Below are positions 1-64,000 of a DNA stretch of 64,000 nucleotides, piece after piece. The notes beneath the pieces are model-generated. The model had not been told where the DNA came from, searched no databases, and saw only the letters and a program-made list of their open reading frames with translations. The position numbers were made by a program, and so were the translations under genes. Position 1 is the first letter of the stretch. Every line of letters begins with the position of its first letter. Source of the stretch: Asterochloris sp. CNOR1 (lineage: Eukaryota; Chlorophyta; Trebouxiophyceae; Trebouxiales; Trebouxiaceae); assembly GCA_963969365.1 (NCBI GenBank), contig OZ017747.1, forward strand, positions 1,736,001 through 1,800,000, given 5' to 3'.

Positions 1-2541
1 GTGGCCGCCCTTCTCAGGGAAGTGCAGAGCCTGACAGCTGCACGTACCTGAAGCCTTGCAGGAACCTGCCTGGCTGGGTTCGCATTGCCACTGTCCAAGA
101 AGCTGGCTGTGAGGTGGTCACCTGCTGCGCTGGCCATCTGCGATCACCTGGGGGCTTGATGCCCCCGCGCCTCAGCATCAGCACATGCAGGGCTGCTCTC
201 CACACAACACGAGTTTATCTGCCATGTCTGCAGGCAGGGCTGCCCTCCAACACAACATGAGTTCATCTGCCATGCCTGCAGGTAGGGACGTGGAGCCCCT
301 TTTGCCAACATGGGGTCAACTGACGGGTGCCCTGGGACCTGCCACTGACCATTCAGCTGCCAGGCCTGCAGGCGCAGATGTGGGACCTTCTCTACATCAA
401 TGGCCTTTCTGTCATCAGCAGCCACCTGGCGCTGAATTGCAGCCGCCTCTGCTGTTTACCAAGCCTCTGTTCAACCTGCAGGCGCAGATGTGGGTGGCTT
501 CTTTGGCAACGTGGACACAGAGCTGCTGGTGCGGTGGAATCAGGTCGCCACCTTCTACCCCTTCTTCCGTGGGCATGCCCACCTGGAGGCCAAGCGCCGG
601 GAGCCCTGGCTGTTTGGGGAGGACGCCACACGGCAGAATCGGGCGGCAATCCGTGCCCGCTACGCCCTGCTGCCCTACCTGTACACCCTGTTCTGGGAGG
701 CACACACTTCAGGTGGGAGCATGGAGCTGGCCTCGGTGAGTGAGGGGCAGCCATGCCTGACTGTGATGGGCCTGGCAGCAGGACTGCTCCACAGCCGGCT
801 CCTCTGCAGGGTTCACACACACCTGCATGCCGGTCGCGCTGCTCTTCTCCTTTTGTGCAAGCCCTCTGCGCGCTGCACTGCCTGCAGCCAGCATGATGGC
901 GTGCGCGTCTGCAGCGGGTGGGCCCCTTGGGCTGCCTCCCACCACACCAACTGTCTGTGCAGTCAAGGCCCCTGTATGTGCGGGGCGCAGTGAGCTGCTT
1001 GCAACCAGCCTCCAGCTCCAGTTGCCAGGTACTACAGTAACGGCTTGCTTAGCAACGTCATGCCTCTCATGCACTCACCCGCCCCTGCAGGCCAGCCCAT
1101 CATGCGCCCCCTGTGGTACGAGTTCCCAGAGGCAACGGATGCCTATGATGTCCAATCCGAATTCATGTTCGGCGACAGCATGCTGGTGGCCCCAGTGCTG
1201 GAGGCAGGGGCTGCCAGCGTGGAGGCCTACCTGCCCACAGCTGCCCGCTGGTTTGATGCGCACACGGGACAGGAGGTGGTGCGACGGATGGGCTGGGTCT
1301 CTGGGCAAAGTCCCCGGCACAAGGTGGGCAGCAATCAAGGCAATGCCCTAGGTGACAGGTGGACTGGGAACTCAGCAGCCACATTAGCTGAGTCTCAAGC
1401 AGTGTGGGGAGGCTTTGCCGGTGAAATGGGGTTCACCAGCCAGAGGGGCTGGGTCTAAGCAGAGCCCTGGGCACGAGGTCGCCAGGGTGGACCAGTTGAA
1501 GTGCGCCCCACCCAACCTGTGAACTAGGAACTCAGCAGCCACAGGGCTGGTTCCAAGGCCAAGCCCCCTTCAAAAGGTGGGCAGCGTCTGCTTGCGTGAA
1601 GGGACAGCATTTTGAGTCCCACAGGCTGCAGCAGGAATGCACCAGGCTGGGCCCAGGCCTTGCCTGGGTCTGGCTGCCGCTGACGAGGCATGGTGCTGCG
1701 CTTGCTGCATTGCAGTTTATCAGGTGCATGCAGTGCTTGGCCCTCCCTGCGTCTCTTCAATTGTCTTCCCACAGCCTGAAATCCAGCCAAAGCAGCATTC
1801 AGCAGCCAGGCCGCAGTCCCAGACAACACCTCTGTCTGCTGAGCATGTTTTCTAACATCGTAAGATCCATCTGCCTCCACGCAATGCACAGCTGTAGCCA
1901 GCTGGACCACATAACAGGTGACAAGGGCCAGCCTGCTGCCCTCCAGGTGCACGTGACCCTGACACACAGAGCCAGGTTGCGGCTCAACCTGCATGGCCGT
2001 TGTCAAGGTCCAGCTGCCATGCATGCAGGTGGATGTAACCATGGAGACGATCCCCGTGTTCCTGCGCGGGGGCAGCATCGTGCCCCGCAAGGAGCGTGCC
2101 CGCCGCAGCACTGTTCAGATGGTCGACGACCCCTTCACCCTCTGGGTCGTCCTGGACAGCGATGGCACGGCCTCCGGCGACCTCTACTTGGATGACGGGC
2201 GCAGCTTTGCCTTCCAGCGAGGCATCTTTGCCCACAGGCGGTTTGCTTTCAGGGACGGGCAGCTCAGCAATGCGCGGGTGGCAGCCCCTAAGAGAGCCGC
2301 CATCCAACCGTACAAAGACAGCAAGTACCAGCCCTCGCAGGTCATTGAGCGCATCATAGTGCTGGGGCTGGCTGGCGGGCCCAACGGATGGCAGGTCAAG
2401 CTGCAGGGCGGCGGCGCCCTGCAGGCCGCTCCAGGGCCCCTGGTGCTGCGGCCAGAGCTGGCCAGCAGCACGGCAGCCCTTGTCATCCGTAAGCCTGACC
2501 TGCCGGTGGCTGATGACTGGATCCTGCAATTCTCGAAATGA
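1..2541 (+). CDS. Alpha-glucosidase II catalytic subunit (GH31), copy 1, 3' part only
   Basis: Only the last three exons of this copy lie in the window: 482-712, 1091-1275 and 2029-2541 (stop TGA at 2539-2541). They encode the C-terminal third of the GH31 barrel and the beta-sandwich domains, with the family stretches [25 protein letters not shown] and RGGSIVPR. They are identical to the matching exons of copy 2. Glucosidase II trims the two inner glucoses from N-glycans in the ER lumen. Bases 1-481 are intron. The 5' exons, including the exon expected to carry the signal peptide, would lie upstream of the window, so this copy may be the complete ancestral gene. Confidence 0.93.
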
Positions 2542-3076
2542 GGCAAGTTGAACACCTCTTGTGAACCAGTTCCCAGTGCCCCAACTATGCAGCTCGAACA
2601 CCTTCTAGCTTGCCCCCAACAATTTTAACAAGTTTGAAGCCAGTAGGCTGGTGGCTCAAATGCAGCAGGCTCAAGCTGTGCCAGATCTCGCCCCTGGTCA
2701 GCATGAGGGGTATGTAAGTCATGTCTGGGCGCACGGCACAGGACCAAATGTCAGTCATGTGTGCTGCCTGCCTCTGGGCCATTGTTGTTGAGTGGGTGCC
2801 AGTGCAGTATGGAAAGCCGGTACAGCGCTCTTCCAGGGGATGTGAGTGTCAGCTGACATCCAGGGAGGGGAGCTCGATGACAGCGGGCAGATTAGCAAAA
2901 CTTGATTGGTCAATGACCTAACTTTTCCCGAGGAGCTCGTCTGACACTCAAGTGCTCAGAAGGTCTATAACACAGGCTGCCGGGCACCCGCCAAGGTGTG
3001 CATCCAGCTGTCAGCAGGACTGACCCACTTTAAGCGGAGCACAACATCAGATCCATCAACCCCTGGCCGCCAGAAC
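2542..3076. other. Spacer between glucosidase II copy 1 and NOB1 exon 1
   Basis: This non-coding spacer is repeated at 11288-11822. It should hold the 3' UTR of the glucosidase and the promoter and 5' UTR of NOB1. A TATA-like ctataaca lies at about 2965, some 110 bp before the NOB1 ATG (equivalent at about 11711). The short reading frames here resemble nothing recognisable. Confidence 0.6.
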
Positions 3077-3391
3077 ATGGCCATGGCGTGGGCAGCTGCT
3101 GCGAATAAACAGCCTGTGAAGGAGCAGCCCACAATTTTCATCCTGCCTTCTGGGCAGAGTGTGGCAGTGGTGGATGCCAATGCCATTATTGCTGGAGTTC
3201 AGTTGCATACCTTAGGGGAGCGGCTGATGACCATCCCGGAGGTGATGGGGGAGATCAGAGATGTGCGCTCCCGCCAATTAGTGGCATTCGCTGCCGTGCC
3301 GCTGGTACAGCAGGACCCTGCTGAGGAGGATGTCAAGGCAGGCAAGCCCCTTCCAGAGCTTTTTGTTTCAAAAATTCAGCAAGCCCAGCAG
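3077..3391 (+). pseudogene. Orphan exon 1 of NOB1 (first half of the PIN domain)
   Basis: This is an exact copy of NOB1 exon 1 (11823-12137): 105 codons ending in phase 0 at the donor CAG|GTCTAG. It contains the start of the PIN nuclease domain with the metal-binding Asp in VVDANAIIAG and the TIPEVMGEIRDVRSR stretch. The rest of NOB1 is missing because the duplication breakpoint at 3496/3497 lies in intron 1. Downstream comes glucosidase II exon 2, which also starts in phase 0, so a spliced in-frame fusion of about 974 residues is possible. The exon may therefore be either dead or the 5' end of a chimeric gene. Confidence 0.85.
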
Positions 3392-3519
3392 GTCTAGAGC
3401 ATCTGCCGGCAGCTATTGAGCATGTTGGCAGGCTCAAGCAAAACCTGGGCCAGTAAGCGGTCCAAACAGCCAAGAAGGCTGGCGTGAGGCTGCTAAGTTG
3501 ACAAAAGCTCACTCTGCAG

Positions 3520-6500
3520 ATGTGCAGCATGGCGGCGTTCTGCCAACGTCTCAGGGGCACACAGGGCGACGTATATGCCGTGGACCCCAGCTCTGTCAGC
3601 CTCACAGGCTCTGGCCTCACCGCCAAGCTTGCCAATACAAAGAGCAATGCGCACTTCAAGCTGCAGCTGACCAACTATGAGGGGACAGTGCGCCTGCACA
3701 TTGATGAGGAGCCCAGCCAAGACAGGTGCACGCACTGCAGGTCTTTCCTGGGACTCATCCAACAGCTATCTTGCAGAGCGGATGGTCCTTTATGCTGTCA
3801 CGCCTGCTATTTCAAAGTTGCTGGGCCTTCAGACTCGCCCAGTGCTGTTGACAGCCCATGCCTGGGTGACTCAGCCTGTGTGGAATGCGCTGCAAAATGC
3901 ATGATTGCCCGGCTCAGCCAAGGCAGAGGTGCAGGTTGGTGTGATGATGCCAAAGCATATTCCAGTCACTTGATTGTCCTCCAGAGCTTTGCTCCTGACA
4001 AGGCCCTTTACAGGCTCCAACGCCTGCCAACAGGAGAAATTCATGTGCGTTTTCTTGCCCTGTGCTGAATACACAAGTATTTTCCCCCCTTGCAGGTTCC
4101 AGGTGCCCCACGCGCTGGTGGCAGACCTGGATAAGCAGCAGACCCACTGGGACAAGCACACCAAGACCAGCCAAGGCGCCACGCTGCAGCTCCGCAATGC
4201 CCAGGTCAAGCTGCAGTACTCGCCGCTGCAGCTGGACATTGCTGTGGACGGTAAACCAGCAGCCACCTTCAACAGCCGCCAGCTCTTCAATTTTGAGCAC
4301 CGCCGGCAGAAGAAGGTGTGTCAAGGGGCTCATACTATTTCAGGCTGCTGATGTCAGCCTCCCTTTGCATCCTCTCTCTCTCTTCAAGACCAGGTGGGCA
4401 CACTTCTCCGCATGCTCTGCTGCTGTGCTTGACGGCTTGGGAGGCCTCACTTGCACCATGCAATTCCCAGACACTGAGTCACCCATACTACCACAGCAAG
4501 AAGGATGTCGTGAAGAGTACAACTCCGCCAGAGTCCTTGGGCCAGCTTGCTGCCTGCAATCTGCAGGAGGGCGACCCTGAGGGATGGTGGCAGGAGTCCT
4601 TCAAGAGCCACACTGACAGCAAACCCATGGGGCCAGAGGCCATCTCCATGGACCTGACCTTCCATGGATCCCCACACCTATATGGCCTGCCAGAGCACGC
4701 CACCAGCCTATCCCTCCGGCCCACAGTGGGTGAGCCCGTGGCCTGTAGCCTGAAAGAGCTCCCAGCACCTGTGCACCCTGCACCTGTGCCTCCAGCCTGT
4801 GCGGCCTGCCAGAGCCTCTCAGCAGTTTGTCCCTGCAGCCCACTGCGGGTAGGCGAGAGCCTGTGCCTGCTGGGTACTTTTGTCTGAGCACCTGTGCAAC
4901 CTGCCAGAGCACCCCCCAAAGCCTTGTCTTGCAGCACACTCTGGGTGAGCCTGCGCCTGCTGCAGCCTGTGACCTGTCAATTACGTTGAGCCACATTGCC
5001 ACCCTGCATGACCTGCACGGCCTCTTTGCTGAACTCACCAGCGCTAGCCGTCAGGCCCACAGCGCACCAGCCTGTGCTAGACGCGTCGCCTTCAGGAACC
5101 CCTCCAATGTGCCGTGCCTGTCTTATCTCACAGTGCCAGCTGTCCTCTGCCCAGCCCTGATCTGCTATTATCCTTGCCAGCACATGGTGGGAGGCCAGCG
5201 CACACACCTGCTCAATACAGCTTACGCTTTGCGGCAGACTGGCTTCTACCTGCTGTGAATGCCGCCTTGTGGTTGGCTGCAGGCCCAGATGGCGCCCCCC
5301 TCTCAGACCCCTACAGGCTGTACAACTTGGATGTTTTTGAGTACAACACCAACTCCCCTTTTGGCCTGTACGGCTCCATCCCCATCATGCTGGCCCACAA
5401 GCCTGGCCTGACCATTGGCGCGTTTTGGTGAGCTTCAGCCGCGCTGCCAGCACACCACTCTTGCTTCCCTCACCCCCTGCCTGCCTGCATGCATTTGATG
5501 GCACTGTGAACCCCTGCCTATGAGCATGCAGTCAGTGGCGCTTGGGTAAAGCCTGCCTGTGACCAGGCATTGTTTCCCAGGTGGCAGGCCATTTTGTGGC
5601 TGGCATCTTCTGCTGTTGTGTGGGAGTCAGATGGCTAACACCCCGATGCTGTGTGCAGGTTGAACTCTGCTGAGATGTTTGTGGACGTCACAAAAGGCAG
5701 CAGCTCTGCCAGCACCAACTGGGTTGCTGAGTCTGGAGTGTTGGATGTGTTCTTTCTGCTGGGCCCCACCCCACCCAAGGTCAGATCTGAGCCTCAGAGC
5801 CTGCACCTTCCTCTTCTGTGCTTATCAATGAATGGTCACATCAGCTCATCACTCCAGCTGCAGCTCACTAAGGGTGCAACAACCGCCCCGCAGCCTGCCC
5901 TGTGGCTGCAGGCTCTTGCTTTAAGTTGCTGCTGCAGCCTGGGGTGCAGCCTTCGTGCTTGTCCAGGCTGCAGAAGCTCCAGCACCTACTGCTGACCCTG
6001 TGCTGCATGTCAATTGCCTGCTTGCCTGTGCATATACCTGCAGGGGATGCAGTGGGCGGCCTCAGGTCCCAGCCTTCTGCTGCATGTTCAGTGCCAGCTT
6101 GCCTTGAAAGCTTGGTGCATATTGCGCATGCGGATCACACATCAGCGCCCTGACTTTGGCTGCATGTCCTGGGTTGGCATGCTGCAAACTTGCTCACCCT
6201 CGAGCAGTCTGCTTAGACCTGCCTGCCTGTGCCCATCTGCAGGTGATGCAGCAGTACGCGCGCCTGACAGGCACCACAGCGCTGCCTCAGTACTTCGGTA
6301 TTGCCTACCACCAGTGCCGTTGGAACTACCGGGACGAGGCCGACGTGAAGGCAGTCAATGCTGCCTTTGATGAGCACAATATCCCCTATGATGTCATCTG
6401 GCTGGACATTGAGCACACTGATGGCAAGCGGTGGGCTCCGCAGGCTCACTTCAATCATGCCTGGCACCCCATCCAGGGCAGTGTGGGACCCTGTGTGCTA

Positions 6501-9500
6501 TGCAAACCAAGTAGCTTGGGGTGCAATATGCTCTGGAGCTGCTGGTTGTTCTCCTCTGTAAGTGACCTGCTTGGGCAGGGGTAGACTGACAGCATGAGAT
6601 CATCTTGCCCGTGATGTCAGCACACCCCACTCAGTGGCCTTCGGCTGCCTTCTCAACCTTGTCAGGCTTAGCGTAGTACTGGGGACGAACTCAAAGCTGT
6701 TTGCTTGCACAAGAGTCTTCATTGCACTAGATGTCAGCACAGCCAGCAATGTGCTCTGCAGCCTGTGGTGTGCTATATGCCCAGGTGGTGGCTGTATCAT
6801 GCGAGATTCTCATGTGCAGGCGCTCCACCTGCTGACAAGACCCTTGCCAGACTTTAAAATGTCACACATCTGCTGCTGCTGCTGCTGCTGCTATCCATCC
6901 ATGCTGGCTGCTGTGCAGAGTCCTTGACTGGCACCCCTTCTCCCGAACCAGCGGTGCTGCAGGTTCCCAGAGGTCAAGGCTGAGTCCTGCTGCATGCTGT
7001 GCAGGTACTTCACCTGGGACAAGAACCTGTTCCCTGACCCAGCTGCCATGCAGGCCAATCTGGCCAGCCATGGGCGCAAGCTGGTAACCATCATCGACCC
7101 CCACATCAAGCGCGATGAGAACTATTACATTTTCAAGGAGGCCCAGAGCAAGGGCTTCTATGTCAACAACAAAGATGGCAAGGAGTATGATGGGTATGCC
7201 CTGCACAACCACCTGCTGCCGTGATAGCCCTGCCGAGGCAGGCACCCTGGCGGCCAAGTAGAGCAGGCAGCTTTGAGCCCTGAGAGAGGGCAGCCTGTGA
7301 GGATCATCTCCTGTGTGGCCCAGCCATAGATGTCCACTGTAGACTATGTTGAGTGCCGGAAGCAGGCAGCCCCTGGGTGACCCTTGCAAGGGGCCAGGCT
7401 GGAAAACAGTGATGCTACATTGAGCAGCAGAAGGGGAGCCTTGAGAATAAGCCTGGCCACCAATCTCAAATAGGCACCCTGAACACAAACAACATGCTGT
7501 TTCTCTTCAGTCAGCATGCACCTTCCCAGCGTCTAGACCTGCAATGCGCAGGTGGTGCTGGCCTGGCTCCTCCTCCTACCTGGATATGCTCAACCCAGCA
7601 GCACGCGACTGGTGGGCTGCCCAGTTCGCCCTGAGCAAGTATAAGGGCTCCACCAAGCACCTTTATGTCTGGAATGACATGAATGAGCCCAGCGTTTTCA
7701 ACGGCCCTGAGGTGGGCACGTAGCATGCCAGCCAGTGCTGCAGTGAGTTTGCAAGGTCTCACCATGAGTAGGGCTGACGCTGCTACGCTGACTTTGGTCC
7801 GGGAACCTCTGCCTGCAGCAGATGCAGCACAGCAATTGTGCCCAGGCCTCTGCTCAGAGGAGCTGCCCTGCGATGTCCCGCATCAAGCTCTGGGCTGCTC
7901 AGTAAAACCTGCTCCCCTCCCACTGAGTTGACAGTGCCTACCTGCCTGCAGCTCTTCAGGAGCTGCTCTGACATCCTTTGTGCATGCAGAGCTGCCAGGA
8001 ATGCAATCCTGAGGGAGCTGTCGTGAACCCTTGACACAGCTGCCTGCACGCAGATCACGATGCCCAAGGACAACCTGCACCATGGAGGGGTGGAGCACCG
8101 AGACCTACACAACCTGAATGGCCTGCTTTTCCACATGGCAACCGCCCAGGGCCTGGAGGAACGTGGCCGCAGCGTGTGGGGCTCTGACGGGGACCGCCCG
8201 TTCGTGCTGAGCCGCAGCTTCTTTGCGGGATCTCAGCGTGTGGGACCCATCTGGACGGGGGACAACGCAGCCACCTGGGACCACCTGCGGGCCTCAGTGC
8301 CCATGCTCCTCAGCATTGGGCTGGCGGGGCTGCCCTTTGCAGGTGAGTGCACTGTGCTCAGAAGCTGTACAACACCTCCGTCTTGTATGGGGCAAAAGGA
8401 GATTGTCAAGGAGCATGCGGCAAGTGGCCAACCACTGTGCTGGCCACCTGGGACCACCTGCACGCTCTAGTGCCCATGCTGCTGATCGTTGGGCTGGCAG
8501 GGGTTGGCCTTCGCAGGTGCACATAGCGGCCTGTGCCCTAGCGAAACTGCTTGGCTCCATGAGTGCATGCTCTGGGCTCTCATGTCTGGTGGCAGTTCAG
8601 GCCACCCTCATTCTGCACCCTTCTCTGGACAGCCTTGGCGGGCCTCACTTCTCATGTGGGGCACTCGGCAGGTCCTCGGGGTCCCGGTGCAGCAGAACCC
8701 AAAGGACCTGTGGCCTCAGTGTTATGCTCCTCTGCATTGGGCTGGGGTGGCCGCCCTTCTCAGGGAAGTGCAGAGCCTGACAGCTGCACGTACCTGAAGC
8801 CTTGCAGGAACCTGCCTGGCTGGGTTCGCATTGCCACTGTCCAAGAAGCTGGCTGTGAGGTGGTCACCTGCTGCGCTGGCCATCTGCGATCACCTGGGGG
8901 CTTGATGCCCCCGCGCCTCAGCATCAGCACATGCAGGGCTGCTCTCCACACAACACGAGTTTATCTGCCATGTCTGCAGGCAGGGCTGCCCTCCAACACA
9001 ACATGAGTTCATCTGCCATGCCTGCAGGTAGGGACGTGGAGCCCCTTTTGCCAACATGGGGTCAACTGACGGGTGCCCTGGGACCTGCCACTGACCATTC
9101 AGCTGCCAGGCCTGCAGGCGCAGATGTGGGACCTTCTCTACATCAATGGCCTTTCTGTCATCAGCAGCCACCTGGCGCTGAATTGCAGCCGCCTCTGCTG
9201 TTTACCAAGCCTCTGTTCAACCTGCAGGCGCAGATGTGGGTGGCTTCTTTGGCAACGTGGACACAGAGCTGCTGGTGCGGTGGAATCAGGTCGCCACCTT
9301 CTACCCCTTCTTCCGTGGGCATGCCCACCTGGAGGCCAAGCGCCGGGAGCCCTGGCTGTTTGGGGAGGACGCCACACGGCAGAATCGGGCGGCAATCCGT
9401 GCCCGCTACGCCCTGCTGCCCTACCTGTACACCCTGTTCTGGGAGGCACACACTTCAGGTGGGAGCATGGAGCTGGCCTCGGTGAGTGAGGGGCAGCCAT

Positions 9501-11287
9501 GCCTGACTGTGATGGGCCTGGCAGCAGGACTGCTCCACAGCCGGCTCCTCTGCAGGGTTCACACACACCTGCATGCCGGTCGCGCTGCTCTTCTCCTTTT
9601 GTGCAAGCCCTCTGCGCGCTGCACTGCCTGCAGCCAGCATGATGGCGTGCGCGTCTGCAGCGGGTGGGCCCCTTGGGCTGCCTCCCACCACACCAACTGT
9701 CTGTGCAGTCAAGGCCCCTGTATGTGCGGGGCGCAGTGAGCTGCTTGCAACCAGCCTCCAGCTCCAGTTGCCAGGTACTACAGTAACGGCTTGCTTAGCA
9801 ACGTCATGCCTCTCATGCACTCACCCGCCCCTGCAGGCCAGCCCATCATGCGCCCCCTGTGGTACGAGTTCCCAGAGGCAACGGATGCCTATGATGTCCA
9901 ATCCGAATTCATGTTCGGCGACAGCATGCTGGTGGCCCCAGTGCTGGAGGCAGGGGCTGCCAGCGTGGAGGCCTACCTGCCCACAGCTGCCCGCTGGTTT
10001 GATGCGCACACGGGACAGGAGGTGGTGCGACGGATGGGCTGGGTCTCTGGGCAAAGTCCCCGGCACAAGGTGGGCAGCAATCAAGGCAATGCCCTAGGTG
10101 ACAGGTGGACTGGGAACTCAGCAGCCACATTAGCTGAGTCTCAAGCAGTGTGGGGAGGCTTTGCCGGTGAAATGGGGTTCACCAGCCAGAGGGGCTGGGT
10201 CTAAGCAGAGCCCTGGGCACGAGGTCGCCAGGGTGGACCAGTTGAAGTGCGCCCCACCCAACCTGTGAACTAGGAACTCAGCAGCCACAGGGCTGGTTCC
10301 AAGGCCAAGCCCCCTTCAAAAGGTGGGCAGCGTCTGCTTGCGTGAAGGGACAGCATTTTGAGTCCCACAGGCTGCAGCAGGAATGCACCAGGCTGGGCCC
10401 AGGCCTTGCCTGGGTCTGGCTGCCGCTGACGAGGCATGGTGCTGCGCTTGCTGCATTGCAGTTTATCAGGTGCATGCAGTGCTTGGCCCTCCCTGCGTCT
10501 CTTCAATTGTCTTCCCACAGCCTGAAATCCAGCCAAAGCAGCATTCAGCAGCCAGGCCGCAGTCCCAGACAACACCTCTGTCTGCTGAGCATGTTTTCTA
10601 ACATCGTAAGATCCATCTGCCTCCACGCAATGCACAGCTGTAGCCAGCTGGACCACATAACAGGTGACAAGGGCCAGCCTGCTGCCCTCCAGGTGCACGT
10701 GACCCTGACACACAGAGCCAGGTTGCGGCTCAACCTGCATGGCCGTTGTCAAGGTCCAGCTGCCATGCATGCAGGTGGATGTAACCATGGAGACGATCCC
10801 CGTGTTCCTGCGCGGGGGCAGCATCGTGCCCCGCAAGGAGCGTGCCCGCCGCAGCACTGTTCAGATGGTCGACGACCCCTTCACCCTCTGGGTCGTCCTG
10901 GACAGCGATGGCACGGCCTCCGGCGACCTCTACTTGGATGACGGGCGCAGCTTTGCCTTCCAGCGAGGCATCTTTGCCCACAGGCGGTTTGCTTTCAGGG
11001 ACGGGCAGCTCAGCAATGCGCGGGTGGCAGCCCCTAAGAGAGCCGCCATCCAACCGTACAAAGACAGCAAGTACCAGCCCTCGCAGGTCATTGAGCGCAT
11101 CATAGTGCTGGGGCTGGCTGGCGGGCCCAACGGATGGCAGGTCAAGCTGCAGGGCGGCGGCGCCCTGCAGGCCGCTCCAGGGCCCCTGGTGCTGCGGCCA
11201 GAGCTGGCCAGCAGCACGGCAGCCCTTGTCATCCGTAAGCCTGACCTGCCGGTGGCTGATGACTGGATCCTGCAATTCTCGAAATGA
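3520..11287 (+). CDS. Alpha-glucosidase II catalytic subunit (GH31), copy 2, lacking its first exon
   Basis: Twelve exons with consistent phases: 3520-3725, 4096-4315, 4567-4729, 5283-5427, 5659-5779, 6243-6430, 7005-7193, 7552-7711, 8054-8342, 9228-9458, 9837-10021, 10775-11287. From ATG 3520 they give 869 residues; animal and plant homologues have about 920-945. The alignment begins at the family FCKRQR motif (here FCQRLRG), so the signal peptide and preceding segment are absent. The GH31 nucleophile Asp is in WNDMNEPS (about residue 453) and the acid/base Asp in WTGDN (about 534). The family functions in ER N-glycan trimming (Glc2Man9 to Man9). Without a signal peptide this copy would not enter the ER; it may be expressed from the NOB1 promoter as a fusion, or be a non-functional by-product of the duplication. 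Confidence 0.93.
6871..6890 (+). repeat. (TGC)n microsatellite in a glucosidase II intron
   Basis: About seven perfect CTG/TGC triplets lie in the intron between 6430 and 7005. This is simple sequence and no function is evident. Confidence 0.9.
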
Positions 11288-12242
11288 GGCAAGTTGAACA
11301 CCTCTTGTGAACCAGTTCCCAGTGCCCCAACTATGCAGCTCGAACACCTTCTAGCTTGCCCCCAACAATTTTAACAAGTTTGAAGCCAGTAGGCTGGTGG
11401 CTCAAATGCAGCAGGCTCAAGCTGTGCCAGATCTCGCCCCTGGTCAGCATGAGGGGTATGTAAGTCATGTCTGGGCGCACGGCACAGGACCAAATGTCAG
11501 TCATGTGTGCTGCCTGCCTCTGGGCCATTGTTGTTGAGTGGGTGCCAGTGCAGTATGGAAAGCCGGTACAGCGCTCTTCCAGGGGATGTGAGTGTCAGCT
11601 GACATCCAGGGAGGGGAGCTCGATGACAGCGGGCAGATTAGCAAAACTTGATTGGTCAATGACCTAACTTTTCCCGAGGAGCTCGTCTGACACTCAAGTG
11701 CTCAGAAGGTCTATAACACAGGCTGCCGGGCACCCGCCAAGGTGTGCATCCAGCTGTCAGCAGGACTGACCCACTTTAAGCGGAGCACAACATCAGATCC
11801 ATCAACCCCTGGCCGCCAGAACATGGCCATGGCGTGGGCAGCTGCTGCGAATAAACAGCCTGTGAAGGAGCAGCCCACAATTTTCATCCTGCCTTCTGGG
11901 CAGAGTGTGGCAGTGGTGGATGCCAATGCCATTATTGCTGGAGTTCAGTTGCATACCTTAGGGGAGCGGCTGATGACCATCCCGGAGGTGATGGGGGAGA
12001 TCAGAGATGTGCGCTCCCGCCAATTAGTGGCATTCGCTGCCGTGCCGCTGGTACAGCAGGACCCTGCTGAGGAGGATGTCAAGGCAGGCAAGCCCCTTCC
12101 AGAGCTTTTTGTTTCAAAAATTCAGCAAGCCCAGCAGGTCTAGAGCATCTGCCGGCAGCTATTGAGCATGTTGGCAGGCTCAAGCAAAACCTGGGCCAGT
12201 AAGCGGTCCAAACAGCCAAGAAGGCTGGCGTGAGGCTGCTAA
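8747..12242. repeat. Right arm of 8,746-bp direct tandem duplication
   Basis: This is the counterpart of 1-3496. It covers the 3' exons of glucosidase II copy 2, the spacer, NOB1 exon 1 and 105 bp of NOB1 intron 1. Similarity stops inside that intron at 12242. Confidence 0.97.
11288..11822. other. Spacer between glucosidase II copy 2 and NOB1
   Basis: Identical to 2542-3076. It is the presumed 3' UTR of the glucosidase plus promoter and leader of NOB1, with a TATA-like ctataaca at about 11711. No convincing additional gene. Confidence 0.6.
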
Positions 12243-15200
12243 TTTTTGCATGTTCAGCTTTCGTGATGCACCAGAACTGCCGGGCTTGAGCCTTGCCATG
12301 ATTGCAAGCAGATTTGAAATCCAAAAATGTTGTGTCTCCTGTATGTCTGCTGTGCTGCAACTGACCTGCTGAGCCTGCGCTGTCTACAGTGACCCGCTTT
12401 GCCAGGGCCACTGGAGACCTTCACTCCCTCTCCACAGCTGACATCAAGCTCATCGCTCTTGCAAGGACCTTGGAGGTGGGTGGCCCTGCATTGCAGCACC
12501 CTAAAAGCGGATTGCTAAGGGGCAAAGCTGTACCTGTCCAGATCACGTGCTTGCAGAATTCCCCCTGCATATCCTGCTTCAAGCATTGCACGAGTGACAT
12601 CAGGCCTGCAGCAGCCTCGGCAGGACGCATTGCAACCCATATTTTGTGGCGCCATGGAGTGCCAAGCTCCTCTGCGCAGACCTGTAGCACCACTTTCTGG
12701 CCCCTTGACGTGCTGCTGTCCCTGCAGAGGACTGCGCATGGGGCAGGCCACCTACACGAGCTGCCCCCAAGGGCGCGCGTTGTCAGGGGCAGCGGGCCCG
12801 CCTCCCTGCAGCTGCCTGGCTGGGGCGCGCGGGGACAGGACTGGGCAGAGATGGACAGGCTGGCAGAGGAGGAAGTGCAGGCTGAGCAGGCGGACTCAGG
12901 TGCCGCACCCTGCACATGCTCCACGCTGCAGCCATCTGCGCTGCACCCCGTAAACATGCCCTGCTGCAGCCATCTCTATCAGCTTGCTGGCCAAGAGTAG
13001 ACCCTCTGAGATGCCCATGCAGACCCTGCATCAGGTGGCAGGTGCCTTGGCTGCCTGCCTGCAATGTGAAAGGCTTCAAAGGCCGCTGAGAGCACAGTGC
13101 TTGGCTCAGGCGCAGCAGTCCTGCATGCTGCTGTGGTTCATGTCTAGGCTCCCCCACTGGCCGGCCTCACCTGCAGCTGGTTCACTTGCACTGGCTGCAG
13201 GGGCTGTCAGCAAGATTTCAGCAGGCATCCAGGCGTTGGACCTGGACGCTGTGTCCACGCCTGTCAGCAGCCAGGGGCACGCCGGCTCTAAGCACCCTGC
13301 CAACGTCTCCCCTGTGGAGAGTACTGTCCTGGGCAGCGGCAACCAGGTGGGTTCTGTTCTGGGCAGCGGCAACCAGGTGGGGGACTGTCTGCTGACACAG
13401 CACTACATGGGCACTAGGTGACTTCGTGACAGCTGGGCATCCTGCAGGCAGGGGCCCACAAGGCATCACACCCCCTTGGATGGTCAGCTGCATTGCAGCA
13501 CCACAGGCAGCAACAACAGGCTCGGAAAACTGAATGCTGCCAGCGCCAGCATCTTGGGCATTGCTCATGTAAGCTGTTGCTGCTAGCTGCTCAATCTGCT
13601 CATCATGCACATGCAGGCGGTTGATGATGAAGCGGACTGGCAAAAGGCCTCCAGCAGCCACAACGCTGCCCGCAAGCGGCGCAGGAAGCAGGCGCGCCAA
13701 GCAGCCAGAGCTACTGCTGCCCCTCAGGTGCCCCAGTGCACTTGACAGCAACTCTGCCTCCTGTAGTGCCAAGCAGTGCTGTACATGTCGCTGTGGAACA
13801 GGGCAACCCGATGCACCGAATTCTAGACAACTTGGATGTTCTTGCTCTGTATTGTTAGAGGTATTGACTGCCAAGAGTCCTGCATCGCTGCTCTTGCAGC
13901 GCTGCGTACAGATGCAGCAGCAAGGCCACACTCTGCAGTCAATATGCACTGTCAAGCAAGGTGCCTAGTAAACGCTGGTGCCTTCTGCCCAATGAGGCTG
14001 CCCCTGAGAGGCCGGCCGTGAACGCAACGTCCTGCAGTGCCTATCAAACTGTGCTGCTAGTGTTGCTGCAGTGCTTTGAGGCCGGCCCTGAGGAGCAGCC
14101 TGAGGCAGCAGCAGTGGGCCTGCAGTCAGCAGCGCAGCGCCTGCCGCAGCAGCAGGACCTGCACATTGCAGCAGCACCGCACCTGCCATCTTACAGCAGC
14201 GACGACGCCTCCACTGATGAGGCTGCCGCCCCCACGACGCCCGACCAGCAGGCAGTGGTCAGCGCAGTGCGGGGAGCCGGGCAGGCCGAGCCCTTTCCTG
14301 GCCCTGTGCACTGCAGCCTGGCAGACCATCATATGGCGCCTGCTGGCAGCGTGCGCGGTGGTGACTCTGTTGAGGAGCAGCGTCAGCAGGCACAGCAGAC
14401 TGGGGGCAATCAGTGGGCAGGCACATCTCGTGGGGACCCCAGCGATGACGACGGGGAGGAGTCAGTCTCAGACAGCGCGGACAGCTTTAACTTTGAGCAG
14501 CTGACTCCCGAGGAGCAGGAGCTGGCTCTGCAGGAGGCAGCTGAGCAGCTGGCAGAGGACATGGAGGGGGGCGCAGAGGGGCCCAGCGAGTCAGACAGCT
14601 GTGCGGTGGAGGGCGAGGAGCCAGGCTCAGGCAAGCTGCCCTGTTGTTGCTTGTCGTGGTGCGGTTTGGTCCTGTCAAAGCGGCAGCTTGAGGGGGTTCA
14701 AGGGAGGGGGGAATCCTGTGGCAGCACGACCTTGCGACATCTTTGAGGTGGCCGGCTGCATCTCTGCCTTTTGGCCTGGTCTGGATGCTTTGCGCGGCCA
14801 GCTGGATCTTCGAGCAATGTGCCTGTACAATGAGTCGGTTACACTCTGCTGACAAGGCCTGTATCTTTCCTGCAGGGTTTCAGTCGTCCGTCGTCTGCGT
14901 CACAGGGGACTTTGCCATGCAGAATGTGATCCTGCAGATGGGCTTGCGCCTGGCTGCCCCCACTGGGCAGCAGATTGACCGCCTGGCGCGCTGGGCCCTG
15001 CGGTGCACTGCCTGCTTCAAAATCTGCAAGGTGGGCGGTTCAAGCATCAAGGGCATTTCTACAACTGTGTGCAGCGCTGACCTGCAGATGGCACCCATGA
15101 GCCATGCACTGGCAAGCACCAGAGGCAAGCAGGCCAGTCTATGCCAGAGTTGAGAGGTTGAGCAACATCGCAGATCAGCCCTGTGAGCTCTGTCATCCTC

Positions 15201-16420
15201 TGACTCAGCCCCCTGCCATAAAACCAGAGGTCCAGGTCATGTCCCTGTCCTCACTGCCTGGCCTGGTGCCGATTGTACGCAGAATGCAGCTCTGCCTCAG
15301 TGTTGCCCCCTGCTTCTGAGCTGGACCCACATGTGGCCTCAGCCTGCATTAGTGTGCCCACCAAGGCCGAGAGGCCGGTGTGGCCTCACTGCTGGTCCCT
15401 GCCTTTTCAACCTGGAGGCTGCTCTGCTTCATTGCGTGTCTGATGCCTGCATCAGCCCGAGACGCGCCTCTGCTGTTAGTGTGGCTGCCTGTGCTGCTTG
15501 GCCTGTCCTCACTTGACGAGTCCGTGTGCAGGAGCCTGGGAGGCTGTTTTGCCCCCACTGCGGCAACGCCACCCTTGAGAAGGTGGAGATGATTGTGGGC
15601 GCAGATGGGGAGGAGCAGTTTGGCGTGCGTAAGCGCCACAATCTTCGGGGGACCCGCTTTTCGCTGCCCAAGCCACGGGTGGGTGCAGGCGGTGTCGCAC
15701 TTCTTCAATCGCTAACGCAGGATGCATCTTAAGCGCATGCTTGTTGCCCAGGCCGCTGGTGGGCAGAAGCTTTGTGCACTGCACAGGCATCGCCGCACCC
15801 CTGTCCGCTACTCAATCTGGTTGCAGTTGCAGCAGCACCAGGCAGGGTGCCTCCTGGGAACAGCCACTCTCTGCCAAAGCCGTGGATGTGTGCACGCAGT
15901 GCTGGGCATTGTTGCATGCTTTCAGCTGTATGCAGCCATGGGTGAGTGGAAGGTTTGTGAGACGAGCTGCTTCACGGTCGCCTGGCCCTGCTGCGCAAGG
16001 TGAGCCTAGGTACAGGCATGGCTGGGAACCTTGAAGGTCTGTACTCATGGTGCATAGTGGTGGGCACAATTGCAGGCATGCCCTGTCAGATGCACGACAT
16101 CTGGCCACTGCCCATTGCTGCTGACTCGCTTGTAAATGCACCCTGGGCTCCTGGGATAATGACAAACAACTTTGCTCCTGCAGGGAGGGCACCGCAGGCA
16201 GCCCATACTGCGCGAGGACATGCTCTTGCAGAAGATGAGGCGCCGTGACAGGAAGCCGCCGCCAGAGACTGATGCATTTGCGCCTGAGTTTGGGGCTGAG
16301 AGCTGGCACCTCAGAAATAATGTCAGCTCACGGGCCTACAAAGGAGCAGCGGCACAGCTGGCTGGGTGGAAGCACAACCCCAATGAGAGGCAGCATGTGC
16401 GCACCAACAGGCGCAAATAG
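11823..16420 (+). CDS. NOB1: NOB1, 20S pre-rRNA D-site endonuclease
   Basis: Nine exons: 11823-12137, about 12374-12475, 12728-12899, 13201-13346, 13617-13727, 14072-14630, 14876-15030, 15532-15678, 16184-16420; about 647 residues. NOB1 is the PIN-domain nuclease that cuts at the 3' end of 18S rRNA in cytoplasmic pre-40S particles. The PIN domain is in exons 1-2 (VVDANA; FARATGDLHSLSTADIKL) and resumes in exon 7 (CVTGDFAMQNVILQMGL). The zinc ribbon is split over exons 7-8 (CTACFKIC ... FCPHCGN). The C-terminus (FAPEFGAESW) is family-typical. Exons 3-6 encode a long, acidic, low-complexity insert. Exon 6 ends at a GC donor (CAG|GCAAGC), supported by phase. The exon 2 acceptor is the least certain boundary. 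ATG 11823 was chosen because it directly precedes the conserved region. Confidence 0.94.
13321..13380 (+). repeat. 30-bp tandem duplication spanning the NOB1 exon 4 donor
   Basis: Two adjacent 30-bp units share ctgggcagcggcaaccag followed by gtgg, so the end of exon 4 and its 5' splice site occur twice. Use of the second donor would add ten residues in frame. Confidence 0.93.
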
Positions 16421-16730
16421 GAGTTGCCTTTGTCAGACAGTGCTGGTAGGACGGAGTCCTGAAACTACTGCGAGAACAGCATACCATTCACTATGTTCTC
16501 CCTAAGTGAACACACCAGAAGTAGGATTTGTTCAAGCGTAGCTCCTCATGTACCTTGACCAAACCTTCCAACTTGACCGGTGACAGCAGCATGACTAGGC
16601 TGAACTGAAACGGTCACCCAGACGGTGACTTCCAGCAAGCCGTCTGATGAGCCACTGGCTGGCTGCAGTTGCAGCCCGTGCTTCCTGGCAAATCTGCACT
16701 GGTAGCTTTCGGAGGAACCCACACAGCTCG
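16421..16730. other. Spacer between NOB1 and the subtilase gene
   Basis: About 310 bp with no supported exon. It should contain the NOB1 3' UTR and the subtilase promoter. A reading frame from 16647 joins the subtilase start in frame, but the conserved hydrophobic signal peptide begins only at 16731-16746. Confidence 0.6.
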
Positions 16731-19700
16731 ATGCCTCTTGGGTCAATGCAGCGAGTGGGCCTGCTGCTGCTGGCAGGGGCATGCTTGGTTCAGGGATCTC
16801 AGGACTTCAGGTCTGCTCCCCTGCATGCCCCACCTGGCTTGAACAGCTGATCCTGAACTATGCCGTCTGCAGGACTGGCACGAGTGGTGGGCATGCAAGA
16901 GGGCTCAGCCAGTCCTCTTCCAGTGACTCAGGCACACAATCGTGAGTTGCCCCACATCCTGCACCCCTTGCTGCTGCAGCGCAGTCTGCAAGGCACGAAG
17001 TCATGCACCTGCAGGTACATTGTACGGCTCAAGCAGGGTGCAGATGCACAGGATGTTGATGCCTTGTGCGGGGACCTGCAGAACTCCGGCACCACCTGCA
17101 CGTTCAAATATGGCCAAGTGCTTGTGGGGTTTGCAGCACAGGTGAGTTCTGGAACAAGCTGCCCCAGCCTGCCTGCTGCCACCTGCGACCAGTTGGATTG
17201 CAGCATACGCTGTCCCTGCTAGCATATATTGCCACAATGTTGCACAGCATTGCTGGGCAGAGGACAGTTCCGTTGCTGCCTGCAGCTCACCCCAGCTTTG
17301 GCCAGCAGCCTACAGAATGCCAGCCAGGTGGACTACCTTGTCCTAGACAACCAGGTGGTGCACCAGCAGGCCCTGGCCCCGTCGTCAGGTAAGGCCGCCT
17401 ACACCGCCAGTGGAAGCACCAGTGTCTGCATGCAGTCATCAGGGAGCACCCAGCAGACACATACTGGAACCTCCTGCAGGCACTGCATCTGCAGCTCGGC
17501 AAAAGGCTGTATATCGATGACACACAAGTTGAGCCTGCTCTGCTGAAGAGCTGTTGAGGCTTGCTTGATCCTGGTGCCACAGCTGCCATTCAGCCTGCAG
17601 CAGCCCCACTTCAGACTGGCAGCTGTGCCCCGCAGCGGAGATGCAGATCCCGCTGCCAACCACCCTGCCTCCTCCCCTGCAGAAAGCTCACCAGCAGCTC
17701 AGGCGGCTGCACTGGCTGAGAGCGCTGCGTCCCCGGCTGGGGCGGCTGCCGCAGGGTCCGGCACCCCGGTCGTCACCTCCGCGCCTGCCACCGCTGCCCC
17801 CAACAATGCCCCCGCCGTGCTGCGCTACGAGACAGCACCCAATGTGACCTGGAACCTGGACCGGATTGACCAGCCCTCCCTGCCCCTGGATGGCAAGTAC
17901 ACCTGGTCAAACGACGGCACTGGCGTCAACATCTACATTCTGGACACGGTGAGACGCTGCATGCAGCTGCGAGGCCGCTCTGCTCGCGTCCACAGCATGG
18001 TCTGATGCAGCCACATCCCGCCACATACATCGAGGGTGGCTGATTGCCCACATTCTGTGTGGTGCAAGGCGCTGGGCTGCGCCGTCGGCACGCCTGACAG
18101 GGTAGTCCAGCTGCCTGGCCGCCCTGTGCGTCCCGGGCGTGGGTGAGATGCTGCCGTTGATGTGCTCCTCCATGTGCGTTCCTGATGAGGTGACGCAGCT
18201 GCCATGCCACGGTGTGTGCATCCTGGGTACAGCTGCTGCAGGTGCCATGCTGCTCTCTCCTTCCCATGATGCGGAGGGGCTGCAGCTGCTGTGGTGTGGA
18301 CAGGTGCAGTGACACCACGAGGCAGCCGCTGTGCTGCTTTTGTAGCATTGCTCTTGCCCCATTCCCCCCCTTGCCCAGCAAAAGTGGTGGCGCCCCAACA
18401 TGCTGCCCGCTCCACTACACCATCCTGCACAGCAGTGATGACTGCAGCCCGATTGCCAATCACTGGTCAATGCCGTGAATTGAAAGCGGCAGCCACCTCA
18501 TCAATCCCCCCTCCTGCCCAGCAGAGTGGCACAAACTGCTGCTGCTGCCTGGCAGGGCATCATTATGAGCAACCAGGACTTTCAGTACCTGCCCTACGTG
18601 GCCTTCAGCAGCACACACGTCCTACCAGCCATGCAAGCAAGAGTCGGTGGTGCATGTGCAGGGCGTGCGCAAGACCCACAAGGAGTTCCAGTACCTGCCC
18701 TACATGGGCATCAGTGGCACGCGTGCCCTGCACGGCTACTCCACTGTGGGAGACCCCTCCAACTCAGATGACTGCCTTGGCCACGGGACCCATGTGGCTG
18801 GCCTTGCCGGCGGGGTCACTTATGGGGTGGCCAAGAACGTCACCATCTACGCAGGTCTGTGGCTGCCCCTTTCCCTGCTGTTGCCCTTCAATCTGCATCT
18901 GCTGGGCTGTGCATCTACCACATTGGCTGCTGTGCAGATTCCGGCCTCACAGGTTGGTGCCTCCTGTGCAGTCCACCTGCGCAAAGGCGGCCCAATCCGC
19001 CCACATGCTGGGCCAGCTGTGCAGAGAGCTGTGCCAGACACACCCTTCTCATGCTGCACCTGCGCAGATCTCCCCTGCCATGGCCTGCACTACAGACCCA
19101 GAGGCCGGACACATGTGCGTTTGCAGCTCCTGCAAGTTGGGGCCCTGCCTGGCCCTCTGCAGCTGTAGCGGCCACCTATAGGGATGGCCTGCTGGCCTGC
19201 TCACTCCAGCGCTGGTCACGTGGCTTGCTGCTGCACTGCCCTACCCTGCTGACCCTGCCTGCAGTCAAGGTTATCAACTGCGATGGCACAGCCGACGCAT
19301 CCAATGTGCTGGCGGGGCTGGACTGGCTTTCCGCCAATGTCAAGTTCCCTGCCATCGCGAGCATGTCCCTCGGGGCAGATACCCCCAACCAGGCCCTGGA
19401 TGATGCTGTGACTGCTCTCATTCAGCAGGGCACCTTGGCCGTCATCGCGGCTGGAAACTACAATCAAGGTGGGCACAGTCAGATGCACTTGCTGCAGCAG
19501 GCTGGCACGGTCCTGCAGCAGCAAGGCTGTAACTGAGGATTTCTGGTAGTTCATGGACTCAAACTCCAGCCAAGCATGCTCTCCCTTGCCTGCGTCAACA
19601 CTGCTTCGACCTGGCCCTGGCATTGCTTTCCCACTGCTCTCACACCTGCTTGCAGATGCCTGCCAGCTCTCTCCTGCGCGTGTCAGCACAGCGCTCACAG

Positions 19701-22700
19701 TGGCTGCCAGCGATGTCACAGACACGCGCTGGGCCAGCTCCAACTATGGCTCCTGCGTGGACCTGTATTCCCCAGGGGTCAACATCCTGAGCGCCATGGA
19801 CACCAGCAACACAGCAACCATCACTGCTACCGGAACGTCCATGGCCACCCCCATAGTATCGGGGGTGGCTGCTCTGTACCTGCAGGACAATCCCACTGCC
19901 TCCGCTGCAGAGGTGAGACCTGCACCCTGGCTGTGTCCAGGTGGGTGTGGCCTGCAGGGGGCAGCATGGCAACACATGCATGGCTTAGACTCTGCGCTCG
20001 TGCTTGTGCCACAGGGCACGCCTCCTGGTGGTGTGCAGGCCAGCCTGCCCCTGCAGGATCTGCTCTACTTCCTGCTTTGCAGCATGTTTGACCAAGCACA
20101 CCTTGTGTGTGTGCCTGTGTGACCTGCCGTTACTCCTAGGGTTGCTCTGCACTCTGCCGCGCAGCTTCAAGAGCATGTTGCAGACCCCTCCTGCGCATCC
20201 CTGCCGGCCCTACTGTGACTTGCAGGGGCTGCTTGCTGCCATCACCCCACGCATGTCCCTTGCTGGCCCGTGCAGCTGGGCATAACAGCGTGAGCGCCGT
20301 CGTGGCTGCCAGGCCTGCTCCTGCTGCTGCAGTGCATCGTATCAGTTCTGCTGCCACCCCACCCCTGCGCCCCTGCCTGCCCAGCTTTGAGCTGCAGGAG
20401 CTGATTCATGGACGGCTGTGCAGGCTCCCAGCCTGCCTCCCCTGATGCATGTGCCTGCTTGGCCTTGGCATGTGGGTGCCACCACCCTGGCCACCTCCAT
20501 AGCCAGCATGCGCTGATGGCCACACGCCATCCCAACAACTTGCTGCCTGCTCAGCTCTGCCCTGATGCACGCACTGCCGTGCAGCCCCCAGTCTGCCGCC
20601 CTATGGGCCTGCCTGGTCCCTGCAGGTGAGTGCAAACATCCTGGGCACCACCGTGGCCGGCACCATCCAGAATGCGCTGGAGAGCACGGGCACCCCCAAC
20701 AAGCTGCTGCAGACCTACATCAAGGTGGCCCCCACCATCACCATCACCCCCGCAGTGCTGGACCCTGTGGTCCTCTTCCAGGGGCAGACCTTCACTGGCG
20801 CCACCTCTCAGACAGTCACCCTGGCCAACGCCGGCGCCCAGGATGTGTACTTCAACGTGTCTGTGCTGCCCAACGGCGTATTTGGGGGGTGGATTGCGGC
20901 ACAGCCCACTTCTGGTGAGCAGGCAGAGGCATACAGGGCTCGAGTCAGGGCCCAAACCTGCTGTGTCAGAGAGCAGAGTTGAGCTGTGCTCGGTGCTGTC
21001 AAGGTATAATGACGACAAGGTAGGCTGTGTCAGCATGCAGCCAGGATGATGCTTGTCAGCCTCTGGGGCAGGCACACAGCGTCAGCCCTTGCTGTTCAGG
21101 GGACAGGCAGCGACAGCGCCAGCCTCTGCCGGGACCAGCGCGATGGGAGGCTCAGAGCTTGCAGCCCAGCTGGACCACCAAGCCGCACGGCAGTGATGCA
21201 CAGCTGCAGGGACCTGCAGCGCCAGATGGTCTCAGCAGCTGGTGCAGCTGGTGCAGCAGGGAGTGGATGCTGCCTGGCACCTGGCCGCTGCTGGGAGCCC
21301 GTGGTGTCCTGCTGCTGCAGGCAGCATCCCAGCAGGCGGCTCCACCAGCTTCACGCTGTCCTATGACATCAGCCAGAACCAGTTCCAGACCACACTCACG
21401 GCGCAGGTCCTGATCACTACCAGCGGGCGCCCATCAGCCAAGGTGAGACGCCACTCCAGAACACGAATCCCTAGCCAAGAGCCCTAGAGAGGTCTCAGCA
21501 ATACGCCGCCTGGACAGGCCCAGCAGCCACAGCTGCCCCGCATGCTGCTTACAGGCACCCTGGCAGCTGTGCCATTGCATGGACACCCAGAACCTAACAA
21601 GCCACGCCCAAGCAGCGCCCCACAGCCCGCGCTCTGTTCTGCCGCTGCCCTGCAGGGTTTGACCGCTCAACTGGTGTGCTGCCACAGGCAATGATGGCAG
21701 AAGCCTATGTGTTCTGCGCTGCCCTGCAAAACGCCCTCCCCGACGCCACCCACACCACCACCATCACCATCCCCCTTGTGCAAGACACCCGCCCCATCTC
21801 TGCTGACTGGCCGCCCCTGGCCAGCGACAACGGGACCTATGTCTACTTTGATGCCATAGTCGAGTGAGTGCTGCTGGTGACTGCCACATTGGCGCTGCAT
21901 CCGGCTGGCGGGGTGCCTTCTGGCTAAATCGCATGGGCAGGCGGCACAACGTGCTGCTTCTGATGTTAGCAGCGCGCGTGTAGCAAACTCTCATGCCGCT
22001 GTGCTGGTGGCACTACCTGGGTGGCAGCTGCAATCACATTTGGCAGGCATGCTGCTGAAGTGATGTGTCAGCTGCACAAAGCACTGCCATGGGCAGGCTC
22101 AGGGCTGGGCAAGCTTGCAGCCTGTATCAGGTATAGCTCCTGAGCATCCCTGATGCTGGCTGCTACAGCTTCTCACACCCCGTGGGAGAGCTCAACGAGA
22201 CCTCTGTCCAGATCAATGATGGGGCAGGCATCATTGAGGGCATCAACAGCAGCGATGCCTCTGGCAACGCCCTCTGCGGCGCTTTCACCATCAGGGGCAA
22301 GGTGCCGTTTGACCCCTGGGCAACCCTGCAGGTCAGGCAACACCTCCGCCTTGCTGACTGGCTTGCTTACCGCAGCGAGGCCCTGCCCTGCCTTCTCACA
22401 GATGTGCTGCTGCCTGCAGACCACAGTGGGCATCACTGTGACCGGCTCCTCTGTCACTGACGTCTATGGGAAGACCTTTCCAGACTGGAAAAACACAACC
22501 AGCTTGGACCACAGGTTGGTGACCTCTGATGCACGGCGCTCCTGCTGCAGATATGGAGGCGGGCCACACTGCAGGGAATGGCCGGCAGGGTGAAACTGTG
22601 CCTGACGTGCGCCCTGGCACTGCAGGCCAAGGGGTATCATGTTTTCAGCCTACATGGCGTTTTCCAGCGACCAGGGCCTTATCACAAGCCAGCAGGTCAG

Positions 22701-23216
22701 TGCACTGCAGACCAACACTGCACTGCACATCCTGCCTGACCAGACTCAGCAGCTCCAGTTGCAGCAGGGTGCAGCCCACAGGTGCCGTTGCACACTGACC
22801 TGTCTGTCCATGTGCAGAGCGTAGTCCTCATCCTGGTGTTCACTGAGCCTGTGACTGGCCTGGCGACCACCAGTTTCTCAGTGTCAGGCCCTACAGGGCC
22901 AACCATAGGGGGCCTGCAGCTTGTGCGTGGCACCAACACATATTACCATGTGACCATCAATGTGCCAGGCGACTACTATGGTGGAGTCACAGTAACGCTG
23001 GCGGTGAGTGATCACTCTTGGCTGCTGCCAGCGCCATGTCTTCCACGGTCTGAGCGCTGAGGCTTCATTGCTGCAATGCAGGGCTCTGTGCAAGATGCCT
23101 CTGGCAACACCAACATTGCAGTGAACCCCCTTTCTTTTGTGCGGGTGCCATCTCCTCTGATGGAGGGCACCTCCTATCGTGTCATCAAGTCTGCCGGCCT
23201 TTTGAGCCTGACATGA
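16731..23216 (+). CDS. Secreted subtilisin-like serine protease (S8, proteinase K type) with Ig-like C-terminal tail
   Basis: Sixteen phase-consistent exons: 16731-16810, 16873-16941, 17015-17141, 17286-17388, 17623-17948, 18662-18854, 19265-19468, 19656-19912, 20626-20914, 21321-21442, 21688-21863, 22169-22331, 22420-22514, 22626-22695, 22818-23003, 23082-23216 (864 residues). The order is signal peptide ([12 protein letters not shown]), I9 propeptide ([10 protein letters not shown]), an Ala/Ser/Pro linker, then the protease domain with catalytic Asp in IYILDT (about 234), His in GHGTHVAG (about 276), oxyanion Asn in AAGNYN, and Ser in GTSMATP (about 429). The remaining 400 residues form beta-rich Ig/Fn3-like modules with [13 protein letters not shown] and [10 protein letters not shown], resembling bacterial Big-type domains. 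The enzyme should be exported and self-processed; the tail may bind wall or matrix. Substrate unknown. Confidence 0.93.
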
Positions 23217-23474
23217 ACTGCAGCATTGCTCATTGACTTTGTCTTTCTGAAAATGCATTGCTCTGCACTAAATGCTTTGTTCATCATTTTGTTTGAACAG
23301 ACGCTGCGTCAGCGACGGCAGATGGTGGTCTCCTCACCTGAGGCTATGCCACATGAATGAGGCGCTTCAAATCAAAGATAGCACAGTCTGAAAGGGGCAA
23401 AAATGGGGCCAAATATTTAGGTGTGGTCAGTTCATCGCATTCCAACAGACGATGCTGGAGGACCTCCGGCCTGA
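23217..23474. other. Convergent 3' spacer (subtilase / EamA transporter)
   Basis: Only 258 bp separate the two stop codons, so the 3' UTRs of the two convergent genes probably abut or overlap. No other feature is visible. Confidence 0.6.
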
Positions 23475-25510
23475 CTAGCTGGTGTTCTGCTCATTGTCAG
23501 TGGGTTCTTGCTGCTTCTGCTCTCCAAATATCTGCACTGCCAGGCTGCTGGCCACTATCAGAGCGGCGCCTATCCAGCCAGCTGGGCCCCAGCGCTCGCC
23601 CAGCAGCAGGTATGCTCCAAGAGCACCCAGCACAGGCTCCAGCGAGTAGATGATTGCTGCCTCTGTTGATGTGACATCGTGAAGGGCAATCAGCTGCAAG
23701 CAGGCAATGACTTGTTTCTGGGTTTGCAGAAGAGCTGCAAGCGGCCCACCTCTGTGCAGCAGACACCTCTGAGGGGTACACAGAAGCATCAAACACTGAC
23801 AATGTGTGCCGCTGTTACTTCACATTTGGCTTCAGCCTCACCTCTATGTATAGTGCCAGGTCAGTGGACAGCAGCCCGGTGAAGACAATCGCAGTCCAGG
23901 GCAGCGACTGTGCTTGGGAGACCCAGCAAGCGCCGCAGGTGATAGGGTGCGACAGGAGCTGCTGAATGTCACCAGTGTGTGTGGCCACTGCGCTCACGAG
24001 ACTGACGGCGGCGATGGTGTATATGATGACGGCGGTTAGCGGCAGCACCAGTTTGGGGTTAAGGGCATGGCAGTAGTGCTCTGTCCTAAACACCTGCAGG
24101 GCGTGAGATGATCAACCTCAGCTCGGGAGCACAGCTGGTGCCAACAGCAATGCACATCCTGCGACTGTGGCTGGTCCATGTGCAGTCACGCAGCTGCCCA
24201 CCTGAAGGCCAAACGCAAATGCTGATATCAAGTTCCAGGCGTCCCCAATGTCTGGGGCTGCGCCTCCCTGCTCCAAGAGGCCCACACCAAAGAGGGCCAC
24301 AAAAGCTGACAGCATTGTGAGGGGCCTCACTCCCCTGCCAGACAAGCCAGCCAGGATGGGCACCACAATGACCTGCAGGCAGCATAGGGGCCATGCCATG
24401 AGGTGCAGGCGCATGGCAAGCTGGCTGTACCAGGCAGGGCTGTGAAAAGGCCCGGCCAGCACGGGCAGTGTGTCACACTGCGCACCGTGAATGTGCTAAG
24501 AAAGGAGGCACGCGAAGCCTCTGATGTGATGAGGCCCACAGATTGTGTCTGATAACCAATGGCCGACCAAAGTCCCAGCTCCATACCGCCCTTGAGGACT
24601 TTCCGGTCTTTCAAGGCCTCCTTGAGCCAGGGCGCAAAGGCAACAGCTGCCACGCTGAACCGCAATGCGGCGAATGTGCTGCAGCGGCAGCAGTAGCACT
24701 TCTGCACATGCCCAAGCAGGGGAATGGCCGGCTGAGCTGCAAGCACTTGCAGAGGCGCACTCACAATGGATCAAATGTTGCCTCGCTCTCCTTCAGCACC
24801 ACCCAGTTTGATGCACACAGCAGCACCTGTAGAAGGCGCACCATGGTTGAGAGATGCAGTTGCAGCAGTGCAGCTGCAGGGCTTGACCTGATCTGCATGA
24901 AAGCAGTGTGCACAAAGTCAGGCTCAGCAAGCGTGCATCAAGCGACTGAAGCCTGGGCTTACCAAAATATTGAGTAGAATCAAGCCCCTAACCCTGGGAG
25001 ACAGCCTGCTGGTGGCTGTTCTTAGTAGGCGCTGTCCATCTTGCAGAACTCCTGCCAGGCCTGACTTCTTCTGCTTGTGATACAGCGCGTTCCTCAGCCG
25101 CTTAGCATGCGCTCTGAGCTCCTGAACCTCCTCTGCTGCACTGTCCTGCCCAGCCTGAAGCAGGCTGGGCCTCTCTGCGCCATCCTTGCCAGTCCAGCTT
25201 ACCGCTGGCAGGTCAAGCGAGAGTGCAGCCCTGCAGCAGCCCACTCCTGTGAGGTGGCCAGACAGGCGGACCTAGCTATCCTGAGAGTGCTTTGGGAAGG
25301 AGCGCACCTCCTGTGCAATGGGCCCAGGTCGAGTGAGGCTTTGCGCCGCTTGACCCTGCTGAGCCACCCCTGCTTTGAAGCAGCAGGACCCTCTTTCTCG
25401 TGCAAATCATGACTGGGTCTCTTGCCAGAAGCTATCGGCGTCTGCATGCTGCAGTAGCTGCAGGAGTCCAGGCTCCTTTTTGGGCCTGCATTACACTCCA
25501 TGTTTATCAA
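23475..25510 (-). CDS. EamA/DMT-family membrane transporter, plant type
   Basis: Read on the minus strand, the 3' exons are firm and phase-consistent: 24765-24826, 24486-24678, 24202-24372, 23842-24093 and 23475-23693 (stop at 23475). Two upstream exons, ending at 24963 and at about 25313, are less certain. The sequence has about ten hydrophobic segments in two EamA halves: ASNWVVLKE, FAALRFSVAAVAFAPW, GYQTQSVGLITSEASRASFL, PILAGLSGRG in the first; STEAAIIYSLEPVLGALGAYLLLGE and WIGAALIVASSLAVQIFGE (read separately) in the second. The N-terminal 90 or so residues are basic and could be a plastid transit peptide, as in plant EamA proteins of the chloroplast envelope. The first ATG may be 25510 or a later in-frame one. 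The transported metabolite cannot be told from sequence. Confidence 0.88.
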
Positions 25511-26214
25511 TCTCAGGAGAGGCGGAATCTGGAGAAGGCGGCATTGTCATCCTTAGACGCGGTGCCTGCCATTGGTCACTGCAGCAACAATGGCGAGGGG
25601 GAGTAGAACACCGGTGGCCATTGTCAGGCAACAAGCCTTGCTGGTGATCTTAAAGAGTCAGCAGGTGTCACCAATGCTTGGAACTTGACAGTGCTATCCT
25701 CTGAGGGAAGGGGCAGGTCCTGAACTCTGAGCTTAGGGGAGCATGCTGAGTGGACGGCATGCACAATAGCTCGACATGTGCTTCTTTTGTGGCAGCGCTG
25801 GCAGTTTTGGGACCAGCGCTGCACTCGATCTGGATGTTCTGAGCGCCTTGGCAAGGGAGTCATTGCACCTTAGCTGTAGCAGATGTTTGCTGCTTGCAGC
25901 AAGGCAACTTAGCACTCCTGACTCCTGCATTGCAGACACATGCCTTTACTGACTGAATGCTGGCATTGGCAGCCCCAGAGCAAATGCTGAATGTCTGGCA
26001 GCCTGCGGCAGCACCAGTCCATTGCTGAGCTGCTGGAACGTGGCTGTTTCTGCAGCTGATCCACAGCGGTCCCACTGACCAACAGCCAAGCTCCCACCAC
26101 CAGTCGTCACTGACCACGCAGCCCATTGCAAAGCAGCAAGGCAACAGATGCACAGCAGCTGGATGCTGAAAGACAGGGGCGCAGCATGCAGTTGAGCAGT
26201 GGTGGCTCTGGGTC
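25511..26214. other. Unassigned intergenic region upstream of the EamA gene
   Basis: About 700 bp with short reading frames on both strands but no recognisable protein. It should include the EamA promoter. Its right end grades into the relic at 26215, so further decayed exons could be hidden here. Confidence 0.5.
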
Positions 26215-27080
26215 TCAGTACTCTGCTCGCTTTGGGTGCAGCACAATAGAAGGCGGCCGCTCAGCCAGGCCTAATGAGCAGCCTGGTGGGCAGCAACAGC
26301 GAGACCAGCGCTGGGGCTCCTCCTTTGCGGCAGGGGACAGGCGCATCTTGATGCTGTTTTGCACAGATGAGGGCTTCTCGTCAGCAGCCAGCTTGGCTGC
26401 GCAGAATTGCTGTGGGTTGTGGAATATGAGATCAGACTGCATGTTACACGACAGCTTCAATTGCAGCTCGCAGCTTGCTCAGCTTGCATGCATGACGCCA
26501 TATATGTCAACTGCCTGCATGGTGCTCACGTCGCCTGCTCTGCCATCACCTGTCAGCTCCTTGCTGCAGATCACGCTCCTCATTTTGTCTAAATCATTGT
26601 TTTGATGCAAAGTAAACTGAAGCTTTGGAGACAGCCTTGCCTGCACCTCATGCAGGCTGCGCTCAGCTCACGTTTCTGACTCAAAGCTAGTGATGACTGG
26701 CCCCAGCAGACTGGTCATTAGGCAGATGGCACCATCATCAGTCTGCCGGGGCCGCACTCAGGGCACTGACCTGACCGATGCAGAAGCATCGGTCAGGTCA
26801 GTCTGAGTGACTGTGCTTTGAGGAGCAGACCAAGTTCCTGTGGCGCCTTTTGAAGAGGAGCATGACCAAGCTGGCAGATCTCCGGTCCTGCAAGGGGTTC
26901 TTCAGTCTGAACACCTTCTCCTAGTTCATTCGGCAAGCCATCTTCATGGTGGTCGCCTTCACCCAGCGGCTGGCCCACTTTGCGGCTGTGCAGCACGATC
27001 TTGAGGACACTCAAGTGGCAGACATGCTGCTGATGTCACATGCATCTTGAATGGCCTGGAGGACTCTGGGCTGGGGAATC
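26215..27080 (+). pseudogene. Decayed 3'-end relic of the LRR-polycystin gene
   Basis: Two blocks match the last two exons of the downstream gene. Block 26215-26410 resembles 48756-49065; for example ILMLFCTDEGFSSAASLAAQ lines up with SVLHFADDTTEPAAARLAAS. Block 26690-27080 resembles 49395-49752: FEEQTKFLWRLLKRSMTKLA against FEERDRFLARFLKKSLTRLA, and VAFTQRLAHFAAVQHDLED against VAAFTQQLAHFEAVQRDFED. The relic has in-frame stops, an indel (GAGGACACTCAAGTGGCAGAC) and a hairpin insertion. It sits just before the intact gene, as expected if a tandem copy once stood upstream and decayed. Confidence 0.82.
26765..26802. repeat. Perfect 17-bp inverted repeat, 4-nt loop
   Basis: Arms actgacctgaccgatgc (26765-26781) and gcatcggtcaggtcagt (26786-26802) are exact reverse complements around the loop agaa. 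The hairpin lies inside the pseudogene relic where the intact gene has no such palindrome. It could be a mutational hairpin rather than a functional element. Confidence 0.95.
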
Positions 27081-27475
27081 TATCTGGCAGTCTGAACTCT
27101 TTCATGCACAGCTTCATGGTCGACATGGTAATGGTTTCTGCTAACACTTGTCAGGCCCCCTCAACCAATCACACCCATTGATGTGACTCTTTGTGTTCTG
27201 GCTGCTGCCCCTCACTACCATTGACTTCATGCTCATGGCTAAGCTGGTAATTAAGGGAGTGCTCATATCAGGATTGGCACCTTACGTGCCGCAGGGCCCG
27301 TCAACGATGGTTGTTGACCATCGTGCGTAGCACTCTGCTACGGATCATGCAGCGTCCACGAAGTATTGCGAGCTTGCGTCAAAAGCTATGTCTTGGGCGC
27401 ATTCCAGAGCAGCGAGCAGGCCATGCCTGCTGAGCTGAAAGACATCGATGCTAAACCAGCATGATCAGCACAGGC
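27081..27475. other. Presumed promoter/5' UTR of the LRR-polycystin gene
   Basis: About 395 bp between the relic and the first ATG. It contains a small inverted repeat, acgatggt-tgttg-accatcgt, near 27304. No reading frame is convincing. Confidence 0.45.
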
Positions 27476-30400
27476 ATGAACTTGGCCTGGAGAGTCACGT
27501 GGGCAGCTACTCTCGCAGTGCTTTACCTGATGCCAGCTCAGGCATCTCAGAGCGAAGACTGTGAGTGCAGTTCCCGCATGCCTTGTCAAGCAGCACTGAG
27601 GCTGATGCCAGCTGGTGCATGAACAGGTGCACTCAGATGGCGTCGCTTGGTCTTGGTCGCACGTGGCTCTTGACACGTCACCTCTCGTGCCTTGCAGACA
27701 CTTGCCTGTCTGGCCTGGGAGCAGGCATTGGGGACCCTCAGGGCAAGTTGACAGGCTGGAAGCCTCCAAGCAACCCTGTGTGCGCAGCCACATTTGCACC
27801 ACTGGGCGGGCTCACAGGCTACACATCAACAGCCACAGGGGTGACATGCAGTTCGAGTGGTCTGGTCACAGCAATGTAAGTGCAATGCTGAGGCAGCACT
27901 GGCAATGCACTGCTTGTCACAGGCATAGCAGCGCACATCACTGTGCTCACACGGCTGAGGCAGCAGCAATCCCGCTGATTGCCATCGTCTCACCAGAGCA
28001 GCCTGAGGCATGGGTGAGGCAGCACTGACTGCTGGCTCCATGTCAGGCTCGGCACCATCCCTCGTGTGCCTCGGGACCTTGTTTGCCTCAGCAACTGCAG
28101 TGCCAGCCAGGTGGTTGCCCGCCTGCTTGGCACTGGCATGCGACTGCAGCAGCAGGCGGCTTGCTGCTTGCCTCTGTCCAGCTACACTCTTGAACTGAGG
28201 AGTTAGTGCTCCTGCCTTCTGCTTGCCAAGCTTGACGCCCCTCCCTCCAGTGGCTCTCAGCCCTGATGGACTTCAGCTGCAGAGCCGGCTCTGGGTCATG
28301 TTGGACTCCAGCTGCACAGCCGTCTGGCGCATTGTTGGCATCTCAGGACTGCAAGAGACCTCCCTGCCATTGCTGCCTGCAGTGCTGTGAATGGCCTTGG
28401 GCTGACAGGTACCATCTCCCCCAGCATCTCATCCTGCACTTCCATGACCACCTTGTGAGTCTGGCAAGCAGATTTGCCTGCCAATCTGCATAGCTCTGGA
28501 CGACTGCTGCCCCACGGCTGGTGATGTTGTCCAGCAAGAGTATCTACATGGCTGCATTGCATGCCATGCCTTGCAGCTGGTGCTTGCTGACGTTGATGTG
28601 TGACTCTGGTTGCCTGCTTTGCAGCGACATACACAGCAATGTCCTGGTGGGATCACTGCCTGCCGGTCTGTCTTCGTCAACAGGCATCACATCCTTGTGA
28701 GTCCCTGTCTTGGCATGCTTGCTGATGATTGACTTGAAGCAACGAGCCAGTCCTTGTGGGTTTGCTGCGGCATCTGCAGTCCTTTTACAGCTCCGGCATG
28801 CTTGATGCTGATTACTTCAGTGTCCCCCTTCAGCAATGTGGCACAAAACTCAGCGATGTGTGGGGCAAACCCCTTCACACCTGCCTCGGTACTCGACTCC
28901 ACAGGCACAGCCATTGGGACCACATGCGCACCGTAAGTCAGGCTGTGCCACAACGCCCTACTTCCTTGTTGCTTCTGACGCAGCGGCCTCCTGAACAAGC
29001 ACACTGGAGATGCCCCTGCCTGCCAGCCTGCCCCATGCACCCCCTGAGCTGCCTTGAGCACCTTCAGATCCTCACAGTCGATGCTGCTTATTGCTGGCCC
29101 AGTGTCTGACCCCTGCTGCCCTGCAGTCCGCCCCCACCTCCGAGTCCTCCACCACCTCCTCCAAGGCAGGCAGTAACTTTGCACACGCTATGCTGAACAC
29201 TAGATGTCGTTCAGTTGAGCTGTGCTGGCCTTGATTCTCAATTCCCACACCTGCAGTTGATGCTGCAGTGCGTTTGCAGCCTGAGCCTGCTGCTTTCCTC
29301 TCTGCAGCCCGCCATCGCCAAGCCCACCTCCTCCCCAGTGCTGATTGCCATGCTGAGCTGTCACTCACTGCCATCTGCTCCCCGCAGGCTGTCTAATACC
29401 TGAGGCCTGCTGCTATCTCGAGCAGTCTAGTTGCTGCATTGCATGCTGCCTACGTTTGCGGCTGTTCATGAGCTGAAGCGCCTGCCTGCAGTCCGCCGCC
29501 TCCTCCAAGTCCGCCCCCACCTCCAAGCCCTCCGCCACCACCAAGGCGAGAGTGTTTGTGACTGCAGTGCCGAGCTGATGAAGCAGTAGCTTTGGCTCAA
29601 ATACTTTGCTCGCTATGTCCACAGTGCTGTTTGATTGCCCACTCTTGCAGGCATAGCACGTGCTGGCATGCCATTTGCACTCTGACCCTTGGCACTCTCT
29701 GCCTGCAGTCCACCACCGCCGAGTCCACCTCCTCCAAGGTGCTCATCGCTGCACACTGGATTGCGTTCGCTGTCACTTGCTCCTCACGCTCAGTCTGATG
29801 TTGCTTGAGGGCATGCAGCTGCTTCAATCATATACTGCCTGCCCTGCCCTGAAGCCCCTTCAAGTTCATGTGCTGCCCTGGTGTGTTTGCTTGCAGTTGG
29901 TATGATTGCGTACCCCAACTCAGAGATGAGGAAGACAGGCAAAGTCTGCACTGACTGCTAGTGATGCTTATCAGGATCCAATGCCGCCTGCAGTCCTCCA
30001 CCGCCTCCCAGCCCTCCGCCACCTCCAGATCCTCCACCGCCACCAAGGCAGGCGCAGTGTTTGCGTCTGCCCTTTGCTACGCTGTACTTTATGAATCGCA
30101 GAGAATTTGCCTGCATGACAGCTCACAAGGTTACCTGCTCACCTATGGCAGACTTGATTCCTGCCCAACAACTGCGGTGCAGATTTTGTGCGCCCAGTTG
30201 CCGGCATTCGACCCTGTGCTGCCTGCAGTACATGCTCATCTTTCCCCACTGCCTGTGCACAGCTGCCTGAACACATGCAGATGAGTCTCTTTGGTCTCTC
30301 TAAACACCACACCTGGCCGCCTGCAGCCCGCCCCCACCTCCAAGCCCTCCGCCGCCACCAAGGCAAGTTGCTGCCTGCAGCAGCGAGCCGATGAAGCATT

Positions 30401-33400
30401 TGCTGTGGCTCAACTGAAAGTTGCTGTTGGGTTCACGGTGCTGTTTGGCTGCCAGATGCTGCAGGTGCTATTGCTCACATCTGTATGGCTGGACATCCCC
30501 AGTCTGAGTGAAAAGCACGTTTTGCACTCTGCCTTGTCAGGGTCCAGGCTGCTTGCAGGCCTCCGCCGCCTCCTAGCCCTCCGCCGCCTCCAAGTCCTCC
30601 ACCGCCACCAAGGCAGGCACAGTTTATGCCACAGCTCTTTGCTATGCTGTGCTATGTGAATTGCCTGCTTCAGCTTGACAGCTCTTAAGGGTGCCTGCTC
30701 ACCCTTGGCACACTGGAGCCTAACAAGTGCCTGCAGTGCACTTCTCTAAGCCCAGCTGCCTCTATTCCATCCTGTGCTGCCTGCAGTCCATGCTCATGGT
30801 TCCCCGTTGCCTGTGCACAGCCACCTGAACACATGCAGATGAGTCTCTTAATCTGTATTAACATTACACCTGGCCGCCTGCAGCCCGCCCCCACCTCCAA
30901 GCCCTCCGCCGCCACCAAGGCAAGTTGCTGCCTGCAGCAGCGAGCCTATGAAGCATTCGCTGTGGCTCAACTGAAAGTTGCTTTTGTGCTCACAGTGCTG
31001 TTTGGCTGCCAGATGCTGCAGGTGCTATGTATGCTGCCGTGCTCCAGCACCCTGACCCTGTTAGTTGCTGCCTGCAGTCCACCACCGCCAAGTCCACCTC
31101 CTCCAAGGTGCTAGTCGCTGCACATTGGATTGCGTTCACTGTCACTTGCTTCCCACACTCTGTCTGATGTTGCTGGTGGCATGCTGCCTCCTGCTCTCGT
31201 CGCTGCACTTCATGCTGCCAGTGCTGACTGCTGTCCTTATAATGGCACGTTGACGTTGTCCGCCGCTGCCCGGCTTGCGTCTGCTTGATGCCTTGGCCTG
31301 CCTGCAGTCCGCCTCCGCCTCCAAGTCCTCCTCCACCTGAAAGTCCCCCCCCGCCACCAAGGCAAGCTCATTTTCTGTCTGCGTCTGCCTTCCTCTGATG
31401 TGACCTGTATCCAACTGTATGCTGTCACAAGTGCTACCCAGCGCCTGCAGTGCATCCCTACGCTGCCTGTTGCTGTGCCAAGCTGTCTGAGCAGCCACTT
31501 CCAGCGCTTGAGGATATCTGACTGACTTCATGTTGCAAAGTTACTGCCTAGCCTGTCCCGAGCCCCCTTCAATTCTTTTACCGTCATGTTGTGCTTGCTC
31601 ACATCTGCATGGCTGGACATCCCAGTCTGAGTGACAAGCATATTTTGCACTCTGCTAGAGTTCCACAGGTCCAGGCTGCTTGCAGGCCTCCGCCGCCTCC
31701 TAGCCCTCTGCCGCCTCCTAGCCCTCCGCCGCCTCCAAGTCCTCCACCACCTGAAAGCCCCCCACCACCACCAAGGCAAGCTCATTTTCTGTCTGCGTCT
31801 GCCTTCCTCTGATGTGACCTGTATCCAACTGTATGCTGTCACAAGTGCTACCCAGCGCCTGCAGTGCATCCCTACGCTGCCTGTTGCTGTGCCAAGCTGT
31901 CTGAGCAGCCACTTCCAGCGCTTGAGGATATCTGACTGACTTCATGTTGCAAAGTTACTGCCTACCCTGTCCCGAGCCCCCTTCAATTCTTTTACCGTCA
32001 TGTTGTGCTTGCTCACATCTGCATGGCTGGACATCCCAGTCTGAGTGACAAGCATATTTTGCACTCTGCTAGAGTTCCACAGGTCCAGGCTGCTTGCAGG
32101 CCTCCGCCGCCTCCTAGCCCTCTGCCGCCTCCTAGCCCTCCGCCGCCTCCAAGTCCTCCACCACCTGAAAGCCCCCCACCACCACCAAGGCAAGCTCAGT
32201 TGCTGTCAACGTCTGCCTGCTCCTGATGTAGCATGTATCCACTCCAATGTGCTGCCACAAGTGCCACCTAGCGCCTGCAGTGCATGCTGACGCTGCCCTT
32301 TGCTGTGCCAAGCTGTTTAAGCAGTATCTGCTGCTCACTTGCTGCTGCTGATGCTGCCCACAGTAATGCTTGGCTGCAAGAATGAATTGGCAGCCATTGC
32401 TATCTGCCTCCTAAATGCTTGCCTGCTGCCTGCAATCCGCCACCCAGTCCACCGCCACCATAGTACTGCTGCTTGTCCTGCACTGACATTTCTTATGTCC
32501 CTGTGCTGCCTGCTATGCTTGCTTACTGTTTGCATGTTTGTATTGTATGCTCGTTGTTTGCATGGTTGTATGCACATGCCTAGGTCACACTTCCACTGAC
32601 TGCTTGTGCTCCTCAGCCAACTCAAACATTGCCTGCAGGCCGCCGCCGCCAAGCTCGCCGCCCCCAAGGTGCTGCTGCTTGCCCCGTACAGGATAGTGTA
32701 GTCAAGGTTTTGTGCTGCCCTGTCGTGCTGGCTTATGTTGCGTAACGCAACATGCACCTGTCCACCCATATGCAAAGTCTTGCACTGACTGCCAGTGTTG
32801 CTGAGCTGACTCAATTGCTGGCTGCAGCCTACCGCCTCCCAGTCCTCCGCCGCCTCCAAGTCCTCCGCCGCCTCCAAGTCCTCCGCCGCCACCAAGGCAA
32901 GCACAGTTATTGTTCAGTATGCTCGCCGCTGCATTGCGTCTTGTGGAGCATTACCAGGTCCACAGCGAATGATGCTGCCCAGTCCCAAAGTTGGCTGCCT
33001 GGACTGCCAATTGGTGAGTGGCCCACATCCTGAGGACCAGTCCTGCGGCTTGCAGTTTGCCAAAAAGCCCGCCACCACTGAGGTGCACAGCCTATGCAAG
33101 CCGTTTGGATGCCCATGGTTTTGAAGTGTGCCTGCAGTCCTGCACAGTGCCTGGCTGAGCCTGCTCTGGCTGCTGCGACCTGCATACAGTGACATCTGCT
33201 GCCTGTAGTATACTTCCAATTAGCACCAGCATGCCTGCTGACCTTCTGCTTGACATGATGACATTCCAAGTCACTGACCCGTGCCTGCAGTCCACCGCCG
33301 CCACCAAGTCCACTCCCACCTGAAAGTCCCCCGCCAGCAGTCAGGTAGGCACAATGCTTCCACTGCACCAAGCCCAAAGCATCACCCTCTGCCTGCCTGT

Positions 33401-36400
33401 CTTATTGCCGATTGCCATTTTTGGCTGCGTGAAGCCAGCATAGACCAGGGATCAGCAAGACATGTTGGTTACTGCAAAGGCAAGCATACCGCTATTCAAT
33501 CTTGCTGGCCCTGCACTGAGCTCTGTCAAGCACCATGCCACCTGCCTGCACCACCTGGAGATGTTCCTCAGCGACGGGCTGAGCTCCAAAGCACCACACA
33601 TGGCTCAATAATGTGCTGAGCTGTCCCTTGGTCGCAATGTGCTGTGCTGTGTCTGCAGTCCCAGCCCGCCACCACCTGAGAGCCTGCCACTACCTCCAAG
33701 GTGTGTGATCCCTGCTTAAATATGCTGCCTGGCATAGACACTGAACCTTTCAGGGCAGCATCCTGCCATATGTCATTGCCTAACTTGGAGCTGGCATCTT
33801 GATGCAATGTACACCACAGTGTCCCCTGAAGGCTACCCTGCTGGTCTCCTTGGTTCCTGTTCATGCGCTCCAGCAATTGCCTTGCAGTCCACCGCCGCCA
33901 GCCAGCACCGCGACACCCCCAACCTCCACAGAGCCGCCCAGCTCGAGTTCCACAGAGTTGCCCAGCCCAACTTCCACGGAGCCACCCAGCACGGTGACAC
34001 CCACGACAAGCAGCACGGTGGCGCCTACCACGCCCACAGAGGCGCCTGCTATGCTGCCCCCCAGCAGCACCACAGGGGAGCCTTCATCAGCAGCTCCCAG
34101 CCCAACCACAGGTGAGCCTTCAACAGCGTCACCCAGCTCATCTACAGAGCAGCCCGCCACCGCTCCGCCCAGCACTGCGACCAATGAGCCCACCACGGCT
34201 CCTCCCAGCACCACCACAGCGGAGCCCAAATCGGCGCCACCCAGCACTACCACAGAAGCACCCAGCACAGCTTCGCCCACCACAGACTTGGCATCCACTT
34301 CAGCTGCGCCAAGAACCACCACAGCTCCGCCCACCACAGCTCCGCCCACCACAGCTCAGGATTTGACTCCAGCTGCACCAAGCACCTCCGCAGGGGAGCC
34401 CGCCGCACCTGCACCTGTCCTTGTACCCGCTGCACAGCCAGGAACGGCTCCATCCGGCTTTGCAACTGCTCCCCCCAACACCACAACTGAGGAGCCCAGC
34501 ACAGCCTTACCCAGCACCTCAGCTCCTCCTGCTAGCACAACCAGGCAGCCCACCACCATTGTGGCAACCAGCACAACAGCTCGTCCCAGCAGCACAGCAC
34601 AAAGTGAGCATGGCCTAGCATAGCACCCTGACCCTGTCCAAGGTGCAAAACTCGAACCAATTCGGTTCCTTTGCGTAAACAGTATTACACTGACCATCTG
34701 CTGCCTCTGCAGCTGCAGCCCCTGTTACGACACAGGCGCCAAGCCCAACCCCAACCCGAGGGCCCAGCGTGGTTCTCAATGGGCCAGCCAGCATCACAGT
34801 CCAACAAGGCACCACATACAGCAACCCAGGAGCCATGGCAGTGGACTCGGCTGGCAATGTCCTGAACGTTACTGCCACCATCCAAGGTGAGGCCTCTGAG
34901 CGCTGCAGCACCTGGCTGCCCCACCTGCAAAGTTCAATCAGGGCTGCTGCTGAAAGTGCAGGCAACAGGGCGTTCAGCACTGCCCAGCCCACCCCTCCAA
35001 ATGGTGCTACCTCCCCGCAGCCCTTCGTCTTCATTTACACAGCCACTGATGCCCTTGGGCAGACTGCCAGTGTGAACAGGACAGTCACAGTACTGGATCC
35101 CTGCACAGCGCCCGAGAGCTGGTGCAGCAACCCGGGTGAGTGTGATATGCCTCCAGTCTATTTGATACCATGCAAAACATGTACGTCCAGGGTTTCATGC
35201 TTATCTGTAGGCGCCTGCTCCAAGTTTGGCATCTGTCTGCCAAGTACCTCCTCCAACACGGCGCCAAATCTGACCCTGGACACCAGCATCCTGGGGCTGA
35301 CAGTCCAGGTCAACCAGAGCAGCACGTATGCTGCCTGCAGCTCCGGTATCAAGCCATCCCTTGCTGCACCTTGCGAGCCTGGGGGCAGTGCAACGGACAC
35401 ACAGGACGGCAACTTGACAGCCAGCATTCTGGCATGCCCACCCTCCCGCTGCTTATCTACCTACTGCACAGGTAAGGCCTTCTTCAAACATGCAAGCTGC
35501 CCCTGCTGCTGTGAACAGTGGCCGCCTCAGTCACCTCTGAGGTGCCAATTGCATCTCCTGTACATACAGGCCAGGAGTTCAGCCAAATTGGTCTGGCAAA
35601 CTGTGCCATCAACACCAGCCAGCCTGTGGGCACACTCATCAGCATCAGCTTCCTGGTCTTTGACCACGGCACCCCTGTCCTGAATGCGAGCGCTCAGCGC
35701 ACCTTGGTCATTGGATCCCCTTGTGCAACAGGTGATATGCTTAGCGGAAATCTGCTCTGGCGGCCCCAGCAGCCAGTCACACTGACAGGATTGCCCTTGC
35801 GCAGGGCAGTACCTCTGCAGTGGCAAGTGCTACCCGGTGACCTGCTCTGTGGCAGCATCACTGGGGCTCATCTCCTCACGTCCTGTCATCAGCCTGTCCA
35901 CCACAGCTACCCAATTGCTTGGGTCAGGGTCGGCCATCAACTTTGCCTACGGTTCTGCAGCCCCACTCTCTCTGTCACCATGCCGCTCTTCTGGTAGGCC
36001 ACACCCTGTGCCCCTGCATGTACTCACCTGCACTGACTGAACATGTCCATGTTCCTTTCATGCAGCATCCCAGGCCAGCTGTGCAGTTACTGCTTATGAC
36101 AAGCAAGATGGTGACATATCTGCTTCTGTAACAGTGGTCCCCACCGTGCGGTGCCTAGACGCCACCAGTGGCACATGCGTCTCATGCTCCCTGACCTATC
36201 TGCAAGCAGGCCAGTGCTTTCCAGCAAGGTGGGCTGCACACTCCCTCGCCTTTGCCCAGCAGTGACGTTGCTCAGTGATGTTGCTCAGGCCCATGCAGCT
36301 GTGACCAACGCTGGCGGCTCCTCTGTGCAGGTACCAGCTCACATATTCGGTCACAGACTCCTCGGGCACAGCAGCTGTGCCCCTGAGCCTGAACGTAAAC

Positions 36401-39400
36401 ATCTATGAGTCCGGGCAGGTACAGGCCACCCTTCTGCTGATGAGCCAGGCCCCTAATGCATCCGCAGCGGCAGCATGGGCAGCCGCCATACCCAACACAA
36501 GCTACAGCGGCAATGCTGCTCTGCGCTCAGCGCTGGCCGGCTCCCTGTCAGCATGGCTGGCCGGGGTGGGGCCCACGACTGCAGCGGCAGAGGCAGCCAC
36601 AACTGTCTTTGACAGCGTGGACGCATTTGCATACTCTGCGGTCCAGCAGAACAATGTGGTCCTGCTCAATGCAACCCTTTTGCAGAATATCAGCTCATAT
36701 ATCATGAGCAACAGCTCTAACAGCTCATCCAGTGTCACCAGCGGCAGCAACTTTGCTGTGCTGGTGGCTGTACAAGTCATTGTCAACTCCACGGCCTACG
36801 CCACCACCGTCACTAGCAGCAGCTCTCGCCGGCGGGAGCTGCTAGTGCAAGCAGAGCCTGGCACTGAATTCACGCTGGCAGCCACACACAGCAGGGCACT
36901 GATCTCAGCCGCTGAGGGTGCTGGCAGGCTTCAACGCAGGCAACTTCAAGCAGACACCAGCAGCATTGTCTTTGCTCTGGAGCTGAAACTTCAACTGCTG
37001 ATCAACGCCGTCCAGAGCGTGTCAAGCTGCAATGCAAGTGCCATCACCTCCCTCTACTATGGGGGAGTGGCCCCTCTCTTCCTGGCTGTCAGCTGCAGCG
37101 TTGGCAACAGCGCTGCTCAGTCCAGCAGTAACTTGGCAGCCCTGAATGCCTATCTGTTGCAAGCAGCTTCGGTGACCAGCAACCAGCTGCCGCCCTATCA
37201 GGTGCTACAGGTCTCAGGCACGCCGGTTGCAGCAACCATCACCCCATTTGTGGATACAGCGCTTGCCGAGCAGGCAGCAGTGATAGGAGCAATCCAGCTA
37301 CTTGCCCAGCAGAGTGTCAGCGGGAGTGGTGTTGTCACAGCTCTGGCTGTGGCAGTGGTGTCTCAGGCTCAAGGGGCAGCGGCCTCGCGACTGGTCACAC
37401 TGCAGGACTTAGCAGCCCTATCAGCTGCAAGCTCAGCTTCAGAGGACGCCTCAATCAGCAACGTGCAGGCTGCCTTTAACCTCATCTCTAGTGCTGCCAC
37501 GAATTATTCTTTTAGTTCTGTTTCGGTGAGTATAAATAGGATCTGCTCAGAGTGTGTCATCTGTAGCAAGTACTGATGTGATTCCTATGGCTTTGTGCAC
37601 TGCTTCACTAAGTTGCCCTTTTGTATGCAGGCAACTGAGCAGTCCATGCGGAATTCATTGGTCAGCTTGCAGTCGCAGGTCCAGAGCTTACAAGCTGCTA
37701 CACTTTCAGCTGCACTGGCTGCACAGTCGAGCTTCCCTTGCGCAAGGATCAATGGCGAGGGGCAATACTACTTCCAGGTCGAGACACTACCTAGCACTGC
37801 CACGCATTTTGTTGGCCTACACTCAGCATGGTGACCTGCTTGCAGGTCACTGATAGCGACAGCTCCAGTGCAACCACATCAGCAGTTGCCAGCAAATCTG
37901 CAGAAAAGGCAGTGCCTTGGCTTGAGCGTCTGTGGTACGGCTATGACGTGTACAGCACCAGGGACCTGCGCCCTGCTGCAGCTGTCACAGAGCAATACAG
38001 GGAACGCTTCCTAGGCTCAAAAGGCAGCAACCGGCTGCTGACAGGCCTGTTTTTACAGCAGGTACGAAACCTTGGCACCTGGCACTGCCAGAACAATAGG
38101 TACACATGATTGGAAGTGAGCACTCTAACTATATTATCCACCTTGAGACATCTGCTATTTCCCTTGCAGGAACGCTTTGTGCTGACATGCCATGGCCACT
38201 TTGGAAGGCTAGGTTTTGCATGCCAGGACCAGCAATTTGCCTACCTCAGTCAATGTAAGGCAACCGCTGGTGCTCATGTCTGCTGCCATCTCATGCCTGC
38301 CTGCTGGCCATCACACAAGATATGTTTGATGCAGCCTCTGCAAACAGGACAGGGTCCACAGCCAACAGCCCTTTTGGCTACGACCCTGTGTTTGGCACCT
38401 ACTCCAGTCTGTGGAATCTTCAGCTTGTTGGGCAGGAGGGGTCATTTTACAATCTTACAACAGTGAGGGTGCTTTCAATTTGCTGCTTTTGGAGCAAGCT
38501 TTTGCATGCACAAGCTTTTGCATGAGTGCGGCAGCTCTCCAAACTGCAGGGTTCTGCAGAAACAGATTCCTCTGGCAATCCATTTGGCTTCATGGATGAG
38601 ACTTTGCCTGGTGCCATTGTCAACTTCCCTGCATTGTTCACAACACAGATGTCAGCCAATCGCAGTGCAGACGTGTTGCAATACCTCTTGGTGAGTAAGA
38701 ATGTGGCCCTGCACTCACAATGACATTTTGTGCAGACTTAGTCGAGCATACCCCAAATTCTGTTTGCCATTTTGCAGGATGGCAAGTACTTGACTAATGG
38801 GGTACAGGAGGTACAACTCAAGATGGTGGCGTTCAATGGCGATGCACGGCTTTTTGGTTACTTTGCGCTGACATTCACCTGGCATCAAGATGGCTCCATC
38901 ACCAGCAGCGTCTCCTTCTCTGCGCTTCAAGTCGTGCCCTACAGTGCTGTGCACACAGAGTAAGCCTTAAGCTGCCTCCCAGGCTAGCTGAGGGTGTGAT
39001 GCATTATTCTGCTTTGCATCTGCAACAAGTCTGGCCTTCTGCGATGCGCACACACTCCCGCATCTTGATGCGGCGACATCTTTGCCTATGTTAAAAGCCT
39101 GGCAATGCAGGTGGCGCCACATCATCACAGACATGTTCCTGGTGGTTTTGGCAGCATGTTTCACAGCATTCACGGTCATGAAACTGCAAAGTGCTCAACG
39201 GGATGTGGGCGGATCATTTTGGAAGGCGATGAAGGAACACCCCCAGCTAGCCAATGACTGGGCCATCTGCATCGCGCAGTGGACAGGTGACCTGTGTGTG
39301 ATGTTGTTGATCTGGGAGCAAAAGGTATATCCTGTTGCTCATGCATCTGTCTCTTGCGTGCAGGCCTGGCCTTGTATGTGATATTCGCTGTGCGTCAGTG

Positions 39401-42400
39401 CATCAAGCTGCAGCCACAGCCGTACTATGAGGTATATGACTCAGATGAATACGCCCAAGCCAGATTCTTCTTGATTGACCGCATGGAAACTCCACCACCC
39501 CCTCCAGTTGAGCCGGAGCCTCCTCCACCGCCTCCACTCGCCGAGAGTCCTCCCTTGCCACCACCAATGCTGGCATCTCCACCCCCACCACCTCTGAGCA
39601 GCTCTCCACCTCTGAGCAGCTCTCCAGGGGCCTCCCGCAAGCTGCAATCTTTGTTAGATGGCCATTGGTCAGCTTCCCCAGTAGCTCCATGGCCAGATTC
39701 TGGTCTGGACAGATTGTGGCCCTGCTCGCCACTCAGCCATGCAGAGGGTGCTGGTAATGAACATCTAGTGGGGCACACACGGCACCTGCTGATCACCGAC
39801 ACCAACACAGCCACACCATCCACAGAGCCAGGCGGCCCAGATCGTTGGGAGTTGCCAAAGAACTCTACAGGTGATCTACTGTGTTGGTGTCCTCGTGAGC
39901 TGACTTTGCACTCCTTCCAGGCATGACACTGACCTCACATGCTGGCAGCAAAGGAACCCACCACTGAGTTGGCTGGAATTATGTTACAGGCTTCCAGCAA
40001 TACCTTCATCTTAGTGAGACCATCGACAACCTTTACAGGCTGCACAACTGGTTCATATTCTTCCATTCCAGCATTTTGGTGCAACTTGTTATCCGTTGGC
40101 TGCAACAATGGTGAGTAGCTTCTTCTGTACTGTTGTTGCTTTTGGTCAGCAATCAGCCTTACACAATGACAGTGACGTGCAGGGACTTTCAGCCCCGCCT
40201 TGGAGTGGTGGCCAGAACTCTGGCAAGGGCCTTGCCAGATCTGTTCCACATGATGCTACTGATCTGTGTCTTGCTTCTTTTCATTCCCTATCTACTCTGC
40301 ATCATGTTTGGGGAGACCACAGCCCAGCTATGTACCTTACGAGGCGAGCATGCATTGTGGGACTCCCAGCATGGCAGAGATTGCATCATGCACAGTCCAA
40401 GTTTCTGCAATCGTGCATGAGTGGTAGAGGTGGCTGCAGGTTCGTCAGTGACGTTCTTCAGTTTGCTCATCATTGGCGATTTCATGGGGACAAGGGACGA
40501 TTTGCATGCTCAGCAAGATGCCCTCATATTTTCCTGGACAGATAGGGTTGCTCAGGTGAGCTGAGTGTTTGTGTCCTTTGTGCTGCTAGTGCCTGCAGCA
40601 TGTCACAGGAGCTAGCCTACTGTTTTTGGATTCAACATGCAGTCTCTGTACCTGTGGGGCTTTCCTTTCTTCATCAAAGCCTGCTTCCTTGGCATCATCA
40701 TTGGCATCATCATCGACACCTTTCACGGGTAGGGGCTCGGCATGCAGTGCTGTCACTGTCATGCTGGAGGTGCTCACCTTCTTCACGCAACATGCAGGCA
40801 AGAGGTCAGGGCAAGGCGGCTGGCCAAGGAGGCCAAGGCTTCATTAGCTGTGGTGGAGAACCTTTACTACCTAGGGCTGGACACATGGCGCATCTTCGTT
40901 AGGTCTGCCTGGTTACTGCCAATCTCAGGCTGTGCCTGGCCAAGACTCTCACCCTGAGTTGCCCTTGTGCAGTCGCAAGCCATCTAGCCTCCGCATCATG
41001 CAGCTGGTCATACGACTGCGCCATCAGAAGCTTCAGACCAAGGGCATCCGCAGCTCAATGCTATTGATGAGGTAAAAAAAGTTCAATCTGCTGAGGAGTT
41101 ACCCTGTGACTCTTTCATGAGCATTCTTTCAAAGTGGGCCACTAGGCACTAGCCATTGCTTGTCTAGTGAAGTGCTTTGAGCGCTGTGTTGCATCACACT
41201 CCTGATTGTCTTTTGCAGGATTTTTGGTCAGAAGCTGCAAGGGTCTAATGAGTCGGGGGAGAGCAACCCCGCTAATGCCTGGCTTGCGGCACTACAGCAA
41301 GCCAAGGCCAGCACGGGCATGTCACGTGATGCCACACGTGGTCTGCTGACGGCCCTGCACCAGGGCGTTATCCAGCAAGAGGGGATGGAGGGGGATCTGT
41401 TGGCTGGCGAACAAGTGTTGCGTTTTGAAATTGATGAGGCAGTGCGCCTGCTTGTCAGCTTGGCGCATGCGCCTGAGGCTCTCTTTGGCTACAAGAGCAC
41501 TCGCTGGTAAGCAAAGTGTCGAGGAATTCATGTCCAGGCCCGCACCTGAGTTCCCGCAATGCAGGGCTGTTAGGCCCCCATCCTGGTGCCAAAGATGCAT
41601 ATCGTGCTCTTCATCATGCCCTGTTGGTCAAGTTGCAAAAATCTTGCTCTGCTTGTGGGCTGAGAGAGCCATCTTCTCCCAAACATTACAGGTATCGTAC
41701 TTGTGGCTGGCTTCTGGAGAGGTTGCAAGGCTGCCTCAGTGGCAACAGTCAACACGGCTGGTGGGTCCTGTGGGATGACAGCTTGCACACAGAAGCCCTC
41801 ATAGACTGGGCAGAGAAGCTTCTTGATGACATGGGGCGCAGGGCTCAGAAGCGACTCAGCAAGGTGCGCCTGCATTAATGCTTGCCAATACTCAGCATCC
41901 TTTGAGTCTGCACATTGTCTGCTTGTGTCTTGTGATTCAGGGCCTGAACAATATGCTGATCAGGCCAGCCGCTGGATGGAACCCAGCCGTACGAGTGTGG
42001 CATCCCCTGCACTGACGTACATGTTGCCAAAGAAGGATGCAAGTTGACTTGGCACATGATCTGCTTGCGCCAGCTGTGCTTGTGCTCAATCATGCCAAAC
42101 TGTCTACAGATGCGTGGCATTGAGGACTACGCCAACAGGCACCGGCGGCACACTTTAACAGCATTGGCAGCAAATGCGCAGCAGCAGGTTGCTGCCAAGC
42201 TGGTTCGTCAAACAGCCAGGCGCAGTCAGTCCATTTTTGGCATGGCAGGGCGGTCCAGGAGCACCCTCCTGATAGACCTACCTGGCAGTGAAGCCATGGA
42301 GGGCAGTGTGCAGCCATTGGCAGCCAACTTTGGAGACAAGCTCGCAGGCTTTCAAGGGCAAGTCAGCCCCAGGTGCCGACCAACATGCTTTGATGCATGC

Positions 42401-45400
42401 CTCAGGATTTGGCTTTGTAAGAGCTATGACAATGTCTAGCATTCAGGTTGCTAAGTGTGTGCAATGTGCAGGGCCAGATGTGTGAAAACCTGCAGCATGC
42501 CTGGCATCCTACTTGCAGACGCTTTCTGGGTGCGCCACAGGCTTGTGTGCAACTCTGCAGGGAACAAGATGCCGGGCCTGAGCCGCGAGCCCTCTCAACA
42601 ACAATGTGAGCACACTGGAATTGCACAGTTGCAGGTGGTGACATGCTTGCAGCACTCTGCAATGTGAGCGCCGGCCACAGGCTTTCACCTGCTGCTTGAA
42701 AGTGCAGGCGGAGGGCACGGCGCAAGAGCAACCTGGCAGATCTCCTGGAAAGTCAAGGACTGGGTGTGGATGCTGAGCAGGCCAGCGACCTGTCTAATAC
42801 TATGTGAGTTCATGAAGTCTTCCAAGCAGCAGCGTCGATGTGCCAAGGCTTTGCCTTGCGTGTGTGTGGCGCCACCATTACAGGGGCTGAGGAGCAAGAG
42901 AATGAGTTGTCTTTATGCAGGCGAATGACAAGGCGCAAGAGCAACCTTGCAGATCTGATTGACGCTCAGAGCCAGCCAGCAGGATCACTCATGAGGGAGA
43001 CAATGTAAGCGCTGCACCTCATGGGGTGCACGCAGATGCTGTGATGTGGTCATGCACTCCAGATCTTCATGGGCAAAGCGCCTCATTGCGCAGCTGTATC
43101 AGGCCTCCAATCTGTTGCAGGCGGAAGGCCAGACGCAACAGCAACATTGCAGATTTGCTGCAGAATGCAGTGCTGCCAGAAATGGCAGAGGACTCGTCAC
43201 TGGCCAGCTCACTGTGAGTTGGGCAAGCAGTCTGCTTTGCTCCTCTTGCAGAAGTCATCTGTACCAACATCTCAAGCACTCCATGGCCACGTGTGCATCT
43301 GTTGCACTATCAAGGTCTGTTGCACACATTGTGCAGGCACAGGCATCGTTGCAGAAGCAGTCTTGGCGATGCCCTGGGCGTTGAGGGTGCATTTCAGGCT
43401 GAGCAAAGTTCTGCTAGGTGAGTTCAGTGTGTACCTTGCATAACTTGTGGTTGGTCCTTGAGTGAGAACCCCTTGCTGCCAGAAAACTCTGTGCTCACTT
43501 GCCAAGCCCGCCGATCGAGCAACTTGACTGCTGTGGCTGGTCTGCAGCATCTCAAGGAGGAAGAGCAATTTGGCTGATGTCTTAGAAAGCCTGCAGAAGG
43601 GGCCTTCACTTGCTCCCCAAACAAGGTATTGCCGGCAACTGAGTGTCACTGTGGCGCACAAGAATTTGCCTTTCTTCCCAGCCTGGCTGCACCTACTGCT
43701 AACTTACTGCTGCAATTGCAGATCCACAATGCACAGCAGCAACGTGATAGACAGGATGGAGGAGATGCAACCACTGCAAGTTTCTGGGCAAGGGTCTGCC
43801 TTGCTGCCTTAGACACCATGCTCACTCTGACACGAGGGGCAGACTTCAGACTGCACTTGCTATCTAAGCACCATGTATTGGTTGTGTCTGGGACTCCACC
43901 TCAAAGAGTGCCCTCTGCTGCAGCATCACCCGGCGTAAAAGCAATCTGGCGGATATGTTTGAGACAATGCAGGGACCTCTTGTGGACGTGAGAAGCAGCC
44001 ACAGGTGGTACATCGTTGCATCAGCAATGCATGCAGAGACAACCTCCACAATGCAAGTCTTCAGTCAAGGGACTGCTTGCCTGCAGTTTCACACGGCACA
44101 AAAGCAATCTAGCAGATATGATGGAAGCCTTGCAGGGCCCGCCTGTGGCGTCGAGAAGCAGTCACAGGTACTGCACCGTTATACCAGCTACAGATGCTGA
44201 GGCAAGTGCAACCATGCTTTCCTTGAGTCATGAGGCGGCCTGTCTGCAGCTTTTCAAGGCGCAAGAGCAATCTGGCAGACATGATGGAGGCCATGCAGGA
44301 GCCACCTGCACTGGCACCAGCCAGGTCCGTCTAAAATGTGCTTGCCTCTGGCAGGCAGGAATGTTGCCCCTGTCTGAGCTGCTCTGCCGCTTACGTGCTT
44401 GCTGGGTCAATGCCATGGACTTGCCAGCTATGACTGCCATTTTGAAGAGCTGCAGCCTGAGGAGGGGCCGTGGCAGCTTGGAGGATGCAGCTGCGCTGGA
44501 CATGATGGGCCCAGGGCGCTCACAGCAGCTGCATGTTGGCCCAGATGAGGACAGCACATCACCCAGGCGCCGTGCAGGGTAGGCTAGCAGCTCCATGCCC
44601 TGACACTGCTTGACAGATCTGCTGCCTGCGCCAAGCACATGAGTCCACAGAGGGTGACATGAGTCCCTTACCTCTTCTCCCTCCCTGCTGCAGGACTGTG
44701 CGTGCACGCCGCAAAAGCAACCTGGTTGATGTGTTGGCTGCGCTGCAACAGCGCCCCAATGAGGCTGATATTGAGAGGTGGGACGTGACCCTGTCCTTTG
44801 ACACCTTAAAATCAGCCCTGCACTGCCAGGGGTGGATCAGTGGGTCCTGCTCACTATGCATGCAGCTTGATGAGGAGCGGCAGTGGAGCAGCCAGCATGA
44901 GGGACCTTGGTGAGGCGCCAGAGACACTCAGGGAGCAGCCCAGAAGTCCTTCCAGGTATGTTTGGCAGCCCTGCCGGCTGGCAGCTTGCATGTCATTCCC
45001 ACAGTCATACAGACTTGTCAGCCTTGCCCCTGTCTGATGCGCCTGACAGCTTTTGTTTCTTACATTGGGTTAGGCAGCGATATCAATCGGCTTTGCTCCC
45101 CGCTGATGTTTCATTAGATGGTACAAGGTCCTCTAGCCAGCCTATGATGCATTTATCAGGAGTATCCTGCATCTGTAAGATGTCTAGCCTGAGACGGGCA
45201 ACTGGCATGCAGGGGCAAGCAGCGCCGTAAGTCAGCTCTGCTTCCTTCCAGCAATGGTTTGTTTGACAACCCCGTCTCCACAGCTGGCCGAGGGTGAGTG
45301 CTCAACGCCATCTAGCTTGTTGTGGTACCCATGCCTGCACAAGTGTCATGGCTGCAATTATGTGGCCGCATCTGACCCTTGCACCACCAGTCTGAAAGGA

Positions 45401-48400
45401 GGTGCATTCTTGAATGCAGTGAAATTGAAGGCAAGCTGGCAGGCGATACTGCCCGCACCAGGTATGGTCCCAGGTGATTGATGCTCGGCACTTGACAAGA
45501 CAAGATCATGTGTCACTTTGATGCAGCTTGACAAGGAATGACAGCAGCCTTCCCCACAGTGTGCAGAGGACTATTAGCAGGTGGGCATGAGAAGTGGACG
45601 CTGCTGTTGTACCCTCCCCCATCACAAGCTGCTGTGGCCTGAGGCAAAACGTTTCCAAAGCACCAGGACAGTCACAGGTTCCGGTAATCTGCAGGCTGAA
45701 TAAGACCAAGAGCTCTGCAGCAAGCCTGCTTGAAGTGCTGGATGACATAGAAGCAGAGGCATCTGCTCAGCCCAGGTGAAAACTTGGGGCTGTTGTGGGC
45801 ATCATCTGCTGTATCTTTACCAGGCAGACAGCTGCTTTTGCAATGCCTGACTGTAGACAATTGCACTGATATGCAGCCATGACCACCATAAGAGCACCAG
45901 AATAAGTTTTGAGCCTGACAGGTCAGCAAACTGTCTGGGCTGACCACTGCTGGCATCTACCCTTACATTGCTGAGCGCGATGTTGTTATGTCAGGTGCCC
46001 CTGCTTGCAGGCAGGATAGTTCAGCTGGCGAGCCTTCTCACCCTGGACCCCTCCCAGAAGTCCTCACGCAACCAACGCGCAGGTCAGCCCCAGCATTAGC
46101 CTGCAGCAATGATCAGACGTTGCAGCTGCCTCAGGGTCGTTGGTCGCTCCTGCAGTCTGTTGCTGCGCCAGCAGAACTCCACGCGCGAGCTGCTCGCTGG
46201 TGCCAGGGCAGCTGTCTCTGGAGGTGATGTACCGCCAGGGACTGCTCACAGGTGGGGCCCTCTGTCATTTTGTCCTAGCGACCTCCGTCACCTCTGTGGG
46301 AGGCTGCTCTACATCCTTGCACCTTCATGTCCACCTTGCCTGCCCTCTGGATCTGATGCCATGTGCTAAGCAGTACAGGTGCTGCAGTGCCGGACCACAT
46401 GAATGGCTGACTTCTGGCCAGCCTGAAGTCCTGCCCAGAAGCCAGCCAGAACCGCAGGCCGTGCTGCAAAGCGCGGCTGCAAAGCTGCAGCAGCAGCTGG
46501 CAGAGGGGCAGCTTGACAGGCTCAGCCCTGCAAAACGCAGGGCTGGGCCCGGAGGGGCGGCAGACCGGGCTGCTGCCGCAGTGCACTTTAGCTCAGAAGG
46601 AGAGGCCGGCATGCCAGCAAAGCGCACTGCAGGGCCTCGCAGGCAGCTGCGTGGCCTCGCCTCCCTCACCTCTATCGCCAAGCGCGGGCCCCGTGCTGGC
46701 AGCGCAAACCCCAGCCACGTGGGCAACCCTAAGCCTGGCCAGCTGCAGACGGATGGCGGTCACGTCCGCCTTGCCGCTGGTCTGGAGGCTGGCATCTCTG
46801 CAGACCAAAGTGGGAGCATTGGGAAGGAGCCTGTGCAGCCGGCAGCAAGCCCTGCAGCTGCAGCTGCCTTAACAGCCTTTTCAGGCCCACGCGCGGAGGC
46901 CTGGACGACGGGGCGCATGACGGCGCCCAGGCGGCTCCCGCCACTGAACCACTCCACGCAGGGCACAGCCGGCCCCAACACCCAGCTGAGCGGCGACTGG
47001 GTGAGCTGCCTCTGCGCAGCATGCACTGGCTCATGACCACTCACAGCCAAGCTTGGCAGGTGGTTCGGCCTTGTGTGCAGGTGCCTTTCTCAGCAGCATA
47101 GTTGCAGGTCGCTTTGAGGAGCAGCCTGCCCATGTTTGTGGGCCCAGATGAGTCCTGTGCCGCATGACACATTTGCGTGGGAGGGCTGCTCTTCCTTGCC
47201 TTTTCACCATCACATCTGCAGCCCTGCCTGATGTCCCACAACCGCTGCCTTGCAGACAGCAGAGCAGCTGCAACATGAGCTGGACGACCCAACACACCAG
47301 CACAGGCAGCCCTCTGCTGCAGCACTGCCAGGGCTGGACATGAGCCTGGATCACCTGCAGGTGCAATGCAGATGCTGTGACTATGTCGCCGTCCCCTGGC
47401 GCTGTCATGCAGTCCGACACCAACTGTGTAGCATGGAGTCCTGCTGCTGCAGGCAGAGGTGGATAGCTGGCCCTCCAGCCATGCTGCCACCCCTGGGGCA
47501 GTGCTGCTGGCAGTGTCCAGCCCTGGGCTGCCGGGGGCATCTTCCAGGCAGGGGTCCGGCGTGGCTGAAGAGCTTGACCGCAGCTGGAGCGATGTGGTCC
47601 GGGAGGTGGAGGGTACTACTCAGCGGGTGAGCTGGCAAACAAGCTGAGGCACGGGTCCAATCCTGTCTGCAAAACACCTCACAGATAAAGGGCGCCCATC
47701 TGGCTCAGGCAACCTTCCACTTGCTGCATGTGCAGACCCACTGCAGGCCATTCTGCACTGCCGATGCTTGCCTTGCTGTCAGGCATGTATATACAGGTAG
47801 TCTGTTGTATCAGGCATGTTGTTCCTCTTGAAGAGGGGCTCCAGGTGGCTACGGATGTCTGCATGCCTCTGCCCTGCTGTGCAGGAAGCTGCGCAGGACC
47901 CTGCTGATGGACCAGAGCGCCTCATCAGCAGCTGGAGTGACTTCATGGCCGCCATGGTAAAGGGTGAACCTGCCCAGCCTCAAGCAGCAGCACCTGCTGC
48001 TGCCTCAGGCAGGGGCCTAAGCAGGACAGCCAGTCTGACGAGCCTGAGCTCGGCAGCAGGCGGCTCTGCTGGGCGTCAGCAGCCAGCACCCCAGATGCTC
48101 AGTGCCCCTGCCACGCCGCGGGGGCAGGCTCGCTCTCCCTGGTCACACAGGACCTCCCGCTATGGGCCCTCTCAGGTGGTACCTGCCCCCTTGGAAGACG
48201 GGCAGCACCCAGACGGCAGCAAACCTCTGCTGGCAGCACAGCAGGGGCAGCACTCTCCTCAGCAGACCCCCAGCCTGGCAAAGTCAATTTTTTCTCGGGT
48301 AGCTGTCATAGGGAACAGGCGCCTCCTGGCTGAGCAGCAGCAACGGAGGGCTGCCGTCTCTGCAGCTGGTCAGGAGGAGCCGAAGGCAGCCCCAGTGTGG

Positions 48401-49752
48401 GCAACCACGCGGGTAGTGCCTTTCCAGCCGCAATCGGGGGGTCCAGAGCGCCCAGGAAGCCCAACAGAAGCACCCAGCAGAGGCATGGCCGCAGCAACAG
48501 GCAGTGAGGGTGGTCATGGGCTGGGCAGCGCCACCCTCACACACAGAGGCAGCACGTGAGGCGGCCTGCTGTGCACTGCACTGCTGCGGGGCTCCTGCCG
48601 AAGTCCTGCGTGCTGCAAGCTGCTTGGGTAGCACCTGTCGCTCCCTAAATCAGACTGCAGCTGCCTCGGAGGTGAACTGGCTAATGCAGAGGCATTCTTG
48701 GCTTACATGATGCAACCCTCAGCATGACTGATGCTTGCGGTCATGCCCCGCGCAGGCCACTCAAGTCAGCGCTCCATCGCGGTGGGAGCAGCATTGGGGG
48801 CCTGGAGGCACTGCTTTCACAGTCCACCCGCCAGAGCTTCAGCCTCCAGTGGGAAGACAGTGACCCCAGCCCTGCAGACGGGGACCATCTGCCTCGCAGC
48901 ACCCTGGGCAGACAGTCCAGCTCTGCCCTGGCCAGCAGCCTGCGCAGCAACAGCTCCGGCAGTGGGACTCTACGTCCCCTGCGCTCGCCTAGAGGCAGGC
49001 GTGCCTCAGTGCTGCACTTTGCAGATGACACTACCGAGCCAGCAGCTGCCAGGTTAGCTGCGAGTTGTTGAGCCAGCAGGCTGTGCCCAGCATCTCACAG
49101 CCAGCTGCACCTGTCATGCAATGGTGCCCCTGGATGGGCTCGGGGCGTGGACACAAGCTTGCACTCCTTCAATGCACAGAGGCTGGCGGCCATGGGTCCA
49201 GGCGCTGGCAGCCACTGAATCGCGCAGCAGACTGCTGCCAGTCCACAGGCCATGCTTTGCACATGCCAAACTTGAGTGTCACGGCTTGGTGCAGGAATGA
49301 GCGGCCCTCACAGACATGATGGGGGGTTTGCTGCCTGCAGGCACAGCTTTGATGCTGCACGGGAGCCAGCTGGCGATGAGGCAGCCATGCCAGAGCCAGT
49401 GATGACTGGCCCGAGCACCCTTCTCATTGGCGCCGACGGCACGATGGTCACCACGGAGGGGGCTGCCCTCACAGACATTGGCCCTCAGTCTGAGGTGCAG
49501 TCCTTTGAGGAGCGTGACAGGTTCCTGGCCCGCTTCCTGAAGAAGAGCCTGACGCGGTTGGCGACCCTTGGTTCCAGCAAGGAACCCATCAGGCAGAAGA
49601 CCTACACTCAGTTCATTCAGCAGGCCACCACCCTGGTGGCTGCCTTCACCCAGCAGCTGGCCCACTTTGAGGCCGTGCAACGTGACTTCGAAGACGCTCT
49701 GGCTGATATGTTGCTAGAGTCACAGGCAATCCTGGATGACCTGGATGCTTAG
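27476..49752 (+). CDS. LRR / extensin / mucin ectodomain fused to a polycystin channel with repeated phospho-motif tail
   Basis: One gene of about 22 kb, supported by continuous exon phases from 27476 to at least 41500 and by phase-2 exons through the tail. Exons in order: signal peptide 27476-27560 (WAATLAVLYLMPAQA); LRR N-cap 27698-27875 (LTGWKPPSNP, GVTCSSSGLV); 24-residue LRR exons 28383-28454 and 28625-28696; LRR end 28780-28932 (NSAMCGANPF); proline-rich array 29127-33700; mucin 33888-34603; Ig-like/Cys-rich modules 34713-36229; large Asn/Ser-rich exon 36331-37525; polycystin extracellular domain 37846-38959 (LTNGVQEVQLKMVAFNGDAR); transmembrane exons 39111-40735 (DNLYRLHNWFIFF, FQPRLGVVARTLARALPDL, FSLLIIGDFMG, FFIKACFLGIIIGIIIDTFH); cytosolic tail 40800-49752. 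A PKD1-like layout suggests a wall-coupled mechanosensitive cation channel (inference). One LRR exon near 28047-28110 and several tail boundaries are unsettled. Confidence 0.8.
31362..32189 (+). repeat. 414-bp tandem duplication of one intron-exon cassette
   Basis: 31362-31775 and 31776-32189 are nearly identical (one difference noticed: ctagcc versus ctaccc). Each unit contains a whole intron and the following 90-bp proline-rich exon. A third, more diverged intron copy begins at 32190. Confidence 0.95.
32433..32462 (+). pseudogene. Inactivated proline-rich micro-exon
   Basis: The block ccgccacccagtccaccgcc resembles the live exons, but the acceptor reads tgcaat instead of tgcagt and the donor region reads CCATAG instead of CCAAGG. 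It looks like a cassette lost by splice-site mutation. Confidence 0.7.
33888..34603 (+). repeat. Thr/Ser/Pro-rich mucin-like exon
   Basis: A single 716-bp exon of the LRR-polycystin gene encodes about 238 residues with imperfect repeats of the type P-S-[ST]-T-x-E-P (for example TAPPSTTTAEPKSAPPSTTT). The composition predicts dense O-glycosylation and an extended stalk between the proline-rich part and the Ig-like modules. The antisense reading frame (Val/Gly repeats) is a mirror of this composition. Confidence 0.9.
42708..46250 (+). repeat. Cassette-exon array encoding R-R-K-S-N-L-A-D repeats
   Basis: Clear copies: 42708-42803 (RRKSNLADLLES), 42921-43004 (RRKSNLADLIDA), 43121-43213 (RRNSNIADLLQN), 43337-43417 (RCRSSLGDALGV), 43548-43625 (RRKSNLADVLES), 43722-43793 (HSSNVIDRMEE), 43924-44004 (RRKSNLADMFET), 44087-44167 (RHKSNLADMMEA), 44250-44324 (RRKSNLADMMEA), 44456-44578 (RGRGSLEDAAAL), 44694-44777 (RRKSNLVDVLAA). 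Weaker members follow at about 44867, 45527, 45694 (KTKSSAASLLEVLDD), 46011 and 46155 (RQQNSTRELLAG). Each exon is 24-43 codons, phase 2 at both ends, and most begin Ser/Arg and end Arg. R-R-x-S is the consensus for PKA/PKG/CaMK-like basophilic kinases. The array lies in the predicted cytosolic tail of the channel. Confidence 0.88.
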
Positions 49753-50012
49753 AAATAGATCCTCCAGCTGGCTTCCAGGCCACCAGCCAACTCAGTGATA
49801 GCCGTGGCCTGAACAATTTGTTGTCACCCTTCCTCAGCTGCTTGTTTTCGTTCTGAACTGTCTGAACTGGCTGCATCACTTTTAGCATCCACCTTTTTGC
49901 AGCACCCACCCCTTCTATTGCTGAATTGCGACTTGCCACATCCCATGCCCAGTCAAAATTTTGTGTTCACCAAAAGGCTCTGCCAGGCCGTGGAAGCTCC
50001 CGATTGGCGAAT

Positions 50013-51342
50013 ATGCAAACCCAACAGGAGGGAGAAGCATGTCACAGAGAAGACTTCGACACTGTCAGGCTGCAACTTCCCACCGTGAAAGCAAACATCT
50101 GTGGCCAGGTGCTGCTCTGCAATTGGGCAGATGAAGGGCAGCGCCAGCAGGCAGTCCTGGAGTTGCAAAAATTTGCTGCCTGCCTCAAAACAGACCGGCC
50201 CATCCATGGCTTGTTCCAGCCCCTCCATCTATGTGGGGCGCTGGCACAGTGGCCTGCAGTCCAGCGCTGGAGTCTCAGCTACCTGGCGGAGCACTATCCT
50301 GACCACAAGTGAGTAGCTCCCAGCCCACAACGAGGCTCTGTGTGGCCCACAACTACCTCTTGCCGGCTGAGCTGCAGCACTGCCATGCAGGTGCTTTGTG
50401 AGGGTGGCCCCAAATCAAAACTTCAAGTATGTGGATCCCAAGCTGCTCAAGCTCTACCTCAAACTGAGGTCGCCCCGCAGCCTGCCCAGCATGCTGCTGC
50501 CAATGGCCTGCCAGGAGTTTGCTCAGCGCATGCAAAAGGACTGCAATCTCCCGAATCTCGTCTACAAGCAGGCAGAATTTTACTACATGCAGGTGAGCTT
50601 CCGCAAGGCAAGCTTGCTGCCTCAGCCTGCTGCATTCATGCTTGGCTGGGCAGACCTGTCCAGCTGTCTGAGAGCTTGGGCTGCTTGCTGCAGGGTCCCA
50701 CACGTCTATCCACTGCCATGAAGGCAGACATGAGGCTCACTGAGGCCCCCTTCTCCACTGTTCTTGACCCTAGTGAGTAGCTCTTGCATATGAACATGCC
50801 CGGCGGGCATCATCAACCTCTCAGTGGGCAGCCCCCTGCTAATATGGTAGGCTTGGGACATGCATGGCTGCATGCTCAGCCACTCCAACCATCCCCTGCT
50901 TGCTGCAGGTCTGCCAGGCCAGCCGCTGAGCCCCACGGTGGCCCCCCACCTCTGGGTCAGCCCTGAGGGCGCCGTGTCGCCTCTGCACTACGACTGCAGC
51001 CCCAGCTTCCTTGTGCAGCTCCATGGCTCCAAGAGAATGCTGCTGTGGCCACCGCAGCAGCTGTCTGCTCTGTCGCCATACCCAAACTTCCACATTCTGC
51101 GCCGGCGGGCCCGTGTGGACCCCTGCCAGCCAGACTACAAGAAGTTTCCGGCCTTTCAGCACACTGCAGCAATAGAGGTCACTCTCCATGCAGGGGATGT
51201 CCTGTTCTTCCCTGCCTACTGGGCGCACTACACTGAATCGTTGACGCTGAGCATCAGCCTGACCTGTAGGTTTGACACAAAACGGCGTAAACAACAGTGG
51301 TCCAGGAACTACTTCATGACCGGCAGCATCAAGAAGACTTGA
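50013..51342 (+). CDS. JmjC / cupin_8 domain Fe(II)/2-oxoglutarate oxygenase
   Basis: Four phase-consistent exons: 50013-50308, 50391-50592, 50694-50772, 50909-51342; 336 residues, which is typical for stand-alone cupin_8 proteins. The C-terminal half holds the family signature: LWVSPEGAVSPLHYDCS supplies the metal ligands His and Asp (H-x-D), the substrate pocket region follows with FLVQLHGSKRMLLWPP, and the distal His is in FFPAYWAHYTESL. Relatives include HIF-asparaginyl hydroxylase-like proteins, TYW5 and JMJD5/7-type enzymes that hydroxylate proteins or tRNA; the substrate here cannot be assigned. ATG 50013 is the first in-frame ATG after the upstream frame opens. The gene ends only 46 bp before the stop of the convergent LRR gene. 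Confidence 0.88.
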
Positions 51343-51388
51343 TTGTTTTGAATTATTTCACATCCCATGAATTCATTGGATATTCCTG

Positions 51389-54300
51389 TCACTGCTGAGG
51401 TGGTCTTGTGCGGGATGTGGCGGCTGCATCATTGGCATCTGCAGGGTTTGCCTGCTCATGCTGCCCCACCTTCTCTGAGCGAACCTGCTGCTCTGCACTG
51501 CGCTGCAGCTGCACTGCCAGGGTGTGCTCTGTGTTCTTGAGCCGTTCCTTCATGCTGCTCAGCATTCCCTCTATCGTCTGCACCTGCAGCCAGAGGGCAG
51601 CAACAGGTTTGACATTGTGCTGCAGCACACCACAGCTTGCTTTGAGGTGCAGATGCAGTCACACCAGCTGCGGCAGGTGCTGCCATCTCAGAACCAGAAT
51701 TTCAACGCTTTATAGACAGGTGAACAGACATCTGCGGGCTGAGACAGGTGAGCTTTGTGACTCACATCCAGACACCAGCAGGGCATGCTGACATGCACCA
51801 CAATGATCTGAAATTGCCACCCCAAGAGAGCCAGTTCAGCAGACGAGACACAATGAAAGATGCTGCCCCACCTGCTTCATACGGAAGTCGGGCGGTGTGG
51901 CCACCCGGATGAGGGGTCCTCGCTGGAACTTCTGCTGCCGCTTGGCTGCCACCGAGCGTGTAGTCTGGGTGTGGTGCGGCAGCTGTCCCGCGGCTGCCTG
52001 CAGGTCTGACAGGGGGTGCTGCAGCGCAAAGCGCAGCGCGGCCACGGCCGAGCAGGTGTCGCCGCCCTGGCGCCCATTGTAGACGGCCAGGCGACGCGGG
52101 TTCATGCCCAGAGCCATTGCCACACGCACTGTGGGGTCGCCCACATCCTGGAAGGGGTCTGCAGCCACAGAGAGGCAGGTGAGAACAGCAGTGTCATCAA
52201 TTGTGTAGGCACAATCATCTAGGCCCAGGCTGAGCCAAAATTTGCCTGCTATGTATGTGTTGCCCGTGCCCTCACAGAGCTTTGCAAGCAGAGGGAAGGC
52301 TGTCTCTGATTAATCAGTCCTGGCTGAGATAACCATCCAAAGCAGAACATAAAGTACAATGACTTGTGGGGTGGTATGCCACTCTGACACAGCACGGCCC
52401 TGCTCAGCTGATCCATGTGGTTCATATGAGAAGCTGCAAAAGGCTCGCACCTCTGGGCTCATCCTCACTGCTGCTGCTGGCCTCGGCAGCCACTGTTGTG
52501 GCAGCAACATCAGGCCCATGTGAGCTGCCTTCACTAAGCCGCTCTGGCAACTCTGCCTCATGCTGCTCCTCCTCTGCAGCAGGCAAGGCACATCTCATCT
52601 GCAGCAGGAACTTGCTCGCCAGAGTCAGGGCTTGCCGCTGAGCTGACTGAAGTGCCCTTGAGCCAGCAGTGACGCAACATGTCAGCCCAATGGTGTAACT
52701 TCAGAGCATGCAGTGCTGAGGGCACAGGCAGCACCTCCCTGACTGTTGACAACCGACCAGCCATGCAGCAATGCTGCCAGGCTGCCATTCCTGCACCCAT
52801 ACGCTTCACCCTCAGGCTGAAGCTCCTGCAGGCTGCTGGACTGCACCGTGTCCCCGCTGGGGGGCCGCTCCTCGCAGATTGTCTCTAGCGACCCCGCTCC
52901 CCGCAATGCTCCTGTGCACAGCAGCTCAGCCTCTGCCTGCTCAGTTGCCTCCTGGCTCCTGTAGGGTGAGGCACAGGCGCTCAGTCTGGGTGTGGGGCTG
53001 TCAGCGCACAATGACAGCCCAATCTGGCGCCGCTGATTGGCCGGTGTGCAACAGTGCAGCAACACACCTGCCGGGTGCAGAAGACAGCACTCCTGCCCTT
53101 TCCTGCTTCACCATCACAGTAACACAGGTGGAGCACCTCAAGGTTGGGCCGAACGTCTGAATCCGCATGCTGCGCCAGGCCTGATGTCTACGTGCAGCAG
53201 CTCGAAGCTCTTCAGGAAGTAGAAGCTTTGCTGTGAATGAAAAGCCCAGGAGCAGACAGCCTAGAGAGCATTCAAGTGGCATCCTCACCAGGCCCTGATG
53301 TCTGCGTGCAGCTGCTCGAAGGCCTCCAAGATGCGCTCATGGGGGCCATGGTCAAAGGTCAGTGCTGCTGCAGCCAGGTCCCCATCAGGGCACAGCTGCA
53401 GGTGCTCCACTTGGGGCAGTTCTGGCGGAAAGAACCATCCCAGGTGTGGCCGCAACTGCGGCGCCGCTTCCAGCTGCAGAGCGATGGGCTGCAGGGCTGC
53501 CTGGGAGGCAGTGGCCGCCCTGCCGGCTCCCCATGCGGTGGAGGTGGCTGCATGGCTGGCCCGGCGCTCTTGCAGGGCTGCCTCATCCTGCAGCTGGGCA
53601 GCCTGCAGGGGACATTATGGCATCCATGTGGTGGTTCTGCTGCCTGATGCTGCACTGGCTTGCATCAGGGACTGGCGCCAGCCTGTCAGCCTATGACACT
53701 CCCTGTGACACTCACACTGCATCATTGCATTCCTGGACAGCTTGCAGCAGGCTGCTGCAGGGAAGATGCCACCTCTCAACCTCAGGATGCTTAGATGCCT
53801 TGTTGTGCACCTGGGCAGCCTAAAGCAGCACAGCTTGAACTGCCAATGTCTAGCCCGCACACTTTTTTGGTCTGCAGTGCAACGACCTGCAGCAGCAAAT
53901 GCTCTGCTGCATGCACCTCCTGCTCTGCCTTGTAAGACTTGTGCTGCGCCATGCAGCTGCTGCGACGCAGTGCAGGGGAATGCATCCACCCTGCAGCCTT
54001 GCGGGGTGTGCTGCACTCCACTGCACTAGTCAAGCTGTGCTGCCGGGGTGCTGTAGCTGCGACTGAGGTCGTGATGAGAAGACCAGCAGTTCATGCGCTG
54101 CGGGCACCCGTGGCGCTCGTGAAGCCCACCTGCGCTTTAGTCAGCGCCGCCTGCTTGTGCCTGACTGTCTTGGCCAGGGGGTTGCCAATCAGCACAACCT
54201 GTTGCAGCTGGGACAGCTGCGACAGCGCCGCGAGGTCTTCCTGATGGCGCACATCGTTGTGACTCAGGTCCAGCACCTGCAGGGCGCCAGGCAGTGTTCT

Positions 54301-56672
54301 GTGAGAGGGAATCTGCAGATGAAGCAGGCACCAGGCAGGGCAGACTTGCACAAGCTCTGAGCTAACACACTCTGCCCAGCATGGCAGGCATTGGCCAGCA
54401 GAGGCTCCTAAGGATGGGGCAGGCCTGCCAGTCGTCAGGACAAGCAAGCAGGGCGGCCTGTCTTTGTGTCAAAATGGTGCGGACTCTGACAAGCGCATTG
54501 TCAAGACAGATGAGCTGGGCACAATGCCATGCTGCGCCTGCCCATAGCAAACAGACTGGCTGCACAGGCAGCAGGAGTGCCTGCCTAATGCCCCGACGAC
54601 TGCATGCCTGCCCACAAAAGTGACGTGTGCCACCTCCTCAGACAGATGCCAGCAAACGTGTGCAGGCATTGTGCCAGCAGAGCCATGCAGCAGGTGCACC
54701 CACTCTCAGGCTCCTGAAGTGCCCCTCCTGCAGCGGCCGCGGGAAGGCCTTGAGCTGGTTGCGTGGCAGCAGGAGCTCCTGCAGGGCTGGCACGCTGCCC
54801 AGCAGGGGCAGGCAGGCCTCTTCCAGCCCGTTCTGGGCAGCTGTCAGCACCTCCAGCTGCTGGAATCCGTCAAAAGGCCAGACCTGCAGCTGCTTGAGGT
54901 CGTTGCCTGCACCACAGCAGGACCACATGTTGATGAGGTGTCTGTTGCCTGCCAACACCTGCTGCCGTGGCGCCAGACCTGGTCACTGCCTGCAACAGCA
55001 ACAGCAGCAGGAGTTGTTGAGCCAGTGAGGTATGCACTGGGTAATGGTGCAGGGCTGCAGTCATGCAGCAGCATGCTGTGGCCAGCCAGTGCTGCCGCAG
55101 CGTCCATCCCAGTGGTGTGAGATCACATGCTGAATGTAGTGCACGAGTGGGGTCCCGCATGGCCGCAGCTGGCCTGCGGCCTGCAACTCCTCCTGGTGGA
55201 ACCTGGCTGCTCACCAGACACATCCAGCTCCTTCAGGTTTGGCAGGGCGCTCAGCTGCACCAGGCACTCGGCGCCCAGCCGGTTGAAGCTGACATCCAGC
55301 ACCTCCAGGGGGGCAAAGGCGCCCTGAGGCCACACGCCCACCCCGCGCATCTCATTGCCCGACAAATTGAGGGTGTGCAGGCAGGGCAGCGCGGCCAGGG
55401 GCGCCATGCTGGGCAGCCGATTCCCGCTCAAGTCCAGCTCCCTGCGGCAAGCAGCAATAGTCGGTGGGATCCTGCGCTTCAGCATCAGCCCCTTTCATAT
55501 GGGGGGCTACTTGCTGTTCACATCAAGCCCCATGCATCAGCCACTCTGCAGCTCATCATATCTGATTTGCAGCGCCAGCAGCTGAAGACCATTAGAGAAG
55601 TCGGCAATTGCCTCCCAGCCTGGCAGGCATATTCTAGCCTCATGCCCTGGGATTTTGCAGCAACACACACAAGCATGCCGCACTTGAGCTGGGCAGCATA
55701 GTTTATGGCAAAGATCCTCAAGAAAAACACCTGAGCTGGTCAAAAAACTGGAGGTCCCCACTCTCAAGGGCAGTGATGCCCCGCCCATGCAGGGCCAACA
55801 CCAGCACTTCCTCTGGCATGTCCTCTCCAGCGGCCTCCAGCATTACAAACCCTGCAGGGGCAGAGATGCGTACAGTGAGCCAGCTCACACTTGCTCAGCC
55901 TCGTGCTGGCAGGGCTGCTGCTCAGGTCGTAGAGGCCAGTGCTTCAGAGGAGAAGCCGGTGGAGCTCGGCAGCTCAGGTGTTGGAACAGGTGCCTAAGCA
56001 CCACCGCCCAGCTGGGAGGGGCCAGTGCAGGTCTGGCAGTCCAGGCAGCAGGGCCAGTGAGGCTCGCAGCAGTGCTGCGCACCGTTCATCTGTGTGGGGG
56101 CTGGCTCTGCCACCTGGCGCTGCCACTTGCGCGGCTGCATGGGCAGCGGACCATGGCTGCGCGTCCGTGCTGCCCTCTGCAGCGCCCCAAGGCGCCGCAG
56201 CTTGCCGACTCGCACCTCCCCAGGTGCAGGCAGGGGTGGCTGCAGGGTCTGCACAGCCAGCCCATCCAGCGTCCTACAGGGAGCTGCAGTGCTGGCAAAT
56301 GTGCTGGCTGCTGCCTGGATGAGATCCTCAGGTGCAGCAGAGCTGGCCTGCACCATCTCCTGTGGAGACAGCATGTGCTGGTTGGGCCTGATTGCAGGCA
56401 GGATGCTATAAGGGTACCACAGCAGATCTGGTGGCTTTATTGCAGGGCTGGTCAAGGCATGTTGCCAAACATGCCATGGTAATTTACGTGGCAGGGTCAA
56501 GCCACAGGAGCACCTGATGTCTGCTTAGCTTTTGTCCATAGCCCTTTGTCAATCGATTGGGTGTTATAGACTGAGAGGCGATGCTGAAATCAGGACTTTT
56601 AGCTGGTGTAAAACCTGAGCTGGGGGTGGAAGACCGGCCTAGGCCGTTCTTGGAGCCAGGCTTGGAGGACAT
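51389..56672 (-). CDS. Leucine-rich repeat protein, XRRA1-like, with C-terminal coiled coil
   Basis: Minus strand. Exon 1 is about 56672-56514 (N-terminus MSSKPGSKNGLGRSS, ending LSRHQ), exon 2 starts at about 56359, and an exon at 55853-55733 encodes VLALHGRGITALESGDLQFF. LRR exons follow at about 55441-55215 (ELDLSGNRLPSMAPLAALP), 54906-54709 (PALQELLLPRNQLKAFP) and about 54280-54100 (VLDLSHNDVRHQEDLAALS, GNPLAKTVRHKQ). Later exons lie near 53610-53290 (LPQVEHLQLCPDGDL), 52980-52810, 52650-52450, 52160-51875 and the last near 51585-51389, predicted coiled coil (MKERLKNTEHTLAVQLQ). The LRR spacing and the GAECLVQLSALPNLKELDVSG-type repeat resemble X-ray radiation resistance-associated protein 1, a poorly characterised family. 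The XRRA1 link is moderate; a generic LRR protein is the alternative. Several boundaries are approximate. Confidence 0.72.
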
Positions 56673-56823
56673 GACGGGTGAACGCTAGGTAATTTGGGCA
56701 GATAGGCATGCTAGCACTGCTAGCAGTGGTCAACATTTCGAACTATTTTGACAACATAGCAGGCTACAAAAAAACCAGCCAGCAGCCGTCATCTGCTGCC
56801 CTGGTGGTCAGCAACCACCAGCC
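56673..56823. promoter_or_regulatory. Compact bidirectional promoter between the LRR gene and BRF1
   Basis: Only 151 bp separate the two divergent start codons, so both 5' UTRs and promoters must fit here or overlap. It contains the short palindromic stretch gctagcactgctagc and an A-run (caaaaaaacc). No defined factor site can be named. Confidence 0.55.
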
Positions 56824-59800
56824 ATGGCAGAGGAGCAGATCTGTCCTCGCCATCCCCTGCAGAAACTGACAGAAGAGGAAGACGACAAGGGCAGCCCGAT
56901 TCTGTGAGCTGCTCTGCCTGGGAGCAATCTCGTGACAAGGATCATCTGCAAACACAGCATGTCAACATGGCTTGATATCTGTATGCATGGGCTCAGCCTC
57001 CATCCTGCCTGCAGGGTATGCAGCGTGTGTGGGTACTATGTTGAGCAAGCGCACTTCTCGAAGGAGCCAACCTTCACCAAGGGTGCTGCCGGGGAGAGTG
57101 CTGTGGCGGGGCAGTATGTCTCAGACTCCCACAACGGCGTCCGGCTGGCGAATGGGCGGGTGTATGGCGGGGTGAGGGGTTTGAGGGCAACTCATTTGGC
57201 TCAGCTCTGTTCTGTTGTTCCTGCCTCTGCGTGGCCCATGCTGGCAGTCATGCATGCAAGCAGCTCTGGGGATTCTCCCCAGCTGTCTGATGTGTGAAGC
57301 CCTTCATTGTTGCCTGCCCTGGTCATGCAGCCCCCTAGTCGAGCGGAGACTCCTCTGCAATCCTTTGGCAAAGCTGACGCTCCTGCACCCAGTTCCCTCC
57401 TGCAGACAGAGCCCCATGAGAAGAGCTTGCGCGTGGGGCGCCAGCAGTTGGAGAACCTGGTATACCATCTCAACATCATCCCCCACAATGACACTGTTGA
57501 TGGCGCACATCGCCTCTACAAGATGGCGGTCACCAAGGAGGGCTTCACACGGGGACGGCGCCGTGGCGAGGTGCGCCGGACCCTGCGCAGACAGCTCTGT
57601 CGATGCAGCAGGTTGTGCCGTGGCCTCGTCATCTGCAGGCTGCCTGCGCAGCAGCTCGCCATCTGCCTGTGCAGCATGTCGCCGCTTCCTTGCTTTGCCG
57701 TCGCCTGCAGGCAAGGCGGACTGCTCTTTGTGCAGAGGCAGCTTGCGGGCAGCAGCTTGTGCCATGGCTTTCAGCTCTGCAGGCTGCCTGTGCTTGCTGC
57801 TCGCCTGTTGTGCTATGCCTTATGGGCCACTGCTATGCTCCGTAAGCATGGTGCGCTGGGGCTTGCGTGGGCAGCTCTGTGTGGTGCTCATGATGTAGCG
57901 TTGCAAAAAGGATGCTGTCCTGGCGGGTGAGGCGGCCCCTATGCGAGCAGCACAGATTGCCACTGGGACTGCTGCTTCCCTGGCAGGAGTGTCCGAGGGC
58001 GACTGTGCAGCCCCCAGTGGACAGCATCTCCCTGAAAGTCGACCCACATAGCATCCCTGTCCCCTGCAGGTAGCGGGCGCATGCCTCTACATCTTCACCC
58101 GCCAGACCAACAAGCCGGTCATGCTGATCGACATCTCGGACGCGCTGGCTATCAATGTGTTTGACCTGGGCGGCGTGTTCCTGCAGCTCATCAGGGCGCT
58201 CTGCTTGGACACCCATGACAATGTCATCAGGTAGGCAGCAGGCAGACTGCCTGCAGCAATACCCTTTCCAGGTCTGCAATCAGGAAAGATGCAGACGGAA
58301 GGGGCTGAAATGCTTTGCTGTCGAATGGCGATCAGCTGACAGTGCCACTGGCCACCACTCCATTACAAGTACTCTGTAGGTTTTGATGCGCTCTGTCTCT
58401 GGGCTAGCGCTGTTTTTCTCTGCTGATGGGCCTTGTGACGCTGGTGTGCCGCCAGCCTCTTGTATGTCTTGACAGCGACTCTGAGTTATGTGCAGGCCTG
58501 TGGACCCCAGCCTATTCCTGGAGCGCTTTGTTCGGCAGCTCGAGTGCATGAGTGGTGCCAGCAATCAGGCTGTGAATGCAGTCCAGAACACGGCGCTGCG
58601 GCTGGTCAAGAGCATGAAACGGGACTGGATGCAGACTGGGCGGCGTCCCAGCGGCATCTGCGGGGCAGCCATCTTCATCGCATGCCACATCCATGGTGGG
58701 GCTGCTGCAGAGAGTGCTGCTGAGTGCTGACATGCCAATGGCTGCCAGAAATCCCAGTGACCTCTGCAGAGGTGCTGCCATGTCCATTGCCGCTTGCACG
58801 GTGGGGGCACCTTCCAATACGTGGAGTTGGTTATGTGCCTTGGCTTAGCTGCTGTTGGGTGTGATGGGTCATCCAGCCTCACACCTGATTTGTTGATGCC
58901 TGTTGGTTGTACTGGATTGAGTTGGCAAGCTACTGCAAAACAGCAGCTGGCTCTAGCAGTGCACAAGCCAGGCAAGCGCTGCAGTCAGACATCCTGGGGG
59001 CACGACTTGGCTGTGAGCTTCGCGCCCATCAGGTAGAACAGGGCGCAGCACTTGATGCAAGCCTCTGGTGTGCCCTAGCCTCTGGCATGCCAAGACACAG
59101 CTATCCTACTTTGAACCCCCACCCCCCACTTCCCGGTTCTGCAGGGGGGCAGGAAACGGCCAAGACCAAGTTGGCAAATGCCTGGCTGCCTGCCTGCAGG
59201 GTTCCAGCCCACACGGCGTGACGTGGTGGTCAAGGTGCATATAGGGGAGTCCACGCTGTCGCGGCGGATTAGCGAGTTCTCGAGCACACAGGTGGCCTCG
59301 CAGACCATGTCAGGGTTCGAGGCTGATGTGATGGCGTTAGAGGCGGAGGAGCAGGCTGCCGAACAGGGGCAGGCCCTGCTGGTCAGCCCTGAGGCCCAGG
59401 AGCTTGGTGAGGGGGAGGGCAGCCTCATCCAGCTGGGTGGTTGCTCCCACACGGGTGAGGCTGAGCAGCCTGGCGGGCTGGTCTGTTTGTGTGTGGTCTC
59501 GCGGTGGTCAGGAAGGTGACGCCTGTGTCAGGGGCAACATGTACAGCAGGTATCATGCCTGCCTGCTGGGCCCCTGCCTGATGGGCTGGCAATTTTTGTG
59601 CAGTGGCCTACTACAAACCTGTGCTGGCAGAGGGCCAGGGCTTGCTGCAGGTCACAGTGATGGCAAGCAGTGTGCTTGTCTGCTTGTGACTCAGAGCTGC
59701 GCTCTGCCTCCTGCTGTACTACACCACATGGGCACTTAGGGTGCCTGGGCTGACGGTTGCGTCATCCCTTCTACCTGCAGCGCATAAGGCAGACTGAGTT

Positions 59801-62800
59801 GTGCCCTCTCTCTCACCAGCAGTGCAGCTGAGGTGCCGACCTTGACATCTGGCCCCTTCAGTGTCACACCTGGTCCCTCCCTGCCTGCAGCAAACGAGGA
59901 AGCTGAGGTCTATGCTGTGGGCCTCTGCAAGGACTGCTATGCCGCGTTTCTCAACAACTCTGGCGGCTACAAGGCTGGCAAGAACCCCCCATGCTTTGAC
60001 AAGCCAGCCAGGCGGAGGAAGCGGCGGAGGACTGATGAGGTGAAGTGCTGCCTTTGAAATTCGGGCCCAAGCTTTGCAAATCCTGGTGCACTCTATGCCT
60101 TGGTTGCAGACCACCATTGTGTTGCAGGTGTGTGTATTTGCTCAGTTCAGTGCTGCAAGCGATGAGCTGGGCGTGTCACTTGTGCACTGCTTTCACATTC
60201 CTGTGCGGAATGCAATGGGCATACGCGCACACGTCTGCTGTGCACCTCCACCCCTTCACCTAAGGTCGGCAATGCTCACGGCACAGATGGTGGGCCAGCC
60301 TCGCATGCACCCACTCTGTGACAGTCTTGAATGCGGAAACGTGGAGAGCTTTCAGCACATGAGTGGGAGCTATTGCAGCGGTCTGGCGGTGTGCAGCACC
60401 ACAGTGGGCCCTGCTGCAGGAGCAGGAAGTGACCATCCTGAAAGCCAGGGAACTGAGTTTCTGAATGCTGCAGAAAGTAGAAGGTGAACCTTGGGACGAT
60501 GAGCAGGTGCTGCTCCCTAGAAATCTCATGACAGTGCATTCATACCTCTGGCTTGACCTGGCTGAATGGCTCGCTGCAGGAATCAGGACGTGATGAAGAG
60601 GAGGAGCAGGAGGTTTCAGCCCTGTCTGCCCCTGGCGATGAAGAGGCTGACGAAGTGGAGGCTGACATGCAGGCCATGCTGAACGGGCCCATGCAGCAGA
60701 TTGCCAGGGTGAGCACATGCAGCTCCTGGTGCCCAGAATGCTTCAAGAGTGGCCAACAGGGCTGCATCTGACAGAGCAGCAGGTGCAGCACTGCAGGGGT
60801 GCCTTACTGAGGTGTCAAGATGCCAAAAGGACTCTACAGGGGCAGCCTTTTTTAGGTGTTGTTTCTTGCGCAGGGTCCTGTCCAGTTGCAGTACACTGCA
60901 TATGAGGTGTACAACCCCTTTGGAAGTGCAGGCTCTCACATGTGCAGGCACAACAGCACTTCACTATCTCTCGTGGTGGGTTGGGAGGGACAGGAGAACC
61001 AAGCATCGTCCCTCACTCCTGTGGCTTGTGTGTGTAGGATGTGATCCCAGAGGATCAGCTGCAGCCCGCATCCCCCACACCCAAGCGACAGCCACTTCCT
61101 GCGGCTCAGACAGCTGCCGCACCCCCGGAGGTGCCTGCCCGCTCACACCACCGGAGGGGCAGGCAGCAGACACCGCCAGGGGCTGAGCCAGCCTCTCAGC
61201 AGGCCAGCGCGCCTGACATGCAGGCGTCTCAACAGGTGAAATGGTTTGGGATATTCCCTAGTGGGGACCTGCTTGAGCCTTGCACAGGTGCCGCCTCTGC
61301 CACTTTCTCAATTGAGACGGTTCGTCTGCTGGAGCAGTAGTTTGAACAGGTGGCTGTTGGAGGCTTCCAGCAGGGGCGATGCTTCCTCTGGGTGATGCCA
61401 TGGCTGGCAGAAACTGTAAGATGTACACTGCAGGCCTCAGCATCACAGGGTTGCGGCAGGCATCAGGCCCAGCAGGCGCCGACAGCCTCCCCGCTGCTTG
61501 TGATGAGCGCAAAAGGGCACCTTTGCAGCCAGCCGGAAACGCAGTCGTCTGCGCATGGTGGTGGCCAGCTTGGCACACAGGCGTCCCCGCGCAGGGCCGC
61601 GAGCAACCTGGGGGCAGCAATCCAGGCAGGGGAGGATGATGATGAGGAGCACGCCGAGGAGCGCGCCATCGTGATTGCAGAGGAGCCGGCAGGTGCAGTT
61701 AGCAAAGCACTGACTGCACAACCAGGCCATGTGTTTGAGTCTCACCTTCCTAAAGAACTGTCGCAGATCTGCTCAAATTCACCCAGTGAGGAGCTGGCAG
61801 GTGCATGGTTGTATAGCACTTGAGATGTGCCTCCTCCTGTGTCCAGCAGCTTGATGAGGAGTCAGCAGGTGCCTTCATGGTGCCTGACTGCACAGCTGCA
61901 GCAAGGGCTTCCTGCTGTTGAAGCTTGTCATTGCGTTGCAGCGGGTGTGGCAGCCTGCTGTCCCAGGCAGGGTGCTGCCAAGCGTGAGACCACACCTTGC
62001 CCGTGAGGCATCACTAAAAGTCCACCTTATCCCCATCAGTCGCCTGGCAAGGGCTACTTCTCGAGTGGCCTGGTATTGCCCAGCGCCTGCAGAGGAAGTC
62101 ACAGACTGACATTCATCTCTTGCCAGCTGCCTGCCTGCAGAGGACATGATTGACACCCTGTCAGATGTGTCAGATACGGACCTGGATCGTTACCTGCTAG
62201 ACCCAGAAACGCGTGAGTTCAAGGTGAGATCCCTGCAGTGTGATCAGCAAGCAATACTGCAAGCTGTCGCTAGCAGTACCCATCAAGCAGGGTAGTAGTC
62301 AGCATAGGCGTTCAACATGTGAAGCCTGCACTGTGCCCTGCAAACATCACTGCAGGCCGTTGCCAGCAGAGGCCATGAAGCAGTGAGGTGCTCAGCACAT
62401 TGATAAATGAGCACTGCTGTTGTGGCCACTGCCACTGACTGGCCAGCAGGGAGTGACAGACAGCAGTGTCCTGCTCTTTTGTGAGAACAACGACCAAGAC
62501 TGGACCTTGCCACGCTGCAGGTCAAGAAGGAGACCTGGGAGGCCCTGAACAAGGAGTGGGTCGAAAAGGAGGAGCTCAAAAGGCAGCAGCAGGCTGAGGC
62601 TGAGAAGGTGAGCAGTGCTGCATACTGAACTGTCAGTGAGCCTGGCATGGTGACTGCAAGGAGGGCTGTGGACAGGGGGGAAGGGTTGATGGAGGCAGGC
62701 CAAATCGGGGCGGGCAGGGCTGTGGTGGTGGCTGCAGCACGGCCTAGGGGAAGGATGTGCTGGAGAAGCCAGAGCAGGCCAAGGCTCAGTGGTACACGCC

Positions 62801-64000
62801 GTGCTGCTGCCTGGGTTCTGCAGCGACTCGTTGGAGACAAGAAGCAGCAGCAGGCTGAGGCCTCAACAGTGGACATCCTGTACAAGCTGTGCCAGGGCGC
62901 AGCTTGTGAGCGAACAGCAGGCTGCAGGCAGTGACCATGAAGGCTCATTGTGCCGGCGCTGGAGCAGGCTCCACAACCAGGCTATGAAACACCATGACCT
63001 GGGCCAGCTGCTGGGATGGGTAGCGGCCTGCAGCATGCATGCTTGCTACAGGCCAAACGCAGAGGGGAGGAGAGCCAATGCACAGGGGGGCGGCTGTTGC
63101 TTGTCATCAGGGGCACTCTGCACGCTTACAGAGCGCTAACAGTGCTTAGCCAAGAAGCACTGCGGCCCCTGCAGGCCCATGCGGAGCGGGAGGCAGCTGA
63201 GGCTGCAGGCAAGCCGGTCAAGCGCAGGCGGGGGCGCCCCCCTGGGAGCAAGACGAAGGCCAAGGCGGAGGACTCCCTGGAGCCTGGCACCACTGCAGCC
63301 GAGTCAGTGAACAAGTGGGTGACCTGCTTGGCTGAGCCGATGTGAGGCCCACCAATGGCTGTTATCGAGGTGCCAGGCTCTCACCAGTTAGACCTGGAGC
63401 TGAGTTTGTGTTGCTGAGGTGATAGTGGCTGCTGTCTGACCCAGGGTTGTGCTTTGGCGCTGCAGGTTTCTGGCCACCCAGAAGATGAGCCACAAAATCA
63501 ATCCTGACGTCCTGATGGAGCTGTTTGGGGATGAGCCGGACGCTGGCGATGAGGCAGGGTGAGTGGGGACCAGCTGTGCCTGCGGGAGCATTCACAACAA
63601 CATGTTTCGCACCTCATGCCTTTCTGCAGGCTGATGCAAGGGCCAGCTGCACCTTGTCAAGCTACTGCAGCCAGGACAGCTGCCTGGGCAGAAGCTACAG
63701 TCAAGAGCTCCCTTCAGGCAGCTGGCAGCTTTTGGGACTGCACAGCTGTGACCAGTGTGGCCCACTCTTCTTGGGTTGGGATTGTTGATGGCGAACACAG
63801 GCTGCCAGGAAGTCTTGAATGAACACCCAACAGGTTTCCACTCTGCCCTGCAGGCCGGATGCGGCGGCCCAGAAGGCGCAGGCGGCCTTGCTGGAGCTCC
63901 AGCAGCAGCAGCGTCAGAAGGAGCAGAAGAAGCGCGAGCTGGAGCAGCAACGGCTCCAGAAGGAACAGAAGAGGCTGGGCGGCCTGAGGGCTGGTTCCCG
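56824..64000 (+). CDS. BRF1: BRF1, TFIIB-related subunit of TFIIIB (RNA polymerase III), open at window end
   Basis: Exons: 56824-56903, 57015-57171, 57331-57570, 58070-58230, 58496-58695, 59200-59454, 59828-60039, 60580-60708, 61038-61235, 61434-61692, 62141-62223, 62521-62607, 63175-63314, 63466-63558, 63854 to the window end; about 813 residues so far, all phases consistent. BRF1 recruits Pol III to tRNA and 5S genes. Seen in order: N-terminal zinc ribbon (ICPRH ... CSVCG), cyclin folds (LVYHLNIIPHNDTVDGAHRL; GACLYIFTRQTNKPVMLIDI; LRLVKSMKRDWMQTGRRPSG; ICGAAIFIACHIHG), the ESTLSRRISEF helix, then the C-terminal Brf1 homology block (LSDVSDTDLDRYLLDPETRE; ETWEALNKEW), an AT-hook-like RRRGRPPGSK and SHKINPDVLMELFGDEP. 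The last visible exon is a Gln/Lys/Glu coiled coil. Longer than the roughly 680-residue human protein because of acidic linkers. Confidence 0.93.

Follow-up and report, generated by a model that had tools for sequence, protein, structure and literature searches.

A repeated short motif encoded by tandem exons in the tail of a polycystin-type channel gene of the alga Asterochloris sp. CNOR1

Background

Among the S1-less polycystins with a huge extracellular N terminus, Chlamydomonas MST3 (Cre06.g309951; 9b4h chain X) is the closest described system to the gene presented here; the MST3-type fold is completed by SIP, in complex with PKD2, and seven other S1-less, SIP-completed polycystins are named alongside it (PMC11015965). 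The same paper describes a PKD2-like transmembrane domain without S1, a large extracellular N terminus including proline-rich and Ig-like parts and a long intracellular C terminus, and states as open, for MST3, how such giant-ectodomain polycystins are held and controlled from within the cell (PMC11015965). As modelled, our gene resembles MST3 in its transmembrane domain, extracellular region and C terminus, but its tail includes an exon-encoded array whose motif was not found in the MST3 sequence in our search; it also has LRR-like exons, and no C-type lectin domain was seen in it. With PKD2 the gene shares homology in the pore and S5-S6, but PKD2 has an S1 helix and an intracellular N terminus.

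Two further systems are functional analogies. In the kinase-inducible domain of CREB, R-R-x-S lies directly ahead of an amphipathic helix and binding is dependent on the phosphoserine, but the domain is present in a single copy in a transcription factor, and its hydrophobic spacing is about one residue off that of the array. The kinase sites of the CFTR R domain, which belongs to an unrelated channel, are not known to be exon-duplicated repeats. The R domain is a cytosolic part of its channel in which several kinase sites permit tight regulation (PMC8240754).

Here, we describe a gene (gene A) in a window of 64,000 nucleotides, the whole stretch of DNA that was analysed. Exon models were made using our own splice-site and codon predictor followed by hand curation, and are thus predicted from DNA alone; all features given below are on the + strand. 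Gene A supplies a compact, conserved and repeated motif, predicted to be intracellular, together with natural paralogues with and without the array, and the question of holding and control therefore becomes testable.

Gene structure and channel class

As read, gene A spans 27476..49752, from a signal-like leader (MNLAWRVTW...) to a TAG stop at 49750-49752, and the C4 paralogues covered 26925-49795 of the window piecewise in blastn. Exons of the region from 28.7 to 33.9 kb have no settled limits. A chain of 39 exons across 36331-47000 is consistent in phase throughout and includes zero stops, with one exon (40183-40343) having a GC donor. A bacterial reading of the locus was ruled out by the introns and by ciliary genes, and those present in the genome include IFT57, IFT46 and dynein heavy chains.

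Two LRR-like exons (AVNGLGLTGTISPSISS..., DIHSNVLVGSLPAGLSS...) at 28383..28697 had Pfam matches below the curated cut-off, to LRRNT_2 (E 0.094) and to LRR_1 (E 0.28). Ten hydroxyproline-rich-glycoprotein-like stretches of the SPPPPPSPPPPP type at 29125..32900, their exon limits not settled, are probably an extracellular tandem exon array, and Ig-like extracellular domains reside at 34713..36228 (PF16403, E 1.4e-10, 41.5 bits against a cut-off of 27). The polycystin TOP-like domain, helices S2-S6 and the pore (LLIIGDFMG) were located at 38170..40902 using Pfam PF08016, PDB matches and hydropathy.

Gene A encodes a polycystin-type channel. The channel region, spliced by hand, translated and stripped of its Pro-rich loop, matched PKD_channel (PF08016) at E 3e-10, above the cut-off, and its best match among solved chains was MST3 (9b4h_X, E 2.8e-31), with human PKD2 chains in the PDB also matching (E from 0.0019). 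PKD_channel in the window frame alone reached E 0.0034, below the cut-off, and a genome-wide search for this family at E<=0.001 returned the C3 locus, the C5 locus and two C4 loci, the window's own exons not being among them. The C3 and C5 loci appear to be the PKD2-like genes of this alga, and their predicted tails include no such array.

The hydropathy scan, covering the model from 36331 onward, gave no S1-like helix before the TOP-like domain: there was no 19-residue segment above 1.6 in model residues 1-707, and the first one (residues 708-726) is past that domain. The model is thus without one of the six helices (S1-S6) of a canonical PKD2, and it combines a PKD2-like pore and transmembrane domain with a Pro-rich and Ig-like extracellular region and a long intracellular C terminus, so that gene A is most likely a receptor-like, MST3-type split polycystin with S1 missing, the N terminus outside and the long C terminus inside. 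Counted from the end of S6, the modelled tail reaches 1036 residues by 47000, with further sequence beyond. The array lies after S6, and a sequence-only reading of this DNA had already placed it in a channel tail; because no S1-like segment was found, we assign it to the cytosolic side, where it would reside by topology.

The exon array

The array consists of 20 consecutive phase 2-2 exons at 42561..46251, as read from the 39-exon chain, and follows an exon (RRSQSIFGMAGRSRSTLL) at 42110..42372. Its blocks have lengths that are multiples of 3 and are flanked by consensus splice sites, with GT donors and with GCAG at the end of the acceptors; splice sites and phase were checked for 12 of them. 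The sequence-only reading had proposed symmetric phase 2 exons encoding a repeat within 42708..46250; the run proved longer, with 19 of the 20 exons inside that stretch and the last one ending one base past it.

The near-exact core R[RH][KN]SN[LI][AV]D is present in 8/20 exons, five of the eight being exactly RRKSNLAD, while five further exons are degenerate by eye (RCRSSLGD, MHSSNVID, RGRGSLED, RRKSALLP and RNDSSLPH) and the remainder have a faint motif or none. The earlier count of at least eleven motif exons accordingly stands if degenerate copies are included, but not by the near-exact core. A looser pattern, R..SN[LIV][AVI]D, has 8 matches in a six-frame reading of the window, whereas 60 first-order Markov simulations of the window yielded none, which rules out a chance repeat.

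The copies at 42708..42803 (RRARRKSNLADLLESQGL), 42921..43004 (RMTRRKSNLADLIDAQ), 43121..43213 (RKARRNSNIADLLQNA), 43924..44004 (ITRRKSNLADMFETMQ) and 44250..44324 (FSRRKSNLADMMEAMQ) all have a conserved counterpart in paralogue B, and the exon and intron unit of 43924 recurs downstream. For the copy at 44694..44777 (TVRARRKSNLVDVLAALQ), the counterpart in B reads RRNSNLVD. No counterpart was found in B for the copy at 43548..43625 (ISRRKSNLADVLESLQ), for the most recent tandem duplicate at 44087..44167 (FTRHKSNLADMMEALQ) or for the degenerate copy at 43722..43793 (STMHSSNVIDRMEEMQ), and B aligns only to the first 37 nt of the degenerate copy at 43337..43417 (HRHRCRSSLGDAL). Another degenerate copy is located at 44456..44578 (LRRGRGSLEDAAAL), and eight decayed phase 2-2 exons, some retaining RxxS, occupy 44866..46251 (starting at 44866, 45213, 45420, 45527, 45695, 45877, 46011 and 46156). 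The decay of the repeat toward the right end is real, and the birth-and-decay interpretation proposed for it is supported.

No homologue of the array motif was found elsewhere in the searches run. The 822-residue tail matched 0 Pfam families at E<=1, which agrees with the previous remark that no named domain has this motif; 247 residues of the array matched 0 PDB chains at E<=10 in phmmer, MST3's own sequence included; and of 8000 protein-database candidates scored against the array region, 0 reached E<=0.01. In the same database, the channel region had one match, in Closterium (26% identity), and without its Pro-rich loop one match, in Myrmecia bisecta (25% identity); inspection by eye showed scattered R-R-x-S sites without an array in the Closterium tail and no such motif in that of Myrmecia. 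These protein searches were limited by candidate number, by length and by Pro-rich words in the channel query, so that relatives may be hidden and absence is not proven. Single-protein scans of viral contigs with the array and with the pore gave no relatives, and literature text searches returned nothing related for the motif strings and no match for 'Mstax' with mastigoneme.

Paralogues and constraint

Three paralogues (B, C and D) are present in the same genome. A motif out of register in homologues had been named as evidence against the repeat, and in B the motif is kept in 6/6 comparable exons. Our case for selection rests on the comparison of A and B, for which copies were picked in A only: over 48 codons, the cores differ by 10 synonymous and 1 nonsynonymous changes, with pN/pS of 0.03 (bootstrap 0.00-0.13), against 0.24 (0.07-0.69) for the helix and 0.55 (0.27-1.16) for the linkers, the last set omitting the unequal-length suffix of exon 43121. 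Core plus helix differed from linkers (Fisher, p 0.020) and from decayed exons (2.3e-5, decayed-exon difference counts of 16.3 and 57.7 being rounded to 16 and 58). These comparisons show strong selection on the core in the good copies. Exon duplication and exon loss here act on a short repeated motif, the core of which is under about the same constraint as the channel pore (0.03 vs 0.08 in the pore-S6 exons of A and B).

Paralogues C and D are without the array, by a single 3.24-kb gap that begins within the preceding exon at about 42338 and keeps the frame. Since both live without it, the channel family does not need the array, and the motif is a constrained yet dispensable coding module.

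Interpretation

The reading we prefer, with a probability of roughly 0.45, is that the array is a multi-site, phospho-regulated docking ladder of constitutive coding exons in an MST3-type split polycystin. In each good copy of this S1-less, receptor-like protein, a basophilic kinase site (R-R-K-S) would lead into a short amphipathic helix, which would open with a probable capping box (N-x-x-D at +1/+4) and has hydrophobic residues at about +2, +5, +6 and +9. Copies in parallel would then offer multivalent docking to one partner, for which the channel itself and an adaptor of the axoneme or cytoskeleton are candidates. Phosphorylation of the serine just ahead of each helix would set the number of rungs engaged, giving graded anchoring or gating.

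In favour of the docking ladder are the graded constraint on core and helix relative to linkers, the MST3 match together with the missing hydrophobic segment ahead of the TOP-like domain, and the presence of the IFT and dynein genes. The R-R-x-S consensus previously pointed out is present in 8/20 exons and makes phosphorylation of these sites plausible. R-x-x-S is enriched in the 522-residue array (16 vs 7.7 expected, reached in 2/2000 shuffles), with no such excess elsewhere in the tail (4 vs 3.7). The hydrophobic moment exceeds the shuffle mean in 8/8 copies, although it is individually notable (<5% of shuffles) in 1/8 only. Also against the ladder are the lack of any match to the array in MST3 and the fact that C and D do without it.

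N+1 and D+4 are as invariant as S0 in 14 aligned copies of A and B, copies that were chosen by motif, and the motif therefore says more than 'kinase site'; a kinase alone does not explain this constraint. The same pattern, together with the constraint on helix positions, would suit a purely structural docking array, in which repetition of a short helical binding motif provides avidity and the serine is retained because it caps the helix or makes a direct contact, not because it is phosphorylated. We regard this alternative as possible but on the unlikely side, as the conserved R-3, mostly also R-2, with S0 is the exact basophilic kinase pattern, and RxxS survives in several decayed copies. A wider form of the docking ladder is more doubtful again: the repeat R-R-x-S-N-L-x-D plus amphipathic helix might be an undescribed, phospho-gated rung by which a receptor polycystin of the MST3 type is tied to the axoneme or cytoskeleton, with lineages tuning anchoring strength by whole-exon gain and loss and two paralogues having dropped the ladder in frame.

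The proposal of splice-tuned dosage, in which skipping of cassette exons would adjust how many sites are present, is unsupported and seems improbable. All 20 exons are phase 2-2 and any skip would preserve the frame, but this phase must remain after tandem exon duplication and, as its by-product, does not argue for skipping. Donors in the array are no weaker than those of other gene A exons (PWM mean 5.04 vs 4.43, p 0.43, with 39364-39870 and the GC-donor exon omitted), and copy number varies in the genome itself, between paralogues (20, 13 and 3-4 exons).

Even less probable is a neutral or nearly neutral by-product of exon duplication, with copies alike because they are young. The right half of the array is little constrained (exon 44456 has 12.5 nonsynonymous vs 0.5 synonymous differences) and C and D lost the array, so that this origin is plausible for the decayed copies, but for the eight good copies it is disfavoured by the A-B core ratio, which rules out recent duplication as the cause of their likeness. 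Among the core copies of A, pS is 0.73, near saturation, and pN 0.08, a ratio that is biased because these copies were picked by motif. Finally, binding of calmodulin or membrane lipids through basic amphipathic segments is suggested by the R-R-K cluster adjoining the amphipathic stretch but is the least probable reading, as D+4 and E/D+7 within the hydrophobic segment are unlike the usual calmodulin targets.

Exon-encoded repeat in the channel tail

The polycystin-type channel gene of the window (gene A, 27476..49752, plus strand) carries an exon-encoded repeat, in which 20 of 20 exons in succession between 42561 and 46251 are of phase 2-2 (hereafter the array, with exons named by start coordinate) and are separated by introns of 53-257 bases. 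These exons belong to a hand-curated chain of 39 exons from 36331 to 47000, consistent in phase and free of stops, in which the phases outside the array are mixed, yet exons 40798, 40973 and 41219 are likewise 2-2. Twelve exons were first picked out by eye and then checked, and a self-trained splice-site and codon model found the same 12 again, together with neighbouring exons. The sequence-only reading had described at least eleven tandem exons repeating RRKSNLAD in the tail of a channel. The feature is genuine and unusual, and its placement in a channel tail was right; the array lies beyond S6 of a gene matching the Pfam family PKD_channel (3e-10). The number of exact copies had been set too high: the pattern R[RH][KN]SN[LI][AV]D is present in 8 of the 20 array exons (canonical exons), five of which carry RRKSNLAD exactly.

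Channel identity and topology

Besides PKD_channel, the channel part of gene A matches human PKD2 chains among the solved structures (from 0.0019), and its best match there is the 8,572-residue chain 9b4h_X (2.8e-31), which PMC11015965 identifies as the Chlamydomonas polycystin MST3. According to the same paper, S1 is absent from MST3 and is provided instead by a small protein, SIP; the gene A model likewise contains no hydrophobic segment ahead of its TOP-like domain. From the lack of an S1-like segment in the model, together with an Ig-like part, Pro-rich parts and weak LRR-like parts (Pfam, under the cut-off) on the outer side, the tail beyond S6, which counts at least 1036 residues to position 47000, is predicted to be cytosolic. 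In the protein database, the matches to the channel region are Trebouxiophyte and charophyte proteins.

The S5 exon of gene A has a GC donor at 40343 (GAG|GCGAGC); the donor reads GTAAGC in the paralogues B and C and GTACGC in D. Further upstream in gene A, ten SPPPPPSPPPPP-type stretches between 29125 and 32900 (plus strand) apparently form a second tandem exon array, which looks extracellular and hydroxyproline-rich. The adjoining units 31327-31739 and 31741-32153, each about 414 bases long, yield the same blastn rows against contig C4 and seem to have been duplicated very recently.

Motif conservation and paralogues

Four positions, R-3, S0, N+1 and D+4, do not vary across 14 aligned copies from A and B, those of A having been picked by motif. 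The array, unlike the remaining tail, is enriched in RxxS. In each of its eight canonical copies the amphipathic moment is higher than the mean of the shuffles, but it is individually notable in just one of them. The array had no match in Pfam at E<=1 or among solved structures at E<=10, and the 8000 protein-database candidates that were scored included no relative. A search of the own genome (56.4 Mb in 21 contigs, the window being C2:1736001-1800000) with the array gave seven matches, every one within A or B.

With the large exon region of gene A as query, at least three further loci were found in this genome, since only the best candidates were scored. Each lies on C4, where the plus strand carries D and the minus strand both B and C. 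Thirteen of the 20 array exons are present in B; the motif is kept in all six canonical exons with a counterpart there, and canonical exons 43548 and 44087 have none. The motif core is under selection: between A and B, its codons differ by 10 synonymous versus 1 nonsynonymous change, with a ratio of 0.03 (bootstrap 0.00-0.13), compared with 0.24 for the helix codons (0.07-0.69), 0.55 for the linkers (0.27-1.16) and 0.08 for the pore-S6 exons. Array exons in which the motif has decayed evolve under weak constraint. Two more PKD2-like genes (L014-L017, at C3:2723340 and C5:598750) have ordinary tails and resemble the Myrmecia bisecta protein P0002.

Absence of the array from C and D

The array is absent in frame from C and D. 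The alignment of A with C stops at A 42337 and restarts at A 45580, and that of A with D breaks at most one base from these points, leaving in both paralogues a single gap of about 3,242 bases. This gap takes out exons 42561 to 45527, and in its place the first part of exon 42110 runs directly into the donor of exon 45527-45580, the phase being preserved. In the unrooted tree of A to D, C and D are paired with a support of 100 (site patterns 181, 92 and 64). Going by branch lengths, without a true outgroup, we put the midpoint on the branch leading to A; on this placing the array would be ancestral, and C and D would have lost it. Additional RxxS units of a different type (LLLRQHSSIREL) occur in C and D; in D (L011, C4:3829171-3830220) and partly in C such units are repeated (LLLRQHSSIREL, LSLRRHSSMREP, LLLRQSSSMREL), as if the number of sites had been rebuilt following loss of the main array.

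Proposed mechanism

Judged from the motif, phosphorylation of its sites is plausible. Each unit may place a basophilic kinase site ahead of a capped amphipathic helix, and if this pair is repeated for avidity, phosphorylation would set the number of engaged rungs. In the kinase-inducible domain of CREB, R-R-x-S stands directly ahead of an amphipathic helix and binding depends on the phosphoserine. The CFTR R domain is described in PMC8240754 as a cytosolic channel segment whose multiple kinase sites permit tight regulation. By analogy, these two domains show that both halves of such a mechanism occur in nature. Splice-tuned dosage of the sites, as the sequence-only reading had proposed, is unsupported.

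Genome setting

Judged by sequence matches, the genome carries the ciliary genes IFT57 (four matches, three over the cut-off; weak matches in 3 of 14 control genomes and none over the cut-off), IFT46 (four matches, all over the cut-off) and dynein heavy chains (23 matches, 20 over the cut-off). Introns in the window are numerous and short. Taken with the Trebouxiophyte and charophyte matches of the channel region, these features are consistent with a green alga. Downstream of gene A, reading frames at 50851-51265 (plus strand; HYDCSPSFLVQLHGSKRMLLWPP) resemble, by eye only, a cupin/JmjC-like gene.
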